64,000 nucleotides of DNA, from NCBI GenBank assembly GCA_902765725.1, contig CACXAT010000003.1, positions 1-64,000 of the forward strand, read 5' to 3'. Of the stretch, positions 1-64,000 are shown piece after piece. The position numbers and the translations under genes were made by a program. Position 1 is the stretch's first letter, and each line of letters opens with the position of its first letter. This DNA is from an uncultured Lachnospiraceae bacterium. Its GTDB lineage: Bacteria > Bacillota > Clostridia > Lachnospirales > Lachnospiraceae. A model generated the notes under the pieces. It had not been told where the DNA came from, did no database searches, and saw only the letters and a list, made by a program, of their open reading frames with translations.

Positions 1-292
1 ACGTCGTGAGACAGTTCGGTCCCTATCCGGCGCGGGCGCAGGATATTTGAGAGGAGCTGCCCTTAGTACGAGAGGACCGGGGTGGACGGACCTCCGGTGT
101 ATCGGCTGACGATCAACGTCATCGCCGGGTAGCCGTGTCCGGCAGGGATAAACGCTGAAGGCATCTAAGCGTGAAGCCCCCCTCGAGATGAGATATCCCA
201 AGACCCCTTAGAGAGAATGAGGTAGATAGGACAGAGGTGGAAGTGCAGTAATGCATGGAGCTGACTGTTACTAATCGGTCGTAAGCTTGTCC
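1..292 (+). rRNA. 23S ribosomal RNA, 3' end (partial)
   Basis: The first ~292 bases match the conserved 3' end of bacterial 23S rRNA. They include the sarcin-ricin loop core (AGTACGAGAGGACC, 65-78) and the closing ACTAATCGGTCG segment (270-281). The window opens inside the gene, so the 5' part is missing. The end is placed at 292 by comparison with the usual clostridial 3' terminus and is uncertain by a few bases. No 5S rRNA gene follows. Confidence 0.95.
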
Positions 293-300
293 TTATGGTA

Positions 301-350
301 TAGGTTCGCTGTTAACCGAAGGGTTGTAGGTTCGAGCCCTACTCGGGGAG
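301..350 (+). pseudogene. tRNA-Asn(GTT) remnant, 5' half missing
   Basis: The T arm is intact (stem GTAGG 326-330 with CCTAC 338-342, loop TTCGAGC). The 3' acceptor strand TCGGGGA plus discriminator G (343-350) and a GTT anticodon (311-313) are those of tRNA-Asn. The matching 5' acceptor strand and a D arm are absent, and the anticodon stem has mismatches. The remnant begins about 8 bases after the 23S end, so the 5S gene and the 5' half of this tRNA both seem to be missing. A true deletion or a mis-assembly between repeated rRNA operons would both explain it. Confidence 0.7.
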
Positions 351-388
351 CTTGTGCAAAAGCACGAACGATTCCTGACGGAATTAAG

Positions 389-460
389 GGCCCCTTGGTC
401 AAGCGGTTAAGACACCGCCCTTTCACGGCGGTAACATGGGTTCAAATCCCGTAGGGGTCA
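389..460 (+). tRNA. tRNA-Glu(TTC)
   Basis: Complete cloverleaf: acceptor GGCCCCT (389-395) pairs with AGGGGTC (453-459), anticodon stem CCGCC/GGCGG encloses loop CTTTCAC with anticodon TTC (422-424), and the T arm contains TTCAAAT. The CCA end is not encoded. It lies 13 bases upstream of tRNA-Cys in the tRNA group that trails the rRNA operon. Confidence 0.95.
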
Positions 461-473
461 TTTTGTTATATAT

Positions 474-544
474 GGCGTCATAGCCAAGCGGTAAGGCAAA
501 GGTCTGCAACACCTCTATCACCAGTTCGATTCTGGTTGACGCCT
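474..544 (+). tRNA. tRNA-Cys(GCA)
   Basis: Complete cloverleaf: acceptor GGCGTCA (474-480) pairs with TGACGCC (537-543), anticodon GCA sits in loop TCTGCAACA, and the T arm ACCAG/CTGGT encloses TTCGATT. CCA is not encoded. It is the last gene of the rRNA-linked group and is followed immediately by a terminator. Confidence 0.95.
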
Positions 545-547
545 CGA

Positions 548-580
548 AACCTCCATCCTTTTCAGGGTGGAGGTTTTTTT
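548..580 (+). terminator. Rho-independent terminator of the rRNA/tRNA operon
   Basis: Stem AACCTCCA (548-555) pairs with TGGAGGTT (568-575), and the hairpin runs into a tract of T. It lies 3 bases after tRNA-Cys. Confidence 0.85.
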
Positions 581-640
581 CGTTCCATGATAAAGTGTAT
601 GCAGCAAAAAATGCACAGCATAGGAAGGATCCTTCTGTAT

Positions 641-1327
641 ATGAGAAAAAAAGAACTGGCGCTGAAGGTAATTGAACGCCTTCGGGAGGAATACCCGGAT
701 GCGGACTGTACCCTGGACTACGATGATGCCTGGAAGCTCCTTGTAAGCGTAAGGCTTGCGGCACAGTGCACGGACGCAAGGGTGAATCAGATCGTTCCGA
801 TCCTCTATGAGCAGTATCCGACGATGGAGGCCCTGGCGAAGGCAGACCCGGATGACATTGAGAAGATCGTAAGACCGTGCGGTCTTGGACGCAGTAAAGC
901 AAGAGATATCAGTGCCTGCATGAGAATGCTGGTGACGGAATACGGCGGAAGGGTTCCTGATGACTTTAATGAATTACTGAAGCTTCCCGGAGTCGGCAGA
1001 AAGAGCGCGAATCTTGTCATGGGCGATGTCTTTCGAAAGCCCGCGATCGTGACAGACACTCACTGCATCAGGCTGACGAACCGTATCGGTCTTGTCGCAA
1101 ATGAAAAGGACAGGAAGAAACCGGAGAAGGATCCCAAAAAGGTGGAGATGCAGCTGTGGAAGATCATACCGCCCGAGGAGGGAAATGATTTCTGCCACAG
1201 ACTTGTACTTCATGGCCGTGAGGTCTGCACTGCCAGAACGGATCCATATTGTGACAGATGCTGCCTGAATGATCTGTGCGCTTCTTCCACATGCAAAGCA
1301 GACGCACAGAGCAAAGAATCAAAGTAA
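641..1327 (+). CDS. nth: Endonuclease III (DNA glycosylase/AP lyase)
   Basis: Base-excision-repair enzyme that removes oxidised pyrimidines and cuts at the abasic site. The 228-residue product has the helix-hairpin-helix motif LPGVGRKSAN, which carries the catalytic Lys, followed by the segment TDTHCIRLTNR holding the catalytic Asp. A C-terminal four-Cys [4Fe-4S] loop is spaced C-X7-C-X2-C-X5-C; the E. coli enzyme has X6 in the first gap. The start at 641 places a GGAAGG ribosome site about 12 bases upstream. The frame stays open further upstream into the tRNA-Cys gene, which cannot be coding. An in-frame ATG at 611 is the alternative. The gene ends 27 bases before larC and probably shares its transcript. 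Confidence 0.95.
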   Translation: MRKKELALKVIERLREEYPDADCTLDYDDAWKLLVSVRLAAQCTDARVNQIVPILYEQYPTMEALAKADPDDIEKIVRPCGLGRSKARDISACMRMLVTEYGGRVPDDFNELLKLPGVGRKSANLVMGDVFRKPAIVTDTHCIRLTNRIGLVANEKDRKKPEKDPKKVEMQLWKIIPPEEGNDFCHRLVLHGREVCTARTDPYCDRCCLNDLCASSTCKADAQSKESK

Positions 1328-1353
1328 CACAGAAGAATCAGGAGAGAATCAGG

Positions 1354-2796
1354 ATGGACACTACGAATAAGAAGACACTGGTCTTGAACTGCTCAAGCGG
1401 TATCAGTGGGGATATGACAGTTGCCGCGCTGCTGGATCTGGGGGCTGACAGAGACGCACTGATCAGCGCGCTGGACAGCTTTCGGCTGGAAGGCGCCAGT
1501 GTTGTGATCAGCCGCGTGAAGAAGTCTGCACTGGATGCGTGTGATTTCAATGTCGTGCTGGATGCAGAGCATGAGAATCATGATCATGATATGGCTTATC
1601 TGCACCCCGACCGTTACGAGACTCACAGTCATGCAGACCACGAGCATGAGCACAGACACGATCACGAGCACAGCCACGATCATGAACACGATCATGAGCA
1701 CAATCATGAGCACAGCCATGATCACGACCACGATCATGAGCATGACCACGATCATGAGCACGATCATGAGCATAGCCACGGCCATGGTCACCATCACCAC
1801 CATCATCATGGGAGGAACCTGGCGGACATCGAGGCGATCCTGCGCTCGGGTACGCTGAGTGAGAATGCGCTTGCGATCGCGCTCAGGATCTTCCGGATCG
1901 TTGCGGAGGCGGAGTCTCAGGTCCATGGAGAGCCGATCGACCGGATTCATTTCCATGAAGTCGGTGCGGTGGATTCCATTCTGGACATAGCGGCTGCAGC
2001 TTTCTGCATCGACAATCTGGGGATCACGGATGTGATCATCACGGACCTTACGGAAGGTACAGGAACTGTAAACTGCCAGCATGGTCTTCTTCCCATACCG
2101 GTTCCGGCTACGACTGCGATCCTGAGCAGGTACCAGATACCGTTCCATATCGCTTCGAATGTGCAGGGTGAGTTGATCACACCGACCGGCGCTGCCATCG
2201 CAGCGGCTCTTCGCACCACGGACCGTATGCCTGAGACCTTCCGCATCGTAAAGACCGGCCTTGGCGCGGGCAAGAGAGACTACAATGTCGCAGGTGTCGT
2301 GAGAGCGATGCTGATCGAGGAAGAGAGAGGCACTGCCGCCGGTTCATTTGAGAGAGACAAGATGCTGATGCTGGAGGCGAATATCGACGATAGCACCGGC
2401 GAGGCGCTGGGATATACCATGGAGACTCTGCTGGAGCAGGGAGCTCTCGATGTCTGGTATACGCCGATCTACATGAAGAAACATCGCCCGGCCTACATGC
2501 TGAGTGCGCTGTGCCATGAGGCGGACCGCGCAAAGATGGAAGAGATCATCTTCCGCAACACGACGACCATCGGCATCAGGGCCTTTGAGGCAGACAGGAC
2601 GAAGCTTCCCAGAAAGATCCTGTCGATCGAAACGCCTCTTGGCATGGCCGATGTGAAGTGCTGCACCATCGGTACAGAGGAGGTCATCTATCCGGAAGCG
2701 GATTCGGTGATCAGACTTGCGAAGGAAAATGGGACGGGATATCCGGAGATGTATCACTATGTGAAGGAATATGCCCGCAGCTGTCCGGAGAGATAA
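1354..2796 (+). CDS. larC: Nickel pincer cofactor biosynthesis protein LarC (single frame)
   Basis: LarC inserts nickel into the pyridinium dithiocarboxylate precursor to give the nickel-pincer nucleotide used by lactate racemase and related enzymes. The 480-residue product opens with the typical LVLNCSSGISGDM segment and contains the family core IHFHEVGAVDSILD. Between them lies an expanded His/Asp/Glu segment at about residues 72-153, which fits nickel binding. In Lactobacillus plantarum the protein is made from larC1 and larC2 by programmed frameshifting; here it is one uninterrupted frame. The start at 1354 has GGAGAG 8 bases upstream. No larB, larE or racemase gene is in the window. The 3' end overlaps the convergent glycosylase gene by 86 bases. 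Confidence 0.9.
   Translation: MDTTNKKTLVLNCSSGISGDMTVAALLDLGADRDALISALDSFRLEGASVVISRVKKSALDACDFNVVLDAEHENHDHDMAYLHPDRYETHSHADHEHEHRHDHEHSHDHEHDHEHNHEHSHDHDHDHEHDHDHEHDHEHSHGHGHHHHHHHGRNLADIEAILRSGTLSENALAIALRIFRIVAEAESQVHGEPIDRIHFHEVGAVDSILDIAAAAFCIDNLGITDVIITDLTEGTGTVNCQHGLLPIPVPATTAILSRYQIPFHIASNVQGELITPTGAAIAAALRTTDRMPETFRIVKTGLGAGKRDYNVAGVVRAMLIEEERGTAAGSFERDKMLMLEANIDDSTGEALGYTMETLLEQGALDVWYTPIYMKKHRPAYMLSALCHEADRAKMEEIIFRNTTTIGIRAFEADRTKLPRKILSIETPLGMADVKCCTIGTEEVIYPEADSVIRLAKENGTGYPEMYHYVKEYARSCPER
1570..1812 (+). repeat. His/Asp/Glu codon repeat inside larC
   Basis: Degenerate tandem hexamer-like units of CAC/CAT, GAT/GAC and GAG codons encode alternating HDH and HEH triplets and end in a run of seven His. 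The repeat is in frame. It is typical of metal-binding low-complexity segments and could change length by replication slippage. Confidence 0.85.
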
Positions 2797-3292
2797 GCAG
2801 ATCCTGCCTGATGACGGACCATTCCCGGACCAGTCTGTCGAGGGTGAACGCTGCGTTGGCCGGGCTGGTGCTCGGAAGCCTGACGGCAGTGCGGCCAAGC
2901 GTTTTTTCCTGGTATTTGTGGAACAGGTTCGCGCTGGCTGCGCCGTTGCAGTAGATCCGGCGGATGGGCGCACTGTCCAGGATGACGGACAGGTCATTGG
3001 GGATCACATTCCGGATGGAGCTGTCGCTGGATCCGATGATATCGCACTGCCGGATTGTATCCCACAGAGCGATGTGTGATCCGTGCAGCAGAGCCTTCTT
3101 CTCGTCGATGGTTGCCGGAACCGGCCTGCCGGTAACATCGGCGATCACCTTCCAGAAACGGTTCTGCGGATGCCCATAGAAGAAATTGGCCTCACGGCTT
3201 TTGACAGATGGAAATGAGCCGAGGATCAGTATGCGGCTGTGAGCGTCGAAGAGCGGGCCGAAGGTGTGCGTGAGAGTTACATATTGTGCCAT
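2711..3292 (-). CDS. DNA-deoxyinosine glycosylase (uracil-DNA glycosylase superfamily)
   Basis: Predicted repair enzyme that removes deaminated adenine (hypoxanthine). The 193-residue protein has the family's N-terminal motif ILGSFPSVKSREANFFYGHP, the following QNRFW, and a C-terminal LPSTSPANA motif. The start at 3292 has GGGG 8 bases upstream; two earlier in-frame Met codons lack suitable spacing. The last ~28 residues (Ser/Pro/His-rich) lie antisense to the end of larC and have no recognisable domain, so they are probably a tail gained by read-through. Sure of the superfamily, less of the exact substrate. Confidence 0.85.
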   Translation of the reverse strand: MAQYVTLTHTFGPLFDAHSRILILGSFPSVKSREANFFYGHPQNRFWKVIADVTGRPVPATIDEKKALLHGSHIALWDTIRQCDIIGSSDSSIRNVIPNDLSVILDSAPIRRIYCNGAASANLFHKYQEKTLGRTAVRLPSTSPANAAFTLDRLVREWSVIRQDLLISPDSCGHIPSHSDTSPDIPSHFPSQV

Positions 3293-3309
3293 TTTCATTT
3301 CCCCATATA

Positions 3310-3347
3310 AAAAACGAAGGGCGGCTGCCTTCAATGCAGCCGCCCAC
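3310..3347 (-). terminator. Terminator after the small membrane protein gene
   Basis: A perfect 10-bp stem, GGGCGGCTGC (3319-3328) with GCAGCCGCCC (3336-3345), is followed on the minus strand by TTCGTTTTTTAT. It ends the gene at 3367-3732 just before the glycosylase start. Confidence 0.85.
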
Positions 3348-3366
3348 TACACATCCTTCAGGAGGG

Positions 3367-3732
3367 TCAACCCTCCTTCCTGGAGTTTTTCCACATTATC
3401 ATCAGTACAGATATGATCCCCATGACCAGGCATATGATCGCCCACTTCTGCATGTAGTGATAGATCGGCGTCACGGCAAATCCGAGGGCCGCCGCGATCG
3501 CGAACAGGACCAGGGAGATGATGGATCCGGAATCATCAGCGGAGCTTCTCATTCCGATCCGGACCAGACTGCCTGCAACGAGAAGAACCGCGACTACGAT
3601 TCCGACCGCGCCATTGAAGTGACCGCTGGTCGTCAGCAGGTTCCACGATGCCTCATAGCAGGAGGTGATCATAATATACGCACCGATGACCAACCCAAGA
3701 ATGCCAAGCCACAACTTGATCTGCTTCATCAT
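3367..3732 (-). CDS. Small integral membrane protein, function unknown
   Basis: The 121-residue product has four hydrophobic segments, at about residues 6-23, 38-58, 71-88 and 94-112, and a short charged tail ending SRKEG. There is no catalytic motif and I do not recognise the family. The start at 3732 is fixed by GGAGGT 6 bases upstream. It is probably monocistronic, with its own terminator on one side and a divergent gap toward the OhrR-type gene on the other. Confidence 0.7.
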   Translation of the reverse strand: MMKQIKLWLGILGLVIGAYIMITSCYEASWNLLTTSGHFNGAVGIVVAVLLVAGSLVRIGMRSSADDSGSIISLVLFAIAAALGFAVTPIYHYMQKWAIICLVMGIISVLMIMWKNSRKEG

Positions 3733-3866
3733 AACAGCACCTCCGGATGGTATGAATAAGAACATGTATAAACAACTGTTCTTTCATCTTCATAATACCA
3801 CGGAGGTGATTTTATTACAATAAGAGATCCGATATTTTTATTACAGAATAACGATCTGTCTGCAGG

Positions 3867-4301
3867 TCAGCAGCAGTCGCCCAGAAGCTTGTAGAGCAGT
3901 CTGTACAGGGTCTGCACTTCTTCGGCAGACAGGTTCATGCAGCATGCCATCTTCTGCGGGATCGTCACTGCCTTGCTGCGCAGCTCTTCGCCGGCGGGGG
4001 TCAGTGTCACGATCAGCACACGCTCGTCTGACTTGGCGCGCTGCCGGGTGACCCAGCCCTTCTGCTCCAGCTTCTTCAGCAGCGGCGTCAGCGTGCCGGA
4101 ATCCAGGAACAGGCATTCTCCGAGCTCTTTGACATTGATCTGCTTGCGCTCCCACATGACCATCATGGTGATGTACTGTGTATAGGTCAGATCCAGATCA
4201 TCCAGATACGGCTTATATTTTTTGACAATCTCTCGGGAACATGCGTACAGCGGGAAACAGAGCTGATTCTCCAACTTTAGCGTATCATACTCACTACTCA
4301 T
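3867..4301 (-). CDS. MarR-family regulator, OhrR-type (peroxide-sensing)
   Basis: Winged-helix repressor of 144 residues. The N-terminal segment NQLCFPLYACSREI holds a Cys at the position of the reactive Cys of OhrR, which is oxidised by organic hydroperoxides. The HTH and wing region (VKELGECLFLDSGTLTPLLKKLE, then TRQRAKSDERV) matches the OhrR/MgrA subgroup. The start at 4301 is preceded by AAAAGGA at good spacing; an upstream in-frame ATG at 4343 is less likely. The C-terminus is Cys-rich (GDCC). No ohr gene is adjacent. It is divergent from csoR, but I see no direct evidence that it controls that promoter. Confidence 0.85.
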   Translation of the reverse strand: MSSEYDTLKLENQLCFPLYACSREIVKKYKPYLDDLDLTYTQYITMMVMWERKQINVKELGECLFLDSGTLTPLLKKLEQKGWVTRQRAKSDERVLIVTLTPAGEELRSKAVTIPQKMACCMNLSAEEVQTLYRLLYKLLGDCC

Positions 4302-4442
4302 GGGATAATCCTTTTCCTGACTCTTGAACGTACAGTCACACAATTACATTGCATCCAATTATTTTTATTTTAAACTTTTTCTCGTTAGGTGTCAATGAGA
4401 GAAATGGTGAGCCTGAACGGATCGAAGTGTGCTTCACTGGGG

Positions 4443-4471
4443 TTGACAGATACCCTGTGGGGGTATATAAA
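4443..4471 (+). promoter_or_regulatory. Sigma-A promoter of the csoR-copA operon
   Basis: TTGACA (4443-4448), a 17-base spacer and TATAAA (4466-4471). It is the only strong promoter between the two divergent regulator genes, and it is flanked and overlapped by the two CsoR-type operators. Confidence 0.85.
4450..4466. promoter_or_regulatory. CsoR-type operator 1 (within promoter spacer)
   Basis: Inverted repeat ATACCC-N5-GGGTAT, the half-sites known for copper-sensing CsoR repressors. It fills the spacer between the -35 and -10 boxes, so a bound tetramer would block RNA polymerase. Confidence 0.8.
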
Positions 4472-4485
4472 TAGTACAGCGTCGG

Positions 4486-4502
4486 ATACCCCCATGGGGT
4501 AT
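4486..4502. promoter_or_regulatory. CsoR-type operator 2 (downstream of -10)
   Basis: A second inverted repeat with the same ATACCC-N5-GGGTAT arms, 36 bases after the first and just past the expected transcription start. Two sites on successive faces suggest binding of two CsoR tetramers. Confidence 0.8.
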
Positions 4503-4564
4503 GCTGAGATGATAAATGATGCAGGGAAGGTGCTTCCTGAAAACGCACCGGGAAGGATGATGGT

Positions 4565-4882
4565 ATGGAGACATTCTGTGATGAGATAAATGAAACCTGC
4601 TGCCACCGGCACAAGGAGCGCTCAGAGGAGGAGATCAGGTGCCTTACGAACCGTCTCAAGAGGATCGAGGGCCAGATCCGGGGAATCCGGGGGATGGTTG
4701 AGAATGGAGCCTACTGTCCGGACATTCTGACACAGTCGGCGGCAGTTACTGCCGCGATGAACGCATTCAGCCGGGAACTGCTTGCATCCCATGTGAAGAC
4801 CTGCGTTGTGGAGGACATCCGCAGCGGAGATGAGGATACGGTGGATGAGCTGGTGAACCTGCTGAGAAAGCTGATGAGATAA
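4565..4882 (+). CDS. csoR: Copper-sensing transcriptional repressor CsoR
   Basis: All-helical DNA-binding repressor of 105 residues that releases its operator on binding Cu(I). The family core (TNRLKRIEGQIRGIRGMVE) is present, and the Cu(I) ligand triad is visible: Cys in NGAYCPDI, then His and Cys in the segment SHVKTCV. The N-terminus has extra Cys and His residues (ETCCHRHK). The start at 4565 has GGAAGG 8 bases upstream. It is the first gene of an operon with copA 34 bases downstream, and two matching operators lie in its promoter, so it is autoregulated. Confidence 0.93.
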   Translation: METFCDEINETCCHRHKERSEEEIRCLTNRLKRIEGQIRGIRGMVENGAYCPDILTQSAAVTAAMNAFSRELLASHVKTCVVEDIRSGDEDTVDELVNLLRKLMR

Positions 4883-4916
4883 ATGAACCTGTGACGGAGA
4901 GAGGACTGGAATATCA

Positions 4917-7529
4917 ATGGAACAATATACGGTAACGGGTATGAGCTGCGCAGCCTGCCAGGCCCGGGTGGAGAAAGCTGTATCGAAGGTGCCGGGGGTG
5001 ACCTCCTGCGCCGTCAGCCTGCTCACGAATTCAATGGGCGTGGAAGGTACGGCAGACGAAGCACAGATCATAAAAGCGGTCGAGGATGCAGGATACGGCG
5101 CCTCGAAGCGGGGAGAGGACGCACAGACTTCGGGAAAGGCCGCAGGCCTGACGGCTAGTGAGAAGCTGGCGCAGGAGGAAGAGGCTCTCCGGGACAGGGA
5201 GACGCCCGTCCTGAAGAGAAGGCTGATCGCGTCGGTCGCATTTTTGCTGGTCCTTATGTACTTTTCCATGGGCCATGGCATGTGGGGCTGGCCGGTCCCG
5301 GCTTTTTTTGAAGGCAATCCCCTCGGGATCGCGCTGCTGGAAGCGGTCCTGGCACTCATTGTCATGATCATCAACAAGAAGTTCTTTATCAATGGCTTCC
5401 GGGGGCTCCTGCACGGTGCCCCGAACATGGACACACTGGTCGCGATGGGCAGCGGAGTGTCCTATGTCTGGAGCATGGCCGTCCTGTTTGCCATGACAAG
5501 GGCTGCCTCCGATGGCAATATGGAGGCTGTCCACGAGTACATGCACGGACAGCTTTATTTTGAATCGGCAGCCATGATCCTGGCTCTGATCACCGTCGGA
5601 AAGATGCTGGAGGCGATGAGCAAGGGGCGGACGACGGACGCCCTGAAGAGCCTGATGAAGCTGGCTCCGAAGACTGCGGTGGTGGTGAAGGACGGCGTGG
5701 AGACGGAGGTTCCCGTAGACAGTGTCGCGGTCGGGGATATCTTCATCGTAAAGCCTGGAGAGAGCATTCCGGTAGACGGTATCGTGGAAGATGGGATCTC
5801 GGCGGTAAATGAATCCGCCCTGACTGGCGAGAGTATCCCGGTCGACAAGGAGCCGGGCATGAAGGTGAGCGCGGCTACGATCAATCAGTCTGGATTCCTG
5901 CGGTGCAGGGCGACCAGAGTGGGCACGGACACGACCCTCAGCCAGATCATCAAGATGGTGTCGGATGCGGCCGCAACGAAGGCCCCGATCGCCAAGATCG
6001 CTGACAAAGTCAGCGGGATCTTTGTCCCGGCGGTCATCGGGATTGCTGCCCTGACATTTCTCATCTGGATACTGACGGGAAGGGGCATGGCCTTCGCCCT
6101 GGCAAGAGCGATCTCGGTGCTGGTCATCAGCTGTCCCTGCGCCCTGGGACTGGCGACTCCGGTCGCGATCATGGTCGGCAACGGAAAAGGCGCGAAGAAC
6201 GGGATTCTGTTCAAGACAGCGGCTTCTCTGGAGAACGCGGGTAGAACCCAGATCATTGCGCTGGATAAGACGGGAACCATCACCAGCGGCGAGCCGAAGG
6301 TTACGGATCTGGTGCCGGCGGAGGGTGTGAGTGCCGAGAGGCTTCTGGCCCTGGCCGGAGCTCTGGAGCGAAAGAGCGAGCATCCCCTGGCGAAGGCGGT
6401 CATCGAGGAGACAGCTGCCAGGAAGATGGAGCTTCAGGAAGTGACCGGTTTCGAGGCAAAGCCCGGAAACGGACTCAGCGGGACCCTTGCGGAGGAGGGG
6501 ATCGTCCTTACAGGCGGGAGCCTGCGGTACATCAGCTCTATCACATCGATAACAAACGATATGATGGCGAAGGCTGAAGCTCTGGCCCAGGAAGGAAAGA
6601 CGCCTCTTTTATTTGCCGCAGATGGCCGGATGCTGGGGATCATAGCAGTCGCGGATACGATGAAGGAGGACAGCAGACAGGCGATCGAAGAGCTCAAGGG
6701 CATGGGGATCCATGTTGTCATGCTGACCGGTGACAATGAACGCACGGCAAAGGCTGTAGGCAGGCTGGCCGGAGTGGACGAGGTTGCCGCAGGCGTCCTG
6801 CCGGACGGGAAGGAAGCCGTCATACGGCAGCTCCAGAAGAAGGGGAAGGTCGCGATGGTGGGCGATGGGATCAATGACGCTCCGGCACTCACCAGGGCAG
6901 ACACCGGGATCGCGATCGGCGCCGGTACGGATGTGGCGATCGATTCTGCGGATGTGGTGCTCATGAACAGCAGGCTCAGTGACGTGCCGGCGGCAATCCG
7001 TCTGAGCAGGCAGACACTGAAGAACATACATGAGAACCTGTTCTGGGCATTCTTCTACAACTCGATCCTGATCCCCGTAGCGGCAGGCGCCTACTATACG
7101 GCATTCGGGCTGAAGCTCAATCCCATGATCGGGGCCGCGGCCATGAGCCTCTCCAGCTTCTGCGTCGTCACGAACGCACTGAGGCTGAACCTGTTTGATA
7201 TCAGAAGTACAAAGCATGACAGAAAGATCAGGCAGAAGGCAGATTTCTCAGCCGGAGCCTTATCAGATAAACAGCAGGAAACAAAAGATAGCAAAGAAGA
7301 TTCACAGGAGGTAACAGCAATGACAAAGACAATGAGTATCGAGGGTATGATGTGCGTACACTGTGAGGCACGGGTGAAGAAGGTCCTGGAGGCGATCGAC
7401 CAGGTAAGCAGCGCCGAGGTCTCCCATGAGAAGGGGACGGCGGTCGTTACCCTGAACTCAGACGTAGATAATGAAGTTCTGAAGAAGGCTGTAGAGGATC
7501 AGGACTACAAAGTGACAAACATCGCCTGA
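4917..7529 (+). CDS. copA: Copper-exporting P1B-type ATPase CopA with C-terminal CopZ-like domain
   Basis: Cu(I) efflux pump of 870 residues. Order: N-terminal HMA domain with GMSCAACQ (Cys10, Cys13); membrane helices; the transmembrane Cu site CPC at 406-408 followed by ALGLATP; phosphorylation site DKTGT at 450; the ATP-binding region; GDGINDAP at about 649; final helices. A charged linker then leads to a second HMA domain with GMMCVHCEA, separate from the first and after the last helix, an unusual position. The DNA just before that domain keeps a strong ribosome site and an ATG. The gene follows csoR and should be induced by copper. Confidence 0.95.
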   Translation: MEQYTVTGMSCAACQARVEKAVSKVPGVTSCAVSLLTNSMGVEGTADEAQIIKAVEDAGYGASKRGEDAQTSGKAAGLTASEKLAQEEEALRDRETPVLKRRLIASVAFLLVLMYFSMGHGMWGWPVPAFFEGNPLGIALLEAVLALIVMIINKKFFINGFRGLLHGAPNMDTLVAMGSGVSYVWSMAVLFAMTRAASDGNMEAVHEYMHGQLYFESAAMILALITVGKMLEAMSKGRTTDALKSLMKLAPKTAVVVKDGVETEVPVDSVAVGDIFIVKPGESIPVDGIVEDGISAVNESALTGESIPVDKEPGMKVSAATINQSGFLRCRATRVGTDTTLSQIIKMVSDAAATKAPIAKIADKVSGIFVPAVIGIAALTFLIWILTGRGMAFALARAISVLVISCPCALGLATPVAIMVGNGKGAKNGILFKTAASLENAGRTQIIALDKTGTITSGEPKVTDLVPAEGVSAERLLALAGALERKSEHPLAKAVIEETAARKMELQEVTGFEAKPGNGLSGTLAEEGIVLTGGSLRYISSITSITNDMMAKAEALAQEGKTPLLFAADGRMLGIIAVADTMKEDSRQAIEELKGMGIHVVMLTGDNERTAKAVGRLAGVDEVAAGVLPDGKEAVIRQLQKKGKVAMVGDGINDAPALTRADTGIAIGAGTDVAIDSADVVLMNSRLSDVPAAIRLSRQTLKNIHENLFWAFFYNSILIPVAAGAYYTAFGLKLNPMIGAAAMSLSSFCVVTNALRLNLFDIRSTKHDRKIRQKADFSAGALSDKQQETKDSKEDSQEVTAMTKTMSIEGMMCVHCEARVKKVLEAIDQVSSAEVSHEKGTAVVTLNSDVDNEVLKKAVEDQDYKVTNIA
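7304..7529 (+). other. Internal ribosome site and in-frame start for a 69-residue CopZ-like chaperone
   Basis: Within copA, AGGAGGT (7306-7312) precedes an ATG at 7320 by 7 bases, in the copA frame. Translation from 7320 would give a free 69-residue HMA protein of normal CopZ size, starting MTKTMSIEG with the CVHC metal site and ending at the copA stop. It looks like a copZ gene whose upstream stop codon was lost. Whether the short product is made is inference. Confidence 0.6.
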
Positions 7530-7554
7530 GGACTGTCTTGTTTGCACAAATTTG

Positions 7555-7584
7555 TTTACACAACTATGGCATCCGTGGTATAAT
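7555..7584 (+). promoter_or_regulatory. Promoter of the candidate non-coding RNA
   Basis: TTTACA (7555-7560), an 18-base spacer and a perfect TATAAT (7579-7584). Transcription should begin near 7591, 25 bases or more after the end of copA. Confidence 0.75.
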
Positions 7585-7590
7585 TCAGAT

Positions 7591-7825
7591 ATAGAAAAGC
7601 ATGCGCGTGAAGATGTACGTAAAGGGGATGAGAAGGTATGGGGCACTGCACTGTTTCGCATCGCGCGGAAAGCATACGACGGAACAGTGATCCCCCCCGG
7701 CGGTCGGGTACATCTTCGTATGAGCGCTGAAGTGAACCGCCCGGCCGGCTTCAGTATGAATATCTGAATAACGGATCGCAGGAGACGCCTGTGGCAGCTG
7801 GTTGGCTGCCAGGGCGTCTTTTTTA
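7591..7825 (+). ncRNA. Candidate structured non-coding RNA, family not recognised
   Basis: About 235 bases between a strong promoter and a terminator, with extensive complementarity. Outer stem: GAAGATGTAC (7609-7618) with GTACATCTTC (7708-7717), a perfect 10 bp. Middle: GGGG runs near 7624 and 7640 with CCCC at 7692-7698. Inner stem: CACTGTTTCG (7649-7658) with CGGAACAGTG (7680-7689). A further hairpin CTGAAG/CTTCAG follows near 7726-7753. A weak 71-codon frame crosses the region but has no ribosome site and no known domain. The long rod with internal bubbles recalls 6S RNA; I cannot see a diagnostic motif for 6S, SRP RNA, tmRNA, RNase P or a known riboswitch. Confidence 0.6.
7783..7825 (+). 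terminator. Terminator of the candidate RNA
   Basis: A two-part stem, AGACGCC (7783-7789) with GGCGTCT (7813-7819) enclosing GGCAGC (7793-7798) with GCTGCC (7805-7810), runs into six T. Confidence 0.9.
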
Positions 7826-7981
7826 TGCAACGCAGTGGATCTTTGTGAAAATCTGCCAATTCTCTTATGCATATGATGGGCTGCGCCTGCAGCATTGATG
7901 TTTGCAAAAGGCTGTGCTATCCTCATCTTACATTTCTGAATTATTCATTTCTAAAAGCATTTCTGAAAGTGAGGTCAGTCT

Positions 7982-10900
7982 ATGAAGCATGTGCGCAGTA
8001 TTGCCTGTTTTCTCTGTTTTCTCTTTATCCTGGCCAGATGGCCGGTCTATGCGGCTGAAACGGAACCGGAAGCGGTCCCCTCTGTGATCCCTGAGACCAC
8101 GGCGCCGGAGAGCGAGAGCGTCCGGGAATCGGAGGGGCCGCCGGAAAATGGGAGCGCCGCAGAGGCAGGAGGGACGCCGGAGAGCGAGAGCGTCCGGGAA
8201 TCAGAGGGACCGCCGGAAAATGGGAGGGCCCCAGAGACGGGAGGGGCGCCGGAGAGTGAGGGTCTTCAGAATTCCGGGTATGAGGCAGACGAAGACGCGC
8301 CGGATCCGGATACAGACAGCGAGTCTGAACCGGAAGAAGAGGATGACGTCGATCCGATCTTCGGGCTGAGAGTCGGAGAGGAGATCACCATCAGCATGAG
8401 TGACCTGTGCGCGGGGGAGGGGGAGCTTCTTGCCGCGGCCGCGTCTGCCCAGGTCAAGATCAAGGTCCTTGCGAAGTACAGCTATGATGACGTGGGCCTT
8501 GGAAACGGCGGGGGGATGTATACCAATAAATATAAAGTCACATACAACGGTGCTTCAGCGATCGCCTACTGCCTGAATCCGGCGAAGGCAAATCCCAAGG
8601 AGAGTGATCATTTTTCCATACAGAGGATCGAAGACGGCAAGAAGCTGGCGAAGCTTCTGTACTATGCCCGGGCGGATGCGGCGGGCAACGGCTACTTTGC
8701 CCTGAAGCATCCCGGCTACAGTGATGCGAAGCAGTTTATCATCACACATATCGCGGCATCAAAGGTGAACGGCTCCTCCAGCTGGGACAAGAATGTATCT
8801 GCCAAAGGGATCAGCGAGGCCAACGCGCTGATCAGCTACGCGGCATCGATGCCGGCCATCAGGGATCCGAAGATCGCATTTTCGCCTGCCAGCGTGGACG
8901 CGGTCCTGAACGGCGACGTGCTGCAGACGGGGAGTGTGACTCTGGTGGCTGACACAGGGAATACAGCCGCCGTGACGCTTCCTGCGGGGGTGTACCTGAA
9001 TAACCAGACCGCTCCCGAACGGTCGGGCAGCGGCGGAGTTACCCTTGCAGCGGGCGATGTATTTTCACTGGAATATCATTCTCCTGCGATCTGCAATCTG
9101 GCCGTGACGGTCAGCGCGGCCGGCATGCTGACCAGGGATTACAATGCCTACAAGATCTTCACGGATACGGATACCCAGAACCTTGGACTGATCTTCGCGG
9201 ATGCCATAACCGACGAGAATCAGGCTTCGCTGACAGCCAGATTCACCCCGGATGTCACGGTGTATGCCCGCAAGGTGGACAGTGATACGGAGCACGGTCT
9301 TCAGGGCGCGGTGTTTGGCCTGTACGCGCAGCAGGACATGACAGAAGCGGACGGTGCAGTCAGAAAGCAGGATGAGCTGATCGAAAGCGCTGTGACGGAC
9401 GCGGAAGGGAGGGCACAGTTTACCCATAAACTGACGGTCGGCCTTCCGTACTATGTGAAGGAAGATCAGGCACCTGCCGGATATCAGATCAATACCCGGG
9501 ACAGAATGCCGGTGCTCTTCAACATGCCCTCGGGAAGCGGCGTCCCCCAGACGATGGAACAGGTCTTTAAGAATGATGTGGTGAAGGGCCGGATCCGGCT
9601 TGTAAAAACAGACAGCCTCAAGGGCACGCAGCCTCAGGGAGATGCTGTTTTGTCCGGCGCTGTATACGGATTGTATGCCAGAGAGGATATCTGCAGTCCG
9701 GATCAGAGCGGACAGATCCTGTATCATGCAGGGGAGCTGGTAAGAGAGGGAGAGACGGACGAGGATGCGTCGATTCTGTGGGAGGATCTTCCGCTCGGAA
9801 AATATTATGTAAAAGAGATCTCTCCCTCTGAAGGGTACACACTGGATGATACAGAGTATGAGACAGAGCTGGTATGCGTTGACGCGGACAATCCCGTAGT
9901 CAGCGCGGATCTGACTGTGACAGAAGAGGTGATCCGGCAGGCGTTCTCCCTGAAGAAGCTCTCGGACGGGGGAGCAGAGCCCATCCCGCTTGCGGGCGCG
10001 GGATTCAAGGCATGGCTCGTGAGCTCCCTGAAGAAGGAGGGAGAGGAATACGACCTGTCCGGGGCGGAGCCCGTAGTGCTGTGCGAAGACGGTTCTACGG
10101 AGCTTTTCACCGATGAGAAGGGGATGGCGGTGTCGGTACCGCTTCCCTACGGGACCTATCTGGTCAGGGAGACCACGGTGCCTCAGGACCACCTTCCGGT
10201 CGAAGATATCATGATCAGCATCCGCAAGGACAGCCCGGATGAGCCGCTGCCCGCCGAAGAGCTTACAGACTGCAAGGTTCGGGGGCAGATACGGCTCCTG
10301 AAGAGAGGACCTGTGCTGACCGGCTACAGCGGGCAGAAGTTCCTGTATGAGACCAGGGGACTTGCAGGCGCCATCTTCGAGGTGAAGGCAGCTCAGGATA
10401 TCTTCCGCACCGACTCGGAAGGATATGAGAATGGACCTCAGACGGTTCTGTACGAGAATGGTCAGACCGTTGCCGTGCTGACTACGGACAGCAGCGGGGT
10501 GGCAATATCGCAGGAGCTTCCCCTGGGAAGCTATACGGTCAGGGAGACCACAGCTCCCTACGGGACAGTGCTGGTCGATAAAACCTATGAGGTGCAGCTT
10601 GAGGGCGACGGGGAGAGTCAGCTGGTGACAGAGGATCTGGAGATCGATGATCCGAGGCAGAAAGTCGCAATCAGGATCACAAAGTGCAACGGAAAAACCG
10701 GGAACACACCTCTTAGCGGCGCTGAATTCACGCTGTATGCGAAGGAGGATATCCATGCCAGAAGCGAAGACGGGAAGGCGCAGGGACGGCTCCTTGTGCG
10801 CGCGGGGACAGCTCTGGCCAGGGCTGTAAGCGGCAGGGACGGACAGCTGACCTTTGATCTGGACCTTCCACACGGCAGATACTATGTGCAGGAGTCCAGG

Positions 10901-11167
10901 GCGCCGAAGGGCTACCTGCTTGATAAACAGAGATATGACTGTGACTGCAGCTATGGAGATCAGAATAAGGAGAGCATGGAGGTCGGCCTGAAGATCCACA
11001 ATGAACCGCTGAAGGAAACAGCCTCAGGATCCGCCCCTCGGACAGGGGATCCGGCAAGGCCCGGCATTTTCTTCCTTCTGCTGATCGCAGCGCTGGCTGT
11101 CATCGCATCTGGTATCGGGAAACTGCTGCGGGTCTCTCAGGAAGGCGGCTGCTTTGGCAGAAAATGA
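7982..11167 (+). CDS. CnaB/SpaA-type surface protein with sortase-like anchor
   Basis: Predicted cell-wall adhesin or pilin-like protein of 1061 residues. A signal peptide covers about residues 1-26. It is followed by a Glu/Pro/Ser-rich segment with two copies of an ESESVRESEGPPENG unit. A domain at about 160-265 resembles thioester-type adhesin heads (AYCLNPAK, then FIITHIAAS), although the usual Gln of the second motif is not evident. Five prealbumin-like CnaB modules follow, marked by repeated LxGAxFxLYA starts and YYVKE/YYVQE ends followed by Pro-x-Gly-Tyr. The C-terminus has PRTGD at 1019-1023, a hydrophobic helix and a basic/polar tail, a non-canonical variant of LPXTG. No sortase gene is in the window. 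Confidence 0.85.
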   Translation: MKHVRSIACFLCFLFILARWPVYAAETEPEAVPSVIPETTAPESESVRESEGPPENGSAAEAGGTPESESVRESEGPPENGRAPETGGAPESEGLQNSGYEADEDAPDPDTDSESEPEEEDDVDPIFGLRVGEEITISMSDLCAGEGELLAAAASAQVKIKVLAKYSYDDVGLGNGGGMYTNKYKVTYNGASAIAYCLNPAKANPKESDHFSIQRIEDGKKLAKLLYYARADAAGNGYFALKHPGYSDAKQFIITHIAASKVNGSSSWDKNVSAKGISEANALISYAASMPAIRDPKIAFSPASVDAVLNGDVLQTGSVTLVADTGNTAAVTLPAGVYLNNQTAPERSGSGGVTLAAGDVFSLEYHSPAICNLAVTVSAAGMLTRDYNAYKIFTDTDTQNLGLIFADAITDENQASLTARFTPDVTVYARKVDSDTEHGLQGAVFGLYAQQDMTEADGAVRKQDELIESAVTDAEGRAQFTHKLTVGLPYYVKEDQAPAGYQINTRDRMPVLFNMPSGSGVPQTMEQVFKNDVVKGRIRLVKTDSLKGTQPQGDAVLSGAVYGLYAREDICSPDQSGQILYHAGELVREGETDEDASILWEDLPLGKYYVKEISPSEGYTLDDTEYETELVCVDADNPVVSADLTVTEEVIRQAFSLKKLSDGGAEPIPLAGAGFKAWLVSSLKKEGEEYDLSGAEPVVLCEDGSTELFTDEKGMAVSVPLPYGTYLVRETTVPQDHLPVEDIMISIRKDSPDEPLPAEELTDCKVRGQIRLLKRGPVLTGYSGQKFLYETRGLAGAIFEVKAAQDIFRTDSEGYENGPQTVLYENGQTVAVLTTDSSGVAISQELPLGSYTVRETTAPYGTVLVDKTYEVQLEGDGESQLVTEDLEIDDPRQKVAIRITKCNGKTGNTPLSGAEFTLYAKEDIHARSEDGKAQGRLLVRAGTALARAVSGRDGQLTFDLDLPHGRYYVQESRAPKGYLLDKQRYDCDCSYGDQNKESMEVGLKIHNEPLKETASGSAPRTGDPARPGIFFLLLIAALAVIASGIGKLLRVSQEGGCFGRK

Positions 11168-11294
11168 AATAATCTGATCAGCAACGCCGCAGCCGCCTTC
11201 TCAGCTCAGCGTGGCAGACATTGAACAGGTGTGATAGAATAGCTTCGTATCTTTGTTATGACCCTGCAGGGTCTGATGTGAGACGGGTATTCTT

Positions 11295-12476
11295 ATGAGA
11301 AACTGGTGGAGAACGATTAAAAGAAACCTGGATGCCCCGTGGGCGGCATATACATTTGCCATCTGTTCGGGCGTTGTCCTGTTCCTGATCCTTTCGCACA
11401 TATCCGTGCTGTGGGACGCATTGGGGGCTTTCTACAACTATATCGCTCCTGTAGTGATCGGAATCGCAATCGCCTACGTGCTGGATCCGATGGTAAAGTT
11501 CTGGGAACAGAAGGTGTTCCGCAAGCTGAGCGAAAAGGCGGCAAGACGTCTGGGCGTGACGATCACATTTGCGCTTCTGATCGTGTTTTTTACGATCCTT
11601 CTGGTAGCCATGATCCCGCAGCTGGTTTCCAGCATACAGATGTTTATCTCAAACCTGGGTTCCTATGCCCGCTCCCTGAACGGAATGCTTCAGAATCTGC
11701 AGGAATTCGCCGCGCAGCACAATGTGGACATATCGAAGTTCACGACTTCCGTAGGAGACATGGTCGGATCGCTGACGGATATCCTCCCGAAGAGTCTCAA
11801 CGGGATCCTGAATACAACGATCTCCTATGGTGTCGACATCTTTAACGGCGTGATCTCGACCATCATCGCGATCTACATCCTGCTGGGCAAGAAGAGCCTT
11901 CTGGCGGGTCTCAAGCGGCTGTGGAGGGCTCTGACAAATGAGCGCTCCTACCAGAGGTCCTATGACTTCCTGGGCCGGTGCAATGAGATCATGATCAAGT
12001 TCATCCTGAATGATCTGCTGGACGGACTGATCATCGGCATTACGAATGCGGTCTTCATGCTGATCGCCGGATATCCCTATGTACCGCTGATCTCTGTGGT
12101 CGTCGGAGTAACCAACCTGGCACCGACCTTCGGACCGATCCTCGGCGCGGTGATCGGGGCTGCGATCCTGGTACTGATCAACCCGCTGTATGCACTTGGT
12201 TTCCTGATCTTTACCATCATTCTTCAGACCGTTGACGGCTATATCATCAAGCCGAAGCTGTTCGGCGGGCAGCTGGGAGTTCAGTCAATCTGGATCCTGA
12301 TGGCTTTGATCGTGTTCGGAAGAATGTGGGGTGTCGTGGGAATCCTCCTGGCGATCCCGATCGCAGCGATTCTGGATTACATCATCCGGGACGGCCTGCT
12401 GGTGTGGCTGGAGCGAAGAAGAAGCAGAAGAGATGCCGCTGCAGCCAGAGCATCTGGGGAAGACCAGAAGAACTGA
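11295..12476 (+). CDS. AI-2E family transporter (PerM-like)
   Basis: Integral membrane protein of 393 residues. Hydrophobic helices near residues 15-75 are followed by an amphipathic extracytoplasmic segment, then a C-terminal helical bundle with the family signatures GVTNLAPTFGPILGA and DGYIIKPKLFGG. Members are variously linked to AI-2 export, Na+/H+ antiport or unknown solutes, so the substrate cannot be assigned. The ribosome site before 11295 is weak. The C-terminus is highly basic (ERRRSRRD). It stands alone, ended by a strong hairpin. Confidence 0.85.
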   Translation: MRNWWRTIKRNLDAPWAAYTFAICSGVVLFLILSHISVLWDALGAFYNYIAPVVIGIAIAYVLDPMVKFWEQKVFRKLSEKAARRLGVTITFALLIVFFTILLVAMIPQLVSSIQMFISNLGSYARSLNGMLQNLQEFAAQHNVDISKFTTSVGDMVGSLTDILPKSLNGILNTTISYGVDIFNGVISTIIAIYILLGKKSLLAGLKRLWRALTNERSYQRSYDFLGRCNEIMIKFILNDLLDGLIIGITNAVFMLIAGYPYVPLISVVVGVTNLAPTFGPILGAVIGAAILVLINPLYALGFLIFTIILQTVDGYIIKPKLFGGQLGVQSIWILMALIVFGRMWGVVGILLAIPIAAILDYIIRDGLLVWLERRRSRRDAAAARASGEDQKN

Positions 12477-12530
12477 GAGGATCAGGATAAAGGATCAGGG
12501 TACACCTGAAACAAAACAGTACAGACTACA

Positions 12531-12570
12531 ACACCCCGTATCAGGCGTGCCTGATACGGGGTGTGTTTTA
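12531..12570 (+). terminator. Terminator after the AI-2E family gene
   Basis: A perfect 15-bp stem, ACACCCCGTATCAGG (12531-12545) with CCTGATACGGGGTGT (12550-12564), is followed by GTTTTAT. Confidence 0.9.
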
Positions 12571-12617
12571 TGCTTCGGTATAGATTAATGTGATCTGTCA
12601 GGTTCTGCCGGATGCCA

Positions 12618-14273
12618 TCAGCTCTCGCCGTTGGCGACCACCGGAGTCGGGCGGTTCTCATTGAAGACGCCTTCCAGATTAATGAGCTGGCTGAGAGAGG
12701 AATCCTCTCCGTTCATGGCCAGATACAGACGATATCCGTCTACATCGATACGGCCCTGCCTGACATATCCGTCTGTGATCTGCACCCAGTAGGGAACGGA
12801 TCCGTCTACATTGCAGTAGAAGTGATAGCCGACGGAATTGTAGTAATCATACTTTTCATTTCCGCTGTAGCCTTCCCAGTTGCCGATGTCATTGCCGTGG
12901 GCGAAGATGATCGTATCGACCGGGCCGACGATCGGCTCTACGGTAGCTACCCATTTCTCGTTGTCTGTGCGGAGCGTGTCAACGCTCTTATCCGTGACGG
13001 ACAGATGTCCCCAGGTGTGGGATGCGAATTCCCATCCTTCTTCCTTCAGGGCATTGGCGATAACCGTTGCGTCCGCTACATCCTGATCGTAATTGTAATC
13101 CGGATGGGCGTCGAGCCATGCCCGCTGGTCTTCCATCAGATTCTCCTGGAGCAGGTAGTCCGTATCCGTGCGGTAGCCGAAGACTCCGTTGTAACCGGTC
13201 ATCGCGAGGATGCCGCGGGCTCCGTGGTAGGCTCCGTCCGGATGCTCCTTCAGGAAGCTGTTCAGTCTCGGGACTACGTCATAGTCGCCGACGGTCGTGT
13301 TGCCGGCCGCATCCGTGTAGAGGCACTTGACCTCGCCATTTTCATCGAGCACCAGCTTCTCCGGGAAGCTTGCCGCTGCGTAGGAATGATAATAGCTCAG
13401 GTCATCTACGGACAGGACGATCGCCTTCTTGCCCTCGGGAAGCTTCAGCTCGGTGTTCGGAGCAAAATGTACATTCCCGTCTGCGTCCGTAGTCTGGACG
13501 ACCAGATCGCGGAGACGGACATATACATATCCCGCATCGTACAGGCGCTGGGTGATCATATCGAATTCATCGACTGTTACCATCCACGCATTGTAGCCGT
13601 CCACGGCACTCTGACCAAGCGCTTCCACATCGAAGGCCTTCGAAGTGGAGTTGAGCAGCGAGTGGTAGAAGATATGGGGAACCGTCGTGGGCTCCACCGG
13701 GACACAGGCGTCTCTCTGAGTGGTGTAATCGGTGATCATCTGCTGGATGGAGGCATCCGTATCATAGCCGGAGATGCTCATCAGCTTTGCGATCGCGCCA
13801 TCGTAATCATAGCCGGCGGCAAGAAGCTGTGCCTCGCTGATCAGCTGCTGTGCCTGGGTACTGCCGGAAGGCTCTGTGACAGGCTGCGTCTGGGCCTCTG
13901 TCTGCACCTCGGTCTGGACAGCGGCAGGCGCGGCTGTCTCCGGAGTGGTCTGTGATTCAGACTGGGCGCTGAGCTGATTCTCGATCGCGCTGAGAAGGGG
14001 ATTGCCATCTTCCTTCTCTACGACATCCGTCGATCCGGTCTTGACCTGGGGACGGGCCCCGAGAAATGCCGGCCACGGAAGATCCGCGTCTCTTGGTACC
14101 AGGAAAAATGCGTAAACCGCGGCGCAGGCTGCGACCAGGCAGAGAATTACGATGGTAGTGAACGCTACCTTCAGTTTATGATCCTTTCTGCGCCTTGCCC
14201 TTCGTCTGCGGGCGGCTTCCTCCATCTGCGCCTCAGTCATAAAGGAATTGTCTCTGCGATCCTCTCTAGCCAT
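12618..14273 (-). CDS. Membrane-anchored polysaccharide deacetylase-like protein
   Basis: Predicted cell-surface carbohydrate esterase of 551 residues. A short cytoplasmic head rich in Arg (about residues 20-33) precedes one membrane helix (about 36-56). A Gln/Thr/Glu-rich linker follows, then a NodB-like deacetylase domain. The domain shows the Asp pair in VLSVDDLSYY and the metal-binding HxxxH in ASHTWGHLS, and ends in IIFAHGND. The likely substrate is peptidoglycan or another envelope polymer. It is divergently transcribed from the SH3-domain gene, which also has an N-terminal anchor, so both may act on the wall. Confidence 0.8.
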   Translation of the reverse strand: MAREDRRDNSFMTEAQMEEAARRRRARRRKDHKLKVAFTTIVILCLVAACAAVYAFFLVPRDADLPWPAFLGARPQVKTGSTDVVEKEDGNPLLSAIENQLSAQSESQTTPETAAPAAVQTEVQTEAQTQPVTEPSGSTQAQQLISEAQLLAAGYDYDGAIAKLMSISGYDTDASIQQMITDYTTQRDACVPVEPTTVPHIFYHSLLNSTSKAFDVEALGQSAVDGYNAWMVTVDEFDMITQRLYDAGYVYVRLRDLVVQTTDADGNVHFAPNTELKLPEGKKAIVLSVDDLSYYHSYAAASFPEKLVLDENGEVKCLYTDAAGNTTVGDYDVVPRLNSFLKEHPDGAYHGARGILAMTGYNGVFGYRTDTDYLLQENLMEDQRAWLDAHPDYNYDQDVADATVIANALKEEGWEFASHTWGHLSVTDKSVDTLRTDNEKWVATVEPIVGPVDTIIFAHGNDIGNWEGYSGNEKYDYYNSVGYHFYCNVDGSVPYWVQITDGYVRQGRIDVDGYRLYLAMNGEDSSLSQLINLEGVFNENRPTPVVANGES

Positions 14274-14389
14274 ACCGGTCTCCCCTCTTAATTCCCCTCT
14301 GTATATGGATGATAAATACTATGATAAATACTATATAAATATAACTGATATATCTTACCACATCCTGTAAGAGGCAGGCAACAAAAGGG

Positions 14390-14418
14390 TTGAAGACACG
14401 CGAAAAATCTATTATGAT
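14390..14418 (+). promoter_or_regulatory. Promoter of the SH3-domain protein gene
   Basis: TTGAAG (14390-14395), a 17-base spacer and TATGAT (14413-14418). A strong AAGGGGAGG ribosome site follows just before the start at 14454. Confidence 0.65.
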
Positions 14419-14453
14419 AAACGAGTCGGGGAGTCTGTAAGGGGAGGTTTACT

Positions 14454-15899
14454 ATGCACAACTCATCTGGAAATAAAAACAGCGGCGGAGATGCGTTCCG
14501 GGAGTGGCTTTCGGATCGTCTTCGCTATTTTATTTTACTGATCGCGCTTGCGATCGCGGTTACAGCCATCACCATGGTCTCGTCGCTGATCGACAGCAAT
14601 ATGAGCCGCAGCAACAGAAGTGCCGGCGGCGCAGGAACAGCGTCTGATGTAAAGTCTGAGAAAGAGACGCAGGAGGCTATCGTGATCCTCTCTTCGGAGG
14701 AAACGGCTCCGCAGACTGATCCGGAGAGCGCTCCGGCAGCCGTGAAGGCAGAGACGGACTCCGCTGACGGGCAGGATGCAGAGGAAGTGAAGGAATCAGA
14801 GACGCAGGCTGCTGCAGAGGTGGAAGAGACAGCCGCGGAAGAGACAGCCGCGGAAGAGACCGTAGGTGCTGCAGAGGCACAGAGCGAGGAAGCTGCAGAG
14901 AAGGTGACCGAGGCTGCCGAAGTACAGACCGAGGAAGCTGCAGAGAAGGCGACCGAGGCTGCCGAAGCGCAGAGCGAGGAAGTATCAGAGAAGGCGACCG
15001 AGGCTGCCGAAGCACAGAGCGAGGAAGTCACGCAGAAAGCGACCGAGGCTGCCGAAGCACAGAGCGAGAAAGCTACAGAGAAGGCGACCGAGGCCGCAGA
15101 AGCGCAGACCGAGAAAGTCACGCAGAAAGCGACCGAGGCTGCAGAAGAGACGGTTCCGGAAGAGACCTCCGTGAAAGAATCGGAAGCATCTGAAGAGGAG
15201 ACTGTTCAGGCGGCCGAAAAGACGGAAGCAGCCGTAGAAGAGTCTGAAGAGGCTACGGAGAAAACGAAGAAGTCCATCGGACTCACAACGACCAGCTCGA
15301 CTGAGAAGACTGTCAACGCAAGCTCAGACAGCAAGAAGCCGGTCACGGCGGCAACTCTTGCCGGCGTCGGCTCCGAAGAGATTGAGACAGAGACGGAGAG
15401 CAGGGTCAGCACCGGCAGCGTCACTGTCAGGCGTGCGTCGAACGCGGCGGTCGTAACTGCGCTGGTGAGCGGTGGATCCTCCACCAGCGGAAACAGAGCG
15501 TCTGTCACCAATATGGATACCGGCAGCACGACCGGTACCTACCGCAGAGTGACTGGCACAGATACCGCTCCGGCAGCACTTCCCTCAGGAGGAGCTTCGG
15601 ATACGGATTATTCGGGCGGCGTGATCGAGACGGCAGGGAGCACCCAGACCGCAGGCAGTGATGTCGTGGTCGAAGCTCCGCAGCCAGTCGTCGAACCGGT
15701 GGCACCGTCTGCACCGGAGCCGGAATACCGCACGATCATAAGCGCCTGCAACATCCGCAGCTATCCGGATTACGGCGACAATGTGATCGGACAGCTGTAC
15801 GGCGGTGAGACCGTTCTGTTCTATGGCCTTGAAGGAGGCTGGGACAAGATCGAATACAATGGGATCGTAGGTTATATAGGACCGAAGTTCCTGCAGTAA
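14454..15899 (+). CDS. Membrane-anchored Ala/Glu/Thr-rich repeat protein with C-terminal SH3 domain
   Basis: The 481-residue protein has one N-terminal membrane helix (about residues 26-45). A long acidic low-complexity stalk follows, with about six 15-residue repeats of the type ATEAAEAQSEEVSEK between residues 138 and 230. A Ser/Thr/Gly-rich region leads to a C-terminal bacterial SH3 domain (about 425-481; NIRSYPDYGDNVIGQL, then GYIGPKFL). Such domains bind peptidoglycan, so the stalk may place the domain in the wall. The start at 14454 is fixed by GGGGAGG. It is followed by a terminator. Confidence 0.75.
   Translation: MHNSSGNKNSGGDAFREWLSDRLRYFILLIALAIAVTAITMVSSLIDSNMSRSNRSAGGAGTASDVKSEKETQEAIVILSSEETAPQTDPESAPAAVKAETDSADGQDAEEVKESETQAAAEVEETAAEETAAEETVGAAEAQSEEAAEKVTEAAEVQTEEAAEKATEAAEAQSEEVSEKATEAAEAQSEEVTQKATEAAEAQSEKATEKATEAAEAQTEKVTQKATEAAEETVPEETSVKESEASEEETVQAAEKTEAAVEESEEATEKTKKSIGLTTTSSTEKTVNASSDSKKPVTAATLAGVGSEEIETETESRVSTGSVTVRRASNAAVVTALVSGGSSTSGNRASVTNMDTGSTTGTYRRVTGTDTAPAALPSGGASDTDYSGGVIETAGSTQTAGSDVVVEAPQPVVEPVAPSAPEPEYRTIISACNIRSYPDYGDNVIGQLYGGETVLFYGLEGGWDKIEYNGIVGYIGPKFLQ
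14865..15142 (+). repeat. 45-bp tandem repeat within the SH3-domain gene
   Basis: Six or so imperfect copies of a 45-bp unit beginning GCGACCGAGGCTGCCGAAG encode the 15-residue Ala/Glu/Gln repeat. Copies differ at a few codons, mostly AGC/ACC and GTA/GCT. The unit keeps frame, so copy-number change would only alter stalk length. Confidence 0.85.
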
Positions 15900-15921
15900 G
15901 AGAAAACAGACAGAGCAATCG

Positions 15922-15948
15922 AAGGGGCCGGGAATCCGGCCCCTTTTT
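15922..15948 (+). terminator. Terminator after the SH3-domain gene
   Basis: GGGGCCGG (15924-15931) pairs with CCGGCCCC (15936-15943), followed by TTTTT. Confidence 0.9.
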
Positions 15949-15978
15949 GATGGGTGGAAGAGATAAAAACCCCTTTTC

Positions 15979-16007
15979 TTGACAGAACGGGCCAAGCGGT
16001 GTAATAT
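15979..16007 (+). promoter_or_regulatory. Promoter of the hemolysin III-like gene
   Basis: TTGACA (15979-15984), a 17-base spacer and TAATAT (16002-16007). The ~95-base leader holds a small hairpin, GTAGT (16023-16027) with ACTAC (16034-16038). Confidence 0.75.
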
Positions 16008-16105
16008 CTAGAATACACAATGTAGTATTAAAAACTACGTTGCACGATTCGCGAAACTGCTGCAGCTCGTTTGCGGCTCATACGCTTGGAAGGGGGGACA
16101 CCTGT

Positions 16106-16753
16106 ATGTCAGTATCAATCAGAGAACCCGGAAGTGCGATTACACACGCAATTGGAATCATGATGGCGCTGGTCGCTGCCATCCCGCTGTTATCAAAAGC
16201 AGGCCAGAGTTCACCGCAGAGTCTGGCCGCGGCCATGATCTTTCTGCTGAGCCTGGCGGCGCTGTATTCCGCCAGCACCATATACCACTCGGTGGTTGTG
16301 CCGAAGAAGATCCTGCGGTATTTCCAGAAAGCAGATCACATGATGATCTTCGTGCTGATCGCGGGGACCTACACGCCGGTCTGCATGCTTACCCTGCACG
16401 GCAGGAGCGGAAACCTGATGCTGATTGTGATCTGGACGCTGGCTGTGATCGGCATGTTCGTCAAGATGTGCTGGATCACCTGTCCCAAGTGGTTCTCCTC
16501 GGTGATCTATATCGCTATGGGATGGTCCTGCGTGATCATCATGAAACCGCTGATCGGGGCATTTGACCTGGCAGCCCTGGCGTGGCTTGCAGGGGGCGGC
16601 ATCATCTATACGATCGGAGGCGTGATCTACGCGCTGAAGCTCCCGCTGTTCAACAGCAGGCACAAGAACTTCGGAAGCCATGAGATCTTCCACCTGTTCG
16701 TGCTGGCGGGGAGCCTGTGCCACATTATATTCATATATAAGTATGTCCTGTGA
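16106..16753 (+). CDS. Hemolysin III/TrhA family membrane protein (PAQR-like)
   Basis: The 215-residue integral membrane protein has seven predicted helices. The family's conserved metal-site residues are visible: Ser and His in SASTIYHS, Asp in QKADHMMIFVLIAGTYTP, and the C-terminal HEIFHLFVLAGSLCH. Members include Bacillus hemolysin III and E. coli TrhA/YqfA, which affects membrane energetics; the name does not imply a toxin. The start at 16106 has a GGGGGG ribosome site; the frame is open upstream but without a better site. Confidence 0.88.
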   Translation: MSVSIREPGSAITHAIGIMMALVAAIPLLSKAGQSSPQSLAAAMIFLLSLAALYSASTIYHSVVVPKKILRYFQKADHMMIFVLIAGTYTPVCMLTLHGRSGNLMLIVIWTLAVIGMFVKMCWITCPKWFSSVIYIAMGWSCVIIMKPLIGAFDLAALAWLAGGGIIYTIGGVIYALKLPLFNSRHKNFGSHEIFHLFVLAGSLCHIIFIYKYVL

Positions 16754-16830
16754 TATTTGGCTTGCCTGCAATGTTATTTTATGATATCTTTTTCCGGTTG
16801 GCGTAAAAAAGCACAGGAACAGATATTATT

Positions 16831-18054
16831 ATGAAGGAATACACACAGATCACATTGCAGCTCAAAACACTGCTGGACGGCGACGAGTGGCTCAAGGGCC
16901 TCGTGATCAAGTCCATCGACCAGGCGGCGAAGGAGAACTCGGATCCGGTCAAGAATCCGGTACGCAGTCTGGAACAGCTCTACGATTATATAGATTTTAC
17001 CCAGACCGTCATGCCCTGGGCATATCTTCCGGAAGAGTGCTTTAAGAACTTTGTCACGAAGACGGACCAGAGCTGCCTCTATCTCTACTATCTGCTGGAC
17101 AGGCCGCTCCCGGAGCTGGAGGACAAACTGGAATTCAGGCCCTCTGTGCAGTTCCTTGAGCCGATCTACCACTGGCTGAAGGACTACAACAATGCGCTGA
17201 AGGTCTACATGGATTCTGAGGAGTCCTGGAAGGATGAGTATTACGAATCCCTCTACAAGGATCCCACCTGGCATCTGGACCAGGGATGGTTTGAGGATCG
17301 TTCCAACTGGCATTCCTTCAATGATTTCTTCTCCCGCAGGCTCAGCGACACGGATAAGATCCGTCCGCTGGCAGCTCCGGAGGATGACAGCATCGTCGCC
17401 TCTCCGGGAGACTCCCTTCCGCAGGGAACCTGGGAGATCGATGAGCAGGGCAGATTCTGCAGCGGCGACGTGTATGATGAGAACGGCGTTCTGATCAAGA
17501 CATCCGCATTCTTCAGCGTGTCAGACCTTCTGGGAGAAGAGGGCGCGCAGTATGCAGCCGAGTTCAACGGCGGCACCCTGACTCATACCTTCTACAACTT
17601 TGATGATTATCACAGATGCCACACGCCGGTATCCGGCAAGGTGCTGGCAGCGTATGTGATCGGCAATCCGGATGCCGTAGGCGGCATCACGACCTGGGAG
17701 CCGGAGAGAGGGATGTACGTCCTGGAATCCTGCTTTGCGGGCTGGCAGTCCTACGAGACGAGAGGCTGCGTGATCATTGATACTGAGGAGTACGGACTGT
17801 GTGCGGTTCTTCCCGTAGCCCAGGGACAGGTATCCAGCGTTCATTTCACCGACAATATCAAGGTCGGCGAGCGGATCCATAAGGGAGACGAGCTGGGATA
17901 CTTCCTGTTTGGCGGATCGGACTGCGTCATGCTGTTCTCGGGAAAGACAGGATTTGAACTGACCGCGCCGCTGGCGTCCAGCGAAGACACCTACGCCAAT
18001 GGATACGCGAAGGTCCTGTGCCGCTCCCAGTACGGCCGCTTTGTAAAAAAGTGA
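16831..18054 (+). CDS. Phosphatidylserine decarboxylase-like protein
   Basis: The 407-residue protein has an N-terminal domain of ~160 residues, then the Psd-type sequence HSFNDFFSRRL at about 161-171, and a C-terminal Psd core with CHTPVSGKV. The self-cleaving LGST site of classical Psd is replaced by GGSD in the segment YFLFGGSDCVMLF; the Ser needed for the pyruvoyl group is kept, the following Thr is not. Homologues make phosphatidylethanolamine, but this variant class is less characterised. It follows the hemolysin III gene after 77 bases and ends at a terminator. Confidence 0.8.
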   Translation: MKEYTQITLQLKTLLDGDEWLKGLVIKSIDQAAKENSDPVKNPVRSLEQLYDYIDFTQTVMPWAYLPEECFKNFVTKTDQSCLYLYYLLDRPLPELEDKLEFRPSVQFLEPIYHWLKDYNNALKVYMDSEESWKDEYYESLYKDPTWHLDQGWFEDRSNWHSFNDFFSRRLSDTDKIRPLAAPEDDSIVASPGDSLPQGTWEIDEQGRFCSGDVYDENGVLIKTSAFFSVSDLLGEEGAQYAAEFNGGTLTHTFYNFDDYHRCHTPVSGKVLAAYVIGNPDAVGGITTWEPERGMYVLESCFAGWQSYETRGCVIIDTEEYGLCAVLPVAQGQVSSVHFTDNIKVGERIHKGDELGYFLFGGSDCVMLFSGKTGFELTAPLASSEDTYANGYAKVLCRSQYGRFVKK

Positions 18055-18091
18055 CCAAAACACAAGGGGAATTTAATTATATATCAAATGA

Positions 18092-18133
18092 AAATGATCT
18101 TTCCTGCGCTATGATGTAGGAAGATCATTTTTT
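18092..18133 (+). terminator. Terminator after the decarboxylase-like gene
   Basis: AAATGATCTTTCCT (18092-18105) pairs with AGGAAGATCATTT (18118-18130), followed by T. Confidence 0.85.
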
Positions 18134-18227
18134 ATTGTTACAAAACAGCCGGAAAATGTCTGATCCTGTGACCTGCGCGCAGGAGTTTCCGTCTGTAGAG
18201 ATAAGAAGACAGTAAGGGAGGCTTTCC

Positions 18228-18779
18228 ATGGAAGAAAGGCAGATAATCGATCTGTACTGGGCAAGATCCCAGGAAGCGGTCGAACAGACCAGGATCCGGT
18301 ACGGCCGGCTGATCTATTCGATCGCCATGAAGATCCTCAGGATCCGGGAGGATGCCGACGAGTGCGAGAATGATACCTATATGAGAGCGTGGAACAGCAT
18401 GCCGCCTCAGCGGCCGGCACTCCTGAGCGCATTCCTGGGGAAGATCGCCAGGAACCTTGCCCTGGACCGCTACGAGCGGGAACATGCGCAGAAAAGAGGC
18501 GGCTGCGAGATCCCTCTGATCCTGGATGAGCTGGAGGAATGCGTCCCGTCCGGCAGCGGCATGGAGCTGCCGCTGGAGATGCGGGATATCCTGAACCGTT
18601 TTCTGGAAGGACAGACAGAGACTGCAAGAAAGATCTTTCTGAGACGGTACTGGTTTGGTGACAGCGTGAAGGAGATCGCCGGGCTGTATGGCCTGGGCGA
18701 GAGCCGGGTGAAGATGTCGCTTCTGAGAAGCCGGGATACCCTCAGGAAATATCTGGAGGCGGAAGGAGTCAGCATATGA
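18228..18779 (+). CDS. ECF-type RNA polymerase sigma factor
   Basis: The 183-residue protein has sigma region 2 at about residues 20-90 (DADECENDTYMRAWNSMPP) and region 4 at about 125-178 with a helix-turn-helix (VKEIAGLYGLGESRVKMSLL). GGGAGG lies 6 bases before the ATG at 18228. It overlaps the next gene by 4 bases (ATGA), the usual arrangement of a sigma factor with its membrane-bound regulator. The inducing signal cannot be read from the sequence. Confidence 0.88.
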   Translation: MEERQIIDLYWARSQEAVEQTRIRYGRLIYSIAMKILRIREDADECENDTYMRAWNSMPPQRPALLSAFLGKIARNLALDRYEREHAQKRGGCEIPLILDELEECVPSGSGMELPLEMRDILNRFLEGQTETARKIFLRRYWFGDSVKEIAGLYGLGESRVKMSLLRSRDTLRKYLEAEGVSI

Positions 18780-19693
18780 GTGAGAACAACGAAAAAAGAA
18801 AACAGGCACAGAGCCTGCTCCATTCAATGACGGATATAGATGACCGTTTCTTGGAGGAAGCCATGGAGCAGCCGTCCGCGGGTGAAGCATCGAAGCCGGA
18901 GGGCAGGAAGATGCGAAGGTACAGCACATGGGCTCTGACAGCAGCCGCGTGCCTGACGGTGGTAATCATCGGCCGGTATGTGACGCTGAACAGGGACTCG
19001 GCTCTGAAAAATGAACAGCCCTCTGCCGTGATGGAGCAGATGATGGATACGGAGCTTCCTGTGGCCGGCAGCGCGCAGAGTGTACCGGCTGAGGCTTCAG
19101 ACAAGGCAGAGAGTGTACCGGCTGAGGCTTCAGATAACGCAGTGAGCATACCGTCAGAGGATGCAGGTATGGCGGCAAGTATGCCGGATGAGGCTTCAGA
19201 AAGGGCTGAGGTCTCAGAGGAGGCCGCAGCGCAGGAAGAGATGCTGGATGCAGCTTCGGTGCAGGCCATCAACCCATTTATCGATACGAAGACGCTGGAA
19301 GAGGCGCAGGAGATCGCGGGGTTTGAACTGAATGTGCCCAGGGCGGAGGATCCTTATACGGTCCTGAATTACAGGGCGGTCGAGGGCTCGATGCTCGAGA
19401 TCATCTACTGGGATGAGAAGGGCACGGAAGGCTATCGGATCCGCAAGGCTGCCGGAAGTGAGGATATCAGCGGAGACTACAATGAATATGCACTGGAGAA
19501 GACGGTCACCCTGGCAGACGGGACGAAGGTCACTCTTCGGGGAGATGAGGAGGACCAGTGGTCTTTGGCGGTATGGACGATGACAGAGGCATCCGTGGAG
19601 AAGGAGGACTATTCCTTTGCGATCTGCTGCAGGGAGAAGACCCTGACTGCGGAGCAGATCACTGAGATGGCGGAAGTGATGTCGCAGGAGTGA
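18776..19693 (+). CDS. Putative anti-sigma factor, single-pass membrane protein
   Basis: The 305-residue partner of the preceding sigma factor. Residues 1-45 are cytoplasmic and charged, followed by one membrane helix (about 46-62). An Ala/Glu/Ser/Pro-rich extracytoplasmic linker contains repeats of VPAEASDKAES. A folded C-terminal domain of about 130 residues follows, which I do not recognise beyond its frequent presence in clostridial anti-sigma proteins. The function rests mainly on translational coupling to the sigma gene. A short tandem of TGATGTCGCAG units spans and follows the stop codon (19677-19715). Confidence 0.7.
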   Translation: MSENNEKRKQAQSLLHSMTDIDDRFLEEAMEQPSAGEASKPEGRKMRRYSTWALTAAACLTVVIIGRYVTLNRDSALKNEQPSAVMEQMMDTELPVAGSAQSVPAEASDKAESVPAEASDNAVSIPSEDAGMAASMPDEASERAEVSEEAAAQEEMLDAASVQAINPFIDTKTLEEAQEIAGFELNVPRAEDPYTVLNYRAVEGSMLEIIYWDEKGTEGYRIRKAAGSEDISGDYNEYALEKTVTLADGTKVTLRGDEEDQWSLAVWTMTEASVEKEDYSFAICCREKTLTAEQITEMAEVMSQE

Positions 19694-19786
19694 TGTCGCA
19701 GAAGTGATGACGCAGAGGCGCTGACGCAGCAAAGAGCCTGCCGGAAGAGGAACAGGCAGGTTCAAAAGGGAAGTATTGAACATAGA

Positions 19787-19845
19787 AGAAGCTCTCAGTC
19801 CGGCATCCGGCAGTGCGCCGTGTTCGGGCTGAGAGCTTCAGCTGT
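19787..19845. terminator. Inverted repeat between convergent genes, probable bidirectional terminator
   Basis: GAAGCTCTCAG (19789-19799) is repeated inverted as CTGAGAGCTTC (about 19830-19840) around a GC-rich loop. It lies between the anti-sigma gene and the convergent phosphoglucomutase gene. The T tracts on both sides are poor, so termination strength is uncertain. Confidence 0.5.
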
Positions 19846-19878
19846 TTCATAGCTTCACCTTCAGATTCATTTTCAGGC

Positions 19879-21633
19879 TTATTCTACGGCTTTGATCGTC
19901 TCCAGAACCGCATCGCGGATGGCCGCGTTGACTTCCAGGGCCTTCTGGCGGGTGTCCTGTCTGGAGTAGAAGTAGAACTTGATCTTCGGCTCTGTTCCGG
20001 AGGGACGGATGGCGAACCATGTGCCGTTGTCCAGGAAGAAGCGAAGGACGTTGGAGGCCGGGATATCTTCATAGCCGTCCTTGTAGTCGATTACCTTCAC
20101 GACCTTGTAGCCTGCGACGCTGTCCCAGCTTCCGTCCGGATTCTCCTGGACGGCTGTCGCCGGAACAGTGGCTGCCTTGGGCAGATTGCGGCGGACGCTC
20201 TCCATCATGCGGCTGATGCGCTGGGCGCCTTCGATTCCCTTGAGGACCAGATTCGGCTCATCTTCCGCATAGGCGGCATATTTCTCCGAGAGATTCTCCA
20301 GTACCTGGAACAGGGTCTTGCCCTGCTTCTTGTAATATGCGGCGGCTTCCGCGACCAGCATGCCGGCGCTGATGCCGTCCTTGTCACGGATCTCCGGGCA
20401 GGCGGCGTAGCCGACAGACTCCTCATATCCGAACAGATAGGTATATCCATTTTCAAGAAGATACGGGATGCGGCCGCAGATATTCTTGAATCCGGTGAGG
20501 GCTTCAAACATCTTCACACCGTAGGACTCCGCGATCTCGGTGGTCAGGGTGGAGGTTACGATGGACTTGACCATCGCGCCTTTCTCCGGAAGGGTGCCGG
20601 CGTCCTTGTGACCTTCGAGAATATAATTCACCAGCAGATAGCCGGTCTGGTTGCCGTTCAGCGGGACATAGCTGCCGTCATCGGCAAGAAGCTCTATGGC
20701 GAAGCGGTCGGAATCGGGATCCGTTGCCATCAGCAGCTCTGCGCCGACCTTTCTGCCCAGCTCCTCGCTGAGTCTGAACGCCTTGGGATCCTCCGGGTTC
20801 GGATATCCGACGGTGGTAAAGTCGGGGTCCGGATCCTTCTGCTCTTCCACGATGTGGAAGTTGGTGAAGCCTCTTTCCTTCATCATCTTCGAGAAGGGGA
20901 TGGAGCCTGCGCCATTCAGCGGGGTGTATACGATCGGGATCGTCAGATCCAGCTCATCGCCCTCGTGGATCGCCAGCTTTTCGACCATATCCAGGTAGAG
21001 CCGGTCTTCCTTCTCGCCCAGAAGGGTGATCTTTCCCTCTGCCACCAGCGAATCGTATTCAGAGTAGTCCACGTCGCAGTCTGTGAAATAATCCAGCGAG
21101 TCGATCTTCTCGGTCATGCCGTCTGCCACATCCGCGCTGACCTGGCAGCCATCTTCCCAGTAGACCTTGTATCCGTTGTATTCCTTCGGATTGTGGGAAG
21201 CGGTGATGTTGATGCCGGACACGGTCCCGAAGACACGGATCAGGCAGGCAAGCTCAGGCGTCGGACGAAGGGACGGGAATGCATAGACGCGGATCCCGGC
21301 CCGGGCGAGGATGCAGGCTGCCAGACGAGAGAATTCCATGGAAAAATGACGGGGATCATGTGCGATGATCACACCCTTCTCCATGGCCTGCGGGCCGGCT
21401 TCGATGATATAATTCGCGATGCCCCTGGTCGCCCTGCCTACGGTATAGACATTCATGCAGTTGGTGCCGGCGCCGACAACACCGCGAAGACCGGCTGTGC
21501 CGAAGTGCATATCCTGGAAGAAATGCTCACGCATCTGATCCTCATGCTCCTGAAGCTCAAGCAGCTGTGCGTGAAGCGGATCCGATTCGGGCACATTCGC
21601 GAGCCACAGATTGAAACGATCTTTGTAATCCAT
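19879..21633 (-). CDS. Phosphoglucomutase/phosphomannomutase (alpha-D-phosphohexomutase)
   Basis: Interconverts glucose 1-phosphate and glucose 6-phosphate, feeding glycogen and envelope-sugar synthesis. The 584-residue length matches the PgcA/PGM2 type. Visible motifs: substrate loop FGTAGLRG near residue 50, the phosphoserine loop TASHNPKEYNGYK near 144, the metal loop DPDSDRFA near 300, and the phosphate-binding RPSGTEPKIKFY near the C-terminus. The start at 21633 has GGGAGGT 9 bases upstream. It is divergent from the unknown membrane protein gene. Confidence 0.93.
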   Translation of the reverse strand: MDYKDRFNLWLANVPESDPLHAQLLELQEHEDQMREHFFQDMHFGTAGLRGVVGAGTNCMNVYTVGRATRGIANYIIEAGPQAMEKGVIIAHDPRHFSMEFSRLAACILARAGIRVYAFPSLRPTPELACLIRVFGTVSGINITASHNPKEYNGYKVYWEDGCQVSADVADGMTEKIDSLDYFTDCDVDYSEYDSLVAEGKITLLGEKEDRLYLDMVEKLAIHEGDELDLTIPIVYTPLNGAGSIPFSKMMKERGFTNFHIVEEQKDPDPDFTTVGYPNPEDPKAFRLSEELGRKVGAELLMATDPDSDRFAIELLADDGSYVPLNGNQTGYLLVNYILEGHKDAGTLPEKGAMVKSIVTSTLTTEIAESYGVKMFEALTGFKNICGRIPYLLENGYTYLFGYEESVGYAACPEIRDKDGISAGMLVAEAAAYYKKQGKTLFQVLENLSEKYAAYAEDEPNLVLKGIEGAQRISRMMESVRRNLPKAATVPATAVQENPDGSWDSVAGYKVVKVIDYKDGYEDIPASNVLRFFLDNGTWFAIRPSGTEPKIKFYFYSRQDTRQKALEVNAAIRDAVLETIKAVE

Positions 21634-21808
21634 CAGAATAATACCTCCCTTTCCCATTTTATCCCGGCAGTCTCGCGGGACTGCCTGACTCTGGAGTTGG
21701 TTTGGCCGCAGGGGCCAACCTATAGGTTTATTCTACCATTAAATATGATAAAATGTTAAAATCAACGAAGTTATCAGAGAATTTTTCATGAAAACAGGGG
21801 ATCGCCAT

Positions 21809-22699
21809 ATGACTACTGACAATCGTGAAAGCCTGTCACAGCTGCTGGAACAGGACCGGGAACAGGTCCTTGCCAGTCTGCAGGCGGACAGACAGCCTGC
21901 GCAGGCAAGACAGGTCCTGGAGAAGGAGACTGAGCGCCTCATGTACCGCGCTGCCCGGATGGAAGACGACCGTTCCAGGGCTCAGGCGGTCCAGGGGATG
22001 CTGCAGGTTGTCAGGAACACGCTGCCTCTGCTGGAGTCGGTTACGGACACGGAGGTTTGGGAGAAAAATGTCCCGGCGCAGAAACGGTCAAAACTGCGTC
22101 TGACGCTTCCGGCGGCTGCGTCCCTGGCGGGCGGACTTCTGTGCGCGGCTGCGGGGCTGTTTGGACAGGCTGCGGCAGGCAGGGTCCTGAGCATCGGAGC
22201 CCTGCTGTGGACGGCTGCCGGATGCGCGCTGCTGACGCTGGGCGGATATCTGGCCGGCCGGGGCGTCGGAGGAAAACAGAAGAAGCCGGAAGTGACCTAT
22301 ACCTATCTTGTGGATCCGGCCCAGGTCTGGCATGTCCTGCAGGGGATCGTGCTGACGGCTGACCACACCCTGGAAGAGGCTCAGGAGTACGCGAAGCTGG
22401 AGGAGACAGCCGGCGGGAGAGACCTGGCAGTGCCGGACAAGGACGAGCTTTCATTTTTCTCGGAGCTTCTGGAGAATGCCTACGCCAGGAGGAGACAGTT
22501 CCCCTCGGATGCCGCGCTTGCGGAGCAGGTGGAGAGCATCCGGTATTACCTTCATTCCAGAGGGGTGGAGACAGAGGATTATTCCGAGCAGAGCGCGGAA
22601 TGGTTTGAGGTGCTTCCTTCCGGAAACAGCCATGTTACGATCAGGCCTGCGATGCTCCATGACGGAGTGCTGCTGCGCAAGGGACTTGCGGCCCTCTGA
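21809..22699 (+). CDS. Uncharacterised two-helix membrane protein upstream of an Hsp70-like gene
   Basis: The 296-residue protein begins with a long charged, probably coiled-coil region (about residues 1-90, many Gln/Arg/Glu heptads). Two hydrophobic helices follow at about 99-120 and 126-150. A cytoplasmic domain of ~140 residues completes it. I recognise no family. An ATG at 21788 in the same frame is the alternative start; 21809 has the better ribosome site (AGGGGA). It ends 38 bases before the Hsp70-like gene. Adjacency suggests a membrane partner or cofactor of that ATPase; this is inference. Confidence 0.65.
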   Translation: MTTDNRESLSQLLEQDREQVLASLQADRQPAQARQVLEKETERLMYRAARMEDDRSRAQAVQGMLQVVRNTLPLLESVTDTEVWEKNVPAQKRSKLRLTLPAAASLAGGLLCAAAGLFGQAAAGRVLSIGALLWTAAGCALLTLGGYLAGRGVGGKQKKPEVTYTYLVDPAQVWHVLQGIVLTADHTLEEAQEYAKLEETAGGRDLAVPDKDELSFFSELLENAYARRRQFPSDAALAEQVESIRYYLHSRGVETEDYSEQSAEWFEVLPSGNSHVTIRPAMLHDGVLLRKGLAAL

Positions 22700-22737
22700 C
22701 ATGCAGCAGGCGCAGATCTTGGATACAGAGGACAGAT

Positions 22738-24651
22738 ATGGAACGTTACTATGGATTTGACCTGGGAGACGCGGAGAGCGCGGTCGCCCGGCTGAATAGT
22801 GAAAATGCCCTGAAGGACCCGGACGTGCTTGCGGTTGGCGGCGCGCAGAGCTTTGTCACGGCCTTTGCCAGGCGGCAGAGCGGGGAGCTTCTGATCGGGG
22901 AAGGCGCCTGCTATGCTCCGGATGCGATTGAGAGAAAGCTGCGCTTCAAGAGCAGGTTCCTGACAGATCCTCAGAGCGCCAGAGACATACGGACCTTCGC
23001 GGCAGGGGTGCTGTCCAGGCTGATTGGTGACGGCAATCTGGCGCAGGGAGAGGATTCCTGCTTCTACGTGGGGTGCCCTGCGGGATGGTCGAAGGCGGAC
23101 CGCGAGCGGTATCGCAGGATCTTTGAGGACGCAGGCTATCCGCCGGCCCGGATCATCTCCGAGTCCAGGGCTGCGCTGATCTCCGCATGCAGGTCCAGAC
23201 ATCTGCAGATCGCCTATGATATTCTGTCGAAGCCGGTCCTGGTAGTGGATATAGGATCTTCGACTACGGATTTCGCATTTATCGAATCAGGCAGGGAAGT
23301 GGAGCTGCAGACCGCCGGCGAGGTGATGCTGGGAGGCGGCATCATGGACCGGATGCTGCTGGAGGAGAGCGTGGAGGCAAGTCCCGACCGCTCCGCGATC
23401 CGGGAGATCTTTGACAGGAGCGAGGCCTGGAGGAATTACTGTGAATTCGCGGCCAGGCGCCTGAAGGAGAAGTATTTCGGGGACGAGGCATACTGGGCGA
23501 GCCGGCCCTGCACCCGCAGCATCGAGATCCTCGGTCAGACGCCCCTGCAGCTGACGATCCGCATGAACCGGGACATCGCGAACAGGATACTGAACGCTCC
23601 GGCGCCGGGACTGAAGGGAGCTTCATTTAAAGAGGCCTTCTGCGAGAGCCTGGCACAGATACGCGCTAAGATCCGCGAACAGTCTCCGGAGCTGATCTTC
23701 CTGACCGGAGGCGTGTCGAAGCTTCCCGCGATCGGGCAGTGGTGCCAGGAGGCATTTCCGGACAGCGTTGTGGTGACGACGCCGCAGCCGGAATTCTCGG
23801 TCGCCCGCGGACTTGCCTGCTGCGGCAGGATCGACGAGGACATGAGGGCCTTCCGGAAGGAAGTGGAGGACCTGATAGAGACGAGCACCGTGGAGAGCAT
23901 CGTTGCGAGCCACATGGAGGATCTGTACCGGCGCATCGTGGACGCCCTGGTGGATCCGATCATGGAGAATGCCGTCATGGCTGTGTTCGAGCGCTGGCGC
24001 GCGTCTGAGATCAGCCGCCTGTCACAGATCGACGAAGAGCTGGCGAAGGAGATCGAGCGGTATCTTCGGTCGGAAGAGGCTCAGGCCATTCTGGTGGGGA
24101 CCGTATCCTCCTGGCTTGGCCCTGTGGCGTATGAGTTGGAGGAGCATACGATGCCGATCTGTGTGCGGCACAATGTTCCCTACAGGGCTCTGAACCTGAA
24201 CAGCTATCTGTCGCTGTCCGATATCGACATCAGGATCGACACCAAAGACATGTTTGCCCTGGACCAGATCACCTGGATGATCAATGCGATCATCTCCGTG
24301 CTGGTCGGACTTCTGTGCGGAGGCAGCGGGGTGGCCCTGATCGCGGGCGGCCTGGAGGGGATCATCGTCGGGGCGATCCTGTCCCTCAGCGTGCTGCTGA
24401 TCGGCCAGGGACACATAGAGAACCGGATGATGGATATCGATCTGCCCAAGCCCCTTCGCAGGCTTGTCACCAGATCCTCCTTTGAGAACCGCATGAAGAA
24501 GATCGCTCCGGAAGTGAAGGCAAATTTCTTTGAGAGCCTGGAGAAGGAGAAGAACCTGGAGATCACAGGCCGGCTGACGGGGGAGATCTCCCAGCAGATC
24601 GAGCAGTGCCTGATCCGGATGGCCGAAGTGGTGGAGATACCCCTCGGCTGA
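22738..24651 (+). CDS. Hsp70-like ATPase with C-terminal membrane segment
   Basis: The 637-residue protein has an actin/Hsp70-type ATPase fold. Evidence: the phosphate-1 loop YYGFDLGDAESAVA at the N-terminus, phosphate-2 motif VLVVDIGSSTTDFAFI near 170, the GGGIMDRML motif, and the adenosine motif IFLTGGVSKLP near 330. The canonical Hsp70 substrate domain is absent. Instead there is a helical region (about 375-510) and a hydrophobic stretch (about 513-560, Gly/Ile/Leu-rich, probably two helices), then a charged C-terminus. AGAGGAC precedes the ATG. The next gene starts 15 bases later and encodes a secreted protease. Confidence 0.75.
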   Translation: MERYYGFDLGDAESAVARLNSENALKDPDVLAVGGAQSFVTAFARRQSGELLIGEGACYAPDAIERKLRFKSRFLTDPQSARDIRTFAAGVLSRLIGDGNLAQGEDSCFYVGCPAGWSKADRERYRRIFEDAGYPPARIISESRAALISACRSRHLQIAYDILSKPVLVVDIGSSTTDFAFIESGREVELQTAGEVMLGGGIMDRMLLEESVEASPDRSAIREIFDRSEAWRNYCEFAARRLKEKYFGDEAYWASRPCTRSIEILGQTPLQLTIRMNRDIANRILNAPAPGLKGASFKEAFCESLAQIRAKIREQSPELIFLTGGVSKLPAIGQWCQEAFPDSVVVTTPQPEFSVARGLACCGRIDEDMRAFRKEVEDLIETSTVESIVASHMEDLYRRIVDALVDPIMENAVMAVFERWRASEISRLSQIDEELAKEIERYLRSEEAQAILVGTVSSWLGPVAYELEEHTMPICVRHNVPYRALNLNSYLSLSDIDIRIDTKDMFALDQITWMINAIISVLVGLLCGGSGVALIAGGLEGIIVGAILSLSVLLIGQGHIENRMMDIDLPKPLRRLVTRSSFENRMKKIAPEVKANFFESLEKEKNLEITGRLTGEISQQIEQCLIRMAEVVEIPLG

Positions 24652-24666
24652 TCCCATAGGAGTAGT

Positions 24667-26019
24667 ATGACAGGATTTTATAAGAAAACCGCGGCACTCT
24701 TCCTGCTGGCGGCATGGGTTGGCGCCCTGGCGATGTCCTGCGCCGGCGAAGAGGCCCTCTTCGAGTACGCGCCTCTGGTGCGCCTTCCGAAGTATTACAA
24801 TCTGGAAGAGCAGGGGAAGAGGCCTGTCGTCAGGAGCCAGGGGAAGCTTGCTTCCTGCTGGGCAATCTCTGCGTGCTCTGCCATCGAGTCCGCGCTGCTG
24901 CCGGAGCAGGAATATCTGTTCTCGCCCGACCATATGGCCCTTCAGAACGGATTTAATACCGTGCAGGAGGATGGCGGGGATTACTACATGATCATGTCCT
25001 ACCTGGCAGGCTGGAAGGGGCCGGTGCCGGAGGCGGATGATCCTTACGGAGACGGTCAGTCGCCGGAGGGACTGACGGCCGCGGTGCATGTCGGGGACAT
25101 CCGGTTCATGCGGGGGATGTCGCAGCAGCGGATCAAGCAGATGATTCTGACCTATGGGGCGGCACAGTCTTCTCTGGCCATGGACCGGTCGAAGATCGAC
25201 AGGGAGCAGTACCATTATTACAACAGCAGGACCTCCTCTTACTATGACCCCTTTGAGGAGGAGCTTGACCATGATATCCTGGTCCTGGGATGGGACGACA
25301 GCTATCCGGCGGAGAACTTCCGCATCCGGCCGAGAAGAGACGGGGCATGGATCTGCCAGAATACCTGGGGGGAGGATTTTGGCGAGGACGGAATCTTCTA
25401 CGTCTCCTACGAGGACAGGAACCTGTTTCGAAAGGGCGGCCTCGTCTACAGTGACATCCGCGAAGCTTCCGCCTCGGAGAGAGTCTATGAGCAGGATTCT
25501 CTCGGATGGCAGGGGAGACAGGGATACGGCACAGGCCAGTGCTGGTTTGCCGGTGTATTCGAGGCAGAGCAGACCGAGTCATTAACAGGCATCGGGTTCT
25601 ATACCACAAGCCCGTATACAGCCTATAAGACCCTGCTGGTCCCGGAGTTTACCGGAGCAGAAGACCTGGCCGGGGCGGCAGGATGGACGGATCAGGGTCA
25701 TTTTTCCAGGATCCTTGCGGCAGGCCAGATCGCCAATCCCGGCTTTCACACGGTCAGCGTACCGGGTGAGGTGATCGTGCGCGGGGGACAGAGATACGCG
25801 GTGGTGATCTGGGTCAGCACCCCCGGAGAGAAGAAGCCGGCCGCCGTTGAGATGGCAAAGGACAGATACACACAGACGGTAACGACTGCGGGAAGGCAGA
25901 CCTATCTCAGCAGGACCGGAGAAAAATGGGAAAACACGCAGGAGGCGTACCAGACCAATGTCTGCATGAAGGTATACACCCGGCAGATCCAGTCTATGGG
26001 AGAAGCTCCTATCGGATAA
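24667..26019 (+). CDS. Secreted papain-family (C1) cysteine protease with lectin-like C-terminus
   Basis: The 450-residue protein has an N-terminal signal peptide (about 1-25; the SCAG segment could also serve as a lipobox). The C1 catalytic residues are in order: oxyanion Gln and nucleophile Cys64 (QGKLASCWAIS), His202 (ELDHDILVLGWD) and Asn232 (CQNTWGEDFGEDGIF). The last ~170 residues look like the beta-rich lectin-like domain found after clostridial C1 peptidases. No separate propeptide is evident. AGGAG lies 4 bases before the start. Its coupling to the Hsp70-like gene is unusual. Confidence 0.85.
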   Translation: MTGFYKKTAALFLLAAWVGALAMSCAGEEALFEYAPLVRLPKYYNLEEQGKRPVVRSQGKLASCWAISACSAIESALLPEQEYLFSPDHMALQNGFNTVQEDGGDYYMIMSYLAGWKGPVPEADDPYGDGQSPEGLTAAVHVGDIRFMRGMSQQRIKQMILTYGAAQSSLAMDRSKIDREQYHYYNSRTSSYYDPFEEELDHDILVLGWDDSYPAENFRIRPRRDGAWICQNTWGEDFGEDGIFYVSYEDRNLFRKGGLVYSDIREASASERVYEQDSLGWQGRQGYGTGQCWFAGVFEAEQTESLTGIGFYTTSPYTAYKTLLVPEFTGAEDLAGAAGWTDQGHFSRILAAGQIANPGFHTVSVPGEVIVRGGQRYAVVIWVSTPGEKKPAAVEMAKDRYTQTVTTAGRQTYLSRTGEKWENTQEAYQTNVCMKVYTRQIQSMGEAPIG

Positions 26020-26038
26020 CAGAAAGGAAACACGCAGA

Positions 26039-26698
26039 ATGAAAAAGATCATAGTGGCAACCGGGAACGCGCATAAACTCAATGAGATCCGGGAGATCTG
26101 GGGAGATCCGCAGACGCAGATCCTCAGCATGAAGGATGCCGGCATCGATGTGGAGATCATCGAAGACGGAGAGACATTTGAGGAAAATGCGGTGATCAAG
26201 GCCCGCACAGTGGCGGCTGCGGGCGGCTGCATGGCGCTGGCGGACGACTCGGGACTTGTGGTGGACGCGATGGATCAGGAGCCCGGGATCCATTCGGCCC
26301 GCTTTATGGGAAGAGACACATCCTATGAGATCAAAAACCGGGCGATCATAGACAGGGTAAATGAATACTGCACGCTGAAGGAGAATGGGGAGAGCGCCTG
26401 TGCCGGACGGCCCGGGAGTCTTCCGGACGGAACACCGGGAGAGCTTCGCTCCGCCAGGTTTGTCTGCGCGGTGGCTGCCGCCTGGCCGGACGGAACCGTC
26501 AGGACGGTGACAGGGGTCATGGAAGGCCGGATCGGTTATGAGATCGCCGGAGAGAACGGGTTTGGCTACGATCCGATCTTCTTCCTTCCGGAATACGGGA
26601 AGACCTCTGCCGAGATCTCGCCGGAGGAGAAGAATGCCATCAGCCACAGGGGAAAGGCATTCCGGATGATGCGTGAAGTCCTGGAAAGCCATGCGTGA
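26039..26698 (+). CDS. rdgB: XTP/dITP diphosphatase (non-canonical purine NTPase)
   Basis: House-cleaning enzyme that hydrolyses ITP, dITP and XTP. The 219-residue protein has the Ham1 motifs: ATGNAHKLNEI at the N-terminus, FEENAVIKAR, ADDSGLVVDA, and GFGYDPIFFLPEYGKTSAE before SHRGKAF. An insertion of about 20 residues (AGRPGSLPDGTPGEL) precedes the third strand. It follows the protease gene after 19 bases and precedes yfcE, its usual clostridial neighbour. Confidence 0.95.
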   Translation: MKKIIVATGNAHKLNEIREIWGDPQTQILSMKDAGIDVEIIEDGETFEENAVIKARTVAAAGGCMALADDSGLVVDAMDQEPGIHSARFMGRDTSYEIKNRAIIDRVNEYCTLKENGESACAGRPGSLPDGTPGELRSARFVCAVAAAWPDGTVRTVTGVMEGRIGYEIAGENGFGYDPIFFLPEYGKTSAEISPEEKNAISHRGKAFRMMREVLESHA

Positions 26699-26803
26699 TG
26701 TTGCATTTCCACAGATATCGGTGTACACTCCAGTTGACTGAGGAAAAAGGGCTGAAGCTGTATACAGGAAGAGCATACAGAGATATTTTTAGAAGGAATA
26801 TGT

Positions 26804-27295
26804 ATGAAGGTATTAGTGGTCAGTGATACGCATGGGGTCGATGTCAATGTGGCAGTGGCGCTGGACCGGGAATGGCCTGTTGACGCGATCCTTCATCTGG
26901 GAGATTCCCAGGAAGATGAGGAAGAGTTTGCTGAGATCGTTGCGGGGGAGGATGTCCCGATCTACATGGTGAAGGGAAACTGCGACTATTTTGTGGACTA
27001 TCCGCCCTCACGCATCATCACGCTTGCCGGGCACAGGATCCTCATGGCCCACGGGCACGGCTACTATGTAAACTTCGGGACCAAGGACCTGGAGGCGGAC
27101 GCGCTGGCCAATGATTGTGACATAACGATCTACGGCCATACCCACAGGCCCCAGATCGATGAGAGCAACCCGGAGCTTCTGATCCTCAATCCGGGAAGTC
27201 TGTCCTATCCCAGGCAGGAAGGCCGCAGAAAGAGCTATATGGTCATGGAACTGGCGGAGGGCGAGAAGCCTGAGGTGGAACTGAAATTCATCTGA
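26804..27295 (+). CDS. YfcE/MJ0936-family metallophosphodiesterase
   Basis: Small calcineurin-like phosphoesterase of 163 residues. The metal ligands are visible in order: SDTHG, HLGDS, KGNCDY, AHGHGYYVN and YGHTHRP. Family members hydrolyse phosphodiesters in vitro; the physiological substrate is unknown. AGAAGGA precedes the start. It sits directly after rdgB, a common pairing. Confidence 0.9.
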   Translation: MKVLVVSDTHGVDVNVAVALDREWPVDAILHLGDSQEDEEEFAEIVAGEDVPIYMVKGNCDYFVDYPPSRIITLAGHRILMAHGHGYYVNFGTKDLEADALANDCDITIYGHTHRPQIDESNPELLILNPGSLSYPRQEGRRKSYMVMELAEGEKPEVELKFI

Positions 27296-27353
27296 CAGGG
27301 CCATCCTGAAAAGCGGGTCAGAAAAAGTTGGTTAAATTTCTCAGAATTGGGGA

Positions 27354-27382
27354 TTGACAAAGCCACGCTCACGTAATATAAT
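27354..27382 (+). promoter_or_regulatory. Strong promoter of the tRNA cluster
   Basis: Consensus TTGACA (27354-27359), a 17-base spacer and TATAAT (27377-27382), 30 bases before the first tRNA. Confidence 0.9.
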
Positions 27383-27411
27383 CCCGATTGTGTCTTGGGA
27401 AAACAAGATTC

Positions 27412-27486
27412 CGGGGTGTGGCTCAGTTTGGCTAGAGCACCTGCTTTGGGAGCAGGGGGTCGCAAGTTCGAATCTTGTCACCCCGA
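27412..27486 (+). tRNA. tRNA-Pro(TGG)
   Basis: Acceptor CGGGGTG pairs with CACCCCG; anticodon TGG in loop CTTTGGGAG; T arm contains TTCGAAT. CCA is not encoded. First gene of the cluster. Confidence 0.95.
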
Positions 27487-27507
27487 TTACAATTGCATAT
27501 TCATTAT

Positions 27508-27578
27508 GCGGGTGTAGTTCAATGGTAGAACACCAGCCTTCCAAGCTGGATACGTGGGTTCGATTCCCATCACCCGCT
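27508..27578 (+). tRNA. tRNA-Gly(TCC)
   Basis: Acceptor GCGGGTG pairs with CACCCGC; anticodon TCC in loop CTTCCAA; T arm contains TTCGATT. CCA is not encoded. Confidence 0.95.
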
Positions 27579-27589
27579 TTTTGTGACAT

Positions 27590-27663
<74 letters not shown>

Positions 27664-27672
27664 TCCATTATG

Positions 27673-27746
27673 GTGGGTATAGCGCAGTTGGTTAGCGCGC
27701 CAGATTGTGGCTCTGGAGGCCCAGGGTTCGAATCCCTGTACCCACC
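27673..27746 (+). tRNA. tRNA-His(GTG)
   Basis: Acceptor GTGGGTA pairs with TACCCAC, and the base before it (27672) is G, giving the His-specific G-1 opposite discriminator C. Anticodon GTG in loop TTGTGGC. CCA is not encoded. Confidence 0.95.
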
Positions 27747-27754
27747 CTTTCCCT

Positions 27755-27826
27755 TGGGCTATCGCCAAGCGGTAAGGCACAGGACTTTGACTCCTGCACA
27801 CACCGGTTCGAATCCGGTTAGCCCAG
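27755..27826 (+). tRNA. tRNA-Gln(TTG)
   Basis: Acceptor TGGGCTA pairs with TAGCCCA; anticodon TTG in loop CTTTGAC; T arm ACCGG/CCGGT encloses TTCGAAT. CCA is not encoded. Confidence 0.95.
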
Positions 27827-27862
27827 CTTGGCCGTTAGGCCCGAATTTTATATTATGGATGG

Positions 27863-27935
27863 GGGACATTAGCTCAGGCGGTAGAGCACCTGACTTTTAA
27901 TCAGGTTGTCCGGGGTTCGAGTCCCCGATGTCTCA
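27863..27935 (+). tRNA. tRNA-Lys(TTT)
   Basis: Acceptor GGGACAT pairs with ATGTCTC with one G-T pair; anticodon TTT in loop CTTTTAA; T arm CGGGG/CCCCG. CCA is not encoded. Last gene before the terminator. Confidence 0.95.
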
Positions 27936-27946
27936 CGTGAAGATGT

Positions 27947-27975
27947 CTGCAGCATGAGTGCTGCAGGCTTTTTTT
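27947..27975 (+). terminator. Terminator of the six-tRNA operon
   Basis: CTGCAGCA (27947-27954) pairs with TGCTGCAG (27959-27966), followed by a run of T. Confidence 0.9.
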
Positions 27976-28021
27976 ATCTGTGAAGGCCGGCAGTTTTCCG
28001 GCCGCGATACTTCTGTGGAAG

Positions 28022-28050
28022 TTGCGAAGAAGCGCAACTTGTGCTACATT
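28022..28050 (+). promoter_or_regulatory. Candidate promoter of tRNA-Leu
   Basis: TTGCGA (28022-28027), a 17-base spacer and TACATT (28045-28050), 12 bases before the tRNA. An inverted repeat AAGTTGCG/CGCAACTT overlaps the -35 region. The boxes are weaker than those of the main cluster. Confidence 0.45.
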
Positions 28051-28061
28051 GCTTCATGTCG

Positions 28062-28141
<80 letters not shown>

Positions 28142-28146
28142 CTGCG

Positions 28147-28178
28147 GGGGATGCTGCGTAGAGTGCAGCATCCCCTTT
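28147..28178 (+). terminator. Terminator after tRNA-Leu
   Basis: An 11-bp stem, GGGGATGCTGC (28147-28157) with GCAGCATCCCC (28165-28175), followed by TTTCT. Confidence 0.8.
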
Positions 28179-28216
28179 CTGCGCTCTAAAATCTGATTGC
28201 AATTCAACATCAGTGA

Positions 28217-28969
28217 ATGCAAAATAAGATCATGATGAATACATTCCATGAAGTAAAAGAAGTAAAAGTATATACAGCGTCCTCTGCCTGCATGGGGGAG
28301 GAGAAGGTCTTTGAGGCATGGCTGGAGCGTGTGCCTGAGGCTCGCCGGCAGAAGGCGGTTAAGCCGAAGAATCCGAAGGTAAGAGCGGAGAGTCTTGCCG
28401 CAGGCGCGCTGCTGACGCTCTCGCTGGCAGACTATGTGTCAGCGAAGGGTCCGGGCGGCAAGGATCCGGCTCTCGTGCTTCCGGAAGACATGCGCTCTTT
28501 GCGGATTCTGGAAAATGAACACGGCCGGCCCTATCTTCCGGACTGTCCGGGGATTCATTTCAGCCTGTCCCATTCCGGGGACCGGGTGATGTGCGCCGTG
28601 GCGCAGTGTGAAGTCGGCTGCGATGTGGAGGAAGCCGGGGAGGAAGAGGCCGATCTGAGGAGGATCGGGTACGTTGCCCGCTGTCTGACCGAATCTGAGC
28701 GGGAGCTTGCCCTGGCGGACCCGTCCCTCTTCTACCGGATCTGGACGCTGAAGGAGAGCTTTGTGAAGATGACAGGGCAGGGGCTTGTGATCCCTCTGTC
28801 ATCCTTTGAGGTCAGGCTGGATCCCACATCGATCTGCCAGGAAGTCACATCGATGCCGGTCGAACTGAAAGAGTACGGGAGGATTGGCGGGTATCAGTAT
28901 GCCTGTGTATCACAGGCGGGGAGGATCGCGGATGAGATGATCCGCGTGGATCTGAGCAAGGTGCCGTGA
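28217..28969 (+). CDS. 4'-phosphopantetheinyl transferase (Sfp type)
   Basis: Transfers phosphopantetheine from CoA to carrier proteins. The 250-residue protein shows the family signatures IHFSLSHSGDRVMCA, then VGCDVEEA with metal-binding Asp and Glu, and FYRIWTLKESFVKMTGQGL near residue 175. The length fits the two-lobed Sfp class more than AcpS. No carrier protein or synthetase is in the window, so the target is unknown. Start choice among 28217, 28232 and 28235 is uncertain because no good ribosome site is visible. Confidence 0.88.
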   Translation: MQNKIMMNTFHEVKEVKVYTASSACMGEEKVFEAWLERVPEARRQKAVKPKNPKVRAESLAAGALLTLSLADYVSAKGPGGKDPALVLPEDMRSLRILENEHGRPYLPDCPGIHFSLSHSGDRVMCAVAQCEVGCDVEEAGEEEADLRRIGYVARCLTESERELALADPSLFYRIWTLKESFVKMTGQGLVIPLSSFEVRLDPTSICQEVTSMPVELKEYGRIGGYQYACVSQAGRIADEMIRVDLSKVP

Positions 28970-29015
28970 CGGCGCGGCAGGAAAAGCGGCAGCACACTAC
29001 AGGAGGAGAAGGAGT

Positions 29016-30206
29016 ATGAAAGTCACTTTGAAGGATCTTACCAAGAGGTTCCCGGGGCGGTCCCGGAAGGATCCTGCGGTTACGGCAGTCAATGATTTTG
29101 ATTTTGAGATCCCGAGCGGACAGCTGGTGGGACTGCTGGGCCCCTCGGGCTGCGGGAAGAGCACGACCCTGCTCATGATCTGCGGACTGGAGAAGCCGAC
29201 CCAGGGACGGATCTTTTTCGATGACGAGGATGTGACGGATATCCCGCCCGAAGAGCGGGGCGTGGGCCTGGTGTTTCAGAACTATGCCCTGTATCCCCAC
29301 ATGACGGTGGAGCAGAATATCATGTTCCCCCTGGGCAACCTGAAGGGGGAGCAGAAGCTCTCCAAAGAGGAGATGAAGAGGCGCGCCCTGGAGGCGGCAA
29401 AGCTTGTGCAGATCGACCAGCTGATGGGACGCCGGCCGAAGGAGCTGTCGGGCGGCCAGCAGCAGCGTGTCGCCATCGCCCGCGCCCTGGTTAAGATGCC
29501 CCGGGTGCTGCTGATGGATGAGCCGCTGTCTAACCTGGACGCGAGACTCCGCCTGCAGACCAGGGTCGAGATCCGCCGCATCCAGCGGGAGACCGGGATC
29601 ACCACCATCTTCGTCACCCACGACCAGGAGGAGGCCATGTCCATCTCGGATACCATCGTGGTCATGAAGGACGGGGTCGTGCAGCAGATCGGCCGTCCCC
29701 AGGATGTCTATGACGATCCGAACAATCTCTTTGTGGCGAAATTCCTGGGCACGCCTCCAATCAATGTGTTCAGCGGGAGCCTCAGGGGCGGAAGGCTCTG
29801 TATCGGAGAGGAGGAAGTCTTCAGCATTGATGAGCTGGGGGCTGACTTTGTGGCTGCTTCAGCATCCGATTCTGCAGATTCCGGTTCGGACGGGGTCCGG
29901 AGGGAGCCCGGGAAGCTGGCGAAGGACGCAGGCGATACTGACGTCTGGATCGGCATCCGGCCGGAGGGCTTCTATGTGGATGAAAAGGGACCGCTGACCT
30001 GCACATTGAAGGGTGTGGAAGTCATGGGCCGGGATGTGACGGTCCTGTCCTCGCATCCTGCATTTGACGGGGAGACGATCCGGACCATCGTGGATTCGGA
30101 GAATCGTCCTGACACTGGCAGAAAGGAAGTTCATTTCCGCGTACGCCCCGGCAAGATCTTCGTTTTCTCGAAGGAGACCGGGGAGCGGCTGTACGGAAGC
30201 AGATAA
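29016..30206 (+). CDS. ABC transporter ATP-binding protein, MsmK/UgpC type
   Basis: Energises import of a carbohydrate or glycerol phosphate. The 396-residue protein has Walker A GPSGCGKST near 44, Q-loop FQNYALYPHMT, the ABC signature LSGGQQQRVAIARAL, Walker B VLLMDEP and the switch His in VTHDQEEAM. A C-terminal regulatory (MOP/OB-like) domain follows from about 250. It carries a linker rich in Ala/Ser/Asp (about 275-300) that is longer than usual. GGAGGAGAAGGAG precedes the start. It is the first gene of a four-gene importer operon. Confidence 0.92.
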   Translation: MKVTLKDLTKRFPGRSRKDPAVTAVNDFDFEIPSGQLVGLLGPSGCGKSTTLLMICGLEKPTQGRIFFDDEDVTDIPPEERGVGLVFQNYALYPHMTVEQNIMFPLGNLKGEQKLSKEEMKRRALEAAKLVQIDQLMGRRPKELSGGQQQRVAIARALVKMPRVLLMDEPLSNLDARLRLQTRVEIRRIQRETGITTIFVTHDQEEAMSISDTIVVMKDGVVQQIGRPQDVYDDPNNLFVAKFLGTPPINVFSGSLRGGRLCIGEEEVFSIDELGADFVAASASDSADSGSDGVRREPGKLAKDAGDTDVWIGIRPEGFYVDEKGPLTCTLKGVEVMGRDVTVLSSHPAFDGETIRTIVDSENRPDTGRKEVHFRVRPGKIFVFSKETGERLYGSR

Positions 30207-30218
30207 AGGAGACACGGT

Positions 30219-31109
30219 ATGGAGACGAACAATAAAAAGGCGTGGCTGTACCTGCTCCCGGCCGGGATCTTCCTGGCAGTGTTCATGGTATATCCGCTGA
30301 TCGATGTATTTATCTATTCCCTGGAGGAGAGCTACAACTTTGCCTCCCAGACATCCCGCGGGACCGGACTGTTCAACTTCAGCTATATCCTGCACGATCC
30401 CTATTTCCTGCAGGCGGTCCGCAACACTGCGCTGTGCGTTGCCATCACGGTGCCCATCTCGACCGGGCTGTCTCTGCTGATCGCGTTCGGGCTCAGCTCG
30501 ATCAAGGCACTCAAGAACCTGTTCCAGACCATTTATTTCCTGCCCTATGTCACCAATACGCTGGCAGTCGGCCTGGTCTTCATGATCCTGTTCAAGAAGA
30601 CGGCCTACACGGACGGCATGGTCAACCTTCTGATTCATTTCTTCCACGGACCGACCGTTGACTTTATAGACGGTCCCTACTGGGCGAAAATGTTCGTGCT
30701 GTGCTTCTATGTGATCTGGATTGTGATGCCCTTCAAGATCCTGATCCTGACCAGCGCCCTGGCATCGGTCGACGTGAGCTATTACAACGCGGCGAAGGTG
30801 GACGGGACGAAGGGATGGAGGATCTTCCTGAGGATCACCCTTCCCATGATCTCACCGACCGTTTTCTATCTGATCATCACCGGCTTCATAGGAGCCTTCA
30901 AGGAATACTCGGATGCGGTCGCTCTGTTCGGAACGGATCTGAATGCCGCGAAAATGAATACCATCGTGGGCTATATCTACGACATGCTCTACGGCGATGC
31001 CGGAGGCTATCCCTCCTACGCGGCCGCGGCGGCGATCCTGCTGTTTGCGATCATCCTGACGATCACGGTCATCAACCTGCTGGTCAGCAGGAAGCATGTG
31101 TATTATTAA
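30219..31109 (+). CDS. ABC sugar-type permease, first subunit (MalF/UgpA-like)
   Basis: The 296-residue membrane protein has six predicted helices and the EAA loop near residues 188-207 (YYNAAKVDGTKGWRIFLRIT), where the ATPase docks. Its N-terminus lies directly before the first helix, as in UgpA-type permeases. It starts 12 bases after the ATPase gene. Confidence 0.9.
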   Translation: METNNKKAWLYLLPAGIFLAVFMVYPLIDVFIYSLEESYNFASQTSRGTGLFNFSYILHDPYFLQAVRNTALCVAITVPISTGLSLLIAFGLSSIKALKNLFQTIYFLPYVTNTLAVGLVFMILFKKTAYTDGMVNLLIHFFHGPTVDFIDGPYWAKMFVLCFYVIWIVMPFKILILTSALASVDVSYYNAAKVDGTKGWRIFLRITLPMISPTVFYLIITGFIGAFKEYSDAVALFGTDLNAAKMNTIVGYIYDMLYGDAGGYPSYAAAAAILLFAIILTITVINLLVSRKHVYY

Positions 31110-31121
31110 GGAGGGACGGAT

Positions 31122-31961
31122 ATGGGAAAGAGAAAGATTAAGTTCAAAACCGTTCTGACATATGTCCTTCTGGTGCTCTGGGGACTGATCGTCCTGTTCC
31201 CGTTCTACTGGATGGTCCTGACCTCCCTCAAGAGCTACAGCTCCTACAACTCGGAATACATTCCGAAGTTCTATACACTGTCGCCGACACTGCAGAATTA
31301 TGCCGACGTGTTTACGGAGGTCCCCCTGGGGAGATATCTGCTGAACACGCTTCTCTTCACGGTGGTTACGACAGCGATCATGGTGGTCGTGGCAGTGCTT
31401 GCGGCATTTGCCTTTGCCAGGCTGAAGTTCAGGGGAAGAAACCTGGTCTTCGCGCTGTTCCTGTCTCTGATGATGCTGCCCAATGAGCTGGTCATCATCA
31501 CCAACTTTGTCACCATCACCAACGCGAAGCTCAGCAACTCATTTCCGGGTCTGATCCTCCCGTCGGTCATGTCCGTCTTCTATGTGTATCTGCTCAAGGA
31601 AAACTTCGAGATGGTCCCCGACAATCTGTATCTGGCGGCGAAGGTGGACGGCACCAGCGATCTGAAATATCTTCTGCGCGTTCTGGTGCCCATCAGCAGG
31701 CCGACGATCATCACGATCATCATCCTGAAGGTCATCGAATGCTGGAATTCCTACGTGTGGCCCAGGCTGATCACAGATGATCCCCGCTACTACCTGGTCT
31801 CCAACGGGATCCAGGAGATCCGGGAAAATGGATTCGGCCGTGAGAACATACCTGCCATGATGGCTGCGGTCGTGGTCATATCGGTCCCGCTGATCGTCCT
31901 GTTTCTGATCTTCAGAAATAAGATCATGGCCGGTGTGCTGAGAGGAGGGACGAAGGGATGA
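31122..31961 (+). CDS. ABC sugar-type permease, second subunit (MalG/UgpE-like)
   Basis: The 279-residue membrane protein has six helices and the EAA loop LYLAAKVDGTSDLKYLLRV near residue 168. GGAGGGACG precedes the start, 12 bases after the first permease. It overlaps the binding-protein gene by 4 bases (ATGA). Confidence 0.9.
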   Translation: MGKRKIKFKTVLTYVLLVLWGLIVLFPFYWMVLTSLKSYSSYNSEYIPKFYTLSPTLQNYADVFTEVPLGRYLLNTLLFTVVTTAIMVVVAVLAAFAFARLKFRGRNLVFALFLSLMMLPNELVIITNFVTITNAKLSNSFPGLILPSVMSVFYVYLLKENFEMVPDNLYLAAKVDGTSDLKYLLRVLVPISRPTIITIIILKVIECWNSYVWPRLITDDPRYYLVSNGIQEIRENGFGRENIPAMMAAVVVISVPLIVLFLIFRNKIMAGVLRGGTKG

Positions 31962-33562
31962 GAAAGATCGGAAAAACCCTGCTCCTGGCAGTGTTCGCCC
32001 TGCTGTGCGCCGGCTGTCTTGGCGGCTGCCACGGGAGAGTCTCCACCACTTCATTTGCAGTGCCCGCTTCCTTTGACGAGGAGGACTCTTATGAGATCAC
32101 CTTCTGGGCCAAGAATGACACCAATAAGACGCAGGTCAGGATCTACAACAAAGCGGTGGAGGGATTCCAGAAGCTGTATCCGAACATCAAGGTGAACCTG
32201 CGCCTGTATACCAACTACGGGGACATCTACAATGATGTCATCACCAATATCTCAACCGGAACCACGCCCAATGTATGCATCACCTATCCGGATCACATCG
32301 CAACCTACAAGACCGGAAAGCACACGGTGGTCCCGCTGGACGACCTGGCGGCCGATCCGAAGTACGGTCTGGGCGGTACGGAGCTTAAGTTTGACGGGCC
32401 GTCGCAGGAGGAGATCATACCGAAGTTCCTGGAGGAAGGCCGCATCGACGGCTTCCTGTACGCGCTTCCCTTCATGCGCTCCACGGAGGCGTGCTATATC
32501 AATAAGACCTATGTGGAGAAGCTGGGATACGAGGTCCCCGACGTGCTGACATGGGATTACATATGGGAGGTATCCGAGGCGGCCATGGAGAAGGACAAGG
32601 ACGGGAACTTCAGGGTAAACGGACAGAATGTCATGATCCCCTTCCTGTACAAGTCCACCGACAACATGATGATCCAGATGCTGCAGCAGCTGGGGGCCGG
32701 CTATTCGACGCCCCAGGGCGAGGTGCTCCTGTTCAATGACACGACGAAGGAGCTGCTGCAGGAGATCGCGTCTCACGCGAAGAGCCGTTCATTTTCGACC
32801 TTCAAGATCTCCAGCTATCCTGCCAACTTCCTGAATGCGGGACAGTGCATCTTCGCGATCGATTCCACCGCCGGCGCGACCTGGATGGGTTCCGATGCCC
32901 CGCTGGTGGATATCAGCCCGGACAAGGTGGTTGACTTCGAGACGGTGGTGCGTCCGGTCCCGCAGGCAGATCCGGATCACCTGCAGATGATCTCCCAGGG
33001 ACCCTCGGTCTGCATCTTCAATAAGCCGGATCCTCAGGAGGTCCTGGCAAGCTGGCTGTTTGCCCAGTATCTGCTCACTAATGAGGTGCAGATCTCCTAC
33101 TCCGGAACGGAAGGTTATCTTCCGGTCACGTCGAAGGCACAGCAGTCGGAGGAATATCTGGATTACCTGGCAGCCGCGGGAGAGGATACGAAGGATCACT
33201 ATCAGATCAAGATCGATGCCTCCAGGCTGATCATGGACCACACGGAGGACACCTTTGTCACGCCGGTATTCAACGGCTCTGCCTCCCTGCGTGACGCGGC
33301 CGGCCACCTGATCGAGGATGTCTCCAAGGGGGCGCGGCGCAAAAAGGAGATCGATGACAGCTATATTCAGAAGCTGTTTGAGAGCACCGAGAAGCTGTAC
33401 CACCTTGACCAGATCCAGGTGGAAGGGAAAGAGGAGGACTTAAGAGATCTGGGACCCTTCCCGGCGACCGCGGTCGGACTGCTGACATTGCTGGGGATCG
33501 CCTGGGCGCTGATCCTGCTGTACGTGATCGCGGACTGGCTGCGCTCCGGAAAGAAGTCATAA
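31958..33562 (+). CDS. ABC solute-binding lipoprotein with extra C-terminal membrane helix
   Basis: Extracellular solute-binding protein of the UgpB/MalE-like cluster, 534 residues. A lipoprotein signal ends at a lipobox Cys near residue 20 (LLCAGC); a second Gly-Cys at 24 follows. The binding fold is recognisable from EITFWAKND and FQKLYPNIKVNLRL. After it comes a charged helix, then an unexpected hydrophobic helix (about 500-525) ending in DWLRSGKKS. The mature protein would therefore be held at both ends. The ligand cannot be named. Last gene of the operon. Confidence 0.85.
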   Translation: MRKIGKTLLLAVFALLCAGCLGGCHGRVSTTSFAVPASFDEEDSYEITFWAKNDTNKTQVRIYNKAVEGFQKLYPNIKVNLRLYTNYGDIYNDVITNISTGTTPNVCITYPDHIATYKTGKHTVVPLDDLAADPKYGLGGTELKFDGPSQEEIIPKFLEEGRIDGFLYALPFMRSTEACYINKTYVEKLGYEVPDVLTWDYIWEVSEAAMEKDKDGNFRVNGQNVMIPFLYKSTDNMMIQMLQQLGAGYSTPQGEVLLFNDTTKELLQEIASHAKSRSFSTFKISSYPANFLNAGQCIFAIDSTAGATWMGSDAPLVDISPDKVVDFETVVRPVPQADPDHLQMISQGPSVCIFNKPDPQEVLASWLFAQYLLTNEVQISYSGTEGYLPVTSKAQQSEEYLDYLAAAGEDTKDHYQIKIDASRLIMDHTEDTFVTPVFNGSASLRDAAGHLIEDVSKGARRKKEIDDSYIQKLFESTEKLYHLDQIQVEGKEEDLRDLGPFPATAVGLLTLLGIAWALILLYVIADWLRSGKKS

Positions 33563-33611
33563 GATCTGCCTTCCGATTGTCTGTCAATAGGCCTATATTT
33601 GGAAAAGGGTC

Positions 33612-33641
33612 TTGAGTTATCACTTCAGAAGTTGGTATAAT
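33612..33641 (+). promoter_or_regulatory. Promoter of the repeat-rich lipoprotein gene
   Basis: TTGAGT (33612-33617), an 18-base spacer and TATAAT (33636-33641). Confidence 0.75.
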
Positions 33642-33697
33642 AAAATAACTTTTGGCAAAACACAATGGGTGTGTGCAAACTAACAGGAGGAGAGACT

Positions 33698-35215
33698 ATG
33701 AAGAGATTCAGAGTAGCAGCGGCGGCTGTTCTCGTGACTGCCCTCGCTCTCACAGGGTGCAGCAGCAACAAGAAAGAGACAGAGGCTGTGAAGGAGACAC
33801 AGGCTCCGGCAGTTGAGGCGGCATCAGAGGCGGCATCAGAGGCAGTGTCTGAGGCGGCGGCAGCGGCAGAAGCAGTCCAGACTGAGGCAGCAGCGGCAGT
33901 CGAGGCAGCGCAGACCGAAGCTGCGGAAGCAGTTGAGGCAGTTGAGACCGAGGCGGCAGTTGAGGCAGTTGAGACCGAGGCGGCAGTCGAGGCAGTTGAG
34001 ACTGAGGCGGAAGAAACAATCGAAGAAGTTATGACCGAGGCAGAAGCAGCGATCGAGGAGGCTCTGACTGAGGCAGAGGCAATCCTCGCTGAGACCGAGG
34101 CAGAAAAGGCACTTGAAGAATTCCTGACCGAGGCAGAGGCCGTCGCTGAGGCGATCGAGACCGAGGCGGAAGCAGTTGCTGAGACTGCTGAGACCGAGGC
34201 GGAAGCAGTTGTCGAGGCTGTTGAGACCGAGGCAGAGATCGTTGTTGAGGTTGCTGAGACCGAGGCAGAGGAAGCTGTCGAGGCTGCTGAGACCGAGGCA
34301 GAGGAAGCTGTCGAGGCTGCTGAGACCGAAGCAGAGGAAGTTGTCGTTGAGGTCGCTGAGACTGAGGCAGAGGCTGTTGTAGAGGTTGCTGAGACTGAGG
34401 CAGAGGAAGTTGTCGTTGAGGTCGCTGAGACTGAGGCAGAGGCTGTTGTTGAGGTTGCTGAGACTGAGGCAGAGGCTGCTGCTTCCGTTGAGACTGAGGC
34501 AGAAGCTGCAGAGGACGTCATGTCCTATGACGAGTATATGGCAGCACAGGATGACGATCCGGTTGTGATCGAGGCTTATGTGCAGGCGAAGCAGGCACTG
34601 TATGAAGACAATCCTGATGTCGGATGCGATACAGCTACCATCTATGCCCAGGATGAGGATGGTGCATACTTCCTGTACAGCGTTCCGGTTTCTCCGGAAG
34701 TCTATGAGAAGCTTGAAGAAGGCACCAAGATCAGAGTCAGAGGCTACAAGAGCACATGGGCCGGCGAGGTCGAGATCGTTGCGAATGACGATCTGGCGGA
34801 AGTTGAGATCATCGACGGCGAGAGCTATGTTGCTGAACCGACGGATGTCACCGATCTGCTGGGCGATGAGGATGCAATGAGCGCAGTCATGAACCAAAAG
34901 GTCGCATTCAAGGATATGACCGTTGAGTTCATCGAAGGCGGAAATGAGACCGAGGCTGAGGTCGGCTCCGCTGCAGGCGTTGCGTATCTGTACAGCTGGG
35001 ATGGTTCCGGAAGCGAAGGCGATGACCTGTACTTCAATGCCTCCAAGGATGGCAAGCTGTACACCTTCGTCGTAGAGTCCTATCTGTGCGGACCGGACTC
35101 CGATGTCTATAAGGCAGTCAAGGAGCTCAAGGAAGGCGACACCATCGATATGGAAGGCTTCCTGTACTGGTATGAGGGCATGCAGCCGCATATCACCAGC
35201 GTGACGGTTAAATAA
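33698..35215 (+). CDS. Repeat-rich lipoprotein (Ala/Glu/Val hendecads) with C-terminal beta-rich domain
   Basis: Probable surface lipoprotein of 505 residues. The signal peptide ends in LALTGC with the lipidated Cys at 21. Residues 30-270 are almost entirely Ala, Glu, Val and Thr, in units of about 11 residues such as AETEAEAVVEV, with some of 12. The pattern predicts a long helical stalk. Residues ~275-505 form a different, normal-composition region with segments KIRVRGYKSTWAGEVEIV and DTIDMEGFLYWYEGMQPHI, suggestive of OB-fold-like domains; I do not assign a function. GGAGGAG precedes the start at 33698. It is monocistronic with its own promoter and terminator. Confidence 0.75.
   Translation: MKRFRVAAAAVLVTALALTGCSSNKKETEAVKETQAPAVEAASEAASEAVSEAAAAAEAVQTEAAAAVEAAQTEAAEAVEAVETEAAVEAVETEAAVEAVETEAEETIEEVMTEAEAAIEEALTEAEAILAETEAEKALEEFLTEAEAVAEAIETEAEAVAETAETEAEAVVEAVETEAEIVVEVAETEAEEAVEAAETEAEEAVEAAETEAEEVVVEVAETEAEAVVEVAETEAEEVVVEVAETEAEAVVEVAETEAEAAASVETEAEAAEDVMSYDEYMAAQDDDPVVIEAYVQAKQALYEDNPDVGCDTATIYAQDEDGAYFLYSVPVSPEVYEKLEEGTKIRVRGYKSTWAGEVEIVANDDLAEVEIIDGESYVAEPTDVTDLLGDEDAMSAVMNQKVAFKDMTVEFIEGGNETEAEVGSAAGVAYLYSWDGSGSEGDDLYFNASKDGKLYTFVVESYLCGPDSDVYKAVKELKEGDTIDMEGFLYWYEGMQPHITSVTVK
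33880..34515 (+). repeat. 33-bp-type tandem repeat within the lipoprotein gene
   Basis: Imperfect tandem copies based on GAGACCGAGGCAGAG plus GCTGTTGTTGAGGTTGCT encode the 11-residue helical unit. Some copies carry an extra codon. The composition opens long antisense and shifted frames here, which are not genes. Confidence 0.85.
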
Positions 35216-35252
35216 TAAACGCCGATGACGTTCTGAATGTGAATAAGTATTG

Positions 35253-35297
35253 AAAAGCACCGGGTCTTCCGTCTGACGGAGAACCCGGTGCTTTTTA
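35253..35297. terminator. Bidirectional terminator between convergent genes
   Basis: AAAAGCACCGGGT (35253-35265) pairs with ACCCGGTGCTTTT (35283-35295). T runs on the plus strand and, by symmetry, on the minus strand serve both the lipoprotein and the aminotransferase genes. Confidence 0.88.
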
Positions 35298-35345
35298 TTT
35301 GTTCCTGATTACGTAATGCAGTGAATCATGTTTGAAGTAAGATGC

Positions 35346-36524
35346 TCAGCGTGCCTGGCTGAGAATGCCGCACTGCTCGATGGCGGACACGGCTTCCTTC
35401 ATTTTCTCAGGAGGAAGGACCAGTGCCATGCGGACGTACCCTTCGCCCAGAGCGCCGAAGGAGGCGCCGGGGGTTACGATCACGCCGGAGCGCTCCATCA
35501 GTTCCATGGTGAATGCGGAGGAGTCTTCATATCCTTCCGGAAGCTTTGCCCAGACGAACATGGTTCCCTTCGAATCCGGAACGTCCCATCCGATCTCTCT
35601 GAGGCCGCCGCAGAGTGCCTTCATCCGCTCTTCATACGCCGCGCACTGCCTGGCCACGCCCTCCTGCGGTCCGTTCAGAGCGGCCGCGATCCCGTACTGG
35701 AGCGGGAGGAACATGCCGTAGTCAAACTGGCTTCTCACGTTGGAGAAGGTTCGGATGATGTCGCGGTTCCCGAGAACCAGGGAGGTCCTGCAGCCGGTCA
35801 TGTTGTAGGACTTGGACAGGGAGTAGAACTCGACGCCGACTTCCTTCGCTCCCGGATAGGAGAGGAAGGACTTTCCTTCCCTGCCGCCGTAGATGATGTC
35901 GGAATAGGCATTGTCGTGGATAACGATCACATGGTGCTTCGCGGCCCAGGCGATCAGTTCCTCGTAAAATGCGTCATCCGCCACCGCGCAGACCGGATTG
36001 AGCGGATAGGAGACCAGGATATAGCTGGCCCGGTCAGCCACTTCCTCAGGGATGGAGGAGAAGTCGATCAGGTAATCATTGTCGCTGGAGAGCTCGTAGG
36101 GCACCGCCCGGGCACCGCACAGCTGGGGGCCGATGGAAAAGATCGGATAGCCCGGATCCGGGACCAGCACGGTGTCATCCGGATTGCACAGGGCAAGGGC
36201 GATGTGGGCCATGCCCTCCTGGGATCCGCTGATCGTCATGATCTCATCGTCTGCAAGCTCCACCCCGAATCTTTTCTGATAGAAGTTTCGGACAGCTTCC
36301 TTCAGGAAGGGGCGGTCCGTCAGAGCATATTTATAATTCTCCGGATCGAGAGAGGCCTTCGAGACGGCCTCCATGATATGCGGAGCTGTTTTGAAATCAG
36401 GCGTTCCGACCGACAGGTTGTAGATGGTTCTGCCTGCAGCCTCGAGCTCCATCTTCTTCTCGTTCAGTACGGCGAAGATGCCTGCCTGGAATTTCTGAGA
36501 TCTTTCTGAAAATGTCATATCCAT
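35346..36524 (-). CDS. PLP-dependent aminotransferase, class I/II
   Basis: Fold-type I aminotransferase of 392 residues. Visible motifs: YNLSVGTPDF, the PLP-contacting ISGSQEGMAHI and SYPLNPVCAV, HDNAYSDI with cofactor Asp and Tyr, SLSKSYNMTGCR with the Schiff-base Lys, and the C-terminal carboxylate-binding Arg in GYVRMALV. The closest general resemblance is to LL-diaminopimelate aminotransferase-like and aspartate/alanine aminotransferases; the substrate is not certain. GAGGTAAC precedes the ATG. Confidence 0.85.
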   Translation of the reverse strand: MDMTFSERSQKFQAGIFAVLNEKKMELEAAGRTIYNLSVGTPDFKTAPHIMEAVSKASLDPENYKYALTDRPFLKEAVRNFYQKRFGVELADDEIMTISGSQEGMAHIALALCNPDDTVLVPDPGYPIFSIGPQLCGARAVPYELSSDNDYLIDFSSIPEEVADRASYILVSYPLNPVCAVADDAFYEELIAWAAKHHVIVIHDNAYSDIIYGGREGKSFLSYPGAKEVGVEFYSLSKSYNMTGCRTSLVLGNRDIIRTFSNVRSQFDYGMFLPLQYGIAAALNGPQEGVARQCAAYEERMKALCGGLREIGWDVPDSKGTMFVWAKLPEGYEDSSAFTMELMERSGVIVTPGASFGALGEGYVRMALVLPPEKMKEAVSAIEQCGILSQAR

Positions 36525-36755
36525 AGTTCTGTTACCTCGTTTTGCAGATCATTTTTCCCCAGTTTACTACACGGCTGCGGCAGACAGCAAGCATCAGCAT
36601 TTCCATTTTCGTGGATGCACATGTATAATAATAGGTGCATAGTATCGCAGCGCATTTGCCGAAGGGCTCTGACCTTCGTAGAGCGGATTCAACGATTCAT
36701 TCACAGGATGACCAGACTGACTTACTACATATACGGATCGATGAGGAGACTGTCT

Positions 36756-37691
36756 ATGAACATGCTACAACTGAAATATGCGGTGGAGGTAGCTCACTAT
36801 GGCTCCATTAATAAGGCGGCGGAGGCTCTGTATATTGCCCAGCCCAACCTAAGCCGGTATATCCGTGAGCTGGAGGAAGAGCTGGGCATCACCATCTTCA
36901 GGCGGACCTACAGGGGTATGATCCCCACACCGGATGGAGAGACGTTCCTTTGCTACGCGCGGCAGATACAGAATCAGATTGATGACATAGAGAAGCTGTA
37001 TAAGGGAGAGAAACTGCACAAACAGCGCTTCTCCATCTCAGTTCCCCGAGCCAGCTATATCGCGGATGCCTTTGTGCAGTTCAGCCGTCACATCCAGGTG
37101 GAGCCCACCGAGATCTACTATATGGAAACCAATACCCGCAAGGCGATCCAGAACCTGCTTGATGCCAACTATCATCTGGGCATAATCCGCTACGCAGTGG
37201 ACGATGATGATTATTTCAAGAGGGTGCTGGAGGAGAAGGGGATCGTATGTCAGCTGGTAACAGATTTCACCTATGTGGTGATCCTGAGTGAGAACAGCCC
37301 GCTGGCGTCGAAGGATGAGATCTTCTATTCCGACCTGGCGGATATGATCGAGATCGCGCATGGCGATCCCTTCGTTCCTTCCATGATGCCGGCCTCCCAG
37401 ACAGATATTCCGCCGAACGGATCCGAGCGCTCGATCTTTCTGTTTGAGAGGGGAGGACAGTTTGATCTGCTCTGTGAAAATGAACAGACCTATATGATGG
37501 TCTCGCCGATCCCCGAGAAGCTGCTGAAGCGGTACAGACTGGTTCAGCGCCCCTGCCTTGACAGACAGCGGGTATACAGGGATGTGCTGATCTATCAGAA
37601 GGAGTATGAGCTGACGCAGCTGGACCGTCAGTTCATCGGAGAGCTGGCAGCCTCAAAGAGAAGGACACTGCGTATATCGGGGGCCATATAG
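36756..37691 (+). CDS. LysR-family transcriptional regulator
   Basis: The 311-residue protein has an N-terminal winged helix-turn-helix (INKAAEALYIAQPNLSRYIR, about residues 18-37) with the usual LysR continuation ELEEELGITIFRR, and a C-terminal effector domain. The start at 36756 has GAGGAG 8 bases upstream; the frame is open for 47 more codons without LysR similarity. It lies 232 bases before nfnA on the same strand, so it may regulate the redox operon; no operator was identified. Confidence 0.88.
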   Translation: MNMLQLKYAVEVAHYGSINKAAEALYIAQPNLSRYIRELEEELGITIFRRTYRGMIPTPDGETFLCYARQIQNQIDDIEKLYKGEKLHKQRFSISVPRASYIADAFVQFSRHIQVEPTEIYYMETNTRKAIQNLLDANYHLGIIRYAVDDDDYFKRVLEEKGIVCQLVTDFTYVVILSENSPLASKDEIFYSDLADMIEIAHGDPFVPSMMPASQTDIPPNGSERSIFLFERGGQFDLLCENEQTYMMVSPIPEKLLKRYRLVQRPCLDRQRVYRDVLIYQKEYELTQLDRQFIGELAASKRRTLRISGAI

Positions 37692-37923
37692 CTGTTATGT
37701 TTATTTCGTCATACCTGAGGTGGAGAAAAGAAATTATAGTTACTGTATCAATCCGGCCCGGCAGGGCCGGGATGAGTTGTGAAAGGAATATATGCCGGGC
37801 GCCTGTTACGTCGACAGACAGCGTAAAGGGCGCCTTTCGCATGTTCCGGACTACAGTACCCCGTGCCTGTGAAAACAGGAGTTTCCACGGATTTAGCAAT
37901 GTTTGAAAGTCAGGAGTAAGCCA
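37692..37923 (+). promoter_or_regulatory. Leader region of the nfnAB operon with hairpins
   Basis: This 232-base gap holds no gene. It has two stem-loops: GGCCCGG (37757-37763) with CCGGG shortly after, and a larger one, GGCGCC-N2-TTACG (about 37799-37811) pairing with CGTAA-N2-GGCGCC (about 37823-37836), followed by TTTCGC. The second resembles a weak terminator or an attenuator arm. No known riboswitch was recognised. A GGAG site ends the region. Confidence 0.45.
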
Positions 37924-38772
37924 ATGTACAAGATTGTTCGCAAAAAGGCGCTGAACCCCACCGTTACGCAGATGGAGATCGAAGCGCCACTGGTAGCCGC
38001 CAAGGCAAAACCGGGCCAGTTTATCATACTGCGCGTGGACGAGGAGGGAGAGCGTATCCCGCTGACCGTAGCGGGCACCAGCCCGCAAGAGGGCACGGTG
38101 AAGATCATTTTCCAGATCGTCGGCGCGACGACAGAGCTGCTGAACCACAGGAATGAAGGGGAGTTCATTCAGGATTTCGTGGGTCCGCTGGGAGTTCCGA
38201 CCCACACGGAGGGCATCCGGAAGGTCTGCATCGTCGGCGGCGGGGTAGGCTGTGCGATCGCCATGCCGGTGGCTCAGGAGTTCCATCGCCTCGGTGCTGA
38301 GGTCACCAGCATCATCGGCTTCCGCAGCAGGGATCTGCTGATCCTGGAGGATGAGTTCAGGGCATGTTCTGACAGGCTGGTCGTCATGACGGACGACGGC
38401 AGCTATGCACGTCACGGCAATGTCACGGTTCCGCTGAAGGAGATGCTTGAGGCAGGGGAGACCTTTGACGCCATCATCACGATCGGTCCGCTGATCATGA
38501 TGAAATTCGTAACGCTCACGGCAAAGCCCTTCGGTGTACCGGTTACAGCAAGCATGAATCCGATCATGATCGACGGCACCGGCATGTGCGGCGGCTGCCG
38601 CCTGACCCTGCAGCAGGACGGGAAACGGGTCACGAAGTTCGCATGCGTGGACGGACCTGATTTCAACGCGTACGAGATTGACTTTGACGAGGCGATGAGC
38701 AGAGGAAGAATGTACTCGGCTTACGAACGCCGTGCCCGCGAAGAGGTGTGCAATCTCTTCAAGAATGCCTGA
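37924..38772 (+). CDS. nfnA: NfnA-like ferredoxin-NADP+ oxidoreductase small subunit
   Basis: FAD- and NAD-binding subunit of the bifurcating NADH-dependent reduced ferredoxin:NADP+ oxidoreductase. In the 282-residue protein the flavin domain (GQFIILRV, then RIPLTVAG) precedes the nucleotide-binding motif VCIVGGGVGCAIAMPVA near 102. A C-terminal [2Fe-2S] site has Cys in GMCGGCRL and FACVDG. The start at 37924 follows AGGAG. It lies 14 bases before nfnB. Homologues are often annotated as sulfide/dihydroorotate dehydrogenase-like proteins; the pairing with the next gene favours NfnA. Confidence 0.88.
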   Translation: MYKIVRKKALNPTVTQMEIEAPLVAAKAKPGQFIILRVDEEGERIPLTVAGTSPQEGTVKIIFQIVGATTELLNHRNEGEFIQDFVGPLGVPTHTEGIRKVCIVGGGVGCAIAMPVAQEFHRLGAEVTSIIGFRSRDLLILEDEFRACSDRLVVMTDDGSYARHGNVTVPLKEMLEAGETFDAIITIGPLIMMKFVTLTAKPFGVPVTASMNPIMIDGTGMCGGCRLTLQQDGKRVTKFACVDGPDFNAYEIDFDEAMSRGRMYSAYERRAREEVCNLFKNA

Positions 38773-38786
38773 GGAGGAGAATAGAT

Positions 38787-40196
38787 ATGGCTGTTAATCC
38801 TAAGAAACATGAGATGCCTGCTCAGGCACCTGAAGTACGCGCGCACAATTTCAAAGAGGTGGCCCTGGGCTATTCCCGGGAGACCGCTGTGGAGGAGGCC
38901 GCGCGCTGTCTGAACTGTAAGACCCGGCCCTGCGTGGCAGGCTGCCCTGTCAACATCCACATTCCGGAGTTCATCCAGAAGGTGAAAGAGTTCGATTTTG
39001 AGGGGGCCTATCAGATCATCAGCCAGACTTCGTCCCTGCCTGCCGTCTGCGGACGTGTCTGCCCCCAGGAGACACAGTGCGAGAGCAGATGCACGCTGGG
39101 AAGAAAGTTCGAACCGGTCGGCATCGGCCGTCTGGAGCGCTTCGTTGCCGACTGGCATAACGCCCACGCTGCAGGGAAGGCTCAGGCACCGGAGAGCAAC
39201 GGCCACCGCGTGGCGGTTGTCGGATCCGGTCCGAGCGGACTGACCTGTGCCGGGGATCTTGCGAAGAAGGGCTATAAGGTAAGCGTGTTTGAGGCACTGC
39301 ACACTGCCGGAGGCGTGCTTGTGTACGGCATTCCGGAGTTCCGTCTGCCCAAGACGATCGTGGCCAGAGAGGTGGAGACACTGAAGGAGCTGGGAGTTGA
39401 CATAGAGCCCAATGTGGTCATCGGCAAGACGCTGACCATCGACGAACTGTTCGGCATGGGATATGAGGCTGTGTTTGTGGGCTCGGGCGCCGGCCTTCCC
39501 CGCTTTATGAACATTCCGGGCGAGAGCCTGAAGGGCGTGTATTCTGCAAATGAATTTCTCACCCGCAGCAATCTGATGAAGGCGTACCGGGATGATCCGA
39601 AGACTCCGATCATGAAGGGCGGCAATGTGGCGGTCGTCGGAGGCGGCAATGTTGCCATGGACGCAGCCAGGACCGCGCTGCGGCTTGGAGCGGAGCATGT
39701 ATATATCGTATACCGCCGTTCCATGGAAGAACTTCCTGCCCGCCGGGAGGAAGTAGAGCATGCCCGTGAGGAGGGCATTGATTTCCGTCTGCTGTGCAAT
39801 CCTGTTGAGATACTGGGCTACAGCAACCCGGAGGATCCGCGCGACGAAAAGAACGGTTTTGTTACCGGGATCCGCTGCGTGAAAATGGAACTTGGGGACG
39901 CGGACGCGAGCGGACGCCGCCGCCCGGTGGTGATCCCCGGAAGCGAGTTTGACCTGGATGTGGATACGGTGGTCATGGCCATCGGAACAAGTCCGAATCC
40001 GCTCATCAAGAGCACCACAAAGGGACTTGAGGTCAATGAGCGCGGCGGCATTATCGTAGATGAAGATGGCCTGACAAGCCGTGAGGGCGTGTATGCCGGA
40101 GGTGACGCTGTCACCGGCGCGGCAACGGTGATCTCGGCAATGGGTGCCGGGAAGGTGGCGGCAAAGGCCATAGACGAATATCTGAGCGGCAGGTAA
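38787..40196 (+). CDS. nfnB: NfnB-like NADPH-dependent oxidoreductase (GltA/GltD-type large subunit)
   Basis: The 469-residue protein has two N-terminal [4Fe-4S] motifs (CLNCKTRPCVAGCP and CGRVCPQETQCESRC). Two Rossmann nucleotide sites follow, VAVVGSGPSGLTCA for FAD and VAVVGGGNVAMDAA for NADPH, and a C-terminal GVYAGGDAVTGAATV. The same fold serves glutamate synthase small subunits, but no large glutamate synthase gene is nearby. With NfnA it would couple NADPH to NADH plus reduced ferredoxin. GGAGGAG precedes the start. Twenty bases later the kinase-like gene begins. Confidence 0.9.
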   Translation: MAVNPKKHEMPAQAPEVRAHNFKEVALGYSRETAVEEAARCLNCKTRPCVAGCPVNIHIPEFIQKVKEFDFEGAYQIISQTSSLPAVCGRVCPQETQCESRCTLGRKFEPVGIGRLERFVADWHNAHAAGKAQAPESNGHRVAVVGSGPSGLTCAGDLAKKGYKVSVFEALHTAGGVLVYGIPEFRLPKTIVAREVETLKELGVDIEPNVVIGKTLTIDELFGMGYEAVFVGSGAGLPRFMNIPGESLKGVYSANEFLTRSNLMKAYRDDPKTPIMKGGNVAVVGGGNVAMDAARTALRLGAEHVYIVYRRSMEELPARREEVEHAREEGIDFRLLCNPVEILGYSNPEDPRDEKNGFVTGIRCVKMELGDADASGRRRPVVIPGSEFDLDVDTVVMAIGTSPNPLIKSTTKGLEVNERGGIIVDEDGLTSREGVYAGGDAVTGAATVISAMGAGKVAAKAIDEYLSGR

Positions 40197-40215
40197 GAAG
40201 GGAGAGCGGCCGGGA

Positions 40216-40986
40216 ATGATCAGACCGGATCGGGTGATTGCACTGAGGGGGAGCCAGACGGTTTTTCAGTACAAAGACCTCTGTGCCAAGGTATACTCCC
40301 GCACCCATTCCTGTGCGGATGTTCTCCGGGAAGCCGGTAATCTTGCAGCGGCCTGGGAGGGAGGCGCGAGCGTCCCTGGACTTATAGAGGTGAGACAGCA
40401 GAATGGCCGCTGGATGATGGTGACGGAGTATATACCGGGAGAAACCCTGGCGCAGCGGATCGGATCCGGGAAGGACAGGCTTTCCTCCTGCCTGAGGATA
40501 CTGGTGCAGGCGCAGCGGCATCTGCAGAAGGTTCCGCCTGACCGCTTTCCTTCACTTACAGAGAGCCTGCGCAGAGAGATCGCACAGACTTCTCTGGATC
40601 CATCCATCCGGTCGAAGCTGCTGTCGCGGCTTGACGGGCCGGAGGAAGGATCCTGTCTTTGTCACCGGAATCTGAGCCCGGATAACCTGCTGCTGCCTGC
40701 CGGGAGAAACCCCGTGGCGGTGGACTGGTCCCGGGCCTGCCGGGGGAACGCCGACGCAGATGCCGCGGCCGTGTGGATCCTGCTGGAGACAGAATACGGA
40801 CAGGACGCGGCGCAGCTGTATCTGGATCTTTACTGCGGCCTCAGCGGCAGACAGGAGCGGGATATCCTGCGATGGGTGCCGGTGATGGCGGCCTCCCGGA
40901 TCCCGGGAAGTGTCCAAAGAGAGCGGGAGCGGCTGAAGGATCTGATCAGACAGAGTCTGAAAGGCTGGGATGAGTATGGTGATTAA
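40216..40986 (+). CDS. Kinase-like protein (APH/Ser-Thr kinase fold) with degenerate catalytic loop
   Basis: The 256-residue protein looks like a compact kinase. The beta-3 Lys is in CAKVY (Lys25) and a helix-C Glu in VLREAG (Glu39). The catalytic loop reads HRNLSPDN (150-157): the usual catalytic Asp of HRD or HGD is Asn152, though metal-binding Asn157 and the downstream VDW Asp170 are kept. It may be a pseudokinase that still binds nucleotide. It sits between nfnB and a ferredoxin gene, overlapping the latter by 17 bases. Ser/Thr kinases occur near sensory hydrogenases in some Ruminococcaceae, so a role in that signalling is plausible but inferred. Confidence 0.65.
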   Translation: MIRPDRVIALRGSQTVFQYKDLCAKVYSRTHSCADVLREAGNLAAAWEGGASVPGLIEVRQQNGRWMMVTEYIPGETLAQRIGSGKDRLSSCLRILVQAQRHLQKVPPDRFPSLTESLRREIAQTSLDPSIRSKLLSRLDGPEEGSCLCHRNLSPDNLLLPAGRNPVAVDWSRACRGNADADAAAVWILLETEYGQDAAQLYLDLYCGLSGRQERDILRWVPVMAASRIPGSVQRERERLKDLIRQSLKGWDEYGD

Positions 40987-41242
40987 GATCTGTATCGGCT
41001 CTTCCTGCCATATGCAGGGAGTCATACCGGTGATTGAACGGCTGCAGGAGTACATTGAATCCGAAAAACTGACGGATGAGGTGGAACTGACCGGCTGCAT
41101 GTGCAGCGGAGAGTGCAGCAGGGGAGTCCGCGTATGGGTGGATGATGAGCAATATACGGTCACTCCCCAGAATGTTGACGAGTTTATCCTGAACCGGATC
41201 GGCAGCAGAGTCAGCCGGCTGCCCGACTCGTCCGGTAAATAA
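40970..41242 (+). CDS. Thioredoxin-like [2Fe-2S] ferredoxin, first copy
   Basis: The 90-residue protein has the thioredoxin-like ferredoxin fold of the NuoE C-terminal domain. Four cluster ligands are spaced C-X4-C (CIGSSC) and C-X3-C (CSGEC), with an extra Cys in TGCMC. It probably carries electrons to or from the neighbouring hydrogenase modules. The start at 40970 has AAAGG 5 bases upstream; an ATG at 40976 is possible. It overlaps the kinase-like gene. Confidence 0.8.
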   Translation: MSMVIKICIGSSCHMQGVIPVIERLQEYIESEKLTDEVELTGCMCSGECSRGVRVWVDDEQYTVTPQNVDEFILNRIGSRVSRLPDSSGK

Positions 41243-41267
41243 GGAGCAGCTGACAGGAGGAGTAGCT

Positions 41268-41528
41268 ATGGTCTTTGTAACGATCTGTGTGGGTTCATCC
41301 TGCCATATTCATGGCACTGATCAGATCATTGAGAAGCTTGACAAGGCAATCCACGCGCATGGGATGGAGGATGAGATCATCCCCTCGGGCGGATTCTGCT
41401 TTGGAAAATGCAACCGCCAGGGAGTGACCCTGCAGGTGGACGATGACATTTTCCCCGGAATAACGCCGGAGTCCTTTGATGCGTTTTTTAACGAGACGAT
41501 CCTGCCAAGAGCAAAAGCACAGAGGTGA
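41268..41528 (+). CDS. Thioredoxin-like [2Fe-2S] ferredoxin, second copy
   Basis: The 86-residue protein is parallel in design to its upstream neighbour, with cluster ligands in CVGSSC and CFGKC. A central acidic segment and a C-terminal SFDAFFNETILPR tail are specific to this copy. AGGAGGAG precedes the start, and it overlaps hydS by 4 bases, which suggests translational coupling and a role as electron partner of HydS. Confidence 0.85.
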   Translation: MVFVTICVGSSCHIHGTDQIIEKLDKAIHAHGMEDEIIPSGGFCFGKCNRQGVTLQVDDDIFPGITPESFDAFFNETILPRAKAQR

Positions 41529-43210
41529 AAAACGTGCCGAACTGTCTGACATTAAAAAAATCAAACTGTAAGAACTGTCATAAATGTATCCGGAACTGTC
41601 CGGTGAAGTCCATCCGGTTCTCCGCGGGACAGGCGCATATCATTCCTGACGAGTGCATCCTCTGCGGAAACTGCCTCGTGGTATGTCCCCAGAATGCCAA
41701 GCAGATCGTCAGTGAGCTGGAGAAGGTGCAGGTGATGCTGCGAAGCGGGGAGAAGGTGATCGTGAGCCTTGCCCCGTCCTTCGCCGCGAACTACCGCGGG
41801 GCCGGCATAGAGGGCATGAAAGAGGCGCTCATGAAGCTTGGCTTCGCGGATGTCGAAGAGACTGCCGTCGGAGCGACGATGGTTAAGCGGGAATATGAAC
41901 GGATCCTGGAACAGGAGGACCGCGATATCGTGATCTCCTCCTGCTGTCACACGGTCAATCTCCTGATCCGCAAGTATTACCCGCAGCTTCTCAGATACCT
42001 TGCGGATGTGCGCACCCCCATGCAGGCTCACTGCGTGGACATCAAGAGACGTCATCCGGAGGCGAAGTGCGTATTTATCGGTCCGTGCGTCGCGAAGAAG
42101 GACGAGGCGGAAGGAAGCGGAGGGATCGTTGACGCGGTTCTGACCTTCGAGGAACTGACCGGCTGGCTCAAGGCGGAAGGGATCACCGTCAGCCAGGCTG
42201 CCCGGGAGAATGAGGAGACCCGGGCACGCTTTTTCCCAACGACAGGAGGTATCCTCAAGACGATGGCATGCGACGCGCCGGGGTATACCTACATGGCGAT
42301 CGACGGCATCGAGAACTGTAAGTCGGCTCTTCGCGATATCGAGAGCGGCAGCGTACACCACTGCTTCGTTGAGATGTCGGCATGTGTGGGAAGCTGCATC
42401 GGCGGACCGGCGATGGGGGAGCGAAAGGGAAGTCCTGTCGGTGATTACCTTGCGATCGCAGAATATGCGGGGAAGAAGGATTTTCCGGTCATGCAGCCCG
42501 ATCCGGCCAGCATGCGGGAGGTATATACTCCCATCAGCTTTGATGCTCCGGTGCCGGATGAGGCGACGATCGAAGACATTCTGGGCAAGATGGAAAAACA
42601 CAAGCCGGAGGATGAACTCAACTGCGGCATGTGCGGATACAACACCTGCCGCGAAAAGGCAGTTGCCATCTACCAGGGCAAGGCAGAGGTATCCATGTGC
42701 CTGCCCTATCTGATGGAACGGTCTGAGAGCTTCTCGGCGGATATTGTGAAGAATATTCCGAGCCCTCTTCTGGTGCTGAATGACCGGCTCGAGATACAGC
42801 AGGTCAATGTGGCGGCTCTGCGGATGCTGAAGCTGTATACGCCCTCCGATATCCTGGGCGATCAGATAGACCGGGTCCTGGATCCTTCTGTATGTCAGAA
42901 GGTGCTCAGCACAGGTCTTGGCGTGTTTAACCAGCATATGTATCTGGCAGAGTACGGACGGTTTGTGAAGCAGACCGTGGTACCCATCGAACACGGACGC
43001 CTGCTGCTGTGCATTCTGCACGATGTGACCGAGGAGGAGAACATCCGGCAGCGCCGGGAGGAAATACAGCAGGAGACCGCAGAGGTGGCCGATAAGGTGG
43101 TGGCAAAGCAGATGCGCATCGTTCAGGAGATCGCGTCACTGCTGGGAGAGACTGCCGCAGAGACGAAGGTTGCCCTGACAAAACTGAAAGAGTCGATACG
43201 TGATGAATGA
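41525..43210 (+). CDS. hydS: Sensory [FeFe]-hydrogenase HydS with PAS domain (group C)
   Basis: The 561-residue protein has four parts. Residues 1-65 carry two [4Fe-4S] motifs (CKNCHKCIRNCP, CILCGNCLVVCP). Residues ~75-340 are an H-cluster domain whose motifs deviate from catalytic enzymes: ISSCCHT, GPCVAKK and EMSACVGSCIGG. Residues ~360-395 form an extra FeS segment with CGMCGYNTC. Residues ~400-505 are PAS, followed by a coiled-coil tail. The altered H-cluster motifs and PAS domain match sensory hydrogenases thought to detect H2 or redox state. It overlaps both neighbours: the ferredoxin by 4 bases and the phosphatase by 8. Confidence 0.9.
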   Translation: MKNVPNCLTLKKSNCKNCHKCIRNCPVKSIRFSAGQAHIIPDECILCGNCLVVCPQNAKQIVSELEKVQVMLRSGEKVIVSLAPSFAANYRGAGIEGMKEALMKLGFADVEETAVGATMVKREYERILEQEDRDIVISSCCHTVNLLIRKYYPQLLRYLADVRTPMQAHCVDIKRRHPEAKCVFIGPCVAKKDEAEGSGGIVDAVLTFEELTGWLKAEGITVSQAARENEETRARFFPTTGGILKTMACDAPGYTYMAIDGIENCKSALRDIESGSVHHCFVEMSACVGSCIGGPAMGERKGSPVGDYLAIAEYAGKKDFPVMQPDPASMREVYTPISFDAPVPDEATIEDILGKMEKHKPEDELNCGMCGYNTCREKAVAIYQGKAEVSMCLPYLMERSESFSADIVKNIPSPLLVLNDRLEIQQVNVAALRMLKLYTPSDILGDQIDRVLDPSVCQKVLSTGLGVFNQHMYLAEYGRFVKQTVVPIEHGRLLLCILHDVTEEENIRQRREEIQQETAEVADKVVAKQMRIVQEIASLLGETAAETKVALTKLKESIRDE

Positions 43211-44378
43211 TCTGTGTGCTGAAATCAGCTGGAAGAGTATCAATCATGAGGGAGAGCAGCTTTGCGGCGACCATGTGGAGATCGTGCAGCAGCAGGACGG
43301 CTCCAGGGTGATCGTACTGGCAGATGGGCTGGGGAGCGGCGTGAAGGCCAGCATCCTCTCCACCCTGACCTCCAGGATCATCTCGACGATGGTCGCCGAG
43401 GGTCTCTCCCTGGAGGACTGCGTCTCCACCATCGCACAGGCGCTGCCGGTGTGTTCGGTGCGCGGAGTCGCCTATTCTACATTTACGATCATGCATCTGG
43501 TGCGGAACCAGACGGCAGAGCTTATACAGTACGACAATCCTCATGTCATCATGGTCCGGGACGGGTGTGTGCATAAGTATCCCGAGATTGAGATTAACAT
43601 TGAGGGCAAGCGCATCTACCAGTCAAAGATCCGCCTGCAGGAGGGGGATGTGTTCATTGCCATGAGTGACGGCTGCCCCCACGCGGGGATCGGAGCCGCG
43701 TTCAACTTCGGCTGGAAGAGGGAGGATATTGCCTCTTTCATGGCAGATTACTGTCTGGCGGGATATTCGGCCAAGGCACTGTGCGCACTGCTCATCGATG
43801 AGTGCGACAAGCTGTACGGCCGCAAACCGGGCGATGACGCGACTGCCTGTGTCGTTCGGATCCGGAAGCGGACACCGATGAACATCCTCTTCGGGCCGCC
43901 CGAGGAGCGGGACGAAGTGGAGCGCATGATGAAGCTGTTTTTCTCGAAGGACGGCAAGCACATCGTATGCGGCGGGACCACGGCTTCGATCGCCGCCCGG
44001 TATCTGGGCAGGCGTGTAGAGACCGATATCCACATAGACCGCGCGGGGAAGGTTCCTCCGATCTCGCGCATCGAGGGCGTGGATCTTGTCACAGAGGGGA
44101 TCGTGACCATGAACGAGGTGCTGAACACCGCCCGGGATTACCTGAAGGGAGAGGATGACTACGATGCCTGGGCGTTCGGGCGCGACGGAGCGGCGCAGAT
44201 CTGTCAGCTTTTGTTTGAGGAAGGAACGGACATCAACTTCTTTGTGGGAAGAGCGAAGAACCCTGCCCATCAGGGGGCGGATACGCCGATTAATTTCAAC
44301 ATCAAGATGAACATCGTAGAAGAACTCTCCGAATGTCTGCGTCAGATGGGAAAACAGGTGAAGGTGAGCTATTTCTGA
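43203..44378 (+). CDS. SpoIIE/PP2C-family serine phosphatase
   Basis: The 391-residue cytoplasmic protein has a PP2C-like domain at about 1-225 with metal-binding Asp residues in VLADGLGSGVKAS and AMSDGCPHAG and a terminal GDDATACVV motif. The following ~165 residues (with GGTTASIAARYLGR and EGIVTMNEVLNTARDYL) form a distinct C-terminal domain seen in hydrogenase-linked phosphatases. Overlap with hydS makes it the likely output of the HydS sensor. The substrate protein is unknown. Confidence 0.88.
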   Translation: MNDLCAEISWKSINHEGEQLCGDHVEIVQQQDGSRVIVLADGLGSGVKASILSTLTSRIISTMVAEGLSLEDCVSTIAQALPVCSVRGVAYSTFTIMHLVRNQTAELIQYDNPHVIMVRDGCVHKYPEIEINIEGKRIYQSKIRLQEGDVFIAMSDGCPHAGIGAAFNFGWKREDIASFMADYCLAGYSAKALCALLIDECDKLYGRKPGDDATACVVRIRKRTPMNILFGPPEERDEVERMMKLFFSKDGKHIVCGGTTASIAARYLGRRVETDIHIDRAGKVPPISRIEGVDLVTEGIVTMNEVLNTARDYLKGEDDYDAWAFGRDGAAQICQLLFEEGTDINFFVGRAKNPAHQGADTPINFNIKMNIVEELSECLRQMGKQVKVSYF

Positions 44379-44430
44379 CCGCCTCACAGGGAACGGTCAG
44401 CACATATACACACAGAAAGGGTGATATCAG

Positions 44431-44928
44431 GTGGCAAAGAATCAGTTTGATTACTCGGCAATTGAATCCATTCTGGATAAGTATCCGAAGGAGGAAGTCT
44501 CCACGATTGCCATTCTTCAGGATGTTCAGGAGCAATACAATTACCTGCCGAGAGAGGTGTTTCCGTACATTGCCAGAGCCATAGGCGTAAGCGAGGCGAA
44601 GCTCTATGGGGTGGCGACCTTCTATGAGAACTTTTCTCTGGAGCCTAAAGGAAAGTATGTGATCCGCTGCTGTGACGGCACGGCATGTCATGTCCGCGGA
44701 TCCATTCCGATCCTGGAGCGCCTGCGGTCGGAGCTGGGGCTGAGTGAGAGCAAGAAGACGACAGACGATCTGAACTTTACGGTGGAGACGGTCTCCTGTC
44801 TCGGGGCCTGCGGTCTGGCTCCCGTAATGACCGTAAATGGTGTCACGCACGGCGCGATGACTCCCGATAAGGCAGCGCAGCTGCTCAATGAGCTGAAGGA
44901 AGAACTGGCGAAGGAGGCACAGGCATGA
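44431..44928 (+). CDS. hydC: Bifurcating hydrogenase subunit HydC (NuoE-like)
   Basis: The 165-residue protein is homologous to NuoE. It has an N-terminal helical domain with KLYGVATFYENFSL and a thioredoxin-like [2Fe-2S] domain with C-X4-C (CDGTAC) and C-X3-C (CLGAC). GTG is used as the start, preceded by AAAGGGTG. It overlaps hydB by 4 bases. Confidence 0.92.
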   Translation: MAKNQFDYSAIESILDKYPKEEVSTIAILQDVQEQYNYLPREVFPYIARAIGVSEAKLYGVATFYENFSLEPKGKYVIRCCDGTACHVRGSIPILERLRSELGLSESKKTTDDLNFTVETVSCLGACGLAPVMTVNGVTHGAMTPDKAAQLLNELKEELAKEAQA

Positions 44929-46808
44929 AAAAACTGAGATCCAGGCAGGATCTGATCAACCTGCGTGAGGAATGTCAGAGAGCCCTGGCACTTGAGACAA
45001 AGAAGATCCTGGTCTGCGGGGGTACAGGCTGTGTTGCCGGAGGTTCACTGGACATCTATGACCGTCTGAAGAAGCTTCTGGAGGAGAGAGGAATCCCGGT
45101 GGCTGTGGAGCTGGCGGAGGAGCCGCACGGTGACGTCGTCGGGATCAAGAGGAGCGGCTGCCACGGCTTCTGCGAGATGGGACCGCTGGTGCGCATCGAG
45201 CCGCAGGGATGGCTGTATACCAAAGTGAAGCTCGAAGACTGTGAAGAGATCGTGGAGAAGACCATTCTCGCAGGAGAGTGTGTCGAGCGCCTTGCGTATA
45301 CCCAGGACGGGGTGATCTACCGCAGGCAGGAGGAGATCCCGTTCTATGCAAAACAGCACCGGGTCGTGCTGGAGCACTGCGGCCATATCAATGCCCTCTC
45401 CATCCGTGAGTATCTGGCCGTAGGCGGCTACCGCGCACTGGAGAAGGCACTGTGTGATATGACCCGGGACGAGATCCTGGATGAGATCGAAGAGTCCAAT
45501 CTGCGGGGCAGAGGCGGCGGAGGTTTCCCCGCGGGCAGAAAGTGGAGATCCTGCGCCGGCCAGAAGGAGACACCCCGGTATATTGTCTGCAACGGAGACG
45601 AGGGGGATCCGGGCGCGTTCATGGACCGCTCCATCATGGAAGGCGATCCCCACCGCCTGATCGAGGGAATGGTCGTGGCGGGAATCGCCATCGGCTCCTC
45701 AGAGGGTTACATCTATGTCCGGGCGGAATATCCGCTTGCGGTGGAGCGTCTTCGCACTGCCATTGCGCAGGCTGAGGAAGTGGGCCTTCTGGGAGACGAT
45801 ATCCTGGGGACCGGTTTTTCCTTCCATATGCATATCAACCGCGGCGCAGGCGCATTTGTCTGTGGAGAGGGTTCCGCTCTGACCGCCTCGATCGAGGGCA
45901 AGAGGGGAATGCCCCGCGTCAAGCCGCCCCGTACCGTGGAACACGGGCTGTTCAACAAGCCCACAAACCTGAATAATGTCGAGACCTATGCCAATGTGCC
46001 GATGATCATCAATGAAGGCGCCGCCTGGTATAAGTCGATCGGTCCTGAGAACAGTCCGGGGACCAAAGCCTTCGCGCTTACCGGCAACATCAACAATACG
46101 GGACTCATTGAGGTACCGATGGGCACCACGCTGCGGGAAGTGATCTTCGGAATAGGCGGCGGCATGCGAGGGGACGGGAAGTTCAAGGCCGTGCAGATCG
46201 GCGGGCCCTCCGGCGGCTGCCTGACGGAGAAGGATCTGGATATCCCTCTGGATTTTGACAGCCTGAAGAAGGTGGATGCCATGATCGGCTCCGGCGGACT
46301 GGTCGTCATGGACGACCGGACCTGTATGGTGGAGGTCGCCCGCTTCTTCATGAACTTTACCCAGAATGAATCCTGCGGCAAGTGCGTGCCCTGCAGAGAG
46401 GGTACCAAGCGGATGCTGGAGATTCTGGAACGCATCGTGGCGGGCCAGGGAAGAGATGGGGATATCGAACTTCTGGAGGAGCTGGCGGATACGATCTCCA
46501 ATACCGCACTGTGCGGACTGGGCAAGACCGCGCCGTCTCCCGTGCTCAGCACGATCCGGAACTTCCGCTCCGAATACGAAGCCCACATCTATGAGAAACG
46601 CTGCCCGGCAGGTGCCTGCGCGAAGCTGCGCCGGTTTGTGATCGATGCTGAAAAATGCAAGGGCTGCAGCAAATGTGCGAGGAACTGTCCTGTCAACGCG
46701 ATCGACGGTGTGGTGAAGCAGCCATTTGTCATTGATCAGGAGAAATGTATCAAGTGCGGCGCATGTAAGACAAACTGCAAGTTTGGCGCAGTGAAGGAGG
46801 AAGCATAA
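44925..46808 (+). CDS. hydB: Bifurcating hydrogenase subunit HydB (NuoF-like, NADH site)
   Basis: The 627-residue flavoprotein accepts or donates electrons from NAD(H) and is thought to hold the bifurcating FMN. Order: an N-terminal [2Fe-2S] thioredoxin-like domain (CGGTGC, CHGFC); the NuoF core with the NADH/FMN loop GRGGGGFPAGRKW near 190; the [4Fe-4S] site SCGKCVPCREGTKRM near 482; and two C-terminal [4Fe-4S] motifs (CKGCSKCARNCP, CIKCGACKTNC). The full set is diagnostic of HydB rather than respiratory NuoF. One base overlaps hydA. Confidence 0.93.
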   Translation: MKKLRSRQDLINLREECQRALALETKKILVCGGTGCVAGGSLDIYDRLKKLLEERGIPVAVELAEEPHGDVVGIKRSGCHGFCEMGPLVRIEPQGWLYTKVKLEDCEEIVEKTILAGECVERLAYTQDGVIYRRQEEIPFYAKQHRVVLEHCGHINALSIREYLAVGGYRALEKALCDMTRDEILDEIEESNLRGRGGGGFPAGRKWRSCAGQKETPRYIVCNGDEGDPGAFMDRSIMEGDPHRLIEGMVVAGIAIGSSEGYIYVRAEYPLAVERLRTAIAQAEEVGLLGDDILGTGFSFHMHINRGAGAFVCGEGSALTASIEGKRGMPRVKPPRTVEHGLFNKPTNLNNVETYANVPMIINEGAAWYKSIGPENSPGTKAFALTGNINNTGLIEVPMGTTLREVIFGIGGGMRGDGKFKAVQIGGPSGGCLTEKDLDIPLDFDSLKKVDAMIGSGGLVVMDDRTCMVEVARFFMNFTQNESCGKCVPCREGTKRMLEILERIVAGQGRDGDIELLEELADTISNTALCGLGKTAPSPVLSTIRNFRSEYEAHIYEKRCPAGACAKLRRFVIDAEKCKGCSKCARNCPVNAIDGVVKQPFVIDQEKCIKCGACKTNCKFGAVKEEA

Positions 46809-48511
46809 TGATGCAGATGAAAAATATGATGACGGTGGACGGCGTACCGGTTCTGATCGAGGGCGAGCGCAATCTGCTGGAGGTCATCAGCAAGGTGGGC
46901 ACGATCATGCCCGTATTCTGCTACCACAGCTACCTCTCCATCTATGGCGCATGCCGCATGTGCATGGTAGAGGATGAGCGGGGCCGCCTGCTGGCAGCCT
47001 GTTCCACACTGCCCCGGGAGGGAATGAATATCCGGACCAATACGGGACGGCTGAGGCGCTACCGCAAGAATATTCTTGAGCTTCTGCTGGCAGAGCACTG
47101 CCGGGACTGCACTACCTGCAGCCATTCCGGAAACTGCAAGCTGCAGACACTGGCCAACCAGTTCGGGATCCACGATATCCGGTTCCCGAGAAGCCGGGAG
47201 AACGTCCCGCAGGATCAGTCCTCGCCCTGCATTATCCGGGATCCGGGTAAATGCATCCTCTGCGGAGACTGTGTGCGCGAGTGCAATGAGGTACAGAACG
47301 TCGGCGCGATCGACTTCGCCAACCGCGGAAGCAATGCCATCATCTCAACTGCCTTCAATGTACCGCTGGCAGAATCTCCCTGTGTAGGCTGCGGCCAGTG
47401 CGCGGTGGCCTGTCCCACAGGCGCGATCATCGTGCGGGATGACACTTCAAAGGTGTGGGATAAGATCGACGATCCGGAGACCTTTGTCACCTGCGAGATC
47501 GCTCCGGCCGTGCGTGTCGGCATCGGAGAGCAGCTCGGTCTGGGAGACGGGGAGAATGCCATGGGCCTGATCGTGGCAGCGCTGCACCGCATGGGATTTG
47601 ACGAGGTATACGATACGTCCACAGGCGCGGACCTCACTGTGATCGAAGAGGCGAATGAGTTTACGGACCGTGTGGAGAAGGGAGAGAAGCTCCCGCTGTT
47701 CACTTCCTGCTGCCCTGCCTGGGTGCAGTATGTGGAGAAGAAGTATCCGGAATTCCTGCCGAACGTGTCCACCTGCCGAAGCCCCATGAGCATGTTCTCG
47801 GCGGTCATCAAGGAACACTACAGGGACCACCTCCCGGAACAGAAGAAGAAACATTACCACGTTGCGCTGATGCCCTGTACGGCCAAGAAGTTCGAGGCAA
47901 AGCGTGATGAGTTTAAAAATGAGTACGGCCCGGGCACCGATGATGTGATCACGACGCAGGAACTGATCAAGATGATCCGGGAATCCGGCATTGTGTTCGA
48001 TGAACTGCAGCCGGAGAGCGTGGACGTGCCCTTCGGCACGATGTCAGGCGCCGGTATCATCTTTGGCGTCAGCGGGGGCGTGACGGAGGCAGTGCTGCGC
48101 AAGATCGCCTCGGATAACAGCCGCACCACCCTGGCTCAGATCAGTTATACCGGGGTGCGCGGTATGGACAGCGTGAAGGAGGCAGTGATCCCCTATAAGG
48201 GAAGAGAACTGAAGATCGCGGTAGTCAGCGGCCTGGGCAACGCCGGGAAACTGCTGGAGAAGCTGAAGAGCGGTGAGGCCGGCTATGATCTTGTAGAGGT
48301 GATGGCATGCCCCGGCGGCTGCATCAGTGGCGCGGGCCAGCCGTACATTTCCCAGCGTCACAGGACAAAGAGAGGCGAAGGCCTGTACAGGACGGATAAC
48401 ATGTGCGCGATTAAGCGCAGCCAGGACAACCCCCTGATGAAGGAGCTGTATTCCGGCCTTCTGAAGGGAAGAGAGCATGAACTCCTGCATGTAGATTACC
48501 TGAAGCACTGA
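46808..48511 (+). CDS. hydA: Bifurcating [FeFe]-hydrogenase catalytic subunit HydA
   Basis: Produces or consumes H2 together with HydB and HydC, coupling NADH and ferredoxin. The 567-residue protein starts with a [2Fe-2S] domain (CYHSYLSIYGACRMC), followed by a His-Cys [4Fe-4S] motif (HCRDCTTCSHSGNC) and two [4Fe-4S] motifs (CILCGDCVREC, CVGCGQCAVACP). The catalytic H-cluster motifs are all canonical: TSCCPAW at 299-305, MPCTAKK near 356 and MACPGGCISG near 498. The start overlaps the hydB stop. It is the last catalytic gene of the operon. Confidence 0.95.
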   Translation: MMQMKNMMTVDGVPVLIEGERNLLEVISKVGTIMPVFCYHSYLSIYGACRMCMVEDERGRLLAACSTLPREGMNIRTNTGRLRRYRKNILELLLAEHCRDCTTCSHSGNCKLQTLANQFGIHDIRFPRSRENVPQDQSSPCIIRDPGKCILCGDCVRECNEVQNVGAIDFANRGSNAIISTAFNVPLAESPCVGCGQCAVACPTGAIIVRDDTSKVWDKIDDPETFVTCEIAPAVRVGIGEQLGLGDGENAMGLIVAALHRMGFDEVYDTSTGADLTVIEEANEFTDRVEKGEKLPLFTSCCPAWVQYVEKKYPEFLPNVSTCRSPMSMFSAVIKEHYRDHLPEQKKKHYHVALMPCTAKKFEAKRDEFKNEYGPGTDDVITTQELIKMIRESGIVFDELQPESVDVPFGTMSGAGIIFGVSGGVTEAVLRKIASDNSRTTLAQISYTGVRGMDSVKEAVIPYKGRELKIAVVSGLGNAGKLLEKLKSGEAGYDLVEVMACPGGCISGAGQPYISQRHRTKRGEGLYRTDNMCAIKRSQDNPLMKELYSGLLKGREHELLHVDYLKH

Positions 48512-48602
48512 GGAGACACGGTGCAGCCGGAACATGGCGCGTCATCCCAGGCTGCGCGGCGGCCTGACACTCCGGACGAGATGCCGGAAGAAAGGCAGGA
48601 CA

Positions 48603-49133
48603 ATGGCAGAAAAGACAATACTCCAGAAGGCAGACCCGTCAGCGGGAAAGGACAGGGAGAAGACCCTGGATGAGTTCATACAGAAGACAGGAAAACTTCC
48701 CTGCAGTCAGATCGAAGGAGTAGAGTCTGTCGGAGCAGTGAGCGGGACCTGGAGCGGAAGACCCAGATCCAACCTTGTCAAGCACCTGATGGACACGTCA
48801 GGAAAAACCAAGGATGAGATCGCCGCCTGCCTGGGGATCACGACCCGATACTTTAACAACAAGCTCCACCGGGACTGCTTTTCCCTGGATGAGATAATCG
48901 AAGTGGCCTATGTCTGCGGCTATCTGATGGTGTTCAGGGGAAATGACCCCAAGGCGCAGGAGCAGCGCAGTTTTCAGATCAGCGTACACGAATACTTCGC
49001 AGCCCGCGACAGGGAAGCACTGCTTCGGCTGTATGAGCATGATGAGTGGGTGCGGGAGAAGAAAAAGGCCGAGTATGACGATCTGAAGGCAAGGATGGAG
49101 CGGTTAAGAGCAGAATACAGATTCGAAGACTGA
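48603..49133 (+). CDS. Helix-turn-helix protein downstream of hydA, function unknown
   Basis: The 176-residue protein has a central XRE-like helix-turn-helix at about residues 72-105 (GKTKDEIAACLGITTRYFNNKL). A Glu/Lys/Arg-rich C-terminal helix (about 145-176) may form a coiled coil. AAAGGCAGG precedes the ATG at 48603; the frame is open upstream without a better start. It follows hydA by 91 bases on the same strand and may be co-transcribed. I do not recognise a named family. Confidence 0.7.
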   Translation: MAEKTILQKADPSAGKDREKTLDEFIQKTGKLPCSQIEGVESVGAVSGTWSGRPRSNLVKHLMDTSGKTKDEIAACLGITTRYFNNKLHRDCFSLDEIIEVAYVCGYLMVFRGNDPKAQEQRSFQISVHEYFAARDREALLRLYEHDEWVREKKKAEYDDLKARMERLRAEYRFED

Positions 49134-49139
49134 GCACAG

Positions 49140-49176
49140 AGGGGACTGGATGAATATCCGTCCCCTCTTTTCTGCT
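49140..49176 (+). terminator. Terminator of the hydrogenase operon
   Basis: GAGGGGAC (49150-ish arm) pairs with GTCCCCTC further on, around a loop with TGGAT/ATCC, followed by TTTTCT. It ends the transcript after the helix-turn-helix gene. Confidence 0.8.
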
Positions 49177-49217
49177 GGCGGACCTGTGAACTGTGACAGA
49201 AAAATTGCTGCAGGGTA

Positions 49218-49246
49218 TTGCATTCTGCCTGCATCAGTAGTATCAT
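49218..49246 (+). promoter_or_regulatory. Promoter of the HMA protein/heavy-metal ATPase unit
   Basis: TTGCAT (49218-49223), a 17-base spacer and TATCAT (49241-49246), just upstream of an inverted repeat. Confidence 0.6.
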
Positions 49247-49257
49247 GTTTTCAGAAC

Positions 49258-49277
49258 ATATGAACATTCAATCATAT
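49258..49277. promoter_or_regulatory. Candidate ArsR/CadC-type operator
   Basis: ATATGA (49258-49263) and TCATAT (49272-49277) form an inverted repeat with 8 bases between. A further TGAATAAATGAACA follows. AT-rich repeats of this form, placed at the transcription start, are typical of ArsR-family metal sensors. No such regulator gene is in the window. Confidence 0.5.
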
Positions 49278-49327
49278 GAATAAATGAACAAGTAACAGAG
49301 TGTGCCGGGTCCGGCGGGGGGATTGCT

Positions 49328-49549
49328 ATGAAAAAGAAATACAAGCTGAATGAGATTGACTGCGCGAACTGTGCCATGAAACTGGAAGAGGCTGTCAAGG
49401 CGGTGGAAGGTGTTGATTCCGCCAAGGTCAATTATATGATGCAGAAGCTGACCTTTGAGGCAGAGGAAAGCCGTATCGAAGAGGTCGAGAAAGCAGTTCT
49501 GGGAGTCTGCAGAAAGATGGAGCCGGACATGGAGGTCACTCTCTTATAA
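49328..49549 (+). CDS. Stand-alone heavy-metal-associated (HMA) domain protein
   Basis: The 73-residue single HMA domain has the metal site IDCANCAMKL. The Asp before the first Cys is typical of Zn/Cd/Pb-type domains of ZntA-like pumps rather than copper chaperones. It ends 129 bases before the ATPase gene, which itself lacks an HMA domain, so the two appear to be a split version of a ZntA/CadA pump. Confidence 0.85.
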   Translation: MKKKYKLNEIDCANCAMKLEEAVKAVEGVDSAKVNYMMQKLTFEAEESRIEEVEKAVLGVCRKMEPDMEVTLL

Positions 49550-49560
49550 GATTCATAAAC

Positions 49561-49603
49561 CCTGTTCAGCCGGATGCCGCAAGTGTATCCGGCTGAATTA
49601 AAC
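49561..49603 (+). terminator. Hairpin between HMA and ATPase genes, possible attenuator
   Basis: TTCAGCCGGAT (49564-49574) pairs with ATCCGGCTGAA (49586-49596), followed by TTAAACTTT. The T tract is broken, so partial termination that lowers ATPase expression relative to the HMA protein is more likely than a full stop. Confidence 0.55.
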
Positions 49604-49678
49604 TTTGCAGAAGATCCGGTGCCGGCCCGGAAGGGCAGATGAGGCAGATCCGGTGCGGGACAATGGAGACGGCAGTAT

Positions 49679-51586
49679 ATGAAACTCAGTAAGAAGCAGA
49701 AGAAATGGCTGGGCAGGATCATCGCGGCGGCGGTGCTGTTCCTGGCGCTTGAGATCCTGGTGCATATGGGAGCATTTGACGGCAGCAGATGGTGGATCGG
49801 CTTTTTGTTTGCCCTGGTGCCCTATCTGATCGTGGGATATGACGTGATCCTCAAGTCGATCCGGAACATCTCCAGAGGAGACGTGTTCGACGAGAACTTC
49901 CTGATGATGATCGCGACCTTCGGTGCATTTGGCATCCGGGAATACCCCGAGGCAGTGGCGGTCATGCTTCTCTATCAGATCGGGGAGCTGTTCCAGAACT
50001 ACGCGACGGGAAAGAGCCGCGATTCCATTTCTGACCTGATGAGCATCGCGCCGGAGACCGCCTTCGTGGAGCAGGACGGCGAGATCGAGGAGATGGACCC
50101 GGACGAGGTCGAGGTTGGCGAGATCATCGTGATCCGTCCCGGAGACCGGATCCCGCTGGACGGAGAGGTCGTGGAGGGAGAGTCCATGATCGACACCTCC
50201 GCGTTGACGGGTGAACCGGTACCGCGAAGGGCCCGCCCGGGAGATATGGTGATCTCCGGCTGCGTGAACGGTCAGGGGACACTGAAGGTCAGGACCACGA
50301 AGGCCTATGAAGATTCCACGGTAGCCAGGATCCTGGAGATGGTGGAGAGCGCTACGGAGAAGAAGACAAGGGTCGAGAACTTTGTTACGAGATTCGCCCA
50401 TGTCTACACACCGATCGTTACCATCGGCGCCCTGGTGCTGGCACTGATCCCGCCCATCGTACTTGGCGGCGGTGCCCGGGTCTGGATCGACTGGATCCGC
50501 AGAGCCTGCATCTTCCTGGTGGTATCCTGCCCCTGCGCACTGGTCATATCCGTGCCCTTGGGGTTCTTTGGTGGGATCGGCGCTGCCTCCCGCATCGGCG
50601 TGCTGGTGAAGGGGAGCAACTATCTGGAAGCCCTCGCTCATGTGCGGACAGTGGTATTTGACAAGACCGGAACCCTGACGAAGGGTGAATTCCGGGTCAG
50701 CCGCGTTATTCCCGCAGCAGGAGAAGACTCGGAAGAGGCGAAGGCAAGGCTTCTGGAGCACGCGGCATACGCGGAATGCTACTCAACCCACCCCATCGCC
50801 CAGTCCATCAGAGAGGCATACGGCCGACCGGTGGAAGCCTCCAGGATCACCCGCACAGAGGAGATCCCGGGCCGGGGCGTCCTGGCTGCCGCGGATGGTC
50901 ATGAGATCCTGGCCGGCAATGCGAAGCTCATGGGGAGCAGGGGGATTGAGATAGAAGAGCTTCAGACAGGCGGAACCGTTGTCCGGATCGCCTGCGACGG
51001 AAGATACGAAGGCGCGGTTATTATCTCCGATACGGTGAAGGAAGGCGCGGCGAAGGCCATCCGGGACATGAAGGCGGCCGGAGTGCGAAGATGCGTCATG
51101 CTGACCGGCGACCGCCCGGAGGCTGCAGAGGAAGTGGCACGGGAGATCGGGATCGATGAAGTCCATGCGCAGCTTCTTCCCGCGGATAAGGTGGATCAGA
51201 TCGAAAAACTGATGCAGTCTGAGAGCGGAAGCGGTAAACTGGCATTTGCAGGAGACGGGATCAATGACGCCCCGGTACTGATGCGCTCAGACGTGGGGAT
51301 CGCCATGGGATCGCTGGGATCAGACGCGGCCATCGAGGCTGCGGACATCGTCCTGATGGATGATGACATCACGAAGATCGCCCGGACCGTGACCATCGCC
51401 AGAAAGACCGTAGGGATCATTCACGCGAATATCATCTTTGCGATCGCCGTAAAGATCGCGATCTTGATCATGAGCGTATTCGGAATCGCGAATATGTGGA
51501 TGGCCATCTTCGGAGACGTCGGCGTACTCATCCTGTGCATCCTGAACGCGATGAGACTGCTCAGAAGAGACGACTCACAGAGATGA
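49679..51586 (+). CDS. Heavy-metal P1B-type ATPase (Zn/Cd/Pb class) lacking an HMA domain
   Basis: Metal efflux pump of 635 residues. The transmembrane CPC site is at 284-286 (SCPCALVIS), phosphorylation Asp at 328 (DKTGTLTKG), a His-Pro motif in STHPIAQS and hinge GDGINDAPVL near 525. The Lys in the final helices (AVKIAIL) also fits the Zn/Cd class, and CPC-ALVIS differs from the copper type (CPC-ALGLA). The N-terminus starts directly with a basic region and helices, so the metal-binding domain is supplied by the separate upstream gene. The GGAG site is 11 bases from the start. Confidence 0.88.
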   Translation: MKLSKKQKKWLGRIIAAAVLFLALEILVHMGAFDGSRWWIGFLFALVPYLIVGYDVILKSIRNISRGDVFDENFLMMIATFGAFGIREYPEAVAVMLLYQIGELFQNYATGKSRDSISDLMSIAPETAFVEQDGEIEEMDPDEVEVGEIIVIRPGDRIPLDGEVVEGESMIDTSALTGEPVPRRARPGDMVISGCVNGQGTLKVRTTKAYEDSTVARILEMVESATEKKTRVENFVTRFAHVYTPIVTIGALVLALIPPIVLGGGARVWIDWIRRACIFLVVSCPCALVISVPLGFFGGIGAASRIGVLVKGSNYLEALAHVRTVVFDKTGTLTKGEFRVSRVIPAAGEDSEEAKARLLEHAAYAECYSTHPIAQSIREAYGRPVEASRITRTEEIPGRGVLAAADGHEILAGNAKLMGSRGIEIEELQTGGTVVRIACDGRYEGAVIISDTVKEGAAKAIRDMKAAGVRRCVMLTGDRPEAAEEVAREIGIDEVHAQLLPADKVDQIEKLMQSESGSGKLAFAGDGINDAPVLMRSDVGIAMGSLGSDAAIEAADIVLMDDDITKIARTVTIARKTVGIIHANIIFAIAVKIAILIMSVFGIANMWMAIFGDVGVLILCILNAMRLLRRDDSQR

Positions 51587-51644
51587 GAGACAGGCAGTGT
51601 CAGAGCGCAGACAGACACAGGATATCAGGCAGAGCAGGAGTAAA

Positions 51645-52571
51645 ATGAGCAGACACAGACAGAAGAAAAATAACACATGGGACAATCTCTCAGGCTTTCG
51701 GTACGCACACCGGGGATTGTTTCACCAGCCCCTCTCCGCATCGGTCAGGATGCCCGTCCCCCTGGAGAGCCCTCTGTGGAAGGCAGATATAGAGAAATGG
51801 AAGGAAGAGGGGAGGAAGATCATCCCCGAGAATTCCATGGCTGCCTTTCGGATGGCAGTAAAGCACGGGTTCGGCGCGGAGCTGGACGTGCATCTGACAT
51901 GGGACGGGAGGCTGGCAGTCTACCACGATACCAACCTGTGCCGCGTGTGCGGCGTCAATGCGCAGATCGAGGATCTCACCTGGGAGGAACTGGATAAGCT
52001 GCGTCTTCTGGATACGGACGAGCGGATCCCGGAATTCGACAAGGTGCTGGACCTGTATACATCTGCGAAAGCCCGGACAGACCGGGAGGATACGAGAACC
52101 GGAGAGCCGCTGCACCTGCCGCTGATCATCGAGCTGAAGGCAGAGAAGAACGTGAAGGAGTTGTGCGAAGCGGTCATGGAGACCATCGACCGGTACCCCG
52201 CACTGAACTACTGCATAGAAAGCTTTGATCCCAGAGTCGTCTACTGGTTCAGAAGGAAGCGCCCGGAGGTGATCCGGGGACAGCTCACCGAGAACTTCTG
52301 CAGAAGCCGCGACGCAGTCCGCAAGTGGGGCTATATCATGACCTTCGGCATGTGGTGCGGGGCCCCGGACATCCTGTCTCGGCCGGACTTCATCGCAAGC
52401 AAGTTCAGAGACCGGAAGAACCTGATTATGCGCCTTCGGCACCGCCTCGGCGTGCGGCAGGTAAGCTGGACGATCCACAACCACAGTCAGCTGCGGGATG
52501 TAGACCGGGAAGGCGGGCTGAGCATCTTCGAGCGCTTCAATCCGGAAGCAAAGCCAGGGGCGTCGCATTAG
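51645..52571 (+). CDS. Glycerophosphodiester phosphodiesterase family protein
   Basis: Hydrolyses glycerophosphodiesters to glycerol 3-phosphate and an alcohol. The 308-residue protein has the GDPD signature set: AHRGLF with the catalytic His, IPENSMAAF, then ELDVHLTWDGRLAVYHD with metal ligands and the second His. IIELKAEKN and FGMWCG follow. The start at 51645 has AGGAG 6 bases upstream; 51597 is an alternative in the same frame. No signal peptide, so it is likely cytoplasmic. Confidence 0.88.
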   Translation: MSRHRQKKNNTWDNLSGFRYAHRGLFHQPLSASVRMPVPLESPLWKADIEKWKEEGRKIIPENSMAAFRMAVKHGFGAELDVHLTWDGRLAVYHDTNLCRVCGVNAQIEDLTWEELDKLRLLDTDERIPEFDKVLDLYTSAKARTDREDTRTGEPLHLPLIIELKAEKNVKELCEAVMETIDRYPALNYCIESFDPRVVYWFRRKRPEVIRGQLTENFCRSRDAVRKWGYIMTFGMWCGAPDILSRPDFIASKFRDRKNLIMRLRHRLGVRQVSWTIHNHSQLRDVDREGGLSIFERFNPEAKPGASH

Positions 52572-52799
52572 AGAATGCGGCGCCCCTGTTATATTTATCG
52601 GCCGTTTCAGAACGGGACCGCAATGACGGAATGTCATCCACAGCAAACCATAGGAGCCGACTGAATCCGGCCAGATGCGTGCGCGAACGAAGGCGACCAC
52701 GCTTCTATAGGAGCCGGGAGTGAGCGCAATTGCATCGCAGGCGGGTGAAGGCAGGCGACGTGTTTGCGGGATGACATCCGTCATAAGGGACCGTAGTGA
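52572..52799. repeat. Intergenic inverted-repeat element, no gene
   Basis: This stretch holds no gene. A 17-base arm ATGACGGAATGTCATCC (52623-52639) recurs inverted at 52769-52784 with one base less, enclosing about 130 bases. Inside are two copies of ATAGGAGCCG (52650, 52707). The GC-rich interior has several small self-complementary words. There is no transposase and no target duplication that I can identify. Confidence 0.55.
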
Positions 52800-52828
52800 A
52801 AAAAAGGCCATCGCTTTAAGCGACGGCC
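52800..52828 (-). terminator. Terminator of the cysteine desulfidase-family gene
   Basis: On the minus strand GGCCGTCGCTT pairs with AAGCGATGGCC and runs into seven T. Confidence 0.88.
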
Positions 52829-52836
52829 CCTGCGTA

Positions 52837-54126
52837 TCAGCAGTTCCGGATCATGATATCGATGATCTCCCGGTCGGTGCCGGCCATGCCGACACGAGCG
52901 ACCCTGCCCACGTTGCGGATCGTATTCTCGACTCCCTTGGTGACGATCCCGTCGCCTCCGAAGAATTCACTGCCCTGGGTCTGCATCTGCCATCCCAGGA
53001 GCCCGGCCTCCACAGCAGATGCGATCTTGGCCGCGCAGCTGGCCTTGGCACCGTCACAGATCATGCCGGAATCGATGGCGATCGCGTTGACCACGGTGTG
53101 GGAGATCTCATCCGCCTTGCCCCCGTACAGATAGGTAATGCCGGCCCCGGCGCCGCAGCCTGCGGAGGTCGCACCGCAGTAGGCGGAGAGGCGGCCGATC
53201 CCGGTCTTGAGGTGGATGGTCACCAGGTTGGATACCACCAGCGCCCGCAGCAGGATCTCCTCGCTGACCCCGATCTCCCTGCCGTATATGATGACGGGGA
53301 GAGAGCAGGTGATGCCCTGGTTGCCGCTGCCGGAATTGATGACCACCGGAAGCTCGCATCCGCTCATCCTCGCGTCAGAAGCTGCCGCGGCAGCCGCCTT
53401 GGCGCGGTTCTGCACGGAAGCGCCGTAGGAGCGCATCAGCACACGCCCGATCTGGGCACCCCAGTGTCCCCGGAGCCCTTCTTCAGAGATCGCCGTATTG
53501 TACCGGATCTGCCGGTCCAGGGTCTCTCTTACGTCTTCAAGATCCACGCTGTCTGCAAATTCAACGATGGAATCAATACTCAGGAGAGAATAGTCCAGGG
53601 CATCCTCGCCGCCGGCTTCATTTTCATCCTCCTCACAGAAGTCAAGATGAAGAAGAACCTCGCCGTCCTTTTCCAGCGCGATCACGTTGGTGTGGGAGCC
53701 GGCGATCTCGCAGAATGCCGTGTGCTGCCCTGCGCTCACACGGATCTGTATATCGAAGATAAAGCCCTGCTCCGACTTCTGCGACGAGATGGGCGTATTC
53801 GCCAGGTAGTCCTTGATCTGCGCGATCTGCTCCCCGGTGATCCCCGACAGAACCTCCAGCTTCAGGTCCGCCCTGCCGGAGATGATCCCGGCCGCGGCTG
53901 CTGCCTGTATGCCCTGCAGGCCTCCTGTGTGGGGGACTACCACACTCTTGACATTTTTGATGATGTTGGGGCTGGACCAGATCTGCACTTCCTCCGGAAC
54001 CTCGCCCAGAGTCTGCGCGGCAAGAGCCGCCGCATAGGCAATCGCGATCGGTTCTGTGCATCCCATGGCCGGAACCAGTTCCTCCCTGAGTATATTGAGA
54101 TAAGCCTGATAAAGAGACGCGTCCAT
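52837..54126 (-). CDS. L-cysteine desulfidase family protein (CdsB/UPF0597, serine dehydratase alpha-like)
   Basis: The 429-residue protein is predicted to be an iron-sulfur enzyme that breaks down L-cysteine to pyruvate, ammonia and sulfide. Conserved Cys-containing segments are visible: PAMGCTEPIAIAYAA at residues 19-33, AYCGATSAGCGAG, and MICDGAKASC. The Gly-rich NSGSGNQGI segment is also typical. E. coli YhaM/CyuA is a homologue. GGAGG precedes the ATG on the minus strand. It is a single gene with its own terminator. Confidence 0.85.
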   Translation of the reverse strand: MDASLYQAYLNILREELVPAMGCTEPIAIAYAAALAAQTLGEVPEEVQIWSSPNIIKNVKSVVVPHTGGLQGIQAAAAAGIISGRADLKLEVLSGITGEQIAQIKDYLANTPISSQKSEQGFIFDIQIRVSAGQHTAFCEIAGSHTNVIALEKDGEVLLHLDFCEEDENEAGGEDALDYSLLSIDSIVEFADSVDLEDVRETLDRQIRYNTAISEEGLRGHWGAQIGRVLMRSYGASVQNRAKAAAAAASDARMSGCELPVVINSGSGNQGITCSLPVIIYGREIGVSEEILLRALVVSNLVTIHLKTGIGRLSAYCGATSAGCGAGAGITYLYGGKADEISHTVVNAIAIDSGMICDGAKASCAAKIASAVEAGLLGWQMQTQGSEFFGGDGIVTKGVENTIRNVGRVARVGMAGTDREIIDIMIRNC

Positions 54127-54229
54127 AAAGCATCCTCCACTGCATGTGTGTGTACGCCGGCACAGGTCCTGCCGGAGCCTTCGGTATCAGTATAAACTGA
54201 ATCGCCGGAGAATGAAACAGGAACCCGCC

Positions 54230-54700
54230 TTACAGGATCTGCTCGAGGCAGATGAACTGGTCTGTCATTCCCATCCTGCGGTAGAACTTCAGCGCGCTGT
54301 CATTGCCGCCCCAGACATGGAGCGTGACATTGTAGAAGCCGTTCTGCTTCGCGTACTCCAGGACATACTCATAGAGAGCCTTTCCCACATGCTGCCCTCT
54401 GGCCTTCTCATCTACGCACAGATCGTCGATGTAGAGCGTGCGGATCCCGGTGCGCAGCGGCGATTCCTCCGTGACCTCTGTCTGGCAGAAGATGTAGCCC
54501 AGAAGACGGTCTTCCTCATCGGTATATACAAACACCGGCTCGCTGTCATCCCTGAGCTTCTGCGCCAGCTCTTCGGCGTTGTATTTGGTGGCAGGTCCCT
54601 TGAACAGATCCGGGCGGATCGTGTGGTGGACCATGTTGACCTCGACCAGGAGTCGGAGGATGTCATCGATATCGCGTTCCATTGCTCTTCTGATATTCAT
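54230..54700 (-). CDS. GNAT-family N-acetyltransferase
   Basis: The 156-residue acetyltransferase has the GNAT fold with the acetyl-CoA site at DLCVDEKARGQHVGKALY near residue 92 and a C-terminal NDSALKFYRRMGM. The length matches RimI-like single-domain enzymes. The acceptor is unknown. It lies 104 bases from the desulfidase gene on the same strand. Confidence 0.88.
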   Translation of the reverse strand: MNIRRAMERDIDDILRLLVEVNMVHHTIRPDLFKGPATKYNAEELAQKLRDDSEPVFVYTDEEDRLLGYIFCQTEVTEESPLRTGIRTLYIDDLCVDEKARGQHVGKALYEYVLEYAKQNGFYNVTLHVWGGNDSALKFYRRMGMTDQFICLEQIL

Positions 54701-54759
54701 GTTTCAAACCTTTCCAAAAACAGAATAAATGTGCATTCCGGAAGGGATTATACTATAAC

Positions 54760-54788
54760 TTGCCGGCCCTTTGGAAGTTCTGTATAAT
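54760..54788 (+). promoter_or_regulatory. Promoter of the Nudix-GNAT gene
   Basis: TTGCCG (54760-54765), a 17-base spacer and TATAAT (54783-54788). Confidence 0.75.
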
Positions 54789-54857
54789 GGCCCGTAAGAC
54801 CGGAAAGGTATGAAGCCGGGCCTTTTTGCAGGCCGGATAAAGGCGGAGGGCAAATAC

Positions 54858-56006
54858 GTGAAAGAGACCTCATTAGTGCATATTATCAAAGACGGATGCG
54901 TCCTGATGCTTCACCGGATCAGGAAGAAGCATGACATCAATCACGACAAATGGATCGGTGTCGGCGGGAAGTTCGAGTGGGGCGAGAGTCCGGAAGAGTG
55001 CATGCGCAGAGAGGTGTATGAGGAGACGGGACTTCTGATCGATGAATATCGATATTGCGGCATCGTGACCTTCGTGTCGGATGAAGAGGACATGGAGTAC
55101 ATGCACCTGTTTGTGGTGACGGGCTTCCACGATACCCAGGGTACCTTCGTGAAGAATGGCAGAAGCCTTCCGGGAAGCGGGCCCCTGCGCCTGAAGGACT
55201 GCGACGAGGGCGAGCTGGAATGGCTTCCTAAGAGCGAGCTGACCCGGATCCCCCACTGGGAGGGAGACCGGCTGTTTCTGTCCATGATCATGGACCGGGA
55301 GTTCCCCTTCTTCTCCATGAAGCTGGTCTACCGCAGGGGAGAGCTGGTGAAGGCATCCCTGCGTGAGCACAACTGCCTGGTGACAGAGCGCCTCCTACTT
55401 CGGCCCTGGCTTAGGGAAGACGCGGCGGACCTGTATGAAGCCGCCAGGGATCCGGAGATCGGGCCTGCGGCGGGCTGGCCTCCCCACACGGATGTGACGG
55501 ACAGCCGCAGAGTGATCCGGGACGTGCTCACCCGCCCTGAGATCTATGCCATTGTGCTGCGGGACACCTCCAAACCCATCGGATCGGTGGGGCTGCAGAA
55601 CTTCAGGATCACCGGACCGGACGGAGAACTGTTCTCCTACTTTGATGAGAGAAAGAGCGAAGATCCGCTGTGCTGTACGCGGCAGGGCCACCTGTATGAG
55701 GAGGACAGCGACGGAGAGGAGGGCCTTCCGGAAGGACTCCATACAGAGGCGGAGCTGGGGTACTGGCTCGCGAAACCCTGGTGGCACCAGGGGATCATGG
55801 CCGAAGCGGTGCAGGCAGTCCTGGAGCATGGCAGACGGGACCTGGGCCTGAAGAGAGTCTGGGCAGATTATTATGAGGGAAATGAAGCCTCCCAAAAAGT
55901 GATGGAGCGGGCGGGATTTCGCTATCATCACACAGACCGGCACCGTGTCCTCGAGCTTCTGGGAGAGGAGAGAACCTCCTATGTAAATGTTCTCGAATGG
56001 GACTGA
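54858..56006 (+). CDS. Nudix hydrolase-GNAT acetyltransferase fusion protein
   Basis: The 382-residue protein has two domains. Residues 1-170 are a MutT-like Nudix domain; the Nudix box runs GGKFEWGESPEEC then REVYEETG. Residues ~180-382 are a GNAT domain (TERLLLRPW, ELGYWLAKPWWHQG, NEASQKVMERAGF) resembling RimJ/RimL-type enzymes. GTG at 54858 is preferred because GGAGG lies 8 bases upstream and the Nudix fold starts just after. An ATG at 54810, also with a weak ribosome site, would add 16 residues. The substrate of either half is unknown. Confidence 0.85.
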   Translation: MKETSLVHIIKDGCVLMLHRIRKKHDINHDKWIGVGGKFEWGESPEECMRREVYEETGLLIDEYRYCGIVTFVSDEEDMEYMHLFVVTGFHDTQGTFVKNGRSLPGSGPLRLKDCDEGELEWLPKSELTRIPHWEGDRLFLSMIMDREFPFFSMKLVYRRGELVKASLREHNCLVTERLLLRPWLREDAADLYEAARDPEIGPAAGWPPHTDVTDSRRVIRDVLTRPEIYAIVLRDTSKPIGSVGLQNFRITGPDGELFSYFDERKSEDPLCCTRQGHLYEEDSDGEEGLPEGLHTEAELGYWLAKPWWHQGIMAEAVQAVLEHGRRDLGLKRVWADYYEGNEASQKVMERAGFRYHHTDRHRVLELLGEERTSYVNVLEWD

Positions 56007-56041
56007 CAGATATGAATGCTCCCGAATGGGACTGACAGATA
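55994..56041 (+). repeat. 19-bp direct repeat at the 3' end of the Nudix-GNAT gene
   Basis: CGAATGGGACTGACAGATA occurs at 55994-56012 and again at 56023-56041, a 29-base period. The first copy contains the stop codon. It looks like a small tandem duplication of the gene end. Confidence 0.8.
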
Positions 56042-56045
56042 CAGA

Positions 56046-56094
56046 AACAGAGACAGCGCCCGGATCCGGAAGGATCAAGGCGCTGTCTCTGTAT
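56046..56094. terminator. Bidirectional terminator between convergent genes
   Basis: ACAGAGACAGCGCC (56047-56060) pairs with GGCGCTGTCTCTGT (56079-56092). It separates the Nudix-GNAT gene from the convergent GntR gene. T content is modest on both sides. Confidence 0.65.
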
Positions 56095-56125
56095 GTAAAT
56101 GGCTGTATCGCTGAAGCTTCTGTAC

Positions 56126-56896
56126 TCAGCTCTCCCAGTCAGCGTCGCTGTCCTGAGCTGCGCTTGGCTTTTTCTTATTGCGCAGGGCGGTTGTCTGGAA
56201 GGTGAAGTAATCCGGGCGGTGGCGCGTCTGCGTATATTCGAACATGACGCCCTCCGAGTTAAAGGTCTGCCCGGTGACGACCGCCAGAGTATCATATCCC
56301 TTCAGATCCAGGCTGTCCTCGTCCATCTGAGTGACCCGCTCGACCGTGATGGTGCGCTTGCTCATGACGATGGGCATGCCCAGTTCATTTTCAATGTAAT
56401 TGTAGATCGAATGGACGCAGATCTCCTTCGTGAGTCCCGGGACCAGCTTCTTGTCATAGAGGTTGATGTCAAACACGCAGGGATCACCGTCCAGGGAGCG
56501 GACGCGCTGGATGTAGTACAGCTCCGTCCCCACCGGGAAGCCGGTATGCCTTGAGACATGCTCGTCTGCGGTCAGCTCGGTGAAACGGATGACTCTGGTG
56601 GTGGATTCTCCGAGATTGTTGCGCCTGGCGCTCTCGCGGAAGGACTCGATCCCGGCGATCAGGAACGGAGGAGTCTGTGTCTTGGTATAGATGACACGCA
56701 CGCCTCTTCCGTGCATCGGCTGTACATAACCTTCCTCAGCCAGCATGGCGATCGCACGGCGGACCGTATTGCGTGAACAGTCAAAACGGACGATCAGCTG
56801 GTTCTCCGACGGCATCAGTGACTGGTAAGGGAGTTTTTCCGATTCGATATCTGACTTCAGTTCTCTGTAGATAGCTTCAAATTTAGACTTTGGCAT
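56126..56896 (-). CDS. GntR-family transcriptional regulator, TreR-like
   Basis: The 256-residue protein has an N-terminal winged helix-turn-helix (MPSENQLIVRFDCSRNTVRR, about 28-47) and continues with EEGYVQPMHGRGVRV. A C-terminal UTRA effector domain follows (FPVGTELYYIQRVRSLDG, VFEYTQTRHRPDYF). The start and HTH closely follow the trehalose repressor TreR. No trehalose gene is in the window, so the ligand is only suggested. GGGGAAC precedes the ATG. Confidence 0.88.
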   Translation of the reverse strand: MPKSKFEAIYRELKSDIESEKLPYQSLMPSENQLIVRFDCSRNTVRRAIAMLAEEGYVQPMHGRGVRVIYTKTQTPPFLIAGIESFRESARRNNLGESTTRVIRFTELTADEHVSRHTGFPVGTELYYIQRVRSLDGDPCVFDINLYDKKLVPGLTKEICVHSIYNYIENELGMPIVMSKRTITVERVTQMDEDSLDLKGYDTLAVVTGQTFNSEGVMFEYTQTRHRPDYFTFQTTALRNKKKPSAAQDSDADWES

Positions 56897-57028
56897 AGTG
56901 TGTTCCCCAACCCTTCAAGTAGCAAAAACTTAATTACGACCCAAATTCTTGTTTAAACATACTAGTTACAATTATAATATCTCAGTTACCTGCGTCAAGC
57001 ACCAATCTTCGGTTTTTTATGCCGCCCT

Positions 57029-58363
57029 TCACTCTCTGGCAAGATCGCGGAAATGGAAGGATCTCTTCCCGGAAGCGTAGTCGCCGACAGTCTGTCCGTG
57101 GCCCTGGAGGCGGTATTTGTAGGTGACCAGGCCCTCCAGTCCGACCGGTCCCCTCGCGTGGAGCTTCCCTGTCGAGATACCCACCTCGGCTCCGAATCCA
57201 TAGCGGAAGCCGTCGGCGAAACGGGTCGAACAGTTGCGGTAGACCCCTGCGGAATCCACCAGGGTCATGAAACGCTCCGCGGCCTCGTCATCCTCTGTGA
57301 TGATGCAGTCTGTGTGATGGGAGCCGAAGCGGTTGATATGGGCCGCGGCCTCCTCCACGCTGTCCACCAGTTTTACAGAGAGGACCAGGTCCAGATATTC
57401 CCTGCGAAAATCCTCTTCGCCCATCACGTCCTCGCCGGCGATCTTCGCCGCGGCATCCGGACCCTCCGCCGGGCACGCCGCCTCCAGGATCCGGGCGGCC
57501 TCAGCGGTGCCCCTCAGCCGCACGCCATTTTCGGCAAGCGCCTTTGCAGCCTGCGGGAGAAATGAATCTGCGATGCTTCTGTGGACCAGAAGAGTCTCTG
57601 TCGCGTTGCAGGCTGCCGTGTACTGGGTCTTGGCGTCGACCAGCACCGGGATGGCCAGGGAGAAGTCGGCACCAGCATCCACATAGGTGTGGCAGACTCC
57701 GTCGGAATGGCCCATGACCGGGATCTTTGTATGTTCCATGATGTAGCGGACAAATGCGTTGGAACCCCTCGGGATCAGCAGATCCACGCAGTCGTCGCAC
57801 TCCAGAAGTTCGTCGATCTCACTGTGGGCGGATGCCTGCAGCAGGCTCTCTTCGGGGATTCCGGCTGAAGCTGCGGCGCCGCGGATGAGATCAAAGAGTA
57901 CTTTATTGGTAGAGGCAGTCTCCCGGCCGCCCTTGAGCACGGCGCAGTTCCCGCTCTTGATGCAGAGGCAGCTGATCTGCACCAGTGCGTCCGGCCTTGC
58001 CTCGAAGATGATCCCGATCACGCCGATGGGAACGGTGACCCGCTCCAGGATCAGGCCTTCGTCCAGCTCCCTCTTCAGGGTGATCCGCCCCGCGGGGTCC
58101 GGAAGGGACAGGAGGCTGTCGATGCCTGCCAGACAGTCCGCCAGCTTATGTTCATCGAACTTCAGCCTCTTTTTCACGGAATCGGCGATGCCGTCTGCAT
58201 CGGCCCGCGCAAGGTCCTCGCGGTTTGCCGCGAAGATCTCTTCGCGGTGCTTCTCCAGCGAAGCGCGGATGGCTCTCAGCGCGCGGTCTCTCACTTCACT
58301 TCCAAGAGACGCGACGGTGGGAGATACTTCTTTCATTTTCCTGACATTGTCACGTACGCTCAT
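57029..58363 (-). CDS. proA: Gamma-glutamyl phosphate reductase (glutamate-5-semialdehyde dehydrogenase)
   Basis: Second step of proline synthesis: reduces gamma-glutamyl phosphate to glutamate 5-semialdehyde with NADPH. The 444-residue length is near the family norm. Visible segments: VPIGVIGIIFEARPD near 118, CAVLKGGRE, the catalytic Cys region TQYTAACNATETLLV near 256, FGSHHTDCIITED and the C-terminal GPVGLEGLVTYKY. The start at 58363 has GAGGGC 7 bases upstream; the frame stays open for 46 more codons with no similarity. proB is not adjacent. Divergent from pckA. Confidence 0.94.
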   Translation of the reverse strand: MSVRDNVRKMKEVSPTVASLGSEVRDRALRAIRASLEKHREEIFAANREDLARADADGIADSVKKRLKFDEHKLADCLAGIDSLLSLPDPAGRITLKRELDEGLILERVTVPIGVIGIIFEARPDALVQISCLCIKSGNCAVLKGGRETASTNKVLFDLIRGAAASAGIPEESLLQASAHSEIDELLECDDCVDLLIPRGSNAFVRYIMEHTKIPVMGHSDGVCHTYVDAGADFSLAIPVLVDAKTQYTAACNATETLLVHRSIADSFLPQAAKALAENGVRLRGTAEAARILEAACPAEGPDAAAKIAGEDVMGEEDFRREYLDLVLSVKLVDSVEEAAAHINRFGSHHTDCIITEDDEAAERFMTLVDSAGVYRNCSTRFADGFRYGFGAEVGISTGKLHARGPVGLEGLVTYKYRLQGHGQTVGDYASGKRSFHFRDLARE

Positions 58364-58420
58364 TGCATTGCCCTCGTAATATGGAATCCTGTCTGCTGTG
58401 TTAACTTTACCACATACGTG

Positions 58421-58449
58421 TTGATTTTTACAGGGCCGTCCGCTATAAT
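58421..58449 (+). promoter_or_regulatory. Promoter of pckA
   Basis: TTGATT (58421-58426), a 17-base spacer and TATAAT (58444-58449), about 85 bases before the start codon. Confidence 0.8.
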
Positions 58450-58532
58450 ACATGCGTAAAAAAAGGCATAACATAAGAATGCTTTTTTGAGAGGATACCA
58501 ATTAACAGCAATCAGGAAAGAGGTTTAATGTA

Positions 58533-60146
58533 ATGGCTAATATCGATCTGAGTCAGTATGGTATTACAGGTGCAACCGAAGTCATCCACAATCCGTCTTA
58601 TGACTTCCTGTATGAGGAAGAGATGAAGCCGGAACTTACCGGATATGACAAGGGCCAGCTGACAGAGCTTGGTGCAGTGAATGTTATGACCGGTATCTAC
58701 ACCGGACGTTCTCCCAAAGACAAGTACATTGTCATGGATGAGAACTCCAAGGATACTGTATGGTGGACAAGCGATGGATACAAGAATGACAACCATCCGA
58801 TGAGCGAAGAGACCTGGGCAGTTGTCAAGGATCTGGCTATCAAGCAGCTCTGCGGCAAGAGACTGTTCGTTGTCGACGCATTCTGCGGCGCGAACAAGGA
58901 TACCCGCATGGCAATCCGCTTCATCATGGAAGTTGCATGGCAGGCACATTTCGTAAAGAACATGTTCATCCAGCCGTCTGAGGAAGAGCTTGAGAACTTC
59001 AAGCCGGACTTCGTTGTCTACAACGCTTCCAAGGCGAAGGTCGAGAACTACAAGGAACTGGGCCTCAACTCCGAGACCTGCGCTGCATTCAATATCACCA
59101 GCCGTGAGCAGGTTATCCTGAACACCTGGTATGGCGGCGAGATGAAGAAGGGTATGTTCTCCATGATGAACTACTACCTCCCGCTGCAGGGCATCGCTTC
59201 CATGCACTGCTCCGCAAACACCGATATGGAAGGTAAGAATACCGCTATCTTCTTCGGACTTTCCGGAACCGGCAAGACCACTCTTTCCACCGACCCGAAG
59301 AGACTTCTGATCGGCGATGACGAGCATGGCTGGGACGACAACGGCGTATTCAACTTCGAAGGCGGCTGCTATGCGAAGGTTATCAACCTCGACAAGGATT
59401 CCGAGCCGGACATCTACAACGCAATCAAGAGAAACGCTCTGCTTGAGAACGTTACTGTCGACGCAGAAGGCAAGATCGACTTCGCTGACAAGTCCGTCAC
59501 CGAGAATACCCGCGTTTCCTATCCGATCGAGCACATCGAGAAGATCGCGAAGAACGTTAACAAGATCTCTTCCGGCCCGGCAGCTGAGAACGTAATCTTC
59601 CTGTCCGCAGATGCATTCGGCGTACTTCCGCCGGTATCCATCCTGACTCCGGAGCAGACTCAGTACTACTTCCTGAGCGGATTCACAGCAAAGCTTGCAG
59701 GAACCGAGCGCGGAATCACCGAGCCGACCCCGACCTTCTCCGCTTGCTTCGGCCAGGCATTCCTGGAGCTGCATCCGACCAAGTACGGCGAAGAGCTGGT
59801 TAAGAAGATGCAGAAGAGCGGCGCCAAGGCTTATCTGGTCAACACCGGATGGAATGGCACCGGCAAGAGAATCTCCATCAAGGATACCCGTGGAATCATC
59901 GACGCGATCCTGAACGGCGATGTCCTCAAGGCACCGACCAAGAAGATCCCGTACTTCGATTTCGAGGTTCCGACCGAGCTTCCGGGCGTAGATCCGACAA
60001 TCCTGGATCCGAGAGATACCTATGCAGACGCAGCACAGTGGGATGAGAAGGCTAAGGATCTTGCAGGCCGCTTCATCAAGAACTTCGTGAAGTACGAAGG
60101 CAACGAAGCCGGCAAAGCTCTCGTAGCAGCAGGCCCGAAGCTGTAA
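58533..60146 (+). CDS. pckA: Phosphoenolpyruvate carboxykinase (ATP)
   Basis: Interconverts oxaloacetate plus ATP and phosphoenolpyruvate plus CO2 plus ADP; in anaerobic clostridia it can run in the carboxylating direction. The 537-residue protein has the substrate Arg motif [11 protein letters not shown] near 56, the Lys/His metal region [13 protein letters not shown] and the P-loop [13 protein letters not shown] near 248. Codon use is strongly biased to C-ending codons such as AAC, TTC and ACC, and differs from most neighbours, which fits high expression. It has its own promoter and is followed by a non-coding gap. Confidence 0.95.
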
Positions 60147-60345
60147 TGATAATGGCTGACCTGGACCGGAGCCGGACTCACACCCGAAGGGCGTGAGGGA
60201 CGGCGCAGGTATTGGGCAGCTTAACAAACATCGAACACGAGCGATGCGAAGCGGCGCGGAAGTGTGAGATGGTTGTCGCGGATCCGCAAGCGCGAAGCGC
60301 GCAGGATACGCGGATTATCATTCGATTTCATTTATTAACAAATCA
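60147..60345. other. Intergenic region after pckA, hairpin-rich, no gene
   Basis: No gene is seen. The region holds small hairpins, including CTCAC-CCC/GGG-GTGAG (about 60177-60197), and GCGC-rich words such as GCGCGAAGCGC near 60290. Its base composition resembles the element at 52572-52799, with recurring GGAGCCG and GCGAAGC words. It may be a relic of a dispersed extragenic repeat. Confidence 0.4.
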
Positions 60346-60347
60346 GG

Positions 60348-60385
60348 AGCCTGGTGCGTGTCACTACGTGTCAGGCTCTCTTTTA
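60348..60385 (+). terminator. Terminator between pckA and the debranching enzyme gene
   Basis: GAGCCTG (60350-60356) pairs with CAGGCTC (60372-60378), then TCTTTTAT. Confidence 0.75.
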
Positions 60386-60413
60386 TATTCACAGACAGTT
60401 GCAAGGGAACACG

Positions 60414-62534
60414 ATGGGAGAACAGAATCATAGTCCGATTGTCGATATCGATATACTCCAGCCATGGGAGAGCGTGGCTGGTTTTTCGGTATGTCCCGGA
60501 TTATACGAACACAATGGCGCCCAGGCGCTGGGATACGGGGGCGCGGTTAATTTCACGGTCCACTCAAACGGAGCCACTGCAGTCGAACTTCTGCTGTTTC
60601 ACCGCAAGGAGAAGGAACCCTACGCCGTGATCCCGTTTCCGAAGAATTACCGGGTCGGTGACGTGTGGTCGATGGTGGTATTCGGACTGGATATCACACA
60701 GTTTGAGTATGCCTACAGGGTGGACGGGCCCTGGGATCCGGGCAGGGGACTGCTCTTTGACCGAAGACACGTGCTGCTGGATATCTATGCGAAGGCAGTC
60801 ACAGGACAGAGGATCTGGGGAGAGCGGCAGTCAGAAGAGGGTGTCTATCACGCCAGAGTCGTGCGCCACACCTATGACTGGGGAGACCATTCCCGCATCA
60901 GGATGCCCATGGAGGACATGATCATCTATGAGCTTCATGTGCGCGGATTCACCATGGGACAGAACTCCGGCGTCCGCCATCCGGGAACCTTCGAGGGCCT
61001 TCGGGAGAAGATCCCTTACCTGAAATGGCTGGGCATCACCGCGGTCGAACTGATGCCGATCTTCGAGTTCGATGAGATGCAGAACGTGCGCAACTACGAA
61101 GGCAAGCGTCTCATGGATTACTGGGGCTACAATACGGTGAGTTATTTCGCCCCGAACTCAGGATATACAGCCCGCGAGGAATACAACCGGGAAGGAAGCG
61201 AGCTGAGAGACCTGATCAGCGCCCTTCACAAAGCCGGGATCATGGTCATCCTGGACGTGGTCTTCAACCATACAGCGGAGGGCAATGAAGACGGCTCCTT
61301 CATCAGCTTCAAGGGATTTGACAATAACGTCTATTATCTACTGGACCCGGAGGGCCGGTACTACAACTTCTCCGGCTGCGGCAATACCGTGAACTGCAAC
61401 CATCCGGTGGTGCAGGAGATGATCGTCGAATGCCTGCATTACTGGACAATCAATTATCATATCGATGGATTTAGATTTGATCTTGCCAGCATACTCGGGA
61501 GAAATGAAGACGGCTCTCCGATGGAGCATCCGCCGCTTCTGCAGAGGCTGGCGAAGGACCCGCTGCTGGCGGACGTGAAGCTGATCGCGGAAGCCTGGGA
61601 CGCGGGCGGCATGTACCAGGTCGGAAGCTTCCCGGCGTGGAACCGCTGGGCGGAATGGAACGGCAAGTACAGAGATGACATGAGAGAGTTCCTGAAGGGG
61701 GACTACTGGGCGGCGCCCGAGGCGGCAAAGCGGATGATCGGATCCCCTGATCTGTATTCCACAGACCCGTCGGAGCAGGGCAGAAGTCCTCACGGCTATC
61801 TCGGATACAACTCCTCCGTGAATTTCATTACCTGCCATGACGGTTTCACCCTGTATGACCTCTATGCCTACAATTACAAGCACAATGAGGTGAACGGCTG
61901 GAACAATACCGACGGGGCGAATGACAACCGGAGCTGGAACTGCGGTGTCGAGGGCCCGAGCCTGGATCCGGAGGTGGAGCGCCTGCGGACCCGCATGATG
62001 AAGAATGCCATGGCGGCGCTGATGATGAGCCGCGGCACACCCATGTTCTACGCGGGAGATGAGTTCGCAAACTCGCAGTTTGGCAACAACAACGGTTACT
62101 GCCAGGACAATGAGATCAGCTGGCTGAACTGGAACTACTGTGACCGCAACAGAGAGATGCTGGAGTTCACGAGGGACGTGATCGCCTTCAGGAAAAAGCA
62201 TCACTGTGTCAGCAGGGATCTGAAGCCCTCGCGCTGCGGATTCCCCAACATGTCCGTGCACGCGGGTACGCCCTGGAATGCCCTGGTCACGAAGGAGACT
62301 AAAGCCTTCTATGTGGTGTACGCGGGATATGACGAGGCGCTGGAAGATGACGACATCGTGTGCATCGCCATCAATGTGTTCTGGGAGCCCGTCGAGATCA
62401 CTCTGCCGGATCTTCCGGATGGCCGGAGCTGGCACCTGTATGTGTCGACCGGCGGGGAAGAGCGGGGCATGGCCTGGCGCAGAGTCTCCATGCGTCCTCG
62501 TTCAGTGGCCATTTTGAGCGCCGAATCTTTCTGA
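60414..62534 (+). CDS. Glycogen debranching enzyme (GlgX/isoamylase type, GH13)
   Basis: Hydrolyses alpha-1,6 branches in glycogen or related glucans. The 706-residue protein has an N-terminal CBM48-like domain (VNFTVHSNGATAVELLLFH) and a GH13 barrel. The barrel shows LDVVFNHTAEG, GFRFDLASILGRNEDG with the nucleophile Asp, IAEAWDAGG with the acid/base Glu, and CHDGFTLYD with the transition-state Asp. A C-terminal beta domain follows. The family also includes type I pullulanases, but no signal peptide is present, so an intracellular glycogen role is likelier. AAGGGAAC precedes the ATG at 60414. Confidence 0.9.
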   Translation: MGEQNHSPIVDIDILQPWESVAGFSVCPGLYEHNGAQALGYGGAVNFTVHSNGATAVELLLFHRKEKEPYAVIPFPKNYRVGDVWSMVVFGLDITQFEYAYRVDGPWDPGRGLLFDRRHVLLDIYAKAVTGQRIWGERQSEEGVYHARVVRHTYDWGDHSRIRMPMEDMIIYELHVRGFTMGQNSGVRHPGTFEGLREKIPYLKWLGITAVELMPIFEFDEMQNVRNYEGKRLMDYWGYNTVSYFAPNSGYTAREEYNREGSELRDLISALHKAGIMVILDVVFNHTAEGNEDGSFISFKGFDNNVYYLLDPEGRYYNFSGCGNTVNCNHPVVQEMIVECLHYWTINYHIDGFRFDLASILGRNEDGSPMEHPPLLQRLAKDPLLADVKLIAEAWDAGGMYQVGSFPAWNRWAEWNGKYRDDMREFLKGDYWAAPEAAKRMIGSPDLYSTDPSEQGRSPHGYLGYNSSVNFITCHDGFTLYDLYAYNYKHNEVNGWNNTDGANDNRSWNCGVEGPSLDPEVERLRTRMMKNAMAALMMSRGTPMFYAGDEFANSQFGNNNGYCQDNEISWLNWNYCDRNREMLEFTRDVIAFRKKHHCVSRDLKPSRCGFPNMSVHAGTPWNALVTKETKAFYVVYAGYDEALEDDDIVCIAINVFWEPVEITLPDLPDGRSWHLYVSTGGEERGMAWRRVSMRPRSVAILSAESF

Positions 62535-62550
62535 TTTGCATGTTTATATA

Positions 62551-62579
62551 TGTACATTCGAAGGGGATTTGATTATAAT
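62551..62579 (+). promoter_or_regulatory. Candidate promoter of the sugar ABC transporter
   Basis: TGTACA (62551-62556), a 17-base spacer and TATAAT (62574-62579). The ~110-base leader contains GTTTTCA and TGAAAAC in inverted order (62589 and 62616), which could form a hairpin or operator. Confidence 0.6.
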
Positions 62580-62693
62580 CATGGCAAGGTTTTCATACGG
62601 TGTTTCATTCACTGTTTGAAAACGGACACAGTCCCGCAGACGGGACAGATCACAGTTACTGTGGGAAGCAAACGAGTAAAGGGAGGAAAACAC

Positions 62694-63743
62694 ATGAGAA
62701 AACAGTTGGCAGGACTTATGGCAACGATTCTTGCTGTCGGAGCACTGAGCATCGGCGCATACGCAGATGACACGGCTCACATCTATGTCCTTACTGCACC
62801 GGAAGATCACGGCTGGACCGGTTCCGTTGCGACCTTCGCGAAAGAGAAGATCGAAGAAGTCAATGCGGAGGGAACCTATACCGCAGAGCTGATCACCTGC
62901 CAGGATGCAGCGACCCAGACTGCGAATATTGAAGATATCCTTGCAAAGGGCGAGGACAACATCGCATTCGTCATCCAGCCGATCGACGATACCGTACAGT
63001 CCGCGATCCAGCAGATCGTAGACGCGGAAGTTCCGTATGTTGCGTTCGACCGCATCATCGGCGACATCGCTGATACCGCAGTATCCAACGTCAAGGGCGA
63101 CAACGAAGGCATCGGCGCTGCCTGCGCAGCGTACTTCGTATCTCTGGGCATGGCTCCCGGCGATGCAGTCTATGTCTATGAGGGCGACACCTCTTCCGTT
63201 ACCACTCTTCGTGACGAGGGCTTCACCAAGTACCTCACCGGCGAGCTGGAGTTCGAGGGCGAGAAGATCGCCGACGACGCAAAGTGGACTGAGGATCAGA
63301 TCGCTTCCATCACCTTCTCCGGTGCTATGAACTGGAGCCGTTCCGACACCAAGACCTCCTTCGAGTCTCTGATGGGCGATGCTGCAAACGCAGAGATCAA
63401 GTGGTTCTATGCTGAGGACGATGAGCTGGCAATGGGTATCCTTGAGGCACTCGAGGGCGGCGGAATCGACGACGCGACCAAGGAAGCCTTCCTTGGAAAC
63501 GGACCGGTCCTCTCCGGATGCGGCGGACTTGATGAGTACTACGCAGTCCTTCGCGGCGAGACCTACACCGACATCGCTGAGAAGTTCGCAGGACTTGTAT
63601 CTGTAACCTACAGCCCGGCCATGATCCAGACCGCGATCCAGGATATGGTTGACTATCTGAGCGGAAATGAAGTTGAGCAGGATCACGTGATCGCATGCGA
63701 GAACGTCACTGCTGAGAACGTTACGGAATATCCGTCCTTCTGA
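62694..63743 (+). CDS. Sugar ABC transporter substrate-binding protein (type 1 periplasmic fold)
   Basis: The 349-residue protein has a cleavable signal peptide ending near GAYADD (about residue 24). The RbsB-like type 1 binding fold is seen in IYVLTAPEDHGWTGSVATFA, AFVIQPIDDTVQSAI, YVAFDRIIGD and WFYAEDDELAMGI. No lipobox Cys is present at the cleavage site, which is unusual for a Gram-positive binding protein. GGGAGG precedes the start. The strong codon bias (AAC, ACC, TTC) suggests high expression. It precedes the ATPase gene, with a hairpin between. Confidence 0.88.
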   Translation: MRKQLAGLMATILAVGALSIGAYADDTAHIYVLTAPEDHGWTGSVATFAKEKIEEVNAEGTYTAELITCQDAATQTANIEDILAKGEDNIAFVIQPIDDTVQSAIQQIVDAEVPYVAFDRIIGDIADTAVSNVKGDNEGIGAACAAYFVSLGMAPGDAVYVYEGDTSSVTTLRDEGFTKYLTGELEFEGEKIADDAKWTEDQIASITFSGAMNWSRSDTKTSFESLMGDAANAEIKWFYAEDDELAMGILEALEGGGIDDATKEAFLGNGPVLSGCGGLDEYYAVLRGETYTDIAEKFAGLVSVTYSPAMIQTAIQDMVDYLSGNEVEQDHVIACENVTAENVTEYPSF

Positions 63744-63788
63744 TCAGAACAGGCGCGTCAGACGCGCACATGATGAAGCAAAGACAGA

Positions 63789-63828
63789 AAGGGCCCGGCC
63801 ATTACAGTGCCGGGCTTCTTTCGGCAAA
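63789..63828 (+). terminator. Hairpin between the binding protein and ATPase genes
   Basis: GCCCGGC (63795-63801 region) pairs with GCCGGGC, followed by TTCTTTC. Probably a partial terminator that keeps binding-protein mRNA in excess over the membrane components. Confidence 0.7.
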
Positions 63829-63850
63829 GACAGTACGATAGAGGTAGAGT

Positions 63851-64000
63851 ATGAGTTTACTGGAAATGCGTGGGATAAATAAATCCTTCAGCGGCGTACA
63901 GGTCCTCAAGGACGTCTCCCTGACGGTCGAGAAGGGCGAAGTACATGCGCTTCTGGGGGAGAACGGAGCCGGTAAATCCACCCTGATGAACATTCTGACC
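63851..64000 (+). CDS. Sugar ABC transporter ATP-binding protein (RbsA/MglA-like), N-terminal part
   Basis: Only the first 50 codons lie in the window. They encode [19 protein letters not shown] and the Walker A motif [14 protein letters not shown], typical of the double-ATPase subunit of ribose or galactose importers. AGAGGTAG precedes the ATG. The gene continues past the end of the window. Confidence 0.88.

Follow-up and report, generated by a model that had tools for sequence, protein, structure and literature searches.

An Hsp70 ATPase core that lacks the substrate-binding domain (SBD) and resides at a membrane compartment is found in HSPA13 (Stch), which resembles in this respect the ATPase discussed below but is a eukaryotic protein of the endoplasmic reticulum and is not part of a dedicated two-gene unit. 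As to the bacteria, GrpE is named in a review as the only type of Hsp70 exchange factor known there (PMC4753570), and the available accounts of its action have GrpE open the nucleotide-binding domain (NBD) of DnaK, with the beta domain wedging in and lobe IIB turning (PMC4753570, PMC11685456). In a subset of the GAP1-N2 GTPase conflict systems, an Hsp70 domain without the peptide-binding domain occurs together with GrpE, according to Kaur et al. (2020, PMC7159879). This Hsp70-GrpE theme is the nearest published setting encountered for the pair of genes considered here, the likeness being an Hsp70 domain devoid of its peptide-binding part and encoded near an exchange factor, in our case a putative one; the differences are that no GTPase-like third gene recurs with our pair and that both its products carry membrane hairpins.

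The pair, hereafter genes A and B, lies in a stretch of 64,000 nucleotides (the window) from an uncultured Lachnospiraceae bacterium whose genome amounts to 2.5 Mb in 47 contigs and has its closest public relatives in uncultured Lachnospiraceae and Clostridiales. An earlier note, made from the sequence of the window, had linked A, B and the following protease gene C in an undescribed envelope or export system. As to A and B, we found no description of the pair in the open literature searched, so that "undescribed" is apt; the protease is a different matter, as discussed in the last section.

The A-B pair and its distribution

Genes A, B and C are neighboring open reading frames (ORFs) on the plus strand, spaced, as had been noted, by less than 40 bases (38 between A and B, 15 between B and C; Table 1), and they are real genes rather than chance ORFs because they are conserved in tens of genomes. 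For gene A, an alternative start at an upstream ATG (21788) is possible.

Table 1. Coordinates of the genes and protein regions discussed (positions in the window)
Feature	Position	Strand	Basis
Gene A	21809-22699	+	ORF, 296 aa
A residues 1-99, cytoplasmic helical N-terminal domain, four helices (predicted)	21809-22105	+	AlphaFold2
A residues 100-151, membrane hairpin, both ends predicted inside	22106-22261	+	AlphaFold2, hydropathy
A residues 161-296, long helix, two helices, six short strands (predicted)	22289-22696	+	AlphaFold2, structure comparison
Gene B	22738-24651	+	ORF, 637 aa
B residues 1-372, Hsp70 nucleotide-binding domain	22738-23853	+	Fold and catalytic residues
B residues 373-507, helical region in place of linker and SBD (predicted)	23854-24258	+	AlphaFold2, partly low confidence
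B residues 508-555, glycine-rich membrane hairpin, CGGSG turn (predicted)	24259-24402	+	Hydropathy
B residues 571-637, C-terminal helices (predicted)	24448-24648	+	AlphaFold2 and alignment
Gene C (protease)	24667-26019	+	ORF, 450 aa
RdgB/Ham1 pyrophosphatase (presumed name), outside the A-B unit	26039-26698	+	Pfam; starts 19 bases after C
YfcE-type phosphoesterase (presumed name), outside the A-B unit	26804-27295	+	Pfam; comes after RdgB

A and B are a true two-gene unit. Within the genus of the window's bacterium, 16 of 19 genomes have the two genes and the same three (G004, G006 and G017) lack the one as well as the other, and A adjoins B in each of the 16 carriers. Among the best 80 of 368 public relatives, A immediately precedes B in 77 loci, which makes 77 of the 78 testable ones, two loci (L123, L136) being untestable for A because they start inside B; the only clear orphan among the 78 is L124, where B (6001-7905) has no A despite 6 kb of upstream sequence. 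The gap between A and B in the 77 loci has a median of 24 bases and is 50 bases or less in 60 of them, with the two genes overlapping in 11. Thus, the proposed tight link of an SBD-less, membrane-attached Hsp70-like ATPase to a two-helix protein is borne out well beyond the window. Upstream of B in L124 there is an ORF for an unrelated membrane protein on the other strand.

No plausible third gene cluster recurs beside A and B in the 80 public loci, and the other large clusters merely overlap A or B on the opposite strand or in other frames. The neighboring ORFs, of which 115 were scanned out of 266 picked, have the look of ordinary metabolism, as judged from the 25 most frequent of the 77 Pfam families in that scan.

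The distribution of the family is patchy. In a sample of 200 genomes from the bacterial family, the four genomes with strong matches to B, one of them being that of the window, are also the four that match A, and three more matches to B are weak (E from 2.8e-6 to 2.6e-4). Strong B matches were obtained in 8 of 295 genomes sampled from the order, again including the window's own, and in one of 398 sampled from the phylum, namely the window's own, with none in the other 397. The members include Lachnospiraceae bacterium NK3A20 and Sarcina sp. DSM 11001; the viral contigs and phages that were searched contained no relatives. A distant member is found on a conjugative plasmid of Calothrix, beside integrase genes, where a homologue of B (27.4% identity over 97%, E 8e-74) is directly preceded by a gene for a 268-aa protein with the layout of A and two transmembrane segments. 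In hhalign, this protein aligns with A end to end with a P value of 0.0027 and a probability of only 11%, and it ends before the RPALV..G..KKG hairpin; judging from this alignment, it is likely to be related to A.

In two genomes B is damaged: it is split across two frames in G087:C20 (L049, L053), and only a 40-residue C-terminal stretch of it is left in G175:C6 (L051), which suggests decay of the A-B module. The records of 58 of the best 80 public B loci bear the names RUG, RGIG, RUI, Rumen or Reindeer, which we take to denote ruminant gut sources; judged by these names, ruminant gut bacteria seem overrepresented among the carriers of the family.

The ATPase and the two-helix protein

By its ATPase domain, B is an Hsp70. 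The Pfam HSP70 profile matches residues 111-367 with 28.7 bits, the cut-off being 20.6, and it also matches all 74 B homologues; in a fold comparison, all 50 matches listed for B are of the Hsp70 type, with Z scores of ~29-32. The residues D8, K71, E142, D171, S174-T177 and G324/G325 are invariant in the 74 homologues, and D178 is kept in 73 of them, so that B shares with Hsp70/DnaK (PF00012) the complete NBD fold and the catalytic residues. It is on the interdomain linker and the SBD that B fails the definition of an Hsp70: in an alignment to the genome's own DnaK, neither a DnaK-like linker nor an SBD is seen in B. In place of the GDILLLDVTPLSL and the SBD of that DnaK, B shows the helical region of residues 373-507 followed by the membrane hairpin, which comprises two hydrophobic segments (517-535 and 537-555). 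All three traits that the earlier note had attributed to B, namely Hsp70 nucleotide motifs, no substrate domain and a hydrophobic segment of its own, are therefore present, the last one in duplicate. The AlphaFold2 model of B has a mean pLDDT of 78, with the membrane part below 50 over most of its length; the very end of the protein, ...VVEIPLG, is near-invariant within the Clostridia set.

A further difference from DnaK concerns the phosphate loop, which reads GDAES in B as against GTTNS in DnaK, a change of GTT to GDA. Specifically, residues 11-13 (window 22768-22776) are DAE in 74 of 74 homologues, TTN in Hsp70 and HGE in the Calothrix homologue, D11 being thus invariant in the 74 and replaced by histidine in Calothrix. 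The replacement of threonine by aspartate at this place may, as far as can be read from the alignment, alter the ATPase activity of B.

The partner protein, A, fits its previous description as a two-helix protein outside the known families: it has two hydrophobic segments (residues 100-118 and 126-144) and gave no match in Pfam (none at E <= 1), NCBIfam, PADLOC or PHROGs. In a class-level profile search with A, the matches obtained besides the window were weak and lay nearly all in the membrane stretch, and a profile search of the PDB returned, with 5.7e-4, a designed channel that matched the hydrophobic stretch; the matches at E <= 10 included no GrpE. The AlphaFold2 model of A has a mean pLDDT of 90. 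The hairpin has lysines and arginines on either side, and this positive-inside pattern, seen in 73 of 74 homologues, predicts that both soluble parts of A are cytosolic, that is, on the same side of the membrane as the NBD of B. The end of A, with its beta wing, is among the best-conserved parts of the protein, F266, P270, T277, P280, A281 and G292 being invariant.

Comparison with GrpE and a possible mechanism

The C-terminal domain of A, as predicted, may share with GrpE (PF01025) the order of a long helix, two helices and a beta wing, and its gene stands beside that of an Hsp70 NBD; A differs from GrpE in that it has no sequence match to it and carries a membrane hairpin and an extra N-terminal domain. 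In the VIA structure comparison, the match of A to GrpE (1dkg_A) has a Z score of 8.0 over 131 aligned residues with an rmsd of 14.3 Å, and a Z near 8 is within chance reach of helical models. Other GrpE entries match residues ~161-296 with Z scores of 7.6 (4ani), 7.1 (9a81), 6.7 (9bls) and 6.5 (9blt), and among the 50 matches listed, the five GrpE entries are the only ones that reach residue 296; the unrelated 8f6h spans residues 94-271 with an rmsd of 32.7 Å. Since GrpE had been suspected beforehand from the motif FE.LP...TLRPALV of A, the fold match was expected rather than blind. A Foldseek search with the model of A gave no match at E <= 0.001.

Comparison of the sequences did not separate A from chance. 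The hhalign score of A against 15 divergent GrpEs, 15.9, was equalled by 7 of 150 column shuffles, the P value moving from 0.03 with 4 sequences to 0.07 with 15; against all GrpEs, 13 of 150 shuffles were as good, and against 20 canonical GrpEs, 42 of 150. Hidden Markov models of the GrpE C-terminus (the last 30-70 columns) score A no higher than shuffles. With the hhalign and HMM scores all inside the shuffled ranges, the identification of A as a GrpE by sequence was rejected. The C-terminal domain of A may, judging from the model, resemble GrpE in order and shape, so that A, failing the sequence test, would at best work like GrpE. The window's genome also carries an ordinary GrpE and an ordinary DnaK.

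The reading that we favor, and that in our judgment could equally turn out right or wrong, is that A and B make up a self-contained, membrane-bound machine of the Hsp70 ATPase type, with A as the dedicated exchange partner of B. In this machine, B would be the engine, its ATP/ADP state moving, in place of a peptide-binding domain, the helical stalk and the glycine-rich hairpin in the membrane. A would be the dedicated membrane partner of B, and its C-terminal part in the cytosol, composed of a long helix, a helical bundle and a beta wing, would probably bind the NBD of B and promote nucleotide exchange. If A acts on B as GrpE acts on DnaK, the result would be an Hsp70 cycle in which the nucleotide state drives the hairpin of B. 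The starting points of this scheme are the co-occurrence and adjacency of the genes, the intact Hsp70 active site, the absence of an SBD and the hairpins predicted with their termini inside; what it envisages on top of these is physical binding between A and B, a role of A as the exchange factor and a membrane change as the output. As the neighbors are ordinary metabolic genes, an accessory role in the membrane or envelope is our default guess.

A bolder proposal, which we regard as possible while inclining to doubt it, is that of an undescribed class of machines: an Hsp70 engine whose output would be a membrane hairpin rather than a grip on peptides, driven with the help of a GrpE-like exchange factor of its own that is anchored in the membrane. 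Such a machine would be distinct from the DnaK and GrpE of the cell and of sporadic occurrence, ranging from gut Clostridia to the plasmid of a cyanobacterium. If so, there would be a second, membrane-anchored type of exchange factor, paired with an SBD-less Hsp70, and the bacterial Hsp70 ATPase cycle could be wired to a membrane actuator. Since A belongs to no Pfam or NCBIfam family, the A-B pair defines an unnamed family in gut Clostridia.

Alternative readings and the neighboring genes

B could also be viewed as a membrane ATPase in the style of actin, FtsA or PilM, that is, a scaffold or polymerizing ATPase, with A as a mere anchor or adaptor. We consider this rather unlikely: although the MreB/Mbl profile matches 70 of the 74 B homologues, a profile of phage partition proteins matches B with 3.8e-8, actin-like ATPases lack an SBD just as B does, and A has no sequence relation to GrpE, the HSP70 profile outscores that of MreB on B (28.7 vs 24.6 bits) and the fold matches listed for B are, as noted, Hsp70-type without exception. 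On the B of the window, the actin-like profiles stay below their cut-offs (24.6 vs 27 bits for MreB_Mbl, 14.8 vs 31.8 for FtsA).

Another reading, unlikely in our view, is that of a conflict (defense-like) module, in which the Hsp70 ATPase would set the threshold for a hairpin that disrupts membranes. Such a module would be similar to the GTPase systems of Kaur et al. (2020), where an Hsp70 "sans its peptide-binding domain" is reported together with GrpE (PMC7159879). In its favor, the spread of B is patchy, with strong matches in 3 of the 199 other genomes of the family sample and in 0 of the 397 others of the phylum sample, a homologue sits on a conjugative plasmid beside integrase genes, and B is split in G087 and reduced to 40 C-terminal residues in G175; however, PADLOC has no match for A or B, the 115 scanned neighbors look metabolic with few PADLOC matches, and there is no variable third gene. 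In full, PADLOC yielded nothing on A, B and C and, at 1e-10, few matches on the 115 neighbors, the commonest being GlgB (5) and REase_II (4); Pfam finds amylases (5) and HhH-GPD glycosylases (4) among the same neighbors in the same numbers, and the two sets of PADLOC matches probably are these amylases and DNA glycosylases. A defense island around A-B was rejected on these grounds.

Some other loci combine Hsp70-like genes with GrpE. In L205 (1481-5049) and L206 (231-4171), a short divergent GrpE adjoins an Hsp70-like gene and a gene for a protein ending in CPCGSGKKYKxCC, a cysteine-rich end that we presume to be SEC-C-like. In other families of the order (L203, L204, L207, L208, L209 and L210), several Hsp70-like genes in tandem stand beside a divergent GrpE, which in several cases is within a protein of 560-650 aa; these tandem loci may be the Hsp70-GrpE neighborhoods of Kaur et al. 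(2020).

Returning to the A-B pair, gene order sets it apart from gene C. C is, as described before, a C1 protease, the Pfam scores being 57.1 bits for Peptidase_C1 and 126.7 bits for Lectin_like, and its N-terminus is hydrophobic (residues 9-27). Its closest solved relative is Cwp84 of C. difficile (4d59/4ci7), which is described as an S-layer protease and which likewise combines a C1 protease with a lectin-like domain (PMC4089489). In the genus, the protease adjoins B in 10 of the 14 testable genomes, among them that of the window (G013 and G016 are untestable, their contigs stopping after B), sits elsewhere in G011, G001 and G003 and was not found in G018; in other members of the genus, the gap after B is wider and measures hundreds of bases. 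The two genes downstream of C match Ham1p_like and Metallophos_2 in Pfam and are presumed to be RdgB and YfcE. The order protease-RdgB-YfcE occurs without adjoining A-B in G001, G003, G004, G006 and G011, and in G004 and G006 it is present though A and B are absent. Among the best 80 of the 368 public loci, the protease follows B in six, all from the window's genus; outside the genus, it is next to B in none of the 67 loci whose downstream sequence extends to 1500 bases or more. Gene order inside and outside the genus thus indicates that the protease belongs with RdgB-YfcE and that it has A-B for a neighbor only in a single branch. The reading of the earlier note, in which three genes form a system of the envelope or of export and the secreted protease is what this system delivers, is accordingly rejected as extremely improbable, the short gaps on one strand and the adjacency within the genus notwithstanding: the genes are not neighbors in relatives outside the genus, the protease set occurs apart from A-B, the gap to B is not kept even within the genus, and nothing was found in support of export.

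On its other side, the pair is preceded by a divergent gene (19879-21657, minus strand), presumably phosphoglucomutase/phosphomannomutase-like. A scan of positions 21500-27400 for promoters and terminators found no promoter-like site directly before A, and the counts of sites were at the level of shuffled sequence. Further upstream, at 18228-19693, a gene for an ECF sigma factor overlaps that of a 305-aa protein of unknown family in an anti-sigma-like position, and this couple is kept near A-B in some members of the genus. Downstream of the YfcE gene, the window holds an array of seven tRNA genes (Pro, Gly, Arg, His, Gln, Lys and Leu; 27412-28142), ahead of which, at 27354-27382, there is a perfect TTGACA-17-TATAAT promoter-like site.
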